A stretch of 64,000 bases of DNA from Albula goreensis (taxonomy: Eukaryota > Chordata > Actinopteri > Albuliformes > Albulidae). The notes beneath the pieces were generated by a model. That model worked only from the letters and a program-made list of their open reading frames with translations, had not been told where the DNA came from and searched no databases. The stretch lies in the NCBI GenBank assembly GCA_022829145.1, contig CM040752.1, forward strand, positions 33,519,586-33,583,585, read 5' to 3'. Positions 1 through 64,000 of the stretch are shown piece by piece (the first letter of the stretch is position 1; every line of letters begins with the position of its first letter). A program made the position numbers and the translations under genes.

Positions 1-1743
1 GGATGTATGCAATCTCTCATCAGAGATTAAGATAACATTAGCCATCCCTTCCCTAATTTGATCAACACACATTTTGTTAACAAAATAAAAAAACAGACAT
101 TTGTGCCAATCTTTGACAGCATATTCTGAAATACATTTCAATTCATGGAAAAAAATGAAAAATTAACAACCAAAAATATTGTAGTGTCTGCGCTCTGAGA
201 TTGGAAGGGCTTGATGTCAGGAATAACCACCCACTGTCTATATTTTTATGTAACAGGTCCTCCCATAGCTTCCACTCAAAATGTAAAGTCAACCATGATT
301 TTGTGTAAAGGCAGCTTACAAAAAAAAAAAAAAAAAAAAATCAACACATCTTTTTTTGCTTTACCCTGGATTCAACTTCACAGTACTTTCTCCTCAGACT
401 GTATACTCCCTGCATGGGGGGTCAGTAAGCATCGACTTCTTCTACACACAGCAACCATGACTGCATCTGAGGATCCAGTCGCGGCAGAGGATCCAGTAAG
501 TGCTGGGAGTCTTCATGTTCTGGACTGGGCCGGGCCCTGGGACAGTGTTTTGGCTTCTCAAACAGCTCTTCTCTTAAGGCTTGCATATTTAAAAAAAAAA
601 AAAAAAAACGTCAAATAAAAACTTGTAATGATCACAAAGCACCAGGAGGTAGAAATTCTCAGCCCCAACTCATATATGCTTTGAATTAGTTAAGAAAAAA
701 ACAAGCAAAACAAGAAAAACAAATTCAAACAAGAATTTCGGTACAATTAACGTAGCTAACTACCCCAGTAAAGAGAAAGGGAGAGCCATCGAGGGGAGCC
801 CTTGGCTTTGCGTCATACTGAAAAGCAAAGATTTCACAAGTTCTTTTGTCCTTTAGTTTTTTTCGTCCCCAAATTCAACATGTGCCAAAAAAGTGTGCTT
901 CCGAAACTCCACAATTCCAAACAAAAAAAAAAAAAAAACAACAACAATCCTCAGGATTCAAGCCACAGTTTCTCTTCTCTCGGTTTCTCTTTAGCCAAGA
1001 CAAGAGGTAGTGATCAGCTTAAAAAAAGGCACTCCACTTTGATCTCCTTTGTAACTTGTCTTTAGAATTAGGGTACTTGGCATGATTTGTTTAACCTATC
1101 AAAACCACTTGGTAGCTTGTTTAGATTTCTTTCTTTCCACACTGCCGGGTTGAATACCAACAATGTATCCGTACACCCGGGTTCTCTTCTGTTCTCTCTC
1201 TTGAACCATGACCACTGCCCATCTACCTTCTCATCTCGAACCCTTCCCATGTGACGAGGCCAAGACAGAGACTTCCTACAGGAAATCCTCGGAAACGCCA
1301 ACACACTTATATAAAACTTCCTCATTCCCACAATACAGGAAAAAAAAAAAATTAACATCATCCCTGAAAGCAGATTTTCTTAAGGAACATGACCAATGCA
1401 ACCTGCTTTGTTTTTAAACATTTAAATATATATATAAAAAATTGCCCTTACACAAAGTAGTGCATAGTTTTTAGTTTTTGTTTCATTTTTTTTTGTTTGT
1501 TTAAACTTCATACATTTCCTATTTTACAAAATTAGTAATGATAGTAGAAAATACCCACTGTGCTATAAAATATACATATTTCCGTCTGTTTTGTTGAGCA
1601 GTTGCCTGTGTGTGCGTGTGTGTGTGTGTGTGTTTTTGTGTGTTTTTTGTGTATTTTTTTTTTTGGTTTTACAGATTTTTAACAGGAGCAGTGGGGTTTG
1701 CAGCTGCTCCCCTCACTCCTGGGTCTCCCCTCCAAACCCCCCC
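1..1743 (-). other. tead3: Probable 3' UTR and downstream flank of tead3
   Basis: This sequence follows the TEAD stop codon on the minus strand. It is AT-rich with several A or T homopolymers (about 319-340, 590-608, 924-938, 1660-1671) and a short (GT)n near 1611-1632. I found no coding exon. No canonical AATAAA was seen on the minus strand (TTTATT on the plus) between 1743 and 1, so the transcript end may use a variant signal or lie beyond the window edge. The short ORFs here look like chance frames through low-complexity sequence. Confidence 0.5.
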
Positions 1744-1857
1744 TTAGTCCTTGACAAGTCTGTAGACGTGGTACTGCGCCCCGTGTTCGCTTGTCGACAC
1801 CTCAAAAACAAACGCTATGCACAGCAAGGTCTCCTGGGTGTCCCTGTTTGTCACCAC
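1744..1857 (-). CDS. tead3: tead3 last coding exon, C-terminus of YAP-binding domain
   Basis: 38 codons including TAA. The exon begins [10 protein letters not shown] after a CTGTAG acceptor and ends VYRLVKD-stop. It follows in phase 0 from ...NFTILQ of exon 2343-2495. It encodes the last strands of the YAP/TAZ-binding domain. The Tyr in VYRL corresponds to the residue changed in human TEAD1 Sveinsson atrophy (Y421H), a known YAP contact. One oddity is GAQYH, where the human TEADs I recall have GAQHH. The His-to-Tyr change comes from a single codon, TAC. Confidence 0.95.
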
Positions 1858-4800
1858 CTACAGGCAGAGAAAGAGAACAGAGAACATGTACGTGCCTCTA
1901 CAAACAAACAAAGCAAAAACAAAGTATCATTTTATTCATAAAATAATGCTATGAAATATTTTGTAATTATTACATTTCAATGTCTTTCAACAGAAAGCAA
2001 AAGCCAATGACAAAATAGTCCAATATTTCTCATTAAATGTGTAAAAAATCTTATGAAATAGACAGAGTGCACAAGCAAAAATATAACCATATGCAACACC
2101 AGCCCAGAGTTAAACATTTTGACTCTGAGCTGGTGTTTCATGAATGGTTAATTAAACCATTTGGTATCTTCCCATGGATGCTATTTTATAATCATTATAT
2201 TCCCATTTTCTTTACTCCACAATTCTGAAAGCCCAATAGGAACTGTAATCCCTCAGTCCTGTGACCATAAAAGCCTCTGACAGTTTAAGAGGATGCACAA
2301 CAGAAGTTGTGCTCCTCTGAAATGTGTCCCCCAGGAAGTTACCTGTAGGATGGTGAAGTTCTCTAGAACGCTGTTCATCATGTACTTCTCCGGCAGGTGC
2401 TTGAGCTTATGGATGAAGTTGATCATGTACTCGCACATGGGGGAGCGATGAATCCGATATACGCACCTGCCCCCCTCCACCCGGGCATACTCCGTCTGCG
2501 CGGCCACAGGTCAAATAAAGTTAGCCTCCGCTAGTCTCTGACAGCGTCTCTAACAGTAGCATAACAGGTAGGAAACTGGTCGTCAAACACAGAGGGGGTG
2601 GGACCAGTTCCCTGTAGGTCATTGCTGTTGTACATTTTAGCAAGATACTTAAGCCAACTTTCTGCAATAAATGTTCATCCATATAAATGTATGGTGTGTA
2701 GAAATGTAAAATGGCTCCAATAGTTATTGTTAACAGGTTAACAACTAATAACACCTTTTTGGGGAGAAAAAAAACATTCGCCATTTGCACCCAGATTAAA
2801 GGAAAGAGAAAGTAAACTCACCTCGACTTTCTCGACCACCTGCTTGCCGAAGGAGCACACCTTGGTGGAAACGGTGATGGTCATGTTCTCGGCGCTGCTG
2901 TACTGGCTACTCACGCCGTAGAAGGAGCCGGGACCGTCCTGCATGCCGCTGCTGTTCAGGTCCGCCTGCAGGGGGAGCACTTCCAGGTCACCTCACACTA
3001 CTCAGCCAAGTGCCATTAACAAGCACTGCTCATGATAACCGAACAACCAACCAAGCAAATCATCAGAAATTCTGTTTTTGTATATCTGCAAACAAGTCAT
3101 TTTCATATATCTTTAAGCAGTACTCTACTGTTGGCTTCACACTGTAAAAATTATGCAGTTTGACATGGAAGATCTGCCACAATGGACAAATCTGGATCAA
3201 AAATATAAATGTCTCTGGGAAAAGCAGATCCATCGGTAAAACAGGCCACTGACCCAGAACTTGACCAGGAAGAAAGCGTTCTGAGGTCCCTTCTCGTACA
3301 GCTCCTTCAGGCCGCCCTTCTTTTCGGGGAACTTGTCGTAGATCTGCCGAATGTCCACGGCTTCCAGGAGCGGGTCGCTGTACGAGGGGTTGGTCTGTCC
3401 GATGTGAACGAACAGGTGCTTGCTATACTGTAGTGGGAAAGAGAGAGGGGAGGTTGAGTTTGTAGATATAATCAAACGCATTCACCCAAAATACACTTAT
3501 AATTTCAGCAGTGTTTTGTGTCATCACACTAAACTAATTTAGAACAATAAAAGGTACACCAATCTCTAGTGGGGTCCACAGGGTTTCACATCAAAGTAGC
3601 CTGAAGCAATCAGAATGTAAACCGTCACACAAATAACTAACATTTAGTCAGCGTTAACTCCCTCTATAAAAGGATTTGTTCAGAGAAATGTTAAAGACCC
3701 ACTTGACTTATCCTAATGTTTTTCGGGTGATACATCAAGTCTGGTATTTTTAAAATGGTTAACCACAGTCCACAATGATCCAAGTCTGAAATGTCACTGA
3801 AAGTATGAGCATTTTGACCATAAAAGTAAATTTTCTGACACACTCCAAAAAGTATTTACACAAGAATGCGCACTGTGGCCTACAGTCTTGCATATATCAC
3901 CTAAGGGCAAATGTAGACAGATTTTAGGCCTGTTGGGAGACAGTTCTGGAGAGCGGCACAGTGTATGAGAATGTGCATTAGAATAACAATAGGATGTCTC
4001 CGCATCCGACCACAGCCAAATGGCGCCTCCTTTTAATGACCTGCTATCTGCCGTCTGGGTTCCCCATTATCCTGTATGGGCCTCACTTTCTGGGGTTACC
4101 TGGTCATCACATGCTAATGTGTTCCCCTTAAACTGTATAAATGCTGACAACACACTGTAATCATGGAACATTTTGCTCCATGCTTGTGTTCCCGCGGCCG
4201 GCTGTGTAAATGAAGTATCTGTCTTCAGCTGCGAACATGGGATCCATCTCTTCATTAACAACATGGTAGTTTTACTCATTTTGAGAATTTTCTTAATTAC
4301 TAACAGGCCCCAGACTGCAATATTCAATTTTTCAGAGTGATCCAGGCTATAAAAATAAATGGCTGTGGCTTTGACTTTGGATGAGTATAACCTTGATTTC
4401 CCAGACAAAGCCATACAGTTTGGGAAGGGCTTTGACCAGCCTAAGAGGGCTGAAGGTGGGCGGGGCCGGGTGTGGCCATGCAGGGCATGGCGGAGTGTGG
4501 CTGGGCAGGGTGGGGCCGGGCTGGGCCGGGCTGGGGAGGTCAGGGCCAGGCGGGTCGCTCACCGTGTCCTGGTCTCTCTGCACCTCCATGAAGGCTGAGT
4601 ACTCGAGCATCCGCAGCTTGGAGGAGGCGATGGTGCGGTCCTGCCACACGGGGACCGCCGTAGCCGCGGGGGGGGGGGGTGGGCAGGGGCTCGTACGCTG
4701 CTACAGGAGGGAGGGAGGGAGACAAAGTACACAAAAAACACACTCAACACTCAAACCTGAATTCTTATTTTATGCTCATTAAAATGGACAGTAAGCTACT

Positions 4801-7800
4801 GTAAGAGGCTAATGTAAGAGGACCTTAGGATCTGTAAGAGGTTGCAGGTTCGATTCCCAGATGGGGCAATGCCCTTTTTTAGACAGACTGTAATGAAACA
4901 CAGTCAGTGCTCGTCATGGTTTGATAAGAGTCTCTGACGTACTAAACGTACTGAGATCGGGGGTCACCAACATGTCGACATTAGCGACCTTCCACCTGCT
5001 GTCCATTCAGGAGCATAGGTAACATGAACCCCCCCCCCCCCCCCACCAGCAACTCCACCATTTCTCCATTCTAGTAGCTCTAACAAAACTGCACAAGTCT
5101 GGTAGGTTAATTTCCCCTCATATTTATTCTATGGTGCCAAATCATTCTGTATAACAAATAACCAATCAACAGCAATAGCCAGCTCGTCTCATTTGATATT
5201 CAGTGCTTGGCTTACAAATGGCACTGCTTGGTACTCACTTGATATAGGAGTGGGGACCGGGCCTGGTAAATTGGGATATGGCGTCTGTGCAAATGGTTTG
5301 ATGCTGAAAATGAAGAGGGCAGTTGGTGAGAGATGACACCGCTGAGAGATTCTTTGATGCTGACTAGATTCTGCATTCTAGAAGGTCTTCAGATGTAAGA
5401 GTGTGTCAAACAATCAAAACAATTCACCTTTTTCCATTTGCCTCAACATAACAAAGAAAATTAAAGCACTGGCTGTCTCAAAAAATGGTCTGACTAACTA
5501 AAATAAATATGGAATACATTCTTTTTGACACACATATGAAGTGTTTTTTAATTTCTGTAATGTAATGACCCTCTTAAAACCGCCTCATTTCAAACAACAA
5601 ACAGTACGTTGTGCTAGATGGAAACCAGCAAATGCAGGGGTTTTCCAACAGTTTCAGAAACCCCGGCATCAGGTATACTCACTCCTGAGAGGGTCCAGGT
5701 TGTCCTGGGATTGGCCCAGGCCAAAACTGCTGACAAAAACACAGGGAAAGCAGTCAGTGGAGAATTTGCTGGCCTTGCAGCTACTACAAACAACACCCTA
5801 CAGAATCTGCCAACTCCTCCTGCTTGTATGAATTCATTCTGGACACTTTCCCTACAAAGAATGGAACGAAAGTCTTGAATTAACTATTTGCTATGTGCTT
5901 TATGCTTTAAATGCTGTTATGTTAAGTGTTTCATTTTTTATTTGCTATATGTTTTATATATTGTTACATGATATATGTTTTATTTATTATTTGCTAGATG
6001 TTATAATTTATATACTTTATATGCTGGTAAATGTTATGTTTTATTTCTTGTTTGTGATACATGGTAAGTCCTTCTCCCTGAGTATTATTAGCTGTGACCA
6101 GCAGCTCACAGGTCACTCTGTCGGTTTGTGGACCGACCAACTAACCGACAGAGCGACGGCCACAGTTTTCGCCCAAGGAGGCTGAAATTTGGCATGGAGG
6201 TCAGGTGTCTGAGTGTGTGTTTGTGGGGTTGTGTGTGAAGGTGTGTGTTTCTGTTCATGCCAGTTGGCTAAAAGGGGGGGCGTGGCAGTGGGAGTGGTCT
6301 GGTTTGTTTCCGGAGCTCACCCTTGGCGGGGGTGGGTATGGGGGCTGGGGCAGGGGGCAGCTGGCTCTTCATCACGCTGGCGGACACGATCTGCGCGGAG
6401 GACAGCGCCGCCATGTTCTGAAGGGCCTTGTCTTTAGAGGCCTGATCCTGTGGAGGTAGACAGTGACAGAGAGGGGACTCGACATGGGGTCTCAGCCAGC
6501 GCCCTTCTGAGCCAAACTACAGAGTGGGGTGCTTAACAAGAGCAGCAGAAGCCGAGGAAGCAGAAGCGGGAGTCGAGCAACTTCCCTTATTTCCACCTAT
6601 GACTTCATAACAAAATCCTAACATAAACATAATTATTAACTCTACATATCCCAGAGTGCTCAGCTGGCCAGTGGGATACATAAAGGAATGTTATTAGCTT
6701 GGAACATTCTTCAAATCAGGGCAATTAACATGACTGCAAAGACGACAGAAGCATGACACCAAAATGGGGAAAGAGGCGAAGAGAGAGGGTCACATGACAC
6801 GTGTGGGGGTAAAGCACAGCACAGTGGTGCTCACAGAACAATAACGATAGCCATGAGGAAAAAGGAGGAGAGGAAAGAGCAGGTACTTTTTTAACTTCTG
6901 TTCTATTCATAAGGTCGACACGGATGAGAAGCAGGAACAACCTTGTCTGTTTTCTGTGCCACGGCCTTTTCTGATTTACGGGTGTTCATTTTGGGACTCT
7001 GTAATTCCCTTCCACAGACCCCCCCCCCCCCTACTGTGCACTGCAACCGAAAAACAGCTCTGAATGCGGTTGCAAGAAACGTGAGTGCCGCTAACAACAA
7101 TAAAGAAAGCCAAACAACTGCTCGGTAGTCTGCTGAAGGATAAACACAGTTATAGTTTTATGACGCAGTTTAATGAACAAATGAATTATGTGTTTCAGAA
7201 CCCAAAGTTAGAAGTGAATCACCACAACACAGAGCCCTAAAAGTAAGCGTGGGCGTGTAAACATGTTTCATCCTCGCAGGCTTCTCCCTGACGCTCATAC
7301 CGCATGCTCTGACTAAGCACATTTAAGGCAATCCTCAGCAAGCCGCACTGTTGTGCTAGCATAAAACGATGATTGCTAAACAGCGCACACACATGCGCAC
7401 ACACACACTCACATGCACACTAACACTCACACGCACACACTCGCATGCAACCACACACACAAACACACACACTCCCCAAAAAACGCACACAGACACACTC
7501 ACTCACTCACATGCACACTAACACTCACACTCATACACACTCATACACACACACACACACACTGAGGTCCCAGTTTCTGCAGAGGGGACAGCACCAGCAT
7601 GGGGTTGAACCTGACCAGGCCAGATTTGAGGGAAAGGGTGGATCATGACTCACACAGCAGAAGGTTTGATTTTAAACAAACGGATGACCATATTCACCAT
7701 TCAAACTTCATTTAGACATTTTGAACTTGCTTCTGCTTCAAAACAAATATTTTTATCAAAACATTTTGAACAAATAATTAAAAAAATAAAAAAATTATAA

Positions 7801-10800
7801 GTACACATTTATGTTGTAAATATTTAGTATGACATGCAGATATGGCCAGGTCAAGCTGTTTGTTGTTGCAACACTATCAAAAACCGTTTGATAAATGGAG
7901 GCCTCCACCACACAAATGATGAAGTAACTATTGAAATATTCAAAACATAGATAAAACACACATCATCAGCAGCGCGTTCCAACGCTGTGGCTTTTCAAAT
8001 GCTAAACGCTGCTTTGAGAATCGCCTCTCAGCTCAGATGTTCAAAGGCTGAGCTATCACACACAAGGTCGTCCTAAGGTCACCGCTTCTCATAAACCCTC
8101 AAAGTGCTGATAAGATACTTGGTTCTTGTCTCAAAGGTGCGATCCGGGACACACCGTTTTGAGCGATCCACAAAAATTGAACACATCATTTATATGAGCT
8201 GGATCACTGGCCTTTCCTTCATTCAGATCCTCGCAGAAAGTTTGGTAGTACGGTAGGTTTTTGGGAGGTTGAGTTCTTCGACTCTTGCTTTAGTGGTAAT
8301 AGTTGATTCTACACAACCAATGGCACTGAGTTCAACACCATTCAAAAGTGCTTAAAAATTCTAAAATCAGTAACGCGTGTATAAAATATTCTGGATTGTG
8401 GTTTTAAGTACAATAGAAAAGACTGAGTTGTTCTATCTACAGCTATGTGCATCATATATTGCAGATAGTATTTATAATGTTCCTTTGACCCTCCCCAAAA
8501 TTTAGAACACCCAATATTTCCTTCAGGAGAGTACAGGCACACTTATGTTCTCCTCCAAAACAGGCAATACCAGCTGCAGTGTCTTTCCTCACTGCAGTCC
8601 ACAAGCTGAGCCTGCTACACATATTGAGTCAGAGAAGGACTGTTCCTGCTCAACTTTTCTGCAGGAAGGATATGGGCTCCTGACTGACCAATAGGGACAG
8701 AGGAAAGTGATGACATTCCAAATGAATTCCTCCAATCATGTAAAATCCTTCAGCCAATTACCTACCGTCCCATGGGGCTGCCACTATGTATATGGGGAGG
8801 TAGGCTGTGCTTTTGCAAGGAATACATATAACCACCAAACAATCACAGAACATATATAATATATAATAATATATTATATATAAAACAACATGATAGTGTA
8901 AGGTCAATAATGAATACTACCAATAGTAATAAAACAGAAGTAAGCCTTGGTGCAGTGCAGCAATTAATTCATCTAGCTTTGCCAAGGGGAGTGTGTTTCA
9001 GCTCTGTGATGCCACCAAAAATCCACCAGCTACACAGCAGACGAGTGAACCCCGCACACACTCAGCTTTCTGGCCATGCCAGGCGGATCTTTGCCAGGTT
9101 AATACGGAGGGGGGTGTTCCTGGATGTGGGGGAGGGGAGGATTGGAGCAGCAACAAGGGTGTTAGAGCACCCCGGCTGGGGAAGCGTGTGATTGGCCCAT
9201 GCTAGCACCGAAGCAGCCGATTGGCCAGGAGAGCAGACTGGCAGCGTGCCACAGGCTCAGCCAAGCAGGTGAAGCAGATCGGCAAAATCAAAAACAAACA
9301 CTTACCAGGTTCATGGCCTGAATCAAAGGAAAGAAAAGCCATTAGTGTGCTTTGTGATAATGTATACACATCGCATGATAAAGATTACGGGTAATTATTT
9401 CATCTGAAAGAAATTTAAACTGACAGCTAAAACAAAAAAGTGCTTTCACACACACTGGAGCAAGTTAATCTTCCCATGGGCCACATCCTACTCATAGTTC
9501 TTTACTTTAATCACATAGATTTGATTTAAAAAAAAATAAAAAAATAAAACAGTCAATTAAAAGGTGGCAAAGCAATGAAACTTTCTGACGTGTTCATCCT
9601 CCGGCACGCTACGGCTCTGCTCTTTACAAGTCTCGGATTCTCCCCATGGATCAATGTGCCGTAGCTTTTTCCTCATGATTCAGCTTTAAAGAATCACCTT
9701 TTTCCCACCAGGTTATGTTTATGTTATTAGCTTTGCAGTTTAAATGGCTACAGCTGATTCAGTTTTCATTGACAACCTTACCGTTTTATGATGTTTGCAA
9801 TCTTGTGGTTCTTGAGATTATTTCAGCCAGTGGGGGAAAAAAAATACACGTATACATTTATATTTTTGACTACTGTCTTCAGCGAACAGCTGAAAAGACG
9901 CCAGATCTCTGCACTAAACAATATTTCAATGCAAATGGGGAAGTGTTGTCTTCCTGAAAGTTAAAAAAGTGAACCACATGATAGCAAAGGATTCCAAACA
10001 TCACAAAAGAGTCTGACTCATATATGATCACATGACAGGGGACAAACAGAGTGGAATAATGAGAGAGAAGTAAACAAGATCCCTTCATGAGATGGAGATT
10101 CACAAAACTGTTTCTGAGGAGCGGTCGGACAGGCAGACAGAAGCTGGTGACTGAAGACACAGAATATGTGTGGTAACTCTTCTGTGACTGAATGCACAGA
10201 ATGCCAGCGGTAACTCTTCTGTGACTGAACGCACAGAATGCCAGCAGTAACTCTTCTGTGACTGAACGCACAGAATGCCAGCGGTAACTATTCTGTGACT
10301 GAACGCACAGAATGCCAGCAATGACTCTTCTGTGACTGAACACACAGAATGCCAGCGGTAACTATTCTGTGACTGAACACAGAATGCCAGCAATAACTCT
10401 TCTGTGACTGAACACACAGAATGCCAGCAGTAACTCCTGTGTGACTGAACACACAGAATGCCAGCAGTAACTCCTGTGTGACTGAACACACACAATGCCA
10501 GCGGTAACTCTTCTGTGACTGAACGCACAGAATGCCAGTGGTAACTATTCTGTGACTGAACACACAGAATGCCAGCGGTAACTCTTCTGTGACTGAACGC
10601 ACAGAATGCCAGCGGTAACTATTCTGTGACTGAACACAGAATTCCAGCAATAACTCTTCTGTGACTGAACACACAGAATGCCAGCAGTAACTCCTGTGTG
10701 ACTGAACACACAGAATGCCCGCGGTAACTCCTGTGTGACTGAACACACAGAATGCCAGCGGTAACTCTTCTGTGACTGAACACACAGAATGCCAGCAATA

Positions 10801-13800
10801 ACTCTTCTGTGACTGAACACACAGAATGCCAGCAGTAACTCTTCTGTGACTGAACACACAGAATGCCAGCAGTAACTCCTGTGTGACTGAACACACAGAA
10901 TGCCAGCAATAACTCTTCTGTGACTCACTCATGATTACAGTGGCCGTAAGGGAAAGGGTGGGGAGACTGAAATCTCAGCCTGTTTCAGCATGTTAATGTG
11001 TTTATGCCCAAAAGCACTTGTTAGTGTTCAAAAGGGTCCCCGCTCAAATCAGATTTACATTTCATTTTAGAAGTCATTTTATTTTGTCAAACTGTGCAGA
11101 TGTCATATTTAAATGTCAATCTTTTTCTTTTTTCAGATATTGTTTCAATAACAACATCAGCAGCTAATATCAACACACAAGTTTATGCACTGTATTTAAT
11201 TAACTTGACCGTTAAAAGCAGAACCATAATACTGGTATTGACGGACTGGACATTGAAAAGTTATCCTGTCACAAGCAACAGTCCAGCGTTTTATTTCCTT
11301 TTTGTTTTATGATTATTATTACTTCTTATGAGTCATGGGAACCCTGTGGAAGAAACACTTGAAGTACTTGAAGCTGAGGGAATGTTTGATGAAATAGTGC
11401 TAAAATAAGTGTGTTTAAGTGGTTTTCATCTTCCATTGTGTCAGAAAGGGGGAATTAACAGTATAAAGAGGTCATTCACGCAGCGGATTCCACGATAATC
11501 TCCGCTGAGCCGTGTGCTAAGTGTTAACATGTAGGTGCTCAATGTGTCCAGCAGTTTCACCCTGCGCACTATTCTTATAAAACACAAACTTCAGAGACCA
11601 TCGCAAGGCTAAAGCAAATCACATCCAGTGTAAACACAGCTTCGGACGCCACCAAGCTGGACTCGCTTTGGAAAATATAACACCATAACATGTTGATGCC
11701 CAGCTATATAATTAGCTGGTCTTGTAGCTCAGAGGTTACAGTGTAGTATAATGGTTAGGGAGCTGGGCTTGTAGCTCAGAGGTTACAGTGTAGTATAATG
11801 GTTAGGGAGCTGGGCTTGTAGCTCAGAGGTTACAGTGTAGTATAATGGTTAGGGAGCTGGGCTTGTAGCTCAGAGGTTACAGTGTAGTGTGATGGTTAGG
11901 GAGCTGGGCTTGTAGCTCAGAGGTTACAGTGTAGTAATAATGGTTATGGAGCTGGGCTTGTAGCTCAGAGGTTACAGTGTAGTATAATGGTTAGGGAGCT
12001 GGGCTTGTAGCTCAGAGGTTACAGTGTAGTATGATGGTTAGGGAGCTGGGCTTGTAGCTCAGAGGTTACAGTGTAGTGTAATGGTTAGGGAGCTGGGCTT
12101 GTAGCTCAGAGGTTACAGTGTAGTATAATGGTTAGAGAGCTGGGCTTGTAGCTCAGAGGTTACAGTGTAGTGTAATGGTTAGGGAGCTGGGCTTGTAACT
12201 CAGAGGTTACAGTGTAGTATAATGGTTAGGAGCTGGGCTTGTAGCTCAGAGGTTACAGTTACAGTGTAGTGTAATGGTTAGGGAGCTGGGCTTGTAGCTC
12301 AGAGGTTACAGTGTAGTATAATGGTTAGGGAGCTGGGCTTGTAGCTCAGAGGTTACAGTGTAGTGTAATGGTTAGGGAGCTGGGCTTGTAGCTCAGAGGT
12401 TACAGTGTAGTATAATGGTTAGGGAGCTGGGCTTGTAGCTCAGAGGTTACAGTGTAGTATAATGGTTAGGGAGCTGGGCTTGTAGCTCGGAGGTTACAGT
12501 GTAGTGTAATGGTTAGGGAGCTGGGCTTGTAGCTCAGAGGTTACAGTGTAGTGTAATGGTTAGGGAGCTGGGCTTGTAGCTCGGAGGTTACAGTGTAGTA
12601 TGATGGTTATGGAGCTGGGAACTAGCTTAGAGGCTGCAGGTTTATTTCCCATGTAGGGCAGTGCAAAAGATGCGTACTGCTTCATTAAATATCAGTGAAT
12701 GTATAAAGTGACAGTGCGTGAAAACCAAAGCTGTGTAAATGGCTGTCTGAATGTAATGTAACGCTGGTGAAAACTCAAAACCTCAAAGATTCTGGATCAT
12801 TTTCAGCAAAACTCAAGAATACACCAAAGCTGTGCAATCATTTGGAAAAAAAAACACTACGTGAAGTAAACATATTTCTTAAAATCGTACGTAATCTGCA
12901 GGCATTTTCTGTTGCTTGAAAGATTCAAATTATTCCAAATTATTGGATCCGAGTACACAGCATAGTTCATAGGAGACACCCCCTGATCTGGGGTGTGTTG
13001 TGTAGATTTCAGTCTCCAGTTTCTCAGGACAGAAAGAGAACCACAGACACACTGGTGGAGTGGTAGGGGGTAGGGGGTAGGGGGTAAAGAAAGGAGGAAA
13101 GATATGGGTTAGTGAGCACAGGAAAGCCTTCTGGCGGTAGCAATGGCGGGTTAGCGACAGCGCGTGGATGGGGAGGGGGTAAGGGGACAGGACACACTGC
13201 ACGAGACGCAGACGCAAGCAGGCCGCAGTCCAGTTCACCCAGCCACTAACCCCAATCGCGCAGGCCACGCATCACAAAGCTCCACAGTGACTGGCATAAA
13301 CACTGGCGCCCTGGGACTCCTATTAAATCTTCAGCTAACAGCACTGTGTGCTAGCGGGGAGTGACTCGTCGAGATGGACACATCCAATTAAAACTGAATA
13401 TCTCACTTCCTCTTTTCCTACTCTCTCTCTCTTCTTCCTGTAGACATTCATAATTCCTCTTCAGGTATAAGGACAGCTTTGTGCCATTACTAAATAGAGT
13501 GTGACTTGGCACCTAAACGGAGATACTGATTTCTTAGTTTAATATTATACTATGAGATCTAAAGATGAATATTTTCTCAATGTCATTAAGCAGCTACTGG
13601 TCTGGTGAAACCTTGAGGTAAATCAGACAAAAATTCCTGTCCCAGTCAAACTTTATTCTACTGTACTTCAATATCACCAAACTTTATCGGTAAAAGTTGG
13701 TATGCTTGAACAAACTCTACTGCCCTCTACTGGCCAAATTAGAAAAGGTCATAAAGTCTGCCATCCAAAATTTGATCGGATAGAATTCTGTGCTTTTTTC

Positions 13801-16800
13801 TCTGCTTATTTTTTGATCTAACATGTTCTGTATATTTTTTTAAATGTAGATAAAATGAATACTGTAATACAAAATATAAAATGTAAGAAATTATATTTTA
13901 AACAGTTTGCTCCTTCAGTTTACAAGACTTCTCTTCAACAAACATTTTCCTCAACAAATAGCAAATAAACACCAATAGCCAATTTAAAAATACATCCAAG
14001 TTTTGTACTTTGATTACAAAAACCCAGCCTGTGCTAATACTCACAGAACACTGGGAAAAACCTCAGGTTTCCTCAGGTAGGATACTCTGTCAATGTAGTG
14101 GTGAGAATAAAGTAAAACTCTTCGGGCTTGCTGACAAAGGGTTACAGCTCAGTCAGTCACAGTTCTTGCCTGTGAAGATCCAGCTGGCACAGCAAGCAGC
14201 CTATATATTAATGCTATCACAAGACTAAAACATCAGACGCATGCTGACAGAGTGCCACGCGATAGCCGGACAGCATTATTTTCTGCTGTTGATCTCAGAA
14301 TCACAGCCAGTGAGTTTTCCCCTGACCGCGCACTAAGACCTTAAACTGTGGCCTCTCAGTGGCGCCCCCTGGTGGGTTAATTCTACTGCTGCAGCTCTGA
14401 TTGGTTAGCTCAAAGCCAAGCTTCTATCAAAGCCCCGCCCACCCGCAGAGAAGCGCATACCTTCAGCTTTGACTGTATCTCGCGAGACTTTCTCCGGGCA
14501 AGAACCTGCAAATGGCTAGAAACCTGCAGAAAAAAAGAGCAAAAGAGGGGGGGAAAGGAGAGGAGAGGGAAAACAAAAAGGAAGAGAGGAGAGAAGGAGG
14601 AAGAGAGAAGAGAGAAGAAAAGCCGTAACCAAGAGGAAAGAGATGCCCAGGCAAACCCTAGCCGCGACATGGCGGGCGACACCTACCTTGATTCCCGCCT
14701 GGTACTCCCGAACTTTCTTCCGCGCTAACACCTGTATGTGACTAGACACCTGAGGGGGCGTGAAACAGTTTTAAACACATGACACAATGAAGCACTGCAT
14801 GTCCCCATCTCACCCGCCTCTGTAACAAGACCAGAGTAACAGAATGACAAAACACTTTCTGCCCAGTTCTCTGGGCTCTGCCATGTGCTCTGGGCTCAGG
14901 ACACGCTGTGAAAAACAGTTTAACAAACAAACTCCACAAATATGGGGGAGGAAAAAAGAGTTAAATTCTTTTTTGAACATTTTTTCTGCTTGGTTGTTGT
15001 CCAATTAAGAGATGATTAGATTCAGACCGGTCCAAATACTTGAGGTAACGGCCCGGTTTCAGCTGAACCGCAGCTTGCTGCGTCCTCAGTTTTGAATAAT
15101 GAATTTAAGCGAGACGTTTGTTTCTCAACCCATACATAACGTGGGCTACAGAGTCTTTGAAACTAAGGAAATATGTTTTTCGGAAAACAAAGCAAAACAA
15201 AAGAAAAAAAAAACTGACACTAATTACTCCCAAGTTAGGAGCAGACTAGTAGTTAGAGCAAATCCGTATTGCAACATTTTTAGTTCTCATTCTAAAAAAT
15301 GCGCACCAAAGTATTTTTGAGATGCCACTACAAGGGAGGACTTCTGCAAGCGTCAGGCCCACACGAAGGGAGACGGGCCAGACAGCTCAGCTGTGGCTCC
15401 TAAAATACATCTGAAGAATTTCAAATAAATTAAATTCTGCTTCACGTCAGCAAAGATCAAGAAATGAACCTAATTCCTCGGGAAACTTGTTGCCTTGTTA
15501 TCAGTTTGCATCTAATGAAAAGGGCAGTATTTTCCTCCAAGTATGAGAGCAGGGGTACCGTAAGGGCACTTTTCGCATTGCTCAAACATATAAATAAATA
15601 TAGATACAGAATGCAGATATAGAAGTACTAGACTGGTTGTTCTGTGTGATGCAATTCAAAATTGGCTAACCACAAATGTCACTCCTCAAATACTTCAATG
15701 GCATTGCTATGCTCTTCCAAACCACACAGCTCCTACACGTGAGTGGTCCCATCGATATAAATAACTGGGATCCATCCCATAATCTAAACAGAGAATGTGA
15801 TAGTTAAGAGAACATATACCGTTATCTGACTATCCATCAATCCTGTTTCATTAAATTTTCCTGAAGATTTATTTTCAACTGAGGAGTGCTTTTTAAAAGC
15901 CAAATTCTTCAGATAAGCATAAATGATGCTCGTCTCTAAATTTATTCAGTTAATAAATATCGTGCATGTAAGGGGGGAATAAAATCGGCTCGAGAGAGGA
16001 ATAAAACGTCCACCTGTTTAATGCATCACACCAGCATGTTTTTTTTTTTGATTTGGCAGGAACAGGAAGTAAATTACTTCAGTAAAGGCAGAGAGGTCAC
16101 ATGACCGATGGTCTAAGAGCTTTGACCTACGCCAGCGGCTAGTGAGGCAAGCTGTACTTCAGTCCCAGTTTCCACACCATGACCCAAAAAGTCTTATTTT
16201 TCATTCTCCTATATAAGTATTCATGCCTAATAAGATTTTTGTTGTCTTTTGCTTGATGTTTGGTTTTATTATGGCTTGATTAATATCATATTTGGGTGTT
16301 TTTGAATTTGGGTAGTGTGCTCTGTAAGGCCCTTAGGGTTTTTTGACCTCTTCAGCACATATTTTGTTCCATTTTTGATCTGTCATATGTATTTCACCAT
16401 GTTTTGAGAGTGGCTAAACTAAACTAAAATAAATGAAGGAGCGGCTGATCCAGCGCAAGCGCAGCTGACCCCAAAACAGCACAGATTCTGTTCCCGCCTC
16501 TGCTGGGGTCATTTGAGTTTGTCGAACACTGGCTCTGGGTCAGTTGAGGACAGTCTCTCTAGGTCAGTTGAGGACGGTTTGTCCATAAATGTGTAGAACA
16601 ACTGGTCTTAATGACCTGTAGATCTACACATTTATGGACACCTCCAAGCGTACAGAAGTATCTCTTCCTAACTGTGACCGCTAGAGGAGATGCGGACACA
16701 GCATCGGGAGCTAGCACATGAGTGCTTATATAGGGGGAAAAAACAGACAAAGAATCACGAACATGGTGTTAGTTACCTGTTTTCTTGTGCGGGTTTTTCC

Positions 16801-19800
16801 TGTCCGTAACTTGATATATCTTGCTATCAGCTCATTGCGACCTGTAACACAGAAGTGGGCGCTGTCAGTTCAAGCGTCTCTCATGTCTGAGGAGTCGGCA
16901 GGAATACAGCTTCATTTGTACTGCCTTTGACATCTGCAATCCATCAGGACTCACAGCCATGTGGGGAGCGTCAAAGAAAACTATTCATCATTTATTTATT
17001 TATTTTTACCAAGTAAAGCTTGGTGGACTTGTGTAAAACACCCACTTCCACGCCCCAAGACTCCCGAGTCTGTGCGCAAATGCTTTTTCATGCAATGACC
17101 ACTAGATGGTGCTACAACAATACTTTGCATTCATCTTACTTGGAAATTCAAGTAATCTAGACATTCAACAGGGTGAACTTTTTTTCAACACAGCGATGGG
17201 ATATAAACACCTAAGGGTACATACTATATATTACAAGTCACCAATCGAACACATTTAGTCTTTTTAGGAGCATACGCTATTTGATTTTACAAACAGACAT
17301 AATTCTTAAGAGCATAATATATTCAATTTCAGAACGGCAAGAGCATATTATAAAAGGCATGTCTGCTTAACTGGGGTGAAATTGAGTATACTGAAAGAAA
17401 ATTGTGCTGTAATTTAAAGTCAGTTCTGCGTCCCAAGCATGTGTCGTTAAACAGGCAAAGTGTGTCTGGGTTCCAGTCTCTGAGCCTGCATACCTCACAG
17501 TACAGCTCTGTGGACTATCAGAGCGAAAGCAAAACGGCTCAAGTGTAAACATACAAGGAAATGAGCAAGAGCCCGTTTTACCCTGCACCAAACCTAATTC
17601 AGAATTTTTCAAGTTTTCGTTATTTTTTTTATGTTTAAATTTACATATTTTTAAAGTTACATCACGTTTACATTTGAGACAATTGCACTGTGCTGGAAAA
17701 GGTAACGACGAGTACATGGACGAAGAAGAAAACAGAACTCCCAAAAAGAATTGAAAACAGGTTCAGAGCTTTGATACCAAGACTTTTTTTTTTTTTAAAT
17801 AATTCACCTCTCAGACACCAGAGTAATTAAGTGCTTTGTACTGTGGCACAGCTGGGACTGTCCCCAGTTCAGTAAGACAGAACAATCTAGAACTGTGTTT
17901 TGCCCAGACACACCGAGGACATCTGAAAGGCAGTCACAATGGGAGAATATTTAAAATTGTAAAAGTGAAAACATATTGATTTGCTTTGACTGTGATCATG
18001 TGTAAGAGGAACTGAGGGGCCAGACTAGCGCTGACAGCTCACTGATCTATCAGGGAGTAAAAACAGCACAGCACACTGGCCCACTTCAGACTGACTGTGT
18101 TTATGCAGCTCTGCAGCACTTGTCAACAGTACACTATCTTTGCTGGGATGGGCTTAAATTTAACGTTGTTTTCGAGAGGAATCTACACTTTACCAATCAG
18201 TGCCTATCCACAGGTGAGAAAGTCTTCACTGATTTCAGAGGGAGAGGAGCCATGGAGAGGGTGGTGTGTGGTGTGTGTGTGTGTGTGTGTTTGTGTGCGT
18301 GAGTATGTGTATTTGTGACCTTGGGAACAGCTGTGCAGAGGGGCAGCCATGAATCTGACACACCTCCACACCCTGGGAAGCAGCAGGAACTGGCTGTGCC
18401 GTCCTGAGCCTGACAGCCTGTGCGACTGACAACAGACCCCAGCCCCCCACCCCATCCCTCCCTCCAGCCCGACACCCAGGCGGCTCACGCCAGCCCATGG
18501 AAACTTCTCTAGCTTTACATTTAGGGTAGCTGTGCGCACACAGGAGCTTCAGATAAGGATACAAAGAGGAAAGAGCGGAGCCGAAATGGATCCCGGCCCG
18601 CTGCGCCTTTGCCAGGCCCGTGTGTAACTGTAGACTCTCCCCTCTGTTGTGTGGATTTGCATGCTACCCCAGATGGCCCTTTTTATTATGAATAATGCAA
18701 AATGAGAGAAACAACTGGGCCATTGACACGCCGAGACTGGGACCGCACTCTGAAAGCAACACAACCAAAAATGGAGAGATTATTTACAAAAAAAAAAAAA
18801 AAAAATACACACACACTCACTGTATGTGCACGCACCCACACACACACTCAATAGCGGTGCCGCCTGATGCCTCAGAAATCCACACAAACGCCCTATGGAG
18901 TGATTTGCACATTCTCTCTCAAAACTGACCGATACAAAACACCGCCATGACACAGGGCAAGTAACGGCTTTCTCCTGCTTTTTCATGTTTCAGTGCCACT
19001 TACAGAGCTGTTTATGTTTGAAATATATACGCATGTGTTTCACAGAGGTGGAACAAACCAACTCAAAGTAAATAAAAAGTAGGTTAGCGAGGGGGTGAGA
19101 ATAAGAGGGGCTTGACCTTTTCCTCTGGCTGCTCCTTACCCCCCAACCTCCTTTCAGTGGGGCACAACGCAGCTACCATACAAGTACAGAGCGCTGCGGG
19201 CCTTCTCCAGCGGCCCCGCTGCCTCCGCCCACACCGGGGCTAGGCCACGCCCGCCTCTGTGCCTCCACATTCCTCCCATACCACGCTGCCCCCTCACGTA
19301 TGTGCAAGCCCGGCTGATTGGCCCGGAGACCTGCGCAGGCCGTCTGCGCGACCTGCATGTGTGCGCAGACGCCCCCTGCGATCGGCTTTGTCCGCGGACA
19401 CAAAACAAAAGCCCTCCATCCCCCCTCCCCTCTCTCGCCCCCCCTTCCCCCGATCGCTCCATCGTGTGTTACTAACGGACAGGGGGCACCTGCTGCGATC
19501 TGTCCAAGGAGAGGGTGGGGGTGGGGAGGGGGTTGGGGGGAGCAACACAACAATAACCCCACGCTCTCACACCCCCCAGCTGCTCCCTCTGTCCCACACA
19601 GCCCTGCCCGAGCCCTCTGCCTTCAGCACATACACCGTAGAGGAAACAGCGTTTTTTTTACCCACAAACCCCTTCAACACACGCAGCGTTACCCTGGAAA
19701 GAGACGGCACGTTTCCACTTAGGGATCATGAAATCGGCATTCTGACCCCCCCCCCCCACCCACCCCCAGCCAACAGCTCTGTAAGATTTCTGTAAACGTT

Positions 19801-22800
19801 AGCAAACCGTAACGCTGATGGAACAAGTGTTTAAAACTTCAGGGCAGTCTTATCTCTCTGTGTTCGGCGCTGGGAAATGTAGCGGGTAGTTGCTGACCAT
19901 TACCGGGGCTGAGAGGGGCTGAGAGGGGCTGAGAGGGGCTACCCCCAATTCTTTTCCTAAAGCCCAGCATGGCTCTACAGTGCTTTATAATGATTTGTCT
20001 CTTGACCCTTCAAGCTCATGGCAGTTGACACAGAGAGAGCTGTGACAAGTGGAAACTTTCCCCAAAAAAGTGTGAAAAAGCTGTCCAATCAGGACGAGCC
20101 TCTCAGCTGAGGACACAGGAAGCCCAAAACGGCCGGAAGCTTCCGGGCCGAAGTGACTTTTCCCTGGATTTGCGCAAACCGCAAAATCTTTCCGGATATT
20201 TACATACAACAGAATTGCAGGCCATTTGATATGATTTGGAGGACGGGGGGGAGGGGGAGGCAGGGGTTAATTTCAGAGGGCCCCCCTCGGAAACTTCCAG
20301 GAGACTCAGGGGGCCATCTGGGGACATGCTCCAGCAGGAGGAGTCTGAAAGGTCAGACCTGCGCTTTGTAAATAAAACAAAAACAGTAACTGGCTACGCT
20401 ATGCTATGCTACGCTGCGGCTTTAAGGGGAAACGGTAGCAGAGGAAACCCAGGCGACGTGCTAACGTCCAAACGGGGGGGGGGGAGCCCGGCGGCGGCTT
20501 CTGAAACGGCGCAGCGCCGCGCCGGCATGTGATAAGGGAGCATGTCGCTCATATACGTGGCGGAATTGCATTAGGCGGAGAGGATTATTACGGCTGCAGT
20601 CATAAAGGCCGAGCTGTGGGCCCACAGAATCCGCCGCTGTCCGGGTAAAACGACCCTATTGACCAATTAAGAGCCTACAAGCCATTACGTATGCAGGCGC
20701 AACAATGGGCCTTCAGTTCGGTGCACCGCAGCGGATCTGAATGAATAGACAAGGCGGCGGAGTGAACGCAGGTCTCACACACAATAGACACTCCACACAC
20801 AAGCAGCCTAGGCCATTGAGAAAGACAAACCACAGCAGATAACCACTCATGAAATATTTAACCAGGTTTCACATGAGAGTCCATATATCAAAGATAAGCA
20901 CGTCTCCATTGTGGAAAAAAAAAAAAAAAAAATGAACAATCTCAGAGTGCATATTTTGGGGCATAACTGGCTGTTTAGAGCACGGGTGTAAGAACCACTT
21001 AAGCAAATTAAACTGATCCAGGTTCAGCTCACATCAGCTCAATTCTCATAACATTCAGAGGAATTAATACGAGACAACTGATCCAGGATCAGCTTAAGGG
21101 GAGATGACGGAAGCACAGGGGTGTACTCGAGCAGAAGGGAAAACGTTTGGATTTGAGGTGACAGCCCCGGCCCCTCCCTTGCAATCCGTCTCTTTCTCCC
21201 TCTCTCTCCCTCCCTCCCTCCCTCCCTCATACAGCAGTGCTGGGGCAGTGGACAGGTGCAGTGTGGTGAGGATATTAAAACACTGGACACACCCACTCCC
21301 TCCAGCTCTCTCTCTTCCTCCCTCCCTCTCTCACTTTCCCTCCTTCCCTCTCATTCTTTTTTCCCACCTTCAATCTCAGCCTCCCTCTCCCCACAGCTTT
21401 CTCTCTGTCTTTCTCTCCTTCCTCAGTCTCAGCCCTCTCTCTGTCGGTCTCTCTGCCTGCTCTCTCTCTCTGTAGGTCTCTCTCCCTTCAATCTTTTGGT
21501 CTCTCTGCCCTCTCACTCTCTGTCTCTCTGCTGGTCTCACTGCTCTCTCTCTGCTGGTCTCTCTCCCCTCCCTCTGTCGGTCTCTCTGCTCTCTCTCACC
21601 TCTCTCTCTTTGCCCTCTCTCTCTGTCGGTCTCTCTGCTCTCTCTCCCCTCTCTCTCTCTGTCTCTCTGCCCTCTCTCTCTGTCGGTCTCTCTGCCCTCT
21701 CCCTCTCTGTTTCTCTACCCTCTCTCTGTCAGTCTCCCTGCCCTCTCTCTGTCGGTCTCTCTGCCCTCTCTCTGTCGGTCTCTCCGCCCGCTCTCTGTCG
21801 GTCTCTCCGCCCGCTCTCTCTCTCTCGTTCCCTCTCCAGACTCAGTAAAAGCAGGAGCTGCACAGATTGCTTAACTCCCGCTCTGGGTAGTTTCCGGAAG
21901 CCCGCAGGGAGACTGGCTGCTCCTGCAGCCGAGTTTAACCCCCTCCTCCCCAGCAGCCCCGTCTCCAGAGCCCTGCTGGTGGAAATTTTCCACTCCCTCC
22001 GACCGACAGTGCGAGGAAAAGGTTACGCTCCAGAGAGCGCCAAGCAGAACACGGACAACAAGTCCTCCTTTCACAATATCGCATTCCCTCATGCAGCAAT
22101 ACTGCACAACGATATACAGGCTCTCTGGATAAGATAAACGACTGTACTACAGGGTAACTTTATATTTAAAGTGAGTGAGTTTTTAGTTAGCCACTTTTAA
22201 ACTGTAATCCTAGAGGGTCACTAATCTTAAATACATGTTTCTTTAAATCAAAATTACCCTGCATGCGCGTACAAGTGTATGTTTGTGTGTGGTTCAGTGT
22301 TGCGTACTTCCACAATAAATCTTATTTTACTACAAATTACATAATTCTAACATCGTTTTCAACTGATTCATCATGTATTAATTGAGAACAGGCTTCATTT
22401 GAAAGAACTGTGTCCATGTTCAGTTCCAAAGTGGATCCGTTGGCTCTAAAGTGGGCTGAGTTTGTTGCAGAGAAAAGAAAATCAAATTTAACAACATAAA
22501 AAACTAAAACTTTTTCACAGCCTTTCTGTTGTGTGAGTAGGGAGCGATCGCACACCTTGCGGGTGCGAGCAGGTAGCTCAGGTGTGATCACCGGTCATGG
22601 AGGCCGAGGTTAAAAACATCCACACCTCAGGCCTCAGCGCAGGTCACCACGGCAGCGGCTTTTGAATGTGCTTCTCAGAAAACGGCCTATTTTTTTTTTT
22701 TTTTTTTAGAAGCCATCTGAGAAAAGCACAAATCCGCAAAGCCGTCCCATTGTTTTTCATTCACGTGCTCCAAAGGCGGCAATCGTGCCGTATGATGGTT

Positions 22801-23886
22801 ATGGAACTGGGCTTGAAACAAAAGGGCTGCGGGTTCGATTCCCAGGTGGGGCACCGTCGGTCGTTGTACCCTTAGGCAAACTACTTCACCCAAATTGCCC
22901 CAGTAAAGATTGAGCCTTATAACTGGGTTGTATAACTGTAATAACTCTGGATAAGGGCACAAGCAAAATATTACAAAACTACACAAGCATTTGGTAACCT
23001 TAACCTCTTTTTCAGGGCTTGTCTGAATTTTCCCAGACTCCATTGCTTCTGGAGTGGTTAGGGAGATGGGCTTGTAAGTCAGAGGTTGCAGGTTCACTTC
23101 CCACATGAGGCCGTCATGCCCCTGGGGAAGGCACTTAGACTGAATTGCTTCAGTAAAATATCCAGCTGTATATTAGATTGTGGAAAAAAAGTTGTAAACT
23201 GTTTAAGTTCCTGGATGAAAGAGTCTACTAAATGCCTGAATGTGATCGTAATGTTCTTTATGTTTCTTGTCCTCGTTTCCTGGGGGAAGGTTTTCTGAGG
23301 TGCGCGGGTGCTGTGAGAGCAGAACGAGCCGGGCCCTTGGAAGCATGCGGGCAGAGACCTGGACCATGAGATCGTAAAAATGCCCTTGGACTCACGTCAT
23401 AACCGGATCCAGCGCTCTTGAGTCATCACCCCCCCAGCGAACCCCCTGCCCCCCCGCCAGGGGAGCTTCTTCGGGGGGCGGTCTTGGCCTTGCCAAGGGG
23501 GGGTTTGGATGTCCCTGTGCAAACAGATAGGGTGTTTACGGCCACGGAAAAAAAAAAAAAAAAAAAAAAAAAAACGGCACTAGGTTTGAGCCGTCCCATG
23601 GGGGGGTCCTGGAGGTTCGCTGCCCAACGTCCTGCTGAAGCGTTGACATTTTCTCCTGGCCGAGAACGCCAGGGGCTTCAGAGCGAGTGACACGTCACCC
23701 CCCCAGCCCCCGCACCCCGAAGCACCCGCCGCTGACTTTCAACGCCTCCCCTCCAGACAGGGTCAGGTGCTTGCTGGGGGTTGGTTGCCGTGGCGAAATG
23801 GGCTGAGAGGAGACGGCCATTAGGCAGCACCAAACCAAGGCAACACACACACACACACACACTCTAACACACACACACACACACTC

Positions 23887-23961
<75 letters not shown>

Positions 23962-24501
23962 CCCTCTCTCTGGTGTGCGGTTCACTCTCTCAGGGGTAAC
24001 AGCTGAGGCACAGATGCTGTTCCTTGAAGGCTCCTCAGCCTGAGAGCAGCTGAGAGACGGAGCAGCCAGACATGTGCTGCCTCAGCACAACCCTCTCACA
24101 CACACACACACACACTGTCAAACTCTCACTCTAACACACACTCTCACTCTAACACACACACACACACACACACAGTCACACTCTCACTCTAACACACACA
24201 CACACCCTCACACTCACTCTAACACACACACACACACACACCCTCACACTCTAACACACACACACACACACACACACACCCCTCACTCTAACACACACAC
24301 ACACTGTCACACTCTCACTCTAACACACACACACACCCCTCACACACACACACACTCTCACTCTAACACACACACACACACACTCACACACACACACACA
24401 CTCTCACTCTAACACACACACACCCTCACACACACTCTAACACACACACATACACTCTCTAACACACACTCTCTCACACACACACACACACACACACTCT
24501 A

Positions 24502-24532
<31 letters not shown>

Positions 24533-24868
24533 AACGCTCACACACTCTCACTCTAACACACACACACACTCTAACGCACACACTCTAACACACACATCCT
24601 CACACACTCTAACACACACCCTCACACTCTCTCTCACACACATACACACACACACACTCACTTTTTCTCTCTCACACACACTCACACTCTCTCACACACA
24701 CTCACTCTCCCTCTAACACACACAAGCACTCACACACACACACACACACACACTCTCTCTCTCACACACACACACACACACTCTCACACACACAAACAGA
24801 CAAACACACACACTCTCTCACACACACACATTCACACAAACACACTCTCTCACACACACACACACACA

Positions 24869-24899
<31 letters not shown>

Positions 24900-27800
24900 C
24901 GTTTACAGGTTGCCAGCACACCCTGTACCCGCACCGCTGCATAGGTCTGACCTTCAAACAGACGCCGACGGGAGAGATTAACAGAAGGGAGAGACACTCA
25001 TCCCCATTTGTTCACACACTCAGTTGTGCAACAGCTTTTCAAAGCGCTGAATGTCTGCGCAGTTCCCTGCAGTTATTCTTTCCAGAGCGGGCTACCCCTC
25101 AAACAGGAGTGAGCGAGGCTGGACCTGATTAACTCGTTTGCTGAGTCCCACGACATTCTGCACAACGCTCTTCAGCATCGTCTCAGGGGCTGTTCTTCAG
25201 CTTTTACTTCACCAGGAAGACCTCAGTTAACAACTAACCATTAAAACGTAACAAACTTTTTTCAGCAGAGCTGTAGCCAAGAAAGAAATGATAAATGCGT
25301 TTCAGAACAAAGTGAGCTAAACGTCATAAAGCACAACAGTCATAGCACTGGAAGTATTAAAACAGTACAGTACTCTGTTCCTGTACTGTGGATAAAATGT
25401 TCAGACCATCACCAGCAAGTGAGCGATTAAAACGTGCTCTCAAGAGTTTTGAAACGTCACACACGGTGCCTGGAAGGCTCAGTAATCAATACTTAACGTG
25501 CTGAGCTTTAGCTTGGGAGGTGGATTAGGCGTGTCGGAAAAGCACCTGACGCTGTTTGCAAAAGTTCACTGGGGCATGAGGGGTGGAAGTGAAGTAGATT
25601 AAAAGTACGATACTCTTAATGGCTTTTCTGGGTAACTGAGTATATGTTGAAGAAAAAAAAAAAAAAAAACTTCCATACATACATACCACAGTACAGTGTA
25701 AGATTCAGCTACCACTGACTGAGTACCTTGGTTTTATCTCAGATCCTGGAACAGCCTTCAAATAAAGTACTCTCAAGTACAGCCATGTTTATTGGATGCA
25801 AATTGAGGAGGTGACCAATGAGGTTTCTGCAACGCTGTGATTGGGTGCCAAAGCCACTCGCTTTGCCCGAGGGGCAGGGCAAGAATCTTGCTTGGAGCAA
25901 CATCCTTCCATCTTGTTTTGTGTCTTAGCTGAAATGGTTTCATGCCGACAGCCTACTGTAACCCTCGATTGTAAAGCCACTTCCAATTTTTGCAGGAAAT
26001 ACTCGTGGTCTCCATGTCTGTATAACGCGCAGGGAATGGACTGAAACTGAACTCGAGGCTAACCTTCTACTTCTCTTCAAATTTTTTTTTTTTTTTTTTT
26101 TGTGAACACAAGGAAAAACAAGCCGCTTCCAGGAGAAAAAGCTGACTCGTTTCCACTTATTTTTTATTCTAAAGCCAAGAACCCAAGAAGATCCAGGATG
26201 GGGGAGCCGAGAGTGTGGGGGGAGGGGAACATGGTCTCCACCAAACCACTGGGTTCCGTTTACTTTGCAGAGCATCCAACCAAAAAATGTTTCCTCGACG
26301 GTTTTTCACTGTGGTGAGGCTCCTTCCCCTTCAAAAGGAGAGGGCGACTTGTCTCTCTGCACTTGAGGCAAACGGTTGGGGAGGGGGTTTAGTGGAAACG
26401 CGGAATCAGCAGCGATTTGAGAATCCCTCCAATTCAAACAGTCTGAGAGGCCTCCAGAAACGCCATGCTCCAGAGAAGCATTATCAGCAAACTGCACTGG
26501 GCTCTCATCGGCTACAGCGTTGAACATGAGCGAAGGGCCGGAGAACTTCCACACCCAAATGCAGGGCTTTTACGGGGTTCACGCTTAATCCGGGGGGTAT
26601 CATACGTCAATCCTTAAAGTGCCGCAATCAGCGCAAGGCCACAAGAAAACAATGTGAGAGCCGATCAATGACTGGTATTGATTACCTATGTGCTGAAATG
26701 CACCAAAACCTGGCAGAAATTGGATGTGAGGCCTGCTGACACAGACCGCGGTTCCAGTGGAAATCCATATGCTGGAGAGACGGACTCAAAACCAGAAGGT
26801 TCACATTCAGATCCAATGGCAGACACAGCTGAACGGTCCACAGGATGAAGCACACAGGATGGAACACACAGAATGAAGCACACAGGATGGAACACACAGA
26901 ATGAAGCACACAGGATGGAACACACAGAATGAAGCACACAGGATGGAACACACAGGATGAACACAGAATGAAGCACACAGAATTAAGCACACAGGATGGA
27001 ACACACAGGATGGAACACAGAATGAACCACACAGAATTAAGCACACAGGATGGAACACACAGAATGAAGCACACAGGATGGAACACACAGAATGAAGCAC
27101 ACAGGATGGAACACACAGGATGGTCACAGCTTACAAAGGGCTCCGACTCAGCAATCAGTAAGAGGAGAAGATACTGCCTTCACCTTTACTCCAGAAGACA
27201 AACGTCAACATTTATCAACCGAAAGCTTTCCCTGAACGGAAAGACGGAAACGCTGAGGTATCAGAACAGGCAATTTCACAAGAAAATTATGTCCAAACTT
27301 GAAAAGAAAAATTGAAATTGAAATGCTGAGCCATTATTGGACAAGCGAAGGAAACCTGACAAAGGAAGAGCGGAGGCCGGAGGAAGAACAATCATAATTT
27401 ACACACGTTCTTGTTTGTGAAGCCAGACTTTGTATGGTTCTTTCCTCTTTTTTCCCCCTTTTCGCCAGAGGTCCTGTAAGGACATTGCAATGCACAACCC
27501 CCAAAAGAAGCCCCCCGTTTCAGTACATTGCAAAGACAGTTTCCCGCCCATCGAACTTCACACAGTCCATTCTGATTTACCTCCCGAGTGAAGCAGGGCG
27601 CCCTAACTCAAACCAAACGGCCGAGGCCGTTTCGGGTTCCACTACCAGATGGGCCGGCGGTGGGGAGAGCGAGGGAGGGGGAGGGGGTTTAGTGGAGTAT
27701 CTGCTGGTTGACCGAAGTTGACACCTGCGCGGTCGCCGCCCCTCAAACCAACCTCCCAAAGCGCCCACCTGGAGTCTGATCCCCCTTAAAGGGGGAATTA

Positions 27801-28078
27801 AGAGAGGAGGTCGTGGGCAGCTGTGAGGTAACGATCAGGTAAAGCAAAACAGATGGAGAGGGGGCTGCAGGCTCGGCGTTCCTAAGAGCACGCCTCAAAT
27901 GAGAACAAGGCAGCAAGATGTTAGGCAGGCTCCTTCAGCGGCGAAAATGGCCAACGCCAACAATAAGGAAGTGGTTTTTTAAAAATTTTGACATGAAGGA
28001 CTTGGGCGGGTTTTTCTGCCAGTAGAGAACACACATCAAATATTGAGTGTGCGTTAGTGTGTGCATGTGCACCCACAT

Positions 28079-28115
<37 letters not shown>

Positions 28116-31100
28116 GGGATGGGGGTGTTGAAAGGGAAACAACAACTGTCTTTGCGTTGACTCCGGGGTAAGGCGTTGATGGAATGTGGCAAATCGGCAC
28201 CAGGAAGTTTGGCATGCCCATCAGAACGCTCGCCGCGCGTTTCAGCGTTCAGAGACCTGATCTGACCCATCCTGGAGGGGTCTCACCTTCTCAGGCTCCG
28301 GCGGCTGCAAAAAATCACTGCCTGCTTGTTTGAATTTCCACAGGGCAGAACTGAGATTTCAGCTAGCGTGTGTGTGTGAGAGAGACAGAGAGAGAGAGGG
28401 AGGAGGAGGGAGAGGGAGAAAGAGAGAGAGAGAGAGAGAGAGGGAGGAGGAGGGAGAAAGAGAGAGAGGGAGGAGGAGGGGGAGAGAGAGGGAGGAAAAA
28501 CAAACACGTGTCTGTCTGTGACTGAAAACAGGATGGACATTTGACCTGCCAAACATGCACCTTCCCGAACTCTCATCGAGGCACCTGAAGACACCGATCG
28601 TAAAAACAAAAAAACAGCCCCTTTCGCTCGGCGAGGCGGGAGAAGTCACAAAGAAAAAAAAAAAAACCCTTATTGATTTAGTACCACAAACAGAGAGCAT
28701 TGCACAACTTTCTCTACCGCTCTCAGGAAGGAAGGTAGCCTCGCCAGGGAGGATGGGAGCAATAAAACCCGAGGCGAGGCGAGGCGAGGCAAGAGGAAGG
28801 CTGCAGGCCAGGGGCTTAAGATCGCAGATAAAACACAACCGTAAACCAGCTCTGACCAAAAACGGCAGGGCTTGGCGGTAAGTCAGGCCGCGGGACACCG
28901 CAGCAGGCCGGAGAGGTGGATCCTCCTTCATAAAACACACTAATGAAACAACACCTTTGATTTACACACTTCACACGTCAGTTCAGAGATTTCAAATGTC
29001 TGACCGCAGTATTCTAACATACCTCAGGGGAGAATTTTTATGATTCAAGACAATGTACTGCATGCAAGTTTTCCAAATGGGTTTTTTTGTTCTTCTAGAC
29101 TACAAACAAAATCTTTAAAAAAAAAAACCTGTCACTAACATACCATTTTTCAAAAATAGGCATGTGTACAACGAAACGTCTGAAAAGTTACTATTCAATA
29201 TTGTCACATATTGTAACTCCAGTTAAATTGTCCTTGATTTTTTTCCTCTTTATTTCAACACTTTATTGTGTGATGTGGGGAGCGTGCCAGGTGAACGTGT
29301 CCTTAGACCGAGTATGGGTCTCCGAGAGGGCCAAATTTAGGAGCGCTAACCGCTCTGATTCGTTCACACCTGCCCAGCCACCACAACAGAGAGCAGAACG
29401 CTGTTAAGTGCGAGACATAAATCTTTAAGGCCTCATTCCCAGGCTCCCCTGGTCATTACCGCGGGGGTTTTTGGAGGGGCGATGAGGGACGGGTGTGGGA
29501 GGCAAATTTAGTATGACATTAAATTACGAATACGGCCCTCAAGCACATTTCTGCTCTTCCCGTGGGTGTCGCTGAGCACGAAAGAAAAGACAAAAAAAAA
29601 AAAAAAGACTCTGGGTTCAGTCATGCAACTGATTATGTGTTTGGATGTTATTGGGGATGGTTGCCCCCCCCCCAAACTAAGAAGCCCATGTAAGGATAGA
29701 AAGTGAATCCCTGCGAATGACCCCAAACCAGGGAGGAGTAAGACAGAAAAATGTGCAGTTTTCAGTCAACGATAAGAGTCATTCCAATGCATCCATGCAT
29801 TCTTCAGAGACTATGCATGCATGGGTGAATGCGTGTGTGAGTGAATATGTGCACATGTGTGTTTGCGTGTGTAAGTTTGCACACAAGTGTCTGTGTAGTA
29901 TGTTCATATGTTCATGACAGGATGTGTGTGTCCACATTTATGGATGTGTGTGCGTGTGTGCATGTGTGTATGTGTGTGCGCATTTGTAGATGTGTGTGTG
30001 TTTTCTGGAAGATCCTGTCTCTCTCTCTCTTTCTCTCTCTAGGTCAGGCACAAACCAGTAATCTCCCTGACAGGTAGAGACTTGTTCTGGGGCTTATCGA
30101 GAAAAACACCCGCAGTCAAATCTGAGAGAAAGAAGGGACTTTTCTCTCTTTCTGCTGCTGCCCAGCTGTCACTAACATGGGTGCACCAACCAGTCTGCAG
30201 TGAAACCCACACCAGGCCCCGTGTGCAACCTCACACCAACACAGATAAACAATAATTACACGGATCGGATCAGATCCATGGCCGTGTTTTTAACCGCGCT
30301 CAAAGCATCCTCTTAATCTCACCAACAACAGCCTCAGCTCTGTGTGCTGACATTATGAAGTAATGTCACTGGTTTCTACATACTTCAGTTCACAGTCAAT
30401 AATTTGGGCTCTTCATCATTCATGCCATGATACTAACAGGGCCCTATGGCACACGCTGAATAAATATGCTCACTACATATCAAACATGCTACAACTGCTG
30501 CAACATTCCATATGCACAGAAAAGTGAATCACTTCGGTGAGTCATACGCTGGCAACACGTAAGGACAGAATACCATTCCGTATGGACATTCATACACAGC
30601 TGCTCACTACTACTGGCAACATTTTTTGCATTGCTACGAGTGCGATTTGCTTATCTGCTTCTTACATAGTGATAACTGTCAGCAGCTCCAGTCATGGCAA
30701 AATATCATGCATTAGAATCTAATCGCATATCGCTATCCATTCCAAAACATAACGTGCGTTTGATTTGGAATGGAAAAGGTAAAAAAAAATGTATTTGTAG
30801 TTGTACTATTGTACAAGAAAAACCAGTCTAATCAGAAAAATGTAATGATTAAACAATGTTGGACAAATCATACGAACTAAAAACACCTTGCGCTTAGGAA
30901 ACCACCCAGTGAATAGTTATCATCAGGGCAATCGGTTTTTAAGAATGAAGAAGAGAAGCGATGTAGCGATGTGCCTTTCGCGGATGTTGGTAATTAGGAG
31001 AGGGTCCACCTGCATAGCTCAGATTATCTTAGCCGGGCCGCACGTGTAGCAGCCTGCTAAACCCCCACCCCTCAAGTTTAACCGCGCGTGCCGTTTCTTT

Positions 31101-32506
31101 CCCACCGAAAGCATGCCAGAGCACAGCACCAACTCCGCTGAATTCTAGGCAAAACAAACGGTCTTAAAATGCACGGAATGTTTAAAGCTTTGCGAAATTC
31201 AAAGCACAGGTGCGACTGCGCTTTGAACTCCAACTGCAGCCGACGTTTTGGACACGACCTCAGGGTGCCCTACAGCAGCGCGTTCCGGCGGGTGGGAGGA
31301 CGTGCAATACGCGCCTGTGCACCCACAAACACACCGGGCGATGTCGAAGGACACCTTCTCAGACAGAAATCACACAGACATCTTTCCTCACATCCTCAAA
31401 AACATGTCTCAACTTTACAGCAATTAAGACGTACTAATTTTTCCTGGTATGTTAAAAAAACAAAATCAGAAGTTTCACAATGTGTGTGCTTTTTTTTTTT
31501 TTTTTTTGTTGGGGACAATGCACATGGCTACCATGGGGTGTATGTTAGTGTGCAAGTGTGAAAGAGCCACATGCTTTTTGGGCCTTGCTCCTGAATCTTA
31601 CAGCAAATTTCACCCCTCTATATTACATTTTGGGGGTTTCATTTTCCATTTTGGCAGATCTCTTCCAGAGTAACTCACATGGTTTACATATCCTATAAAC
31701 TACAGACACTGCAGCAACCTGGGATGAGTGGCTTGCTCAGGAGTGCCCCACCTGGGAACTGAGCCCTTCAGCCTCTGGCCTCCAAGCCCTGGTGCCTTAC
31801 CATCACACTGCACTCTCTCCCCAATAACAGTGCTTCATGGATAAAACCCTTGCCCCCCTCCGGTCCCTCCCCCCCTCTACCCTTGGAGCAGATGCTCTCT
31901 TCTGTCAGGGCTCAGGACAGTTTGTGCTAACTGATGGTGCCCCCCCCCACCCACATGCCCCTAGAGGACCCCCTCCCTCCTGCAGTGAGGTAAGATAAAT
32001 AACCGAGCCGGGCCAGGGAGCGCGTGGGCTACTCTCTGACCTCTCTCAGCAAAGAGCACGGCCTGCACCCCCACCACCCCCACTCACTCTCATCTCCTCC
32101 CCCGCTCCGCTGTCTGTGTGCTGACACATACACTAACACAAAAACTCTCTCACACACACAATCACACAAACTCCTCTAACACACAATCACAGACAAATAC
32201 ACACAAACACCCTCTTACACACATTCACAAATCCACACACAACACACTCAGACATACAATCACTCCCATTGACACAAATGCTCTCTTACACACTCACAAA
32301 AATGAACACACACACACACTCTCACACAAAATCACAAATCCGTACACCAACACACTTAGACACACAATCACATAAATACTCACGTACATACAATATCACA
32401 CAAATAAACAAATACTCTTTAACAATCACACAAATTGACTCACAAACTCTCTGACTGACAATCACACAAACATTCTCTCAAACTCACACACACACACACA
32501 CACACA

Positions 32507-32568
<62 letters not shown>

Positions 32569-35500
32569 GCAGCTGAGAGTGAGGTCATAAACATTGTATC
32601 CTTTCTCTCACCAGCTGATATTTATTTATTTTAATTCTTCATTTTTTTAATTGAATTCAAAAAATGATGGAAATCAAAGCCATTCAAGGCAATGCAACTT
32701 TTAAAGTCCCCAAAAGGAGGAGGTCCAGAGCGCGCAGATGCAGGACCTTACACTAGCCAGTGCTTTCGCACATGTGCTTTCATTCTTTCCAGACACTGCA
32801 AGAAAAAAAAAAAACTCTCTTTATGAATGCTTTTAACGGCACTTTTTTCTCAATGGTTTAAATATTTGTCATTAAACCAAAATAGTTGCAGGTCAGGGTA
32901 TTTTGAACAACACTACCTGGCAGTACATCACAAGCAGGGATTACACAGCCCTGTTCAGCGCAGTCAGTTTCTGCAGGCTGCCAAAATTAAACACCATCAA
33001 ACTTGCCTTTTTTTGGGGGGCGATTTTACTGCGGCCCCTGTTTTTCATTATGCCCCAGCATGCCTTCCAATTAATTATGAGCGTTTGGGCGCTCTCGACA
33101 CTGCGCAATATGTTTTCACCATTAATGAAGAGGTCGTGCGAGCAGCCAAGAATTTTCATTGCTCCACCTTGACGGGGGGAGCGAAGTGTCTCGGTCCGGA
33201 TGGTGGACGCTCCCCGAGGCCGCAGCTCCTCTGGGCAGCCTGCTGACCGCCGGACACGAGCGGAGGTCACACGGGTGTGCTGGCCCAGCAGAGAGCTGGG
33301 TGGACACCGAGCGGATGCCTAAGAGACACTGACCAGAGCTGCTGCAGAACCTAGCAACAGCATGGCTGTAACCGCACATGGAGCTGGGGCAGGTCTTTAG
33401 CAGTGGCGGCAGAGCAGCTGCACAGTAGGAGTAACAGTATTGTAACAGCAAAGTAATAATACTCGAAGTGGGAGTAACTTTTAGTAACACCAGTGTAGTA
33501 ACAGTACTTAAAACATCCATCGCAGTGTAGTAGTACTTGAAGTGGCAACATCGCTTTAGCTGCAATGGAAGAGGGAGTTGCAATGTAGTAGTACTGGCAG
33601 AATTGTGGCATAGCAAAACAAATTTTATTTCATGTTTTTATTTATTTTAATCTATTTGGTTTAGTAGTAGTACAGTAGGAGATTTAGCGTCATGGTACAT
33701 GAAGCAGGAGAGGCTGTGCTGTGCTCAGACAGTGATCAATACAGCACATGTTCCAAGTAAAGAACGGCCAAGGCCGTCTGTATCCATGAGAGAGGGAATT
33801 CACCTCAGCTTAGCCAGCAAAGCACCCAGCTGAATAACACTCTTTCATTTCGCTCATCCACTCCCATGTTTTTCCTCCTCTGTTTGGAACAGCCAGTTGG
33901 AACTGTAGGCCTCTCCTATCCCTGCGACGTCCCTTGTCAGTTAGTGAGGACTAAAACTAGCACGCACATCCTGCGAGATGCGGTAACCAGCCAACCTCCG
34001 CCTGCCAGTGAAGGCTCTGCATGTGCTTTGCACGGGGACTGTCTGCGCAGCTGGGATGACATCACAATAGGCTCACGCAGGTGAACAATGGAATAACAGA
34101 CACTTATCCCTGACCCTGCGGTTGCTTTGGTCAGCACCGTCTCTGTCCTATTCTGATCTTTGAGTATTCATTACTGTGCTATAAAGCTAGCTCTATGCAC
34201 TTTAGCACAGTCATTAGCATCCAAGAGCCCACAAATGCATTGTGACATCACAATGAGGTCAACGAAGTCTCCCACTTCATTCCCACGTCAAACAATCAAT
34301 CAAGTAACTGCGGCAAGTATCAGAGTTCATCACTAAATTAATCTAAACAAGGCTACGAGAAGAATGACAGCACAATGCGGTTTATGTCTTCTGACACTTA
34401 TTATGCCTGATGCAGTGCAGAGTATTAAACATTTGACAATAAATTAAAATGTCTACCAGAGAAGCAGAAGATATTTTTTCTTTGAGGAAGTGGGAAATTT
34501 TGACCCCTACACTAAGGGTTCTCGTACCGCTAAGATTCTGTAGCTCTAGGCAGCCGCTAGATGCGCTGTCCCACACACAGTGCGATGGCTTTAGTGAAAA
34601 ATGTGGTGGTGCAGCTGAAATGAGGACATCAGCATTTGATGTCAGCCTCAGCAGCCCTGCTGATGTCACTGACACCCCATTAGCATTTATGGAGGAATTT
34701 TAACAGGCATGACATAATGTCAGCATATGAGTGATACAAAATGGGGTAGGCACAATTAGACTTTGCAGGATATGAGCAGGGCCTTAGCTAGACAAGAGTC
34801 CATCACCTGTGAAGCAGAGTGAAAGTAACGACACAGGGCAGGATTGCGGGTTCAAATCCTGTGTTGGGCCGCTGTGCCACCGAAGAGAGGATCGTCCCGT
34901 AACCTCGGGCTCCTGCCGAGTCCCAATTAATAGGATCTTGTGAAATTCTACAGGGTGGAAATCATCCCAGCCCAGAGTGTCTGCTAAGCAGTTCCATCAC
35001 CATAACAACACCTTGTCTGAGTCGTGTCTTTGACTATGACATCACAGTGAGTCAAGAGAGGGGAGTACTGCCCCATGCTGGAGAGGTGTGACAGTGCACA
35101 GAGAGAGAGGGGAGGGGAGGGGAGAGAGAGGGAGAATACACGTGCATTTTGGAGGGGGTTGGGGGGTAGGGGTAGGGGGTGGGGGGTCCTCTCCAGGGGG
35201 AGCAGTGAAAGGGGATAGCCGCTAGGGAGGGTGAGGAGTAGGGGGGGGGCGGACTTGCCGGTCGGCACTTCCACAAAAGGAGAAAATGCCTGGCCGTTGA
35301 AACAAACCTTCCCTTTCTGTCACATCAGGATTATATTTCCTGTCACAGGGCTGCCGTCAGGGCCAGCCGCGGCCGGGCCCGAGCTCGGGAGCAGCAGAGG
35401 AATGCCTGTCCCTCGCAAGCCGGGGAAAAATGATCGGAATGTGGGCCTCTCTCCAAGGCCTATTCTACAAGAGGAGACAAGGGTCAAAATGCACACACAC

Positions 35501-35580
35501 ACTTGCTCACTCAGACGGGCACACACGCAGGCACACACACAAATATTCAGGCACAGGCATGCACACACATATATGCAGAT

Positions 35581-35626
<46 letters not shown>

Positions 35627-38600
35627 CACCCTTATTGCCACTACCACTGCCATTACAAACTCTGTGGCATAGAAAACACCTACACTTACAAAGTAGAAGA
35701 AGCTACAGCTGGGACGACAACAATGGGGCCAGCGCCCGTACACAAAACCATGTGGGCACCAAACATAGGCTTACCCAGGTCAGTATTCGCCCAAACCTAC
35801 AAACTCAAGGATGAAAGCGCCAACTGTTCCAGCAATCAATAAATTCTACCTCAATAAATGTATTCATTAGTTTTTAAAATATATGTCTAATAAAAGCAAT
35901 GACGTCAATCAACCACTAATTAATTAACAAAAACCATAAATAAACATAAAACATAAATTCAAGCCAAAGCCAAGTCAAAGCTGAGGAAACATATAAAAGA
36001 AGGAAGACACACACCCTATATTTCACGAGGTGCTAATCATTGAAAATAACATTAAAGACAGAAACAAATGACTGGACACTCTCTATGCTCCTAATTTTTT
36101 ATTATACCAAGAAAACAACCAACGTTTCAGAGAAGTGTGCCAAGAACCCTGACGAAGGCACGTTTTGCCGATATATTGGTTGTTTTCTTGGTACAGTAAT
36201 AATGTGCAAGAATATAAGATTATAAGAATGTGAATTCATTTATTTCTCTCTTTGAAGTTGAGGAAACAAACAGACAAAGAGGCAGTGAAACCAGACGACC
36301 TCAGCCATGACAGCTATTTCGAAATTTTATGTCTGAGCAATTATTTATTTTTCTACGATTGCAAGGAATGAGGCCGATCGCAGCTAGCATACACCGCTAT
36401 TTCCATCCGTCCCACAGCTGCGCAGTGACTTCTCTGCAACATACACCAAAAAAAAAAAAAAAAAAAATAGTGGCTGCAACATTCCGGAACATACTAGGAA
36501 TGTTACCGATTGGCCCCGGCCGGCTAATAATGACAAAAAAGGAAATGGGCTGAAATCTGGCTGTCTTTGCCGAGACAGACACAGCTCCTGGAGGATACCC
36601 AGGCAAGCGTTTCCATCTGGGAGAAAGGAGGTGAGGGAGGAGGTGGTAATTGATGGGAAGTGATGAATCATTAACGTTTACACCGCGATGACCATCCTGG
36701 CCTGGGCTCATCCGAGAACAGTGGGGGAGAAAAAAAAAGCACGCTGCTAGCACATTTGCGCCGGTGAATCAGACGGGATTCGGAACAGCTGGCCGCAGTG
36801 TTCCGCACAGAGGAGATCCTGAGACCTTGTGCGCGAAATCCGTCCAGCCTCAGGAGAACGTCACCCACGCACTGACCTCCGGAGGTGTTTGCTGGATAAG
36901 CACTGACCAAGCTGCCGGCCATCTCGCCGGTCTGCTAGCACTTAAAAATTTGGAGGGGGAAATCGGGAGAGTCACGTTCGATTGGGACAGAACAAATCGC
37001 CCCTGTTAGACGGCAGATTACGCGTAATGTCGTAGAAAAATGTGGCAGCTTCCTAGAGGCTCCAAGCATTGTTATCTGAAAACCACTGAAAGTGTTTGGT
37101 TAGATTTACCAAGCTTTTATGGAGCAGCTTTGTAGAGCTCAAGCACTAAGTGTGTGGTACACCAAAATAACATTCCAGCAATTACATTTTGAATACTAGT
37201 CACTGCTCCAATTAGATTCTCACTCCAACCTACTCTTGGGCGTACATGTTATATGTTTTTAGATCATAAAGTATTCCTAATTTCACCAAAACACAAGTAT
37301 TACTACTTGACGATACAATAATTGATGGAACTTTATTATCTATAATTTATTTATTGACATTCATTCCTAGTCCATTCTGATTTCCACAGACAGTGACAAC
37401 AGCCACACACCAGTCATTAAAATTCCATACAGAAAAACAAAACCGTCACTAAAACAAATATGATTGAGAATCCAAAGGCACCCAGGTGCTAGAAATTTTT
37501 ACATTATAAAATAACACTCATGCACATATTCACCGAAACATCACCTTGCAGAGAAATCTGTTCATAACTTCATGATTAGGGAGGGTGTGAGGACACATTT
37601 CAGAGTGACATTTCAGGAGGTGACAAACCCACAAAATGCACAACTTTCGCGGTTAATGCAAATACAATTAGCGCGTTAATCTGTGCTTTTAGAAAGGAGA
37701 TCTATAATTCACCACCCTATCATCAACTCCAGCCCAACATCAAGGCCGGCAGAACTGAACAACTTCCCCGTGCAGCTGGCTGATCCCTCTCTGACCTCTG
37801 ACCCGACCTCTCCCTCAACCCCACTCATGTGACGACCAAAAACGGAGGCTGATTCCAGTTCAGTGATCAGTCATTTTTGACTACCTCTAGCTGAGCACGA
37901 TGCCCCGTTTCTCAGACTCGCTTCCCCACCTCCACCGGTCCAGTCCGGAGCTATGGGCACACTAATTGCCTTTCGTCAGAGATGACCAGTGCCAGGTCTA
38001 TATCAGTAAATCAGGAACAACAGGGCCGCTGCGGACACCCAATATGCACACAGAGGCGCTATATTTGTCAAGGAGCTTCTTCAAGGGAAGTCAATGGGTA
38101 TCAGTAATATGAGGCGCCGTGTGTTTAAATGCTGAGCATCGAAACAAATGCCACAGAGCTAAAAATGCACTTATTATGAGATCTCATTATGCACAAGTGG
38201 GATTCAGGCTTTTATTAAAATATTTATGTTAATCAGTCATCTCTGGAGTGGATGAGAACTGGTATTCTCTGTAGCTACAGGCCTTTGTGTGCTATGGTAG
38301 AGGGTCATCCCAGATTACTCAGTTCTGTATTCTTAACAACGGAAGGTACGTCTCCCACTGTTGAAACTAAATCATTTGCATATTCTGCATCTTATGAAAC
38401 CTTCATTGAGGGGATACACCAAGTACAACAGAGAAGCTATTTATGTTCTGTGCCAAAGGGGATAGCACCAAAAACTCCTGATGTCAACCAGAAACCTAAA
38501 GCAGTCAAGACAGAGAGAGAAATTGAAAAAAAAATGTAGGAACATAATATCTACTGTCTCTATGGAATCCGTGGCAATAATTCAAATAATTTGCGCTTTT

Positions 38601-38947
38601 TATTATTGTCATTTTATTTAATTTGTTGTTATGTTGTGGTAATGCTACCTTGGTTATAAAATCTGTGGTCACCTCGGTAACCCCGAGGACTGAAGCCCAC
38701 CGGAGGGAGGAAGAGATGGGACAGACTGAGTGGGGGTTCACTCACCGTACATCTTTCCCTCGTCTGAGAGGATGATCTTCCTCCGGCCGCAGGGGGGGTA
38801 GATGGCCAGCGCCTCCTGGAAGCTCTGCTCGATGTCGGGGCTCCACACCCCCTCCGCGTCCCCATCCATGGTCTTATCCAGCCCGTCGGCACCATCATCC
38901 CGCCCCTCCTCCGGGCTGCCGTTGGCGCTCCAATCGTTGGACGCAAT
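1744..38947 (-). CDS. tead3: TEAD3-like TEA-domain transcription factor, whole split coding region
   Basis: Spliced gene read exon by exon on the minus strand. TEAD proteins are nuclear factors that bind M-CAT (CATTCC) sites through the TEA domain and recruit YAP/TAZ and VGLL co-activators as the output of the Hippo pathway. The paralogue call rests on segments I recall as typical of TEAD3: MASN start, REYQAGIK followed by [35 protein letters not shown], and [14 protein letters not shown]1, 2 and 4 differ at these places. All twelve segments have AG acceptors and GT donors. The total is about 1300 nt plus a small unplaced piece, in line with about 435 aa for human TEAD3. Two defects are visible: a one-base excess in a C run (4563-4700) and one out-of-phase junction (6321-6447 to 5683-5726). 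Whether this is the tead3a or tead3b duplicate cannot be decided here. The promoter and non-coding first exon were not found. Confidence 0.9.
1858..2342 (-). other. tead3: tead3 last intron
   Basis: 485-bp intron with donor GTAACT and acceptor CTGTAG. The sequence is AT-rich with nothing else recognisable. The neighbouring small introns 2496-2821 and 2966-3253 are equally plain. Confidence 0.8.
2343..2495 (-). CDS. tead3: tead3 exon, YAP-binding domain core
   Basis: 51 codons from TEYARVEGG to NFTILQ, phase 0 at both ends, acceptor CGCAG and donor GTAACT. It contains the near-invariant TEAD segments [24 protein letters not shown] and [10 protein letters not shown], which form helices of the immunoglobulin-like fold that binds YAP/TAZ. 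This exon alone fixes the family. RIHRSPM and TILQ fit TEAD3/TEAD4 better than TEAD1 (RINRSPM, TILL). VEGGRCVY differs from the human LENGRFVY, normal divergence for a fish copy. Confidence 0.97.
2822..2965 (-). CDS. tead3: tead3 exon with the conserved palmitoylated Cys
   Basis: 48 codons, phase 0 at both ends, acceptor CTGCAG and donor GTGAGT. It starts [13 protein letters not shown] and ends KQVVEKVE. The sequence KVCSFGKQ carries the Cys that is autopalmitoylated in human TEADs and lines the central lipid pocket. [10 protein letters not shown] is the TEAD3 form; TEAD1 has FYGVTSQYES. The exon encodes central beta strands of the YAP-binding domain. Confidence 0.97.
3254..3427 (-). CDS. tead3: tead3 exon, start of YAP-binding domain
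   Basis: 58 codons from [10 protein letters not shown] to AFFLVKFW, phase 0 at both ends, acceptor CTACAG and donor GTCAGT. It contains [20 protein letters not shown] and the [12 protein letters not shown] segment. [12 protein letters not shown] is the TEAD3 version; TEAD1 has LFGKGPQ and TEAD4 LFERGPS. A plus-strand frame across the same bases is a shadow. Confidence 0.97.
3428..4562 (-). other. tead3: tead3 intron
   Basis: 1135-bp intron between the exons ending QRDQDT and beginning YSKHLF. The stretch 4453-4552 is very G-rich on the plus strand (repeated GGGCCGGGCTGG), so the transcript has a C-rich run just after the donor GTGAGC. The rest is AT-rich with no other feature. Confidence 0.75.
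4563..4700 (-). CDS. tead3: tead3 linker/YAP-domain exon with a C12 frame conflict
   Basis: 138 nt, acceptor CCTGTAG and donor GTGAGC. The 3' part reads [16 protein letters not shown], then [16 protein letters not shown], ending in phase 0 and matching human TEAD3 closely. The previous exon ends with one base (A). Entering with it, the 5' part reads T-A-Y-E-P-L-P-T-P, which matches the human SYEPLAPLP region. The two halves are joined by a run of 12 C (plus-strand G run near 4668-4679). With 12 C they lie in different frames; 11 or 14 C would join them. The exon is therefore one base out in this sequence, by assembly error, polymorphism or a true frameshift. The acceptor is a tandem TAGCAG, so the exon could also start at 4697 without changing the frame. 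Confidence 0.9.
4701..5238 (-). other. tead3: tead3 intron with SINE fragment and C tract
   Basis: 538-bp intron. It holds a short SINE-like tRNA fragment near 4840-4872 and a run of about 14 C near 5031-5044. No extra exon was recognised. Confidence 0.7.
5239..5303 (-). CDS. tead3: tead3 Pro-rich linker exon (IKPFAQ)
   Basis: 65 nt, acceptor TTTTCAG and donor GTGAGT. It reads (D)[11 protein letters not shown] followed by [10 protein letters not shown] and leaves one base, A, for the next exon. The first base completes the GAC Asp codon of the previous exon, giving the family motif SQDIKPFAQ. Human TEAD3 has DIKPFAQPAYPIQPPLPP here. This is the flexible linker between the DNA-binding and co-activator-binding domains. 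Confidence 0.93.
5683..5726 (-). CDS. tead3: tead3 linker exon (FWPG...GQPGPSQ)
   Basis: 44 nt reading [14 protein letters not shown](D), donor GTGAGT, joining cleanly to the next exon through the split Asp codon. TEAD1 has FWPGMIQTGQPGSSQD at this place. The acceptor is a tandem CAGCAG, so a Gln could be added (start 5729). The frame requires a phase-0 entry, but exon 6321-6447 ends in phase 1. The exon itself is secure; the upstream join is not. Confidence 0.88.
5727..6320 (-). other. tead3: tead3 intron, possibly hiding a small exon
   Basis: 594 bp, AT-rich in 5880-6060. The phases of the flanking exons (1 and 0) imply a missing exon whose length is 2 modulo 3, or a different donor. I scanned for one and found none I would support. 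A short inverted repeat (CTGTCGGTT...AACCGACAG) lies at 6118-6152. Confidence 0.5.
6321..6447 (-). CDS. tead3: tead3 exon ([17 protein letters not shown]...)
   Basis: 127 nt, acceptor CCACAG and donor GTGAGC, starting in phase 0 and ending in phase 1. It reads [17 protein letters not shown], then [13 protein letters not shown], then [12 protein letters not shown]. Human TEAD3 has DQVSKDKALQSMASMSSAQI and VSASVLQNKF here. The conserved SAQIVSA segment follows the TEA domain; the Pro/Ala tail starts the linker. The AMNL microexon (9306-9317) joins directly in front of the first codon. Confidence 0.95.
6448..9305 (-). other. tead3: tead3 intron
   Basis: 2.86-kb intron. It contains a C run at about 7020-7030, a (CA)n-rich stretch at about 7383-7562 and an AT-only dinucleotide stretch at about 8856-8882. 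I see no exon, tRNA or transposon ORF. Confidence 0.7.
7383..7562. repeat. Imperfect (CA)n microsatellite
   Basis: CA-rich tract interrupted by ACTCAC and CATGCA units. Its ORF is a His/Thr repeat and not a gene. Confidence 0.85.
9306..9317 (-). CDS. tead3: tead3 12-nt microexon encoding AMNL
   Basis: On the minus strand GCC ATG AAC CTG is preceded by ...TTCAG and followed by GTAAG, an ideal donor. It is phase 0 at both ends, so inclusion adds exactly Ala-Met-Asn-Leu between ...AGIK and DQASK. Human TEAD3 has KAMNLDQ at the same place, which confirms both the exon and the paralogue. It is too short to be found by ORF scanning. The 5-kb and 2.9-kb introns on either side make it isolated; such microexons are often tissue-regulated, which is inference here. 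Confidence 0.93.
10146..10925. repeat. 37-bp minisatellite, about 21 copies
   Basis: Tandem array of a 37-bp unit built from CTTCTGTGACTGAAC plus ACACAGAATGCCAGC plus a short AGTAA joint. Copies vary mainly at GCACAG/ACACAG, CTTCTG/CCTGTG and GCAGTAA/GCGGTAA/GCAATAA. It lies inside a tead3 intron. Because 37 is 1 modulo 3 and the minus strand of the unit lacks stops, all three minus frames stay open and give long Ser/Val/Cys repeat ORFs, which are artefacts. Confidence 0.95.
11714..12619. repeat. 47-bp satellite of a tRNA-SINE head, about 19 copies
   Basis: Unit: CTTGTAGCTCAGAGGTTACA followed by GTGTAGTATAATGGTTAGGG and AGCTGGG. Copies differ by few substitutions (TATAATGG/TGTAATGG/TATGATGG) and rare indels, one being a duplicated TTACAG near 12254. 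GTAGTATAATGGTTAGGG looks like the A-box part of a tRNA. The same words head the dispersed SINEs at 22782, 23049 and 58570, but there they run on into a B box (GGTTCGATTCC) that the satellite units lack. The array ends in a degenerate SINE body at 12620, so the array probably grew from the 5' end of that insertion. Confidence 0.9.
12620..12750 (+). mobile_element. tRNA-derived SINE body at end of the satellite
   Basis: After the last satellite unit comes CTAGCTTAGAGGCTGCAGG with a decayed B box, then ATGTAGGGCAGTGC, then a tail related to GTGTAAATGGCTGTCTGAA and ATGTAATGTAA. This order of tRNA-like head, body and tail matches the other SINE copies in the window. It is degenerate and no longer mobile by itself. 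Confidence 0.65.
14461..14523 (-). CDS. tead3: tead3 alternative exon 3b, TEAD1/4-like recognition-helix exon
   Basis: 63 nt, phase 0 at both ends, acceptor TTTCTGCAG and donor GTATGC. It reads [12 protein letters not shown] followed by SREIQSKLK. This is the third-helix segment of the TEA domain, which contacts DNA, and its basic end. The second half resembles TEAD4 (REIQAKLK) or TEAD1 (RDFHSKLK), not TEAD3. It has the same length, phase and role as exon 14687-14749, 163 nt upstream; 14 of 21 residues are identical. One copy would normally suffice, so they are most likely mutually exclusive. It is intact, with no stop and good splice sites, so I do not call it a pseudoexon. A ~100-nt polypyrimidine tract lies directly before its acceptor. 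Confidence 0.88.
14524..14686 (-). promoter_or_regulatory. tead3: 163-nt intron with long polypyrimidine tract between alternative exons
   Basis: Donor GTAGGT, acceptor TTTCTGCAG. Plus-strand bases 14527-14625 are almost pure purine, so the transcript carries about 100 nt of C/U, mostly CU and CUU runs, just before exon 3b. PTB-family proteins bind such tracts and repress neighbouring exons (established knowledge). A role here is inference. Confidence 0.6.
14687..14749 (-). CDS. tead3: tead3 alternative exon 3a, TEAD3-like recognition-helix exon
   Basis: 63 nt, phase 0 at both ends, acceptor CCCCTCAG and donor GTAGGT. It reads [12 protein letters not shown] followed by [10 protein letters not shown] recall human TEAD3 as [12 protein letters not shown] plus VREYQVGIK, one difference in 21, so this is the orthologous exon. 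Joined after ...TRTRKQ of exon 16777-16841 and before AMNL it gives the standard TEAD3 sequence. It completes the TEA domain with the DNA-recognition helix and overlaps the region reported as a nuclear localisation signal. Confidence 0.95.
14750..16776 (-). other. tead3: tead3 intron
   Basis: 2.0-kb intron upstream of the alternative pair. It is AT-rich and contains the perfect 18-bp inverted repeat at 16580-16640, 136 nt downstream of the donor in transcript sense. No further TEA-type exon was seen. Confidence 0.75.
16580..16640. repeat. Perfect 18-bp inverted repeat (hairpin)
   Basis: Left arm TGTCCATAAATGTGTAGA (16580-16597), right arm TCTACACATTTATGGACA (16623-16640), 18/18 complementary with a 25-nt loop. 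Just before it GGTCAGTTGAGGAC occurs twice (about 16538 and 16562). It lies in the intron before the alternative exons and would form a stable stem in the tead3 pre-mRNA. It could instead be a foldback relic. Confidence 0.85.
16777..16841 (-). CDS. tead3: tead3 exon 2, TEA-domain middle
   Basis: 65 nt, acceptor TTACAG and donor GTAAC. It reads (G)[21 protein letters not shown], identical to the vertebrate TEA-domain consensus (helices 1-2 region and basic [10 protein letters not shown]). Entry is phase 1, completing the Gly codon of ...KMYG, and it ends in phase 0, ready for either VSSH exon. A plus-strand frame across it is a shadow. Confidence 0.97.
20510..20790. other. Candidate conserved non-coding element in intron 1
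   Basis: A repeat-free block of balanced composition with several CpGs and AT-rich factor-site-like words (ATAAAGGCC, GACCAATTAAGAG, TGAATGAATAG), sitting within low-complexity sequence. Such blocks in large introns of developmental regulators are often enhancers. No conservation data were available, so this is inference only. Confidence 0.25.
21180..21840. repeat. Polypyrimidine tract of CTCTCTGTCGGT units
   Basis: About 660 bp of almost pure C/T on the plus strand, starting as (CTCC)n and (CTTC)n and becoming irregular repeats of CTCTCTGTCGGTCTCTCTGC, unit about 20-26 bp. It yields a 293-codon Ser/Leu/Pro ORF that I reject as a gene. Confidence 0.9.
22782..22985 (+). mobile_element. tRNA-derived SINE copy
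   Basis: Head GTATGATGGTTATGGAACTG (A-box side), then GGTTCGATTCCCAGGTGGGG (clear B box), then a body with TGTACCCTTAGGCAAACTAC and CCAGTAAAGAT, and a tail ending TAACTCTGGATAAGGGCAC. The tail resembles the TCTGGATAAGAGCGTCTGC-type ends of teleost SINEs mobilised by L2-type LINEs. It is the best-preserved copy here. Confidence 0.8.
23049..23262 (+). mobile_element. Second tRNA-derived SINE copy
   Basis: Starts GGAGTGGTTAGGGAGATGGG, continues with GAGGTTGCAGGTTCACTTCC (B-box remnant) and AAGGCACTTAGACTGAATTG, and ends near GAGTCTACTAAATGCCTGAA, the expected SINE tail. It lies in the same orientation about 65 bp after the copy at 22782-22985, more diverged in the B box. Confidence 0.75.
23838..24900. 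repeat. Very long (CA)n microsatellite block
   Basis: Two (CA)n blocks (about 23838-23960 and 24093-24898) separated by 130 bp of unique sequence. The second is a mosaic of CA runs with CTCTAACAC and CTCACTCTAAC interruptions. All ORFs here are His/Thr or Val/Cys repeats. Confidence 0.95.
26833..27122. repeat. 14-bp minisatellite (GGATGGAACACACA / GAATGAAGCACACA)
   Basis: About 20 units of 14 bp alternating between GGATGGAACACACA and GAATGAAGCACACA, so a 28-bp higher-order period is visible, with a few deletions (AACACAGAATG). Overlapping ORFs on both strands are artefacts of the repeat. Confidence 0.92.
28080..28113. repeat. (GT)n microsatellite
   Basis: About 17 GT dinucleotides inside the large intron, preceded by CA/TG-rich interrupted sequence. 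Confidence 0.9.
28375..28498. repeat. (GA)n/(GGA)n purine tract
   Basis: About 120 bp of pure purine on the plus strand with GGAGGAGGGAGA blocks. In the tead3 transcript it is a pyrimidine tract. The Arg/Glu or Ser/Leu ORFs across it are not genes. Confidence 0.9.
31645..31820 (-). mobile_element. tRNA-derived SINE copy, minus strand
   Basis: On the minus strand GCAGTGTGATGGTAAGGCAC (head) is followed by CAGTTCCCAGGTGGGGCACT (B-box side), GAGCAAGCCACTCATCCCAG, and the tail GAGTTACTCTGGAAGAG then ATCTGCCAAAATG. The order and spacing match the plus-strand copies at 22782 and 23049. Confidence 0.7.
32130..32566. repeat. (CA)n-rich block with AATCACACAAA units
   Basis: Degenerate ACACAATCACACAAA repeats from 32130 grade into pure (CA)n at about 32485-32566. 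Nearby ORFs are low-complexity. Confidence 0.9.
34795..34990 (+). mobile_element. Diverged tRNA-derived SINE copy
   Basis: GATTGCGGGTTCAAATCCTG (B box) is followed by GTTGGGCCGCTGTGCCACCG, a body, and the tail AGAGTGTCTGCTAAGCAG. The head is decayed. It is probably a relative of the other SINEs with a different body. Confidence 0.6.
35487..35620. repeat. (CA)n microsatellite
   Basis: Interrupted CA/GCACACAC tract ending in about 20 pure CA units (35582-35620). Confidence 0.9.
36105..36193. repeat. Short foldback element with perfect 18-bp arms
   Basis: Left arm TACCAAGAAAACAACCAA (36105-36122) and right arm TTGGTTGTTTTCTTGGTA (36176-36193) are perfectly complementary around a 53-bp centre containing CCCTGACGAAGGCACG and TTTTGCCGATATATT. 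The arms and compact length suggest a miniature foldback relic. I could not assign a family. Confidence 0.75.
36478..36504. promoter_or_regulatory. Inverted pair of M-CAT (TEAD-binding) motifs
   Basis: AACATTCC (36478-36485) and GGAATGTT (36497-36504) form a perfect 8-bp inverted pair 11 bp apart. CATTCC is the core M-CAT element bound by TEAD proteins. Being inside the large intron of a TEAD gene suggests possible autoregulation, but 6-bp cores are common by chance. Confidence 0.35.
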
Positions 38948-38995
38948 GGTGGCGGCTCCCCCTGGGCCCGGCAGCGAGCCCCAGACTGAGGACTG
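38746..38995 (-). CDS. tead3: tead3 first coding exon with ATT start
   Basis: Exon with donor GTGAG after ...KMYG (phase 1) and acceptor TTTCCCAG; a tandem CAGCAG allows a start at 38995 or 38992. Coding from ATT at 38945-38947 gives [15 protein letters not shown], then [18 protein letters not shown], then the TEA-domain start [19 protein letters not shown] and [16 protein letters not shown]. Human TEAD3 begins MASNSWNASSSPGEA and TEAD genes are known to initiate at non-AUG codons, so the start choice is well supported. No in-frame ATG precedes it in the exon; the first ATG is within LDKTMDG just before the TEA domain. 38948-38995 is 5' UTR. A longer minus-strand frame here is out of frame with TEAD. 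Confidence 0.93.
38944..38956 (-). promoter_or_regulatory. tead3: Kozak context around non-AUG start
   Basis: Minus strand GCCGCCACCATTG is a perfect Kozak consensus (GCCGCCACC, G at +4) with ATT instead of ATG. Strong context is what a near-cognate codon needs to initiate. This supports ATT as the start and explains the absence of an ATG. Confidence 0.8.
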
Positions 38996-41900
38996 CTGGG
39001 AAATAAAGGAGAGCCTGTTAGCAACTTATTAGCACGTTAGCCATGTGTTCCAGGCTGAAGTGCGACACTGCTGTTTCAAGTTAGCCGAAGCAGCTTACTA
39101 TGTCTTGAAGTTTTATCATTTATCAAAATTTTCCTGTATGTCCTTTTTATTTGTTTTACTCACACAAATAAGCAAGTAATGTGTAAGCTTTGATAGCCTC
39201 TTGTGCCAGACGCATACCTCTGCATTCTAATCCTGGACAAAGCCACAGAAATGAGACGAAAGTCGACAGGAAGTGACACACTTTAATGAGCTGCACTGTA
39301 TGAATGTGAGTGATATCCATGCTGGCATGTCATACTACAGTAAGGGTCATAACAATATGGTTAGACAAGCATGCCTTGATCTCTTAAGATCTAACCGTCT
39401 GTGTGCTGAGACTAGCAATGGCTGCCTTTGGGAGGGGGAATGGAACAAGCTCTGTGCCAAAAACAGTCAGTCCTGAGGGCCTAAGACTGAGGACCACTGA
39501 AAATAAAATGGAAAGGAGTCAAAGACCAAATTAGGAGAATTCAACAGGGCTCAGTGCCAAAATCAGACAGTACTGGTGCTACACTGTTGAAATCCCAACG
39601 ACAGGGCAAACCTGTCTAGTATGGGACCTACAGCTTGCAGCTGAACTCAGCCAGACGAATCGCTATTCGCCACGGGACGACACACAATCCGCTGTTACAG
39701 GTGACCAGATCCCTCAAGGACTAGAATGTCCCAGCGTGCCTTTAAATCACCCGTTATGGCCCAGAAAACACGGTCATTTCCACAGACGACGCCTAATATT
39801 TCAACTCCAAGGCACGATTTGAAGGAGAGAGGAGTTAAGAGGAGACGGGAAGAAACAAAATCAGAGTGACCCGATGGATTGCCCAGGGCGGCGGTCGAGC
39901 AGGCCGTTCCTTCGCTTTGAGACTCAGGTGGGGAAGGCGTTGAGGGCAAAGTTTACAGCCTTTCCAGGATGAGACAATATAAATAGCGCTAACGCTAACG
40001 GTATAAATCTCTACCATATGCAGCCACCATAAGGTGCTCATAAATTAAACACGCAGCCTGAGAAAGACCACCAACGCCCGTACCATACCGACGCATACCG
40101 CGCGAACCACAAACGCAGACAGAGGGAGACAGTCCCAATGCAACGGATAAGAATTACTGCCTGACTGCCTAAGGTAACTTTTCAGAACTATCATGATAAG
40201 AAACGGGAAAAAAAAGGAAACATGTACTTTGTTGCTACCAGTTACAAATGGCAGAATATCATTTTTCAACGACAGCTTTACCATATTGAAAAACAAACAG
40301 TTTTTAATTCTTGGTAGTTTTGAAAATATATAACCCTATAACTGTAGTTCGAAAAGAAAAAAATAAGACATGCCCTAATTGTTGTTGTTATAATTTCCTC
40401 AGTCATCATGGTCCTCAGCTGCCACATGTCAAACGGATCAGAAAAATCATAAAGCAGGGTTTTTAAGGAGTTCACTAATAAGCCCAAGCCACAGTGAATT
40501 TTTGTGGTTCTTGAGCTTCATCCCATTGTGGTAACCTCAGTGCTGGTACAAGTTAGGGATCTTACGTGTTTTTTCAAGCTCTCCTTTCGTCGCCATGGCA
40601 TTGTTTGCTGGAGGACGGTCCAAGCTCATTGTTTCTGGGATGCTCATTAACCGATTTTTACATACATTGTGCTGATTGCGGGAAAAAAAAAAGACATGTG
40701 CTGAGAAAATACCACAAAACCGGGGCGGAGTGTTTTCAGCATGGACTCCACAACGTTGGCCCGCTTGGACATTTTAGAGGCTTTCCAACAAAGGCATTTG
40801 TCAGTGTTTGAGTAAACATTTAATTGGAGTCTGGAACAAACCACAATTAGTAGAATCCGAGTGTCTGGCACATCAGGAAGGGTGAAAAGCTGACTCGATG
40901 AAATTCAATTCACTGTGAGTTATGGACAAACTTTTTTTTTTTTTTTTTTAACATGCAACTTCAATGCTTTTTCAGACAATACACTATACACAAGGAAAGT
41001 AGGGGAATGAGAATATGGATTTATAGCGCATTTAGACAGCAGCAACAAAACTATTTCACCCAAAGCAGTTTTCTGAAGTTGTTTTGTCACCGAAAATGTC
41101 AGGAGTTTGATTGGTCCTCATATTTAAGGGGTGGGCCCGAGGCAAAGCGATTAGAGGAGTAGTTACATCGGAATGCACTGATTTTCCTGCAGTTGGGCTG
41201 ACGGCAGTAGACTTCAGAGCACAGTCATTTGCCGTACACAACATTCTGGGCGGGGGTGTTGGTGAAACAAGATTAAACGACACCCCCCACCCTTACAAAA
41301 CTCCCATAATTTCTGGCTCAGCATCCGTCCACCAGGGTTATATAACCCTTTCACACCATGTTGACATCTTTGACTATCCTGCCATTTTAACATAATGAGG
41401 ATTGGTGCGAATGGGGTCTCTATAACGGGCACAGTACAGTATTTCAGTGGCCTTTTTCCACTCGCACTCTCTCAACAATCTTGTCAGAGGAACAGTGTAT
41501 AAAAATCAGCATGGTGTGAAAGGTTTAGGAAAAATGATGGTCTCGAAACACACAAAACACTTAAGATACATCATGACCAAGAGTCAAGGTGACCAGTTGT
41601 CTATGTGACCAGCACAGCACTTTTCTAATGGAAGGCCTAGGCTGTGACTGCACGAAGATATCTGGAATGTCAAACAAACAAGGGAGAATAAACAAACTGG
41701 AATTTCCCATTTCTAATAAATAATGGAATAATATTTCACAGATTCACAGATGTATCTAATTCCCCAGTCTGTCAATGTGCCAGGAGTAATTTTCCATCAG
41801 AAACACAAAAGAAAAATAATTCCAATCTCTCAAATAAATTCCATCCCTGTACACTTTTTATTGATTTCACCTTTAGAAATGTTCTTCTATGAGGGCAAAT

Positions 41901-44900
41901 CTTTTTAAGAGCCAAAAACCATTTGAAACAAAATCGAAATTTAACCTTTGAGGCAAAAGTATTTATAGTATTTTCTCAAATGAAATGCGGAACAGATAAA
42001 TATGACATCATTGAAAAATTGAGACAGGTAGCTCCAGCAAAGGATCCTGTTCCTGCATTCCCTTTATATTCCCTCCTGGGCATATTAGGATTGGCTGAAC
42101 ACATTTAAACAAATTCTACAAACAAAAGGACTAGACTACATTTCCCAGTAGTCTTTGCTGATTGTAATAAACTGTCCAATTAAAATAAGTCCATTATTGC
42201 TTTGTATGTGACATATTGATAGAAGATGCTGCCCACATGTAATTGGTTATTACAGTCTGGGGAAGAAAAAATACAGGACGTCTGCTACTGTCATGGCTTT
42301 GACCTTGTGTACAAGAACATTCACAGACGAGTCAAAAGTGAAAACCACCTGGTGCAAGTGTGAATTGGTTAATGAGCAATACCAGTTTCAATGCCAGTAT
42401 TTTGGCAGCATTGCTGGGCTGAAGATGGTTTATAGCAGAGCCTCAGTACTCTGTCACAGATGATGACATAACACTTATCTTGATGTCAGTATCTCTCCAC
42501 TTTCTCATAAAAAGAAAAAAAAAAACAAGGAACAACAGGGTGGAGCTAAAGGAAAAAGCACCTGGCTATCTTTGGACTTGCATGATAAAACCACAGCTAG
42601 TCCGTGTTTCACAGAGGATATTAATGAGTGCTACCCATCTACAGCTAACTCAGGAGAGTTCCCAGGCCTAGGCCTGACACTGGACACCGCGGCCGCTGGA
42701 TTCCCCTGACGGACACATCGGTTGCTGGCCAGACGTATCTGTGAAACAGAGAGTTTCTCTGCCATGCATCGCGTAGCGATCGCCTATCAGGGTCATTTTC
42801 CCCATTGGTAGCGGCCATAAACTAGTTTACGTTTTTCCACTGACAAGCAGAAAGGGAAGAGCTGCCTCGGAACAAACGGATCCATTCTGTCGCGCACTTT
42901 GGCCGTCTGACGTTACACAGCACATCTGCTGTCCCACTGCCCCTGATACGCCCCGGCTTTTGTCGAGCGACTTGGGCCGGGTGTCCCTCACCCAGGGCCT
43001 CCCTTTCAATGGTCAGGCACACAAACCAAAGAAAACGTGGCACCTCCGAGAGGCCTTCTACAAGATGGGAGAAGGGAGGTTTTATTGATTTTAATATTAA
43101 AGGCAATTAAAATAATTATTATTTATCATACTATAATATAATAATATTATTAATTTATCACTTTTCATTTGCGGCCCAAAGTGCTCAATAAACACAACTC
43201 AGTAAAATAATCATAGTAAAATAAATTAGTAAGGTAAATAAAAAAGGGCAACTGAAAAAAAAGCAACTACTTGATCTCAACAGACCTCCTGCAAATATAT
43301 AGAAACACAGTGAAAGACGCGTGCGTGGAGGAAGGACACACGTGGGACATACAGACGTCTTAGCACGGCTGTAGGGGAGCGTGTCAGTAAAGCCCTAATG
43401 AAGATAAGGAAACGCCAGGGTCCATCTGCCCAGCCATGGCTTGCCGTGAATCAGCAGCTTGGAGAGAGAGAACGGGGGGATACAGAGAGAGAGAGAGAGA
43501 GATACAGAGAGACGGAGAGAGAGAGAGAGCAGGGCTGAAATTCCAGACATGCCCTTATTAAGAAGGAAAGTAGAACTGGCGCTGTTTCTGTTCTGGCCTC
43601 TGGGAGCTCCCTCGTGTCACCCGTGCCCCCCTCGCCCCCCTCCACTCAGAACGTCTCTGCCCAAATAAGGACAGGAGACCAGCGCAGGCATATGGAGGGT
43701 AGGAGCAGGAGGTGGCGATGAAGGGGAGGGGGAGGAGCTATGAGGGGGGTGTGGGACGGGGGTGCGCTTGACCAATTTAGGCGTCCACCTCAAGCCCCAG
43801 AAAACAAGGACCGCTCCCAGTAGAATACGATGAGATGTTTGCGCTTGACGAAGGCCCCCCCCCCCAATCCCCCACCTGGGTCGAGCTCAGACGATACTTT
43901 ACAGTTTGCAACCGAGGGAAATGGCCAGAGCTGCACTTGGCTGCGTGTTAAAACCTGACACTAACTTCTTTTAGAAGTGCTACAATGAGGTCTCAATACC
44001 CTCGACTGTGCATTTACACTCAAAAAGATGACGACAAACAAACAATTAAGAGTAGCTGCAAACAGCTGCTATAACTTCCATATAACATGCAACTTGATTT
44101 TGAAGTACACAAAAGTCTTGAAAAAAATAATTTAAAAAATATCCCTTCTATGATTACAAGTTTCCTGTGAAGTAAAACAGTTTTGTTTGGTCAGGTGATT
44201 AACTTTGTACATCAAATAACAGGCTTTTGGGAAACAGGCAAAAACAAACAAAACCCTTTACTCTGAACATTCAGACACACTATACTTAGACAGCTCTACC
44301 TGGCTTTGAATAAGAGGATGAAATTAACCTGACCGTCCATTTCAGGCTGAAGTGGGCCTTTGATCCATGGCTGTCTTCAGGCCTTTGAGCTGCTAACTGC
44401 AACGGTGTGTTAATTCTAACGATCCTCACAGATTAAAACTGGGGTTTCCAAACTCTGAGCCCACAAACCACTTATAGTGAGCAAGAACAGCTGCTGTGAC
44501 CCACCATGCATGAAAGCATATTCTCACGCATGTTCAAATATGGAATTAAAAATGTTTTCATACATCAAAAAAAAATCTGCTTGTATACTAATGAGTGCAG
44601 GTAACAGTACCGATAAACTTAATTTTTTCAGTACGTAGAATTACGTACGTCCCCTCAGTCCACATCATATCCCTAATATAATAAGAATGCATCCCATAAT
44701 AAGAATGTAGGGCACAGCATGACGTGTGGGATATTTGTTTTATAGGAAGTCAGAAATGCTACTTTTACTGGCAAAAAACACTCATACTTTCACTGACATG
44801 TCAAATTTTTTTTTATTAAAGCCCACAGCGCAGCTCCATTTTACATCTACAGCATGTGATATATGGCTGAGGGACGTTAGTCTGAGTCAGCTGGTCCTTG

Positions 44901-45199
44901 TGCTGACCACGCCCCCAAAGGGGCATTCTCCTCCACCAATCACTGAACTTCTATCAAGGACACAGACTCAGGATTGGACATGAGAGCCTACCTTCCTTAC
45001 GACTGCATGACAAAGAATACGGAATCACCAACATGCCAAAAAGATCCACTACATAAAATGTGGAAAAAACCCATAAATTACAGGTTCTTTTAAACCCTCA
45101 ACAAGGTGAAATCCACAGAGAATCTTTACTCATCTTTCCCTGTTCCAGTGCAGTATAATTCTTATTTTATTATGCTGGCTCTTGCTTCCTACAATTCAT
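38996..45199. other. Upstream sequence, 5' intron or intergenic
   Basis: 6.2 kb upstream of the first coding exon. No coding exon, RNA gene or recognisable transposon was found. It includes T runs (about 40932-40949), an AT-rich stretch at 43090-43150 and a (GA)n at about 43484-43528. Most ORFs are short and unconvincing. A non-coding first exon of tead3 could lie here but leaves no signature I can read. Confidence 0.55.
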
Positions 45200-45840
45200 C
45201 CTGTTCTCTTTTTTTTTTTACTTTAAGACAGTAGTGCACAGTTAATTCATTTTTAACAACCACAGTGATTTTTTTATTGTTATAAGAAGTTGATGACTAA
45301 ATGCAGAAACATTTAGTAAAATGTTATCCTTTATAAGATGGTGACTATTAAGGCAGCAATGCACAAATAATTCCTTTTCTACATGAGCCACACTTTCCCA
45401 ATGCAATTTGTAATTAATAAAAGCAGCAAAACATTTTAAATAGAAAGACTTTACTAACATTCTCTTTTTTATATTTTACAAGACTTTAATTATTATAATG
45501 CAGCGATTATGTTCAGCAAAGCAAAACGTCCTGTGTTCATTTAACACTAACACTGTACATGTGAGTCCAGGTGTTCTCATATGTACACTGTTAGTGTTAA
45601 ATTAACACCAGACACTTTACCTGTGAAGGAATGATTAAAAGAGATGTATACAGAATACAATTAATAAAAGCAATTGAATATTGTTAGTTGAAACACTTTA
45701 ATAACATTCTTTTTCATATTTCATTAGACTTTGATTATTATAATGGGAGTGAATATGTTAGCAGGGATGAGTAAAGGGAAATACACATCTTGTTATACTT
45801 GTTATAAAAAGTTATCATGTTACATAATTTTTATAATGTT
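45200..45840. repeat. AT-rich direct and inverted repeat cluster
   Basis: Segments 45412-45520 and 45655-45765 share AATTAATAAAAGCA, ACTTTA.TAACATTCT and AGACTTTAATTATTATAATG in the same order (offset about 243 bp). Related words occur at 45240-45400. Between the two copies lies a near-perfect hairpin, 45539-45602, with arms TTTAACACTAACACTGTACA and its complement. It looks like a decayed AT-rich mobile element or satellite, but no ORF or family could be recognised. Confidence 0.6.
45539..45602. repeat. Hairpin with about 26-bp arms
   Basis: The left arm TTTAACACTAACACTGTACA continues ...TGTGAG; the right arm CTCATATGTACACTG continues ...TTAGTGTTAAA. Arms match at about 24 of 26 positions around a 10-bp centre. 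Confidence 0.8.
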
Positions 45841-48800
45841 ATAAGTAGGATCCGGGCATCCGGTTCACCTGAGGAGCCGGGCAATGACATCACTGATCCC
45901 ACAGCTCTGCAGCAGCTCACTACAGCGGCCTTTTTTTCCCTTTTCTGTGGGAAATTTTGGGTCTAAACACAGACAGGACCTCGTGCTGGAGGTGGCGCGC
46001 GTGTTTACCAAACACTATCGGGAAAACCCTTTGTCGCGGTGCGGGTGAGAACCCAAACAAAAGGCGGAGAGAGAGAGAAATGTGGTGATTTTCACGGACG
46101 ACACGACCGAAGAAAAAAAAAAAACAACATTGGAGCTGACATTTCTAGTGTCTGTTTACACCACGCTTCCTCCTTTTGCCGTTCCCTTCCCCTCCCCCTT
46201 CAGTCGCTGTGCAAGACAGACAACCGCATGCTCACTGCTTTTCCCAGGGATCACTACGAAGCTACAGCTACACCGCACCATTGGGACGCTTTTAGAGTAT
46301 GGTAGTAAATAGATTAATTAGATAAACTGAATGACGTTGACTGGGCATCACACACAGGGAGTGTGTGTTGTCACATTAAGGCAATAAATCTGAACTGTAG
46401 AGTGATTGTTAGATTACATTGACATTATGATTATGGAATTGTTGTGCTGACCCAAAGAGAAATTTTGATATCGTATAACCCTCAGAAATTATCTTTTCAG
46501 GGGCTACCCAAAGATCAGGAAGAAAAGACAGGCTCGTACGCTGGCAGTCGAACTGTGAGAAAGCGTTCCACTTGTGCTCAGTGACAAACAGGATAAGTTT
46601 CAGAGACAAACCTCGGTCAAGTGGAGACTAAACACCCAGCTATGGACAGACCTGATGCCAAAGAGGAAACAATGGCACAATGGAGACAGGTTTTCCCAGC
46701 TGACCCTACGAGGCAGGGAGAACACCAGGCAGCCGGAGGAGGCTGTGGGCTGGTTCTACATTCAGATCAAAAGAGGCCCTCCACGGTTTCTCAAAATTCA
46801 GAAACTCAGCTTCTGCTACAGCGCCGGGATAAGTTATCAGTTTTAACGGTCTATGCTGGATGCAATCTTATGGTTGCCAGCAGATTGCAGTGGATTTCGT
46901 TGGCTTAGGCAGCTAATTTTATCATCACCTCACATACCCACTCCACTGTGTGATTCTTCAGCAGCAAGTCTCCCAGAGGTGAGGAGTCAATCTGGTTTAT
47001 AAAATACAAGCCTGACAAGCGAGGATACACTATATGTGACTCGATATGTAGCGTCTACAATGGAGAAAGTTGGTTTTGTAGCATGCTGTTTACTCAACTG
47101 ACATAGAGTCAACGCTTTATGCCTTTACTATGCAGATGTAACTGGTTTTTCATTTTATTTTTGATCCCTTTGTGTCCTTAAAGAACACTCCATAAATGGT
47201 TCTGAGAGGTTTTCCCCTCAGAAACGATAGATGAACATTTTGTAAGTTGCTGGTTACCCAAAGCGAGCGGCCTGCTCTGCGCTTGTTTAAATATTCGCAC
47301 ACTCCAGAGCGGCCACAGACGCATTCACGGCAACCTGCACCAAGACTGGGCCGGAACAGGCCGTAAATCTGCGCACACCCGGCTGAATCGCGGGACGAGG
47401 CATTCCCATGACAGGGATGGACTTATCCACCGCCCAAATGGAAAAGTGGCTTCTTCCTTTTTTTTTTTTTAAAAAAGCGTAATAAATCATCTTGTTTTAT
47501 GGCAGGACAGAGTGGAGAGAGGGTCGTACTCCCACAGAGGGGAAACCTCTCAAACACTTGCTATGTTTATCTGCTGACTTCCACCTTCTGCTACTGAAAT
47601 TCCGCTGCAGACAAACAAAAAAAAAAAAAAAGCGGACATCAAGAAAATCAGGTAATCAAGAAAAACGATCTGGAGATGAAGACGGCCATATCTGACCATC
47701 TTCTGGGACTGTTCATATCTGAAGACGGCCATATCTGACCATGTCGGCAGAAACTGGGACACTGATGCCCATTGGACACACAGGAATGACTGAAGGGTAC
47801 AGGAGGGCTCCTTTGAGCTTGTCTGCTGGTCTAATGAAGAGGTCTGACCTTGTCATACAGAGCAGGCCACAAACCGTTACTCACATATGACCACCCTGTC
47901 ATAACACGTGCAAGCAAAATGTCTCTCATTAGATACAGTGCTTTTTTTTGTGTGATTTTCAGAACAGTGATTATTTAAATTATGTAAAACAGTCAGCTAA
48001 CCTTATGTCCAAAAAAGGGTTTAAAGTGTTGGGACTAGAGTTTGAAACCCGTATAAGCAGTTTCAAAAATGACACAAATAAACCATGGACTTTTAGCAGG
48101 TGTGAAAGGGTTAAACAAATTAGTCATGGTGAAACGAACTCCTATTCCTATTCAAATGAGTCATGGTGAAACCCACACACCCCCTCCTCTCTCCACAAGT
48201 GTGGGGACCCACTGGTGGACTGTGGGAGGATCAAAAATGCATGCAATTTTTAAATTATTATTTCATATTGTATATTGTATGCTCGATCTATAATACATTT
48301 TCAGTTGACCCCTGTTGGAGATGTAATCATTCACTAGTGCTATAGACTTGAAAAGGGGAACCCCCCGTTTTATACAATAAACCACACGGCACGCTACAGA
48401 ACAGGGGTAGCCACCACCGGTTGAGGAGAGCGACAGGGTGTTCTGGTTTTTGTTGTCGTAAAATCAGCGAGCAATTTAGACCAAGAAAGCAGGTGACCTG
48501 AGTTAGCCATGCAATAAACCGTGTTAATTGATCAATTAAGTGTTGAGTAATAACAAAAACCAGCACTACCAGCTGCTGTGCAGGATCAGGGCTGGCTGCC
48601 CCTGCCACAGGGCAATGCATCCCTTCAATAACACCCTGTAACCTGTAGGAGGCGCTTTTGCGGTGCTGCCCTGAAAAACCCTAACAAAACAAACCAGCCC
48701 CACTGGTGGAATTAAGCCAATAGCGCCCCACTGCCGTGGTCTCTCAGTCACATTCAGCCTCTGTCATGATCCACACTGACCCTGCTGGAGCCTAGGCTAC

Positions 48801-50099
48801 ATGGCTCATTTAAAGCAAGCTGAGTAGCTTGGACAATTTTAGCCACAGTTTCAAAATGGCAATCGTTCAGGGTTAATTGGGTTTAATTAACTATATTTAG
48901 TGAGAAAAAAAAAAAATTAAATTAAACGTGAAAAAATAGATTTTTGCTGAAGTTTTTTTTTTTTTTTTCCTGAAATTAAAACATGAGGAACTGATCGAGT
49001 TCTGATGCAAGTTCCTGTTTATTAATAAAGCTTTTGTTTAGCTAACTTGGACGTGCTCCATCTCTCCAAGCGTAATGGTTTCTCTAATGACACAGAGGGA
49101 AAGGATAAACAAAGCCCATGAGCTTCATTACCAATAATGCGTTTAGTCATTTCCCCTCAAAACTATTTCATACATTTCACATTTCCATATTTTACTGGGA
49201 CCCAAAGTAAACAACTGAGAAACACAAGGAGAAAAAATACGAAAAATAGTCCTCAAAAAAACACGCAATGAAACTTAACTCTTCAAAACACATTTCAGGA
49301 AAAAAAAAAAGGCTTTCAGAAACCAGAAAGTAATGAAGGGTTGAGTTAAAATCTTCACTACAATGAAGAACAGAGATACTATGGAAGTCGAGATGTAATT
49401 CTAACTGGGAGAGGAAATACTTAAAAGAAAAAAAAAAAACAAGGAAACACAAATGTACATGATCTGTATCTGCTTGACCTCTTTCACAAAGTTCAGAAAA
49501 ACATTGCTCATTCTGTTTTTTTTTTTTTTTGTTTTTGCTATTCATTCACTCAAACTGTCAATATGTCATACCTTAAACATGTGAACAACCAATCAAATGG
49601 CTGCCACACCCACCCGCAAAGACTTTTCGTTCTGAGGAAAGCAACTGAGCCTTTCATTATCATCTTCCATGAAACTGCACAGAATTTAACTGCAATATAT
49701 TAAGAGGATCAAAGCCATCAGGATACATTGCGGGGAGAGGCTGGAGACCACCACCCCTTTCTTATACAGCCTCTAGCAGTAAAATGTCACTGATGTCATT
49801 ACAACTGCTGGGTGCACACAGACATACGTTGCCAATGGCCATAATGAAGGTAAAAAGCAAATGAATTATTTTTCATAATCAAATCCATGATTGAATACAG
49901 ATACAGAGAGACAGAGAGAGAGAGAGAGAGTGAGTGGGGAGCAGAAAGGAGTGGGAGGGAGAAAGAGGGAAAGATCAGCCGATAGAGGACAAACTTTCCT
50001 CTAAATAAAACAGTCCAAAGAGAGCTCGCATACCCCTCACTGCTGCAGCTGCAGCACTAGTTGGCAGAAGCCAATAGCTACCCCCTGGAGTTAACACCC
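45841..50099. other. Upstream non-coding sequence
   Basis: 4.3 kb without a supported gene. 45850-46090 is relatively GC/CpG-rich and could be regulatory. A 22-bp direct repeat, GAAGACGGCCATATCTGACC plus AT, occurs at about 47676 and 47721. Long A/T runs (47459-47475, 48905-48915, 48954-48968, 49518-49531) are present. Confidence 0.5.
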
Positions 50100-50105
50100 A
50101 AAATC

Positions 50106-50240
50106 ACACACATGCACACACACACGCACGCTCACACGCACTCGCACACACGCGCGCACACACACGCACACGTGCACACACACGCGCACACACACATACT
50201 CACTCACACACTCACGCACTCACTCACTCACTCACTCTCA

Positions 50241-50288
<48 letters not shown>

Positions 50289-50407
50289 CAACACAGCATT
50301 CACAATAATACAGTCATTCTCACACATGCGCATACAGTGATGTACACACACATACACACTCAAACATTTACATACATCATTATAGACTCTCCCACTCAAA
50401 CACACAC

Positions 50408-50440
<33 letters not shown>
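50106..50440. repeat. (CA)n block
   Basis: Interrupted ACACACGCACAC and CTCACTCA units around pure (CA)n stretches at about 50244-50284 and 50408-50440. Confidence 0.92.
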
Positions 50441-51055
50441 CAAAGAGGAACAACAGGACCCTGAGTGGAGAAGCAGCTGCTGGCGGAGATCAGATTACAG
50501 ATAAGGAAGACATTCTAGAACCCGAGCCAGAGGAGCTGGTTGCCGTGACAGCACCGCGAGGGAGGGAGTTTCCAGCACGGTGACTGACAGAACTGGATCT
50601 GTGGAACCCCTCCTACCTGGGCCCATTCAACCACATGACACCCAGACACCTCTGTGCGCTAAGACTTTCTGGAAGAATTCTGGAAATGCAGAAAATATGT
50701 GCATACTTTGCGCTGATACACAACAACAAGAAACACTGAAAACTTTATGAAATTTCTGAAAGCAGCTCACAGGTAAAATGCGAATGCATACAAACGAGAA
50801 CACTATACACTGACAATATACGGACTACATTTATATGTGCGTGTATATAGAATTACATGGGACAGGATAATTGTGACCTTTCATATATGCATTTTCAACA
50901 CACAAACGTCTCATTTAAGAGCCTCTCACAGATGGAAAACCATGAGCTGTTGCATCCAGACACACATGCGACACACACTTTTGAAATCAGAGGAGAGGCA
51001 AAGAACAGCCATCTCCTTATGCAATCGCTGTGGGCTGCAATCTTTGTTAGAAATC

Positions 51056-51060
51056 AGTGC

Positions 51061-51090
<30 letters not shown>
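51056..51090. repeat. (CA)n microsatellite
   Basis: About 13 CA units in sequence that is otherwise unique. Confidence 0.85.
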
Positions 51091-51091
<1 letters not shown>

Positions 51092-51489
51092 CAGACTTGC
51101 AGAACCAGTCTCCACGCATGCTGAAGGATCTGTAGCAGACACACCTCAAGGCCGACCCAACTGAAGCCTGTACGACTGGCTCCTTATCAACAGCCACCGC
51201 CCCCTCTTTCTTTCTTTCTGTCTGTCTTTCTCTCTCTCTCTGTCTGTCTCTTTCTCTTTCTTGTGCCTCCCTCTCCTCCTGACTGCGGGGAAATCACCGG
51301 CAGGTTGGCTCCCTCAGCGAGCACGCCCGTTCGTCTCAGCGGGGCTGAGGGAAGCACTGAGAGGGTAGAGGAGGGGAGCCATTTGGTCAGCGCCAGGTGT
51401 GAAGAGCGCTGGGGGGGGTGAGTGACCTGAAACCCTCCCCTACAGAAGGGCAGACCCATCCTCTTTGGCTGGACTGTGTCCCACACCCA

Positions 51490-51629
51490 GTGCCCCCCCA
51501 CACACACACCCCACATGGACACACACACACACACACACGCACACGCGCGCGCGCACACACACACACCGAACCACCCCCCCCCCCACACATACACGCACAC
51601 CCACACCCCCACACACACACACACCCCCC

Positions 51630-51678
<49 letters not shown>

Positions 51679-51690
51679 CCCCCCCCATCC
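51490..51690. repeat. (CA)n/C-rich microsatellite
   Basis: CA runs mixed with CCCCCCC and CGCGCGCG. Several overlapping ORFs on both strands are repeat artefacts. Confidence 0.92.
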
Positions 51691-51814
51691 TGTCTGCATT
51701 TGGCTCTAATAAATTCTCTCCAGCTCTTCCAATAACTTCCTCCTACTTCCGTTCTGGCAGACCACTCAGGAAACAATCAAAAGCTGAGAGCGAGGGGAGG
51801 GCCAGCCAGCTGCA

Positions 51815-52050
51815 CTCAGGAGGGAGGGAGGGAGAGAGGGAGAGAGAGCATGTCAGGGGGAGAGAAGAGAGAGAGAGAGCAACACAGACACTGAAACAGA
51901 GAGAGAGAGAAAGAGAAATGGAGAGAGGGGAGACGGAGAGAAGGGGGGGAGAGAGCAAGACAGGGAGACGCACTGAAAAAGAGAGAGGTTGAAGCAGAGA
52001 GAAGGGACAGAAATCCAGGGAGACACTATAAGAGAGAGAGACAGAGAATC
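51815..52050. repeat. (GA)n-rich purine tract
   Basis: GAGAGAGAG and GGGAGGGA units with short interruptions. Its Arg/Glu ORF is rejected. Confidence 0.88.
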
Positions 52051-53244
52051 CGGGGGAGTGAGTGAAAGTCAGGCAAGCACACACTCACTCACTCAGACTT
52101 ACCAGACCAAAGAGAACGGGTTTCACACTGGTATCAGCACACACATTCAAACCTCCACCAACGCATACACACCGCCAACAAAGAGCCTCTTTCGACAAAG
52201 TGCAAGAACTGCAGAATAATATCCTTCAAAGTTTCAGACTGTTTCAGAGGCAGTGAACTGGCTAGCAGCTGGGAAATCCCCTCTCCCGTTGTTAAGCGCT
52301 GTGCCACAACAGGCCAAAATTGGTTAGCAAACAAATAAAAAGAGAGACAGATTGCTTGGATACAAACAATACAAAGTTGTCACTAATTAACAGAAAATGT
52401 AGCTTAACAAATCTGGCCGTTTTATTCTAATGAAAGGGCTGTTTTAGGTTTATCTCTGTGAAAAATGCCACATCAAAATGAACATTTGGAAGTTAGAGAA
52501 AGTTAGGTCAAAGTTTAAACTCACTCAAGTCTACAACAGTCCAAGATCAGATCTCTTTATACTGATTCATACCGCTGGTGAAACGTCAGGCCCGGTTAAA
52601 GCAAAGTCTCATCAGTAAAATAATGAATAATTTATCTTTAAAAAAAAAAAAAGGAATAGTTTCTCAATCCTGAAATATATTACGACTGCATTTATCATGC
52701 ACACCTTGGAAATGATATTCATAGAGTTAAACCACGATCTAGCTGACGGGGGGAAAAGACCACAAAGCAGGAAAAAAATCAAAGCATAAGCCATAATGCT
52801 TATTTTACAGCCTGATTCAGCAACTTTTTCTTTGCCTAATATTTTCCAGGCGGTGTTTAGAAGGAGCTGTCCCGGACTGCGACGGGATTGGTTCCTCCAC
52901 GACTGGCAAATGATTTATCCTGAAATCTGCGCGGCTCAAAAAAGGCGCGCACCGAGGAGCTGGAGAGAGGAGGTGAGAGGGTTCAGGCGGCCAGCCGGAC
53001 CGCGACCTCCTGGGTCAGCGAACATGACACAAACAGGCTAGCCAGTGCTTGTCAGTCAGGCTGGTGGAGTGGATCCATTTGAGAGGCTAATGGTCAAAAA
53101 GGAAGGGGCTAAAAACGACAGGACCAAGATTTCACTTCTGCAGTCATCCTGTTGACCCAGCCGGTCATATTCTATCCCGCCTTCCTCCCTCGTCTGAAAC
53201 ATCTCAGAGTCTGCTGGCCAGTGGTGTTGTTTAGCACTCAAGTT

Positions 53245-53650
53245 AAAACTGCAAACACTAGGACCCTTCAACAATGGAGTTAAACCTGCAGACACTGCGT
53301 CCCTCCAGGACTAGAGTTAAACCTGCAGACACTGCGGCCCTCCAGGACTGGAATTAAACCTGCAGACACTGCGGCCCTCCAGCACACTGGAGTTAAACCT
53401 GCAGACACTGTGGCCCTCCAGGACTGGAGTTAAACCTGCAGACACTGCGGCCCTCCAGGACTGGAGTTAAACCTGCAGACACTGCGGCCCTCCAGGACTG
53501 GAGTTAAACCTGCAGACACTGTGGCCCTCCAGCACACTGGAGTTACACCTGCAGACACTGTGGCCCTCCAGCACACTGGAGTTACACCTGCAGACACTGT
53601 GGCCCTCCAGGACTGGGGTTAAACCTGCAGACACTGCGGCCCTCCAGAAC
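53245..53650. repeat. 37-39-bp minisatellite, about 11 copies
   Basis: Unit GGAGTTAAACCTGCAGACAC followed by TGCGGCCCTCCAGGACT. A variant replaces GGACTGG by GCACACTGG, giving 39 bp. The period is close to the 37 bp of the array at 10146-10925 but the sequences are unrelated. Confidence 0.93.
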
Positions 53651-56600
53651 TAGAAGTTAAGATCTCTAACACCTACACTATAGGCTTAGCAACAGGTCCT
53701 GAATTTCTTCCTACCCTGTTCCCCCTACCCCACCCCTCCCTAAATCCGGCACATCTACCCTTTTACACACAAACCCTCATTCCCGGAAGCTTCTACATAA
53801 CCCCCGGATAGACCGGTCCTGCCATCGCCGGCCGACCTCCACACACGTCCGCTCCAACATGTCGCAACCTGCCCCTCACCCCTGCGAGATGCTGGGTAGC
53901 GCTGAAATGGTGAAAAAGAACCACAAGTCCCCCCCCACCCCCACCCCACAGTCCATCCATCACCAATCTCCAGTGAGGGAGGGGCCATTTGGGGGTGTCC
54001 CATTACCCCTGAAGTCCTCATTAGGGCCCTCTGAGAGGCCATCCTGAGGGCTGAGAGGGCTGTGCTACTGCTGGGGCTAAGCCACTCCAGTTACGCTGAA
54101 CGCAGAAAAAAAAACACATGGGTCAACGAGTCGCCATGGAGAACTCTCCAGGCTATTCTTTTTGGGATCGAACGATGGACGGACTGACGGACAGGCAGAC
54201 AGACGGAAAGGAAGCTGATACTCCAGCCCAAAAGCTTTAGTTGGCCCGTGGTCTCATGATGAGTAGAGTTTGGAGCTGCGCTCATCCCTGAGCTACATAC
54301 AAGGAGAGGGACATGGGGGGTGCGGTTAAGATTGGATTTCGCCGAACTACCATGGGCGATGAGAGTCAAACCATTTCCTCCTCCAAAAACTTTGTGGAAT
54401 AGCTCACTGTTCCCTGCTCTACATAAAAAAAACAATCTACTAGCACCAATTCAAACACCCCACACCCCTTCTTCTTACCACAAACCATGGCAAAAACGGA
54501 GTACTTCCTATTTAATTTGAACCGAATTGAAAATTGTCGTAAAATCCCATTATGAGAGACAATCGATGCCACGTAGGGGCTGAGAGGGGCGGCCAATGGC
54601 CTGCTCCAACTCAGCAAAATTAAACTGAGGAATAAAATGTTTACTCATGAACACTAAGCCGCAATCCTGTCAAGAAAACGACAAATTGTGACCGAAGGGT
54701 AACACCAAAACAACCCTGATTCTAAGCAGCGCCAAATCACAACACACCATCTTGGTGCCACGTAAGCATTGCAAACTGTGTCGATCTGAAGGATCACAAA
54801 GCAATGGGATATCTTGGAAGTAATTCAACCGGAAAAAAAATTACATATATGTGTGTATGTGTGTAAAAAGTTTGTGATTTTGATTTCCCATCTACCAACC
54901 AATCCGAAGTCACTGCTGCAGTTGAATAAACTGGGTAATGGGGGTGATACACAAGCTACAGGCTGAGAGAACAGCATAGGGAACACAACATAAAACTCTG
55001 CTTGGTTTTGGTAATTGTGTTGTTTGTACATAAAATATCTCATAAGAAACATTTACGCTGGGAGTATGGCTTCGATTATGAAAATGATCCTCTCAATTAT
55101 GTTGAGAAGACCCAGCCATGGATATGCTCCTTAAAGAGATTCACACAGGAAATGCCAACAGGAAGACTCTCCAAACAAAAAATATATATGTCTACGCAAG
55201 CCTTGATTTGACTTTGTTTTCCCAAATAGTATTTATTTCAGAAATGGATGAAACGAGAGAAGAACGAATGCAGACAGAAATCTTTTGAGAGTATATCAGG
55301 GTACAGAGGGGGACAGGGAAAGGATTCGGGTTGACTCGTTAACCCTGTTAAACCATGGAAGACCATTTCCCAACCTCCTGTTTGATACACCTGACTGACA
55401 ACTGACAACTGGTGCACAACCCGTGCTCCAACGTGACACTTCAGACTCGTGTTGCAACATTTACTTGAAAAACAAGATTTGTGCGATACCTGTGTCAGGG
55501 AGAAAATTCTTTGTGTAGAAAACTTCAATCTTCATACCTGTGTTGCAGCACCATTCTATGGGTAGTAAATCAGTTTCAAAAATAAACATTGCATATATTA
55601 CTGCAGTTAGCACACGGTATTTTAACTATCGTTCCATGAGTCTTGACCACTAAAACAGTGATGGTAACGGACCTTTCACCAAACATCCACTTGAGTCTAT
55701 TCATCTTCACAGAACTTACAGTAGACATAAAAATGTTGGTTTCAAGAAGTTATCCTGGACCATTTTCCCTTCCTTCTCCATCATTAAATGCAAGCTGACT
55801 TAAACCAAGCCTGGCCAAAACCTGACCCCAAGCTCAGATCAAAAGTGACTCAGTTGGGCACTGGAGCATTTTGGCAGTTCTCCTCTTCCACAGTCCATCA
55901 CAGCCATTTGTATTTCTGTGCTTGCAGTAGGCAGGCATAGAGGATTTTTATCGAAGAGTAGAAAGTGCTCACCACTCAGCTTATGAGTTGCTAGAAGATG
56001 TGCTTACTCAGTTTTCAGATGATACATACAGTTCCTGGAACTTTTCTGTTGACTTCCAGTCATTGGTAAGCATTGGCTCCAATGATTTCTACATCCTGAA
56101 TACCGAGAAATGGAGACAGTACTGGTGGGCTGCTCTACTACAAAAGAGGCTTCAGTCCCACAATACCAGAGTACCCCTTTCAGGTAAAGCAAAAGGTTTT
56201 TGAGGTGGGAGGTTGGGTTTCAGCAGAAAGAGAACGATTTTAGGCTTTGCCGATGAGAAAATCAACAGGCATATGACTCTTAGCTTTGCTACGTGTTTTT
56301 ACAGACCGAGCACAAGGCTTCGGTCTTGTTTGCTCTAACCGCTGTTTACAGAGGGGGGGAAATAACCACCATTTGGATGGACATTTGCTGCGACAGCGTC
56401 ACTACGCCACAGACCGCGGCACAAATGGGGGCCAGATCCATCCCCTATGGAGGACTTGGCATGGTTGGGGAGGATGTTGGAGGGTGTTGAGGACACGCAA
56501 AAAAACAAAGTTAAGGAATGCCGACTTCCATCGGCGGCCTACGTCGAGTTTCGAGTTTCCGCGAATCTTAATCGGGGGGCAGAGTGATCCAATTCCTTTT

Positions 56601-58560
56601 CTGGTTACTGCAAACCATCTGGCTTGTGAATAATTGAGGATGCAAAAGCGACTATACTGCGCTGCAGCCTGGGGAAACATCGTGCATGCATGCATATGTA
56701 CGACCATAAATGCAATTAATTCTGCAGCTCTCATACTGTCATGCATCCCTCCTTACCCCAGGGCAACGCAGCCCTCTCTCTCCCTCCTCCCCAGCAAAAC
56801 AATGCATCCCAACAAAATGCACTTTCTCATTTTCATTATTGTGTTTGGTTAACCAAAAATGGCAAAGTATTGGCCAAATGAATACCAGATGGCTGCTTTC
56901 ATTACATTGAGCCTCACAGCCGTAGGGATGCTCTGTGTGCGCCGGGCTCCAGTTTCAACAGACGCACTCCATTCTGCTGACTCTCAGCACGTGCAGGAGT
57001 GAACACACTGTACCTTCAGATTCAGGTAGCGGCGTGACACAAAGTTCAGAATAACCGGGCTTCACCTTTTTTTCATGTAAATGCAGTGTTAAAATGCAGT
57101 GTTATGTTAAATGCAGTGTTAAAACGCAGAGTTATGTTCAATGCAGTGTACAGTTTGTAATAGAAAGTATCGTCTTATCATAATGGAACAGAAGGGTATT
57201 CAGACCTGTGCTTTCCTACACACTCCACCGGTGAACTCGCCAACTGGCACACTCCAAACACTAACACATGCTTTTATAAAAAAAAGAACATACACAGGAT
57301 GGAGCTGAGAGAAAGCTTCTTCCATTGTCAAAACTAGAAAAAAAAATCCACATGAAAGAGAGAAAAAGTACTGAAATCACATTGTTTTACTTGCCAATGT
57401 AAGTTAATGAAGAACATTAAATTTCACAAACAATAAAATAATCATGCACATAACTATTGTGAATGATTCTCAGTATGTCGTGTCCAGTACTTCCAACTGA
57501 AATTTTAAGCACAGCAGATTAAGTAAATTCTGCCTGTTATCAAACATTTGCCATGAGCGTTCATGAATCTAATCAATCTTATTACAAAGACAACCAATCC
57601 CATAATTCATAATCTGCCAATGTTGACTTTTATGTGTTTACAATCAAAAAGCAAACAAAATGAGAGACAGTAATTCCTACCATCAATGCCTGCTTTGGCC
57701 TTTCAGAAAACCTGCAACAATGGCTCAAATGAAAGGGAATAAACAATCACATCAACTGGTGCTTCGTGTGGCAGAGTTTAGATTATGAGAAATATTGTTC
57801 AAATATAGTTAATATACCCAGTTTATGATGCACAACATGGAATTCATATTTGTATAAAGCTGTGCTTTTATGTGTGTTTTTACATCCCTGCAAGTGACCG
57901 CACAGAGTAACCCACCATTAACCTTTGATTTCAGGTATTTTGATTTTGACCTTCCCTGATGCAAGTTAACACTCAACATGGTACAAAAGTGTGTGCTGAG
58001 GAGTGGCATTACTATGGCAACAATAAGGTGAGGAGGTGGAAGAGAATGATGCTAGCAATGCAGGTAACATTAAAATCAAGCAACTTTATCCATACGATTC
58101 ACATTTTTCCTGCAATACAATTGATGTGATTTTTAAGGTATAAACTACAATTTATTATCACTTATGGTTTCAGCTCTGATAACTACTACTGGTACATTAA
58201 GGATTACATTAGCTTGAAAATATAAATATTTTGAAAAAGGCAACCAAAGCTATAGTAAAATTACCTAAAAAATTCTTTTTTTTTTGCCTAAAAATTAATT
58301 ATATAAGGCTGATGCAGACACACATGAAACAGTTAAGGAGTACAAACACAAAACCAATTCAGCCAAGAAATACAAGATTCTGTTGATTCACTGCTGCAAG
58401 AAAGCACTTTGGTCGGACCGAGCCGCTCATTTCTTTAGTGAATCTGTCTGTGGAGCAGAATGATAATTCTTTCCAGATTCTACCCCTCACCATCAAAGTC
58501 TAATATTAGAATCCTCCAGACCTTTAGAATTCGCCAGTGATGCTCCGGTTTCTCCCTTGC
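53651..58560. other. Upstream non-coding sequence
   Basis: 4.9 kb with no supported gene. Near 57070-57150 the word AATGCAGTGTTA recurs four times as a degenerate tandem repeat. Nothing else was recognised. Confidence 0.5.
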
Positions 58561-58569
58561 ATTTGTTGT

Positions 58570-58745
58570 AGTGTAGTACAATGGTTAGGAAGCTGTGCTT
58601 CTTACTTAAGAGGTTGCAGGTTTGACTCCCAGGAGGGATTCTTCAATTGTACCCAGAGAAATATAAACTGCGTTAGGCGTTCTGGATTACATTGTCAGCT
58701 TAATACCTAAAACGTAACTGTATAAGTGCTTACTGATTTACAGGA
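58570..58745 (+). mobile_element. tRNA-derived SINE copy
   Basis: Head GTGTAGTACAATGGTTAGGA is almost identical to the satellite unit at 11714-12619, followed by AAGAGGTTGCAGGTTTGACT (B box) and CCCAGGAGGGATTC, then a body with GTACCCAGAGAAATATAAAC and AACGTAACTGTATAAGTGC. It shows what the complete head looks like before the satellite expansion. Confidence 0.78.
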
Positions 58746-59539
58746 TACAAAGGGAGTGTGGATCGAACAGAGGGTGTTTTATCAACGATATTGAACAAAC
58801 ACTAGCCGTTTAAGCTGTATGGTGAAAAACCATGCACAGTAGATATTATAAGAATTTGATTACCATGTTGAATTTTGTCCCCTATGCAGATACAATACAG
58901 CTGTATTTGTTGCATTGTTGTAGAAGTTATGTTGACAGTAAACTAAAGCAGTGTTGTTTCTGTCAATACAACTACAAAAAAGGAGGAGAAAAAAATGGAA
59001 GGCTCAAAACTAGACGCCATCGCCAAATTAATAGCAAACGTACAAATATTTTGCCAAGCTTAGTCACAGTCGTGGTTTTGGTGTGTTTGTCCATCGGCCT
59101 TTTGTTGTTTACACCTCAGCTTACATGGCAGATCATATTAACATTGGTCTGCCATATTTGCCATGGGGTTCTGAAGAAAACACTCAAAAACCACACACAG
59201 CCCAAAACCAGATCCGCCCCTCACTGCTGCTAACACTACAGGAGTGTTTACCATGAACATGGGTTTATCATTAATTAATATTGCCTATTGATCCCGCTTA
59301 ATGTCATACTTACGTATGTACCAGATTTGTTCACTCACATTTACTGTCAACTGCTCAGCCGCGCATTCTTAAGATTCTACCCTTCAATCTTTTAATCACC
59401 ACCGAAATTTATGGAGTGAAATGTCTTAAAAAGAGCTATGAAAAAAACCAAAACCAATCAGCTTAAGGGTCGCTCGGGGGGGAAAAAAACAAGCCCTTAA
59501 CAGCTCCGCTTGTTTCCAAGCAACAGACCACTGAGAGGG

Positions 59540-59880
59540 TTCTTTAACCTTCCGAAGGAACCCGATGGAGTGAGGTAACGCGCACTGCCACACGACACAC
59601 ATGTGCAGCTACATGCCGGGGAAGGTTCACCCGCCAGCGGAGAACGTTCCCCCAGGGGGCCATTTCTCCCCCTCTTCCTAAAGAGGGGCGGCTAGCGCGG
59701 CGCTGGCGAAACGGAGAGGAGCGCCGGTATTTTAGGCTGGCTCCGTTTTTTAAAAACGTCACGCCGAGCAACGGTTTTCCACCGTCTCTCGCTCTCCGAG
59801 GCCTTGTCACACACTGCGTCCGGAGGAGTCGCCGATGTGAGCCGGTGTTTGTGTACGTTAGCGTTTACAAGCCGTGCAGC
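59540..59880. promoter_or_regulatory. CpG-rich block, candidate promoter or enhancer
   Basis: About 340 bp with high CpG density (CTAGCGCGGCGCTGGCGAAA, GTCACGCCGAGCAACGG, GCGTCCGGAGGAGTCGCCG) in otherwise AT-rich DNA. It could be the tead3 promoter/first exon (minus) or that of a plus-strand neighbour. No TATA box or initiator was convincing. Confidence 0.3.
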
Positions 59881-60081
59881 TAAAAAAGGGAAAAGAAAGA
59901 CATGTAGCATATGAGATTGCACAACATATATCAAACACAGCCCAGACAGAAGGAGTAAGATAAGATTATACCCCCTCCATACTCTTTATCGTGTGCTCAC
60001 TCACGCAAGGTCTCACATATGGCCTCAGTATGATCTCAGCCAGCATCCCCTTCCTTTCACTCTTCTGCTCTATAACTCTAT

Positions 60082-60320
60082 AACAGAATGATTATGTCTC
60101 TCTCTCTCTCTCTCTCTCTCAGTATTGCTTTCTCTTTTTGTCTCTCTCGCTCTTTCTCTCCCAGTATTGCTTTCTCTTTTTGTCTCTCTCGCTCTCTCTC
60201 TCCCAGTATTGCTTTCTCTTTTTGTCTCTCTCGCTCTCTCTCTCCCCCTCTCAGTCCATCTGTTCATCGTTCTGTGCATGGCTCTATCTTTCTCTCTCTT
60301 TCTCCCTCATCTTTGTGCAA

Positions 60321-60358
<38 letters not shown>

Positions 60359-60369
60359 ATCATTCTGTT
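60082..60369. repeat. 288-bp inverted repeat with nested 42-bp tandem repeats
   Basis: The left arm AACAGAATGATTATGTCTCT followed by (CT)n is the reverse complement of the right arm (GA)n followed by ...GACATAATCATTCTGTT. Arms are about 40 bp. Inside are three copies of AGTATTGCTTTCTCTTTTTG plus TCTCTCTCGCTCTCTCTC. ORFs across it are Ser/Leu or Arg/Glu artefacts. Confidence 0.88.
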
Positions 60370-63300
60370 GATCAACATAGAATGCAAGTGGGCAGCCTGG
60401 TCACAGAATGACAGCTCCTTCACATAACCCCCTGTAGCTGCTGTCACCTCCATACCACCGACAGGAATGTCAGGATACACTTAAATTTCATATTCCACCA
60501 GCCCGCTGCCGGTTTGGTCTACAACATGCATGAAGGGGCTTCTGGGAGGTGGGCGACGTAGACACACAAAGCCTTCCGCACGGTAATATAAACACACAAC
60601 CGTCCACCGCACATGCCACCGGAATCACTCACACACTTCAGCCTCCGTCTCTGAGAGGAAACAAGACAGGAATGTACTACGGCAGGCCAGCGTCAGGCCT
60701 ACGAGATATCCAACCAGCCTGACAAGATGTATGAAAAAAAAAAAAAAAAAAAAACCAGTCACCATTCCTCACTGCAGCTAGCTGCCATTTTGAATTCTCC
60801 ACACTGGCACCATTCAACTCTGACACATTACGAATGTAAAAAAAAGAAATGTAAATTTTACATTTATTGAATATAATTATTAAAATCAATTTGTCCACCG
60901 AAATTCTGAGTAACAACCTGGGATTCATGGTTTACAAATGCAAGAGAAAAGCTTCCATACAGATAAAGTTAAAAAAGGAAAAAGAAATGAAGGGAGACAC
61001 TCACACCAGCAAGAGCCGTCTATGTTTAAGTCGCTGTTAAATGACAAAGTGAGTTTGAGAGGCCTGGGGAAAGCACGCTGGGATTTTGTCACGTACTCTT
61101 GGTTTTAATTAAAACTATAATCTGTCAAAGGTCGTCTGGGCTGTAGGAACAACGCTGCAGAAATAACAGTGGGCCTATATAAAGCCATGATGTCAGGCAG
61201 CGCACTGGTCATGCTTGCAGGCCGGTCTGAAACTTCACAGCCAGCCCTTACGAAAACATTTCCATCTCTGCATTGTTTGTTTCCCTTACCTTACAGACAG
61301 ACGATAAAGAGTATGGAGGGTGGGGGGTGGTAAATCAAGACTGCGTTATTAAACTTCTAACAAAAATAAAATGCAAAAAAAAAAATATGAAAAAATTAAA
61401 CCAATGATGATTCTATTCCCCAAATGGCAATATTTGTGCACAAAATGTAGAAGTCCTGCTGTTCGCCGAATTTAACTTTTATGATGAGGAAAAATATACA
61501 TCTATTTTGAAGAAGGTTTCATTTTTCTCTAGGTACAATTTCATATGTTTTAAAATCCTCTTTGAGAAGTTAAAAAAGTAATAATTTGTTGAGTGGCTTT
61601 ATAGCCTAAATATTGCCATGATTATTTGTAAGTGTTGTTTGGAAATATGAATTTTGTTTTTGAGTGTGTGTGTGTGTGTTCATATCTGACCCATCCCTGA
61701 CCTCCACATACCCCTCTGTCAAATAATTATAATTTTTGGGGTTAACAATTTGGAAAAAATACAGTTTAGAAAAAGTATGTTTTAGTAGCATCAGTGCATG
61801 TGCTGAGCAGATCACAGCGATGCTCAACAATGAAGACCTTTCCTCAAAGGCGCCTGGAAAATCAGCCGACTGACAGTTTCCTGCTTTGATCTGGCCTTCA
61901 AAGAGTAAATAAAAATATATGTTTATATTTTTAAATACACAACTAGAACGCCCTTAGATATTGTTGACAGGACAGCGCGGACTACTTTTCTGAGCTCAGA
62001 AAAACAAGCTGTCATCAATGAGTGCTGAAGTCCTGAGCTGAGAAAGCAAGCCTGCGGACTCTCGCCAACGTCCGAACAGCTGCAAAATCCCAGGCCGAGG
62101 CTGGCGGACCTGAAGAGCATCTACTTTACTGGAGAGCTGGCAGGACGTCACCCTGCGGACGCCTGAGCGGTCGGGTTAGTGCTGCTCTAGCAGGGCGGGT
62201 CTTTGCGAAGCCTCGTGAGGAAGACGGCGTGGGACGCAAAGGTGAGGCAGCAGGAGATTGGGGGGATCAAAGGGCAACGCAGAGATCAATCCAGCCTCCT
62301 CCCTGTGACCTTTCCCAGAAAAGACGACCTCTGTCAGGCCTTTGTTTGAAAGCCCGTCTCCCGCCAAATCCCACGTAATTCCCAATTCACATAGAGGAGG
62401 TCAGGAACCGAAAGGGCGGTACTGGATTTCACAAAATTCATCATTGCAATGGAGAACAAAATGGCCACAGCACACCTACTCCACTGATAATGAACCCCCC
62501 ACCCCACCCCCATCCAACCATCGAAACTAAACGAGTCCACACCCTTAGTCTGAGCCGGCACTACCTGGAACTTTGCTTTATTTAGTTTATTGATGTCTGC
62601 GATGTACAGCACACCACAGAATAAACTGAATGTTACCCCCAAGGTATTATCCTACAAAACATTTAGTTGCACAGCTATTCTTACTCCATGTTTACATGTC
62701 AATAAGTGTTGTTACTTTTAAAGTTGATTTGAGAAGCTGTAATTGACTTTTGCTGAAATAATTATTGTTCTGGTTTACACCCTACTGGTGTATAGTAAAC
62801 ACTGTGGTTTTACATATAGCAGATTTTTATAACTACAAACATCATGATAACAAACAGCGAAAGAATGGGATTCTCTTGTTCATTGCAGATAATAACCAAC
62901 AGAGGCGCTTAAAACAGTTTGTGACATTCAAGTCTGTTTTTAGGAAATTGTTTGTTTGTTAAAGAGCTGCAATTACAAATGTTTTATTTTTGGATTCTGC
63001 CAAATGCACAGTCATCATCCTATGACTGTAAAGCAAATTTACCGGTGACAAATATGTCCTTTTCATTGCGCAAAGAAACTATTTGGGAACCGGAAAAGCT
63101 TGACTACTCCTGTCCGTCAAGTTCGAAGAAAGGGAGTGTTCCCCAGAATGGAAGGTGTGGTATTGACGAGTGTCGATTGCTGATTGATTCATCAAAATAA
63201 TACAAAAATCAAACAATTTTAATTGCATTGGGAAATTTTTAACTCCATTCGGATTTGCATATAGCCGCAAACGATGAATGTTAAATACTGACCTTATGGA

Positions 63301-63433
63301 AAACGCTGCAGGACTAGTTGAACCTTCCTTAAACTGAACTGAGTTAAGATTTATGTCCTTGAGTCATCTCTTTTGTTTCTACACTAAGCTACACTTAACT
63401 TGTCAGTACTTCCATTTTTTTTTTTTTTTACAG
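60370..63433. other. Non-coding sequence before the terminal plus-strand exon
   Basis: 3.1 kb, AT-rich, with a run of about 21 A at 60734-60754. An 82-codon plus-strand frame at 62952-63200 has no obvious splice signals, and I do not support it as an exon. Nothing else was recognised. Confidence 0.5.
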
Positions 63434-63632
63434 TGAAGGCAAGGAATTTAATACAGACCATAGGAATGACCTTAAAAAGGAGCAAATTCCAACATTTCTC
63501 GAAATCCTGAAAAATCAAGATGACTTGCGGATGACTCAAGTGTTCTGGGGCCAGTATCTCTCAAACAGCGACAATGTGTATCTCACTTGGGACAAGTACG
63601 AAAAGCCAACGATCGTCTGTGTATCTTGCTAA
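63434..63632 (+). CDS. Possible last exon of an unrecognised plus-strand gene
   Basis: A T17 tract followed by ACAG (63413-63433) is a textbook 3' splice site. It opens a 65-codon frame beginning EGKEFNTDHRNDLKKEQ, continuing IPTFLEILKNQDD and VYLTWDKYEKP, and ending PTIVCVSC-TAA at 63630-63632. Entry is phase 1, with T as third base of a split codon. Composition is protein-like, rich in charged and aromatic residues with no repeats. I do not recognise a family. It may be the end of a neighbouring gene converging on tead3, or a retrocopy or transposon remnant. No AATAAA was seen within the remaining 370 bp. Confidence 0.4.
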
Positions 63633-64000
63633 ACTTCTTGTTTACATTCACATAAATGTGTTCCTCCCCTTTCACATATCTTCAGTGAATGATACTGAAC
63701 TGTCTCCTGCAGTCCCTTCCTAAAAGTTCATGTTCCTTTAACATCTGCCTTCTATTTTGGGTCTTTCTCCAACACCAGAGTTCCTTGGTACCCATTTAAA
63801 AAAAAAAAAAAAAAAAACAGAACTTATCATCTAAATTCTAAAATGAAAATGCAGCTTGTTTCCTTGACCCAAACTCAAATATGGTTAATAACACTTAAGA
63901 TGTGGGATCTGAGTGCTTTTGATTGTTCGCATGGCTTTCTATTCATTTCAGTTCTGTCAGTCTGTTCAGGGCACAGACTGACAGACACCAGGGGGTGACA
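63633..64000. other. Window end
   Basis: Possible 3' UTR of the preceding exon, with an A run at about 63799-63817. Nothing else is recognisable. Confidence 0.4.

Follow-up and report, generated by a model that had tools for sequence, protein, structure and literature searches.

Two short, similar exons are located next to each other in a TEA-domain gene of the 64-kb DNA stretch analysed here (the window, a part of contig C12 in a 932-Mb genome). They raise the question of whether the gene holds two alternatives for the same segment of its DNA-binding domain, how old these alternatives are, and what the choice between them would change. The minus strand of the window carries an intact-looking tead3 gene, with the following features.

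38746..38854, minus strand: N-terminal TEA-domain exon, which ends at 38746 (38854 is the end of the Pfam match only, not the 5′ end of the exon).
16777..16841, minus strand: upstream (second) TEA-domain exon, ending ...TRTRKQ in phase 0; boundaries placed by eye.
14749-14687, minus strand: exon A, RKKV type, 63 nt, phase 0; homologous A exons in loci L013, L009 and L011.
14524..14686, minus strand: A-B intron, 163 nt, with a long pyrimidine tract.
14625..14631, minus strand: candidate branch point TGGTTAC, its branch adenine at intron position 61 (14626 in the window).
14523-14461, minus strand: exon B, RRKS type, 63 nt, phase 0.
9306..9317, minus strand: microexon of 12 nt (AMNL), located after the A/B pair.
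6319..6447, minus strand: downstream exon, beginning DQASKDKAL; 3′ end approximate.
1744..3427, minus strand: region of the YAP-binding-domain exons, introns included, down to the stop codon at 1746-1744.

The Pfam profile scan gives PF01285 matches over the cut-off at two exons of the window. The first YAP-binding exon has a score of 114.6 bits against the solved chain of TEF-5/TEAD3, compared to 109.7 bits for TEF-3, 107.6 for TEF-1 and 86.8 for TEF-4. Judged by its sequence, the gene encodes a TEAD (TEA-domain) factor of the TEAD3 type. Inclusion or skipping of the AMNL microexon, together with the A/B choice, would allow several combinations for this region. The intron that separates exon B from the microexon contains two minisatellite arrays, one at 10147-10925 (37-bp unit, 21.2 copies, 90% matches) and one at 11714-12619 (47-bp unit, 19.1 copies, 94% matches).

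Exons A and B have no stop codons, are in phase 0 at both ends and are flanked by canonical splice dinucleotides. The sequence before exon A is ...ccccctcag and that after it gtaggt; for exon B they are ...tttctgcag and gtatgc. The two exons share 38 of 63 nucleotides and 14 of 21 residues. They score 101 and 97, respectively, in a BLOSUM62 scan of the six frames of the 64-kb window, where the next best stretch scores 33. These scores, together with the same ordered pair at three of the five other TEAD loci (see below), exclude a chance origin of the A/B pair. No further copies of A or B were found above the thresholds used, in the window or within ten 10-kb loci. Adjacent, equal in phase and homologous, the two exons for this one segment have the arrangement of a mutually exclusive homologous pair. 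A preliminary description of this DNA had proposed two splice-flanked exons of 63 nt and phase 0, and these are indeed intact and located in the tead3 gene. Its suggestion that they are two alternatives for one segment is supported as well, both being apparently functional by their conservation.

The phases of the neighbouring exons, and the length and phase of A and B themselves, keep transcripts with A, B, both or neither in-frame. NMD would therefore force no exclusivity, since double inclusion and double skipping are both in-frame.

A Pfam TEA scan of the genome gives twelve exon matches, which resolve to six loci, this count being a lower bound. For the five loci other than the window, the 20 kb downstream of the TEA exon was scanned in all frames. 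Exon A followed by exon B is found at four of the six TEAD loci, namely the window, C14 (tead3), C15 and C1 (both tead1). Locus types are based on the first YAP-binding exon for C14 (TEAD3), C15 (TEAD1) and C25 (TEAD4), while similarity places C1 with C15 and C23 with C25. In both C15 and C1, exon A ends with RKKVREIQAAIK and exon B with RRKSREFHSKLK. The tead4-like loci, C23 and C25, have a single exon of the B type, ending with RRKAREIQVKLK and RRKAREIHVKLK, respectively. The teleost whole-genome duplication is the probable source of both locus pairs, that of tead1 and that of tead3. Zebrafish has been reported to have Tead1a, 1b, 3a and 3b (PMC6759317). The donor of exon B begins with GTATGCGCTT in four loci (14451-14460 in the window; L013, L009 and L011), which is off-consensus, and there is shared sequence beyond it.

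A degenerate A exon in tead4 was considered and rejected. The best protein score in the introns between the TEA exon and exon B is 8 for both L015 (~1.4 kb) and L017 (~0.95 kb). A score of 10 in L015 corresponds to the TEA exon itself, and real A exons score at least 87 under a similar scan. At the DNA level, none of eight comparisons with the tead4 introns exceeds the shuffle maximum, and one (C25 against the window) equals the 95% shuffle level.

The reading that we favour, with a probability of roughly 0.7, is that A and B are ancient, tandem-duplicated, mutually exclusive exons. The pair would have arisen before the split between TEAD1 and TEAD3 and been kept by purifying selection in tead1 and tead3, with tead4 having only B. 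The sequences themselves show the pair, its recurrence, its common origin, its conservation and the motif common to the introns. Transcript use, mutual exclusivity, the default choices and the consequence for PKA are parts of this reading that we infer.

The adenines of the A-B intron in the window are located at positions 3, 17, 28, 43, 61 and 162, the last being that of the acceptor AG. The branch point of exon B must therefore be within 61 nt of the A donor, and at least 102 nt away from the B acceptor. The motif TGGTTAC is common to the A-B introns of all four loci, and its adenine is 61 nt (window), 58 nt (C14), and 50 and 50 nt (tead1) from the A donor. It agrees with the TACTAAC consensus at four of seven positions, with the first pyrimidine of yUNAy missing. 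The two tead3 introns have no AG between TGGTTAC and the B acceptor. For tead1, the distance between this candidate and the acceptor is 41 nt, an AG follows it after 2 nt, and the introns contain other candidates. The C14 intron has two more candidates, at 113 and 118 nt, which would allow A-B splicing. Around the motif, the introns of tead1 and tead3 show modest homology: in the four comparisons, the observed score is reached by 24, 23, 127 and 66 of 2000 shuffles.

The usual distance between branch point and acceptor is 19-37 nt, and in exons 4a/4b of OGDH a branch point near the upstream donor enforces exclusive splicing, with a proposed limit of ~50 nt (PMC7969005). Distant branch points have been associated with long pyrimidine tracts and with exons that exclude each other (PMC2991248; PMC1431707), and AGs close after the branch point can be bypassed (PMC2991248). 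The arrangement of the TEAD introns appears consistent with steric exclusivity, which it supports but does not prove, the distances being borderline compared to the ~50-nt limit.

For factors that could bind around the pair, RBFOX motifs (GCATG) within 300 nt give one occurrence at one locus, and hence no shared RBFOX site. Each tead3 A-B intron has 13 TCTT/TTCT pyrimidine sites, compared to 1 and 0 in the tead1 introns, which are shorter. With so few sites in tead1, a PTB model for both genes is not supported.

The same introns bear on the alternative of a regulated cassette. One exon would be constitutive (A in tead3 and B in tead1) and the other sometimes added, giving an A+B product with a repeated helix. 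Every combination of A and B being in-frame would permit this. The additional candidates in C14 are far enough from the A donor, and the tead1 candidate is at a near-normal distance from the acceptor. PMC3158048 also lists an in-frame skipped exon in human TEAD1, which it describes as an internal repeat downstream of the TEA domain, the exon not being specified there. However, if the recognition helix were repeated, the linker behind it would be pushed out of place, and in the window every adenine before the acceptor is within 61 nt of the A donor. We therefore consider a cassette unlikely, although it deserves to be weighed.

It is far less probable that exon B of tead3 and exon A of tead1 are unused relics of an old duplication. 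In favour of this, the acceptor of exon A is poor in tead1, with 6 and 10 pyrimidines in 17 positions at the two loci, ending with ggag, compared to 13 and 13 at the tead3 loci. The exons themselves argue against decay. The splice dinucleotides are intact at all eight A and B exons of the four loci. The protein segment of exon B is identical at 21 of 21 residues between the window and the second tead3 locus (C14) with four synonymous differences, as is that of exon A between the two tead1 loci with two. Exon A of tead3 has seven differences between loci (one amino-acid change) and exon B of tead1 has one (no change), so that one of 14 differences in A and B alters an amino acid. Compared to random mutation, the P values are 0.0016 for tead3 A, 0.0053 for tead3 B, 0.064 for tead1 A and 0.26 for tead1 B; the tead1 tests are individually not significant and are underpowered, because almost nothing has changed in these exons.

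Third positions are also more conserved in the pair than in the only two control exons used, which come from the same genes (the adjoining TEA exon and the first exon of the YAP-binding domain). Of 84 codons in A and B, 12 have a third-position difference, compared to 58 of 158 in the controls (Fisher P = 1.4e-4; tead3 alone, 0.019; tead1 alone, 0.0015). Exons that carry splicing signals commonly show such constraint at silent sites. The tead1 A-B intron (L009:2018-2108 and L011:6037-6127) has a length of 91 nt, which is ordinary for introns in fish, and is identical at 86 of 91 positions between the loci, compared to 49-74% for four 100-nt flanking blocks. The tead3 A-B introns show 112 matches in 166 columns, and their four flanking blocks 39-55%. 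On the basis of the exon comparisons, both copies look selected.

The maximum-likelihood tree of the ten exons places the four A exons on one side and the six B exons on the other. This A|B split has an ultrafast bootstrap of 92, below the 95 mark of the tool, and an SH-aLRT of 98, and it is present in 90% of 200 bootstrap trees; the tree is based on 63 columns from one genome. The A exons of tead1 and tead3 are 2-3 residues apart and their B exons 3, compared to 7 between the two exons of any one of the four genes. As the A exons of both genes group apart from all B exons, the duplication predates the separation of TEAD1 and TEAD3. The simplest history would be a single duplication before this split, after which tead4 lost A. 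Such dating is relative and is based on one genome, as is the conservation of both copies, seen in four of the six TEAD loci and in the A|B split. Independent duplication in tead1 and tead3, with the likeness due to convergence, is scarcely credible, as the use of one genome with 63 columns per exon and the modest intron homology leave it some room but the A-A and B-B distances are well below the A-B distances and the A|B split separates the two types.

The ancestral origin suggested in the preliminary description is thus supported, the A/B duplication being older than the two genes. Other parts of that proposal need to be revised. The pair is not a TEAD1/4-type option retained in tead3; instead, it was inherited by both tead1 and tead3, and both tead1 loci hold it. 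Exon B had also been described as TEAD1/4-like. Over its 21 residues, the tead3 B exon (REIQSKLK) has 3 differences from the tead1 B exon (REFHSKLK), and 3 and 4 from those of the tead4-like loci. Among the human proteins, its nearest counterpart appears to be TEAD2, so that TEAD2-like would suit it better than TEAD1/4-like.

Exons A and B of tead3 differ in seven residues, at positions 5, 11, 13, 16, 18, 19 and 20 of the segment. Positions 16-20 are past the end of the constructs in the DNA complexes 5nnx and 5no6 (TEAD1 and TEAD4), while 5gzb covers the whole segment. An altered base preference is therefore not the first expectation. The different DNA-recognition surface envisaged earlier is less likely than was implied, since the VSSH.Q half shows only an I to L change and four of the seven A/B differences are beyond the ends of 5nnx and 5no6. 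The solved TEA domains returned by searches (TEAD1 and TEAD4) are of the B type in five of five distinct sequences.

The clearest change between the two exons is RRKS in B versus RKKV in A. A PKA-type RRxS motif is found in all four B exons of tead1 and tead3, in none of the four A exons and in neither of the two tead4-like B exons. By count, the serine of RRKS in exon B is presumably equivalent to Ser102 of human TEAD1, which we take to be a PKA site that lowers DNA binding. The human reference proteins presumably have the A-type segment in TEAD3 and the B-type segment in TEAD1. The strength of the A acceptor would fit with this, and suggests that the default is A in tead3 and B in tead1. A literature search on TEAD, PKA and Ser102 gave matches that are on other subjects by title, and a term search in a TEAD review (PMC5876656) found neither PKA nor S102.

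With A and B as mutually exclusive exons, either choice would give a complete TEA domain, with a nearly identical VSSH.Q half. The swap would affect the third helix in its C-terminal half, together with the extension of this helix. Splicing from A to B would be disfavoured by a B branch point only ~50-61 nt from the A donor, as in TPM1 and OGDH, such that a transcript would contain A or B. The winner would be set by the strength of the A acceptor, which is better in tead3 and poor in tead1, and by factors binding around the pair. Exon B would carry the PKA-type R-R-K-S, in place of which exon A would put R-K-K-V, making the DNA-binding domain phosphorylation-sensitive or not.

We propose, as a possible extension, that the textbook contrast of RRKS.. 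in TEAD1 with RKKV.. in TEAD3, where this helix ends, goes back to a splice choice that became frozen. In the ancestor of the vertebrate genes, the TEA domain would have switched between a kinase-sensitive and a kinase-blind form. TEAD1 would have taken B as its default and TEAD3 would have taken A, TEAD4 would have dropped A, and tead1 and tead3 may still switch in some tissue.

Tandem homologous exons with a short intron and a branch point (here a candidate) near the upstream donor are likewise known for OGDH 4a/4b, tropomyosin and alpha-actinin. In tead3, the likeness extends to a long pyrimidine tract and an AG-free zone. On the other hand, the candidate distances of 50-61 nt in the TEAD genes are at or above the ~50-nt limit, and the swapped TEAD segment is located in the DNA-binding domain.

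For TEAD3 itself, Azakie et al. in 1996 reportedly described two chicken isoforms, DTEF-1A and DTEF-1B, whose splicing differs at the C-terminal end of the TEA domain. Their lengths are said to be 433 and 432 residues. They may represent the same event as A/B, although equal-length exons alone leave the one-residue gap unexplained.

Splicing is likewise known to alter TEAD function through skipping of TEAD4 exon 3 (RBM4, giving TEAD4-S) and through the RBFOX2-regulated 12-nt exon 6 of TEAD1 (PMC5867882, PMC10167241). In those cases, the DNA-binding domain is lost or four residues are gained, respectively, whereas the A/B choice would swap one 21-residue segment for another. In human TEAD1, exon 5, the neighbour of the 12-nt exon 6, is reported to be alternatively included, with SRSF1 promoting its inclusion (PMC10167241). 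By its position, exon 5 could be of the A or the B type, the cited passage giving neither sequence nor length. No description of an A/B pair common to TEAD1 and TEAD3 was found in the paper listings and main texts searched. TEAD is unmentioned, by term search, in the main texts of PMC4465641, PMC5740500, PMC7969005, PMC2991248, PMC5224494 and PMC1431707. Mutually exclusive homologous exons as a kind are already known, and other TEAD splicing switches are in print; the interest here is in the shared origin, the proposed opposite defaults and the swap of a kinase site.

The Hippo pathway reaches DNA through the TEADs, which are also drug targets. If two TEAD genes each make two DNA-binding domains, with and without a kinase site, then constructs of a single isoform, antibodies and binding data would cover half of the system. 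Differences between the paralogues, if this is true, would in part be differences between isoforms.
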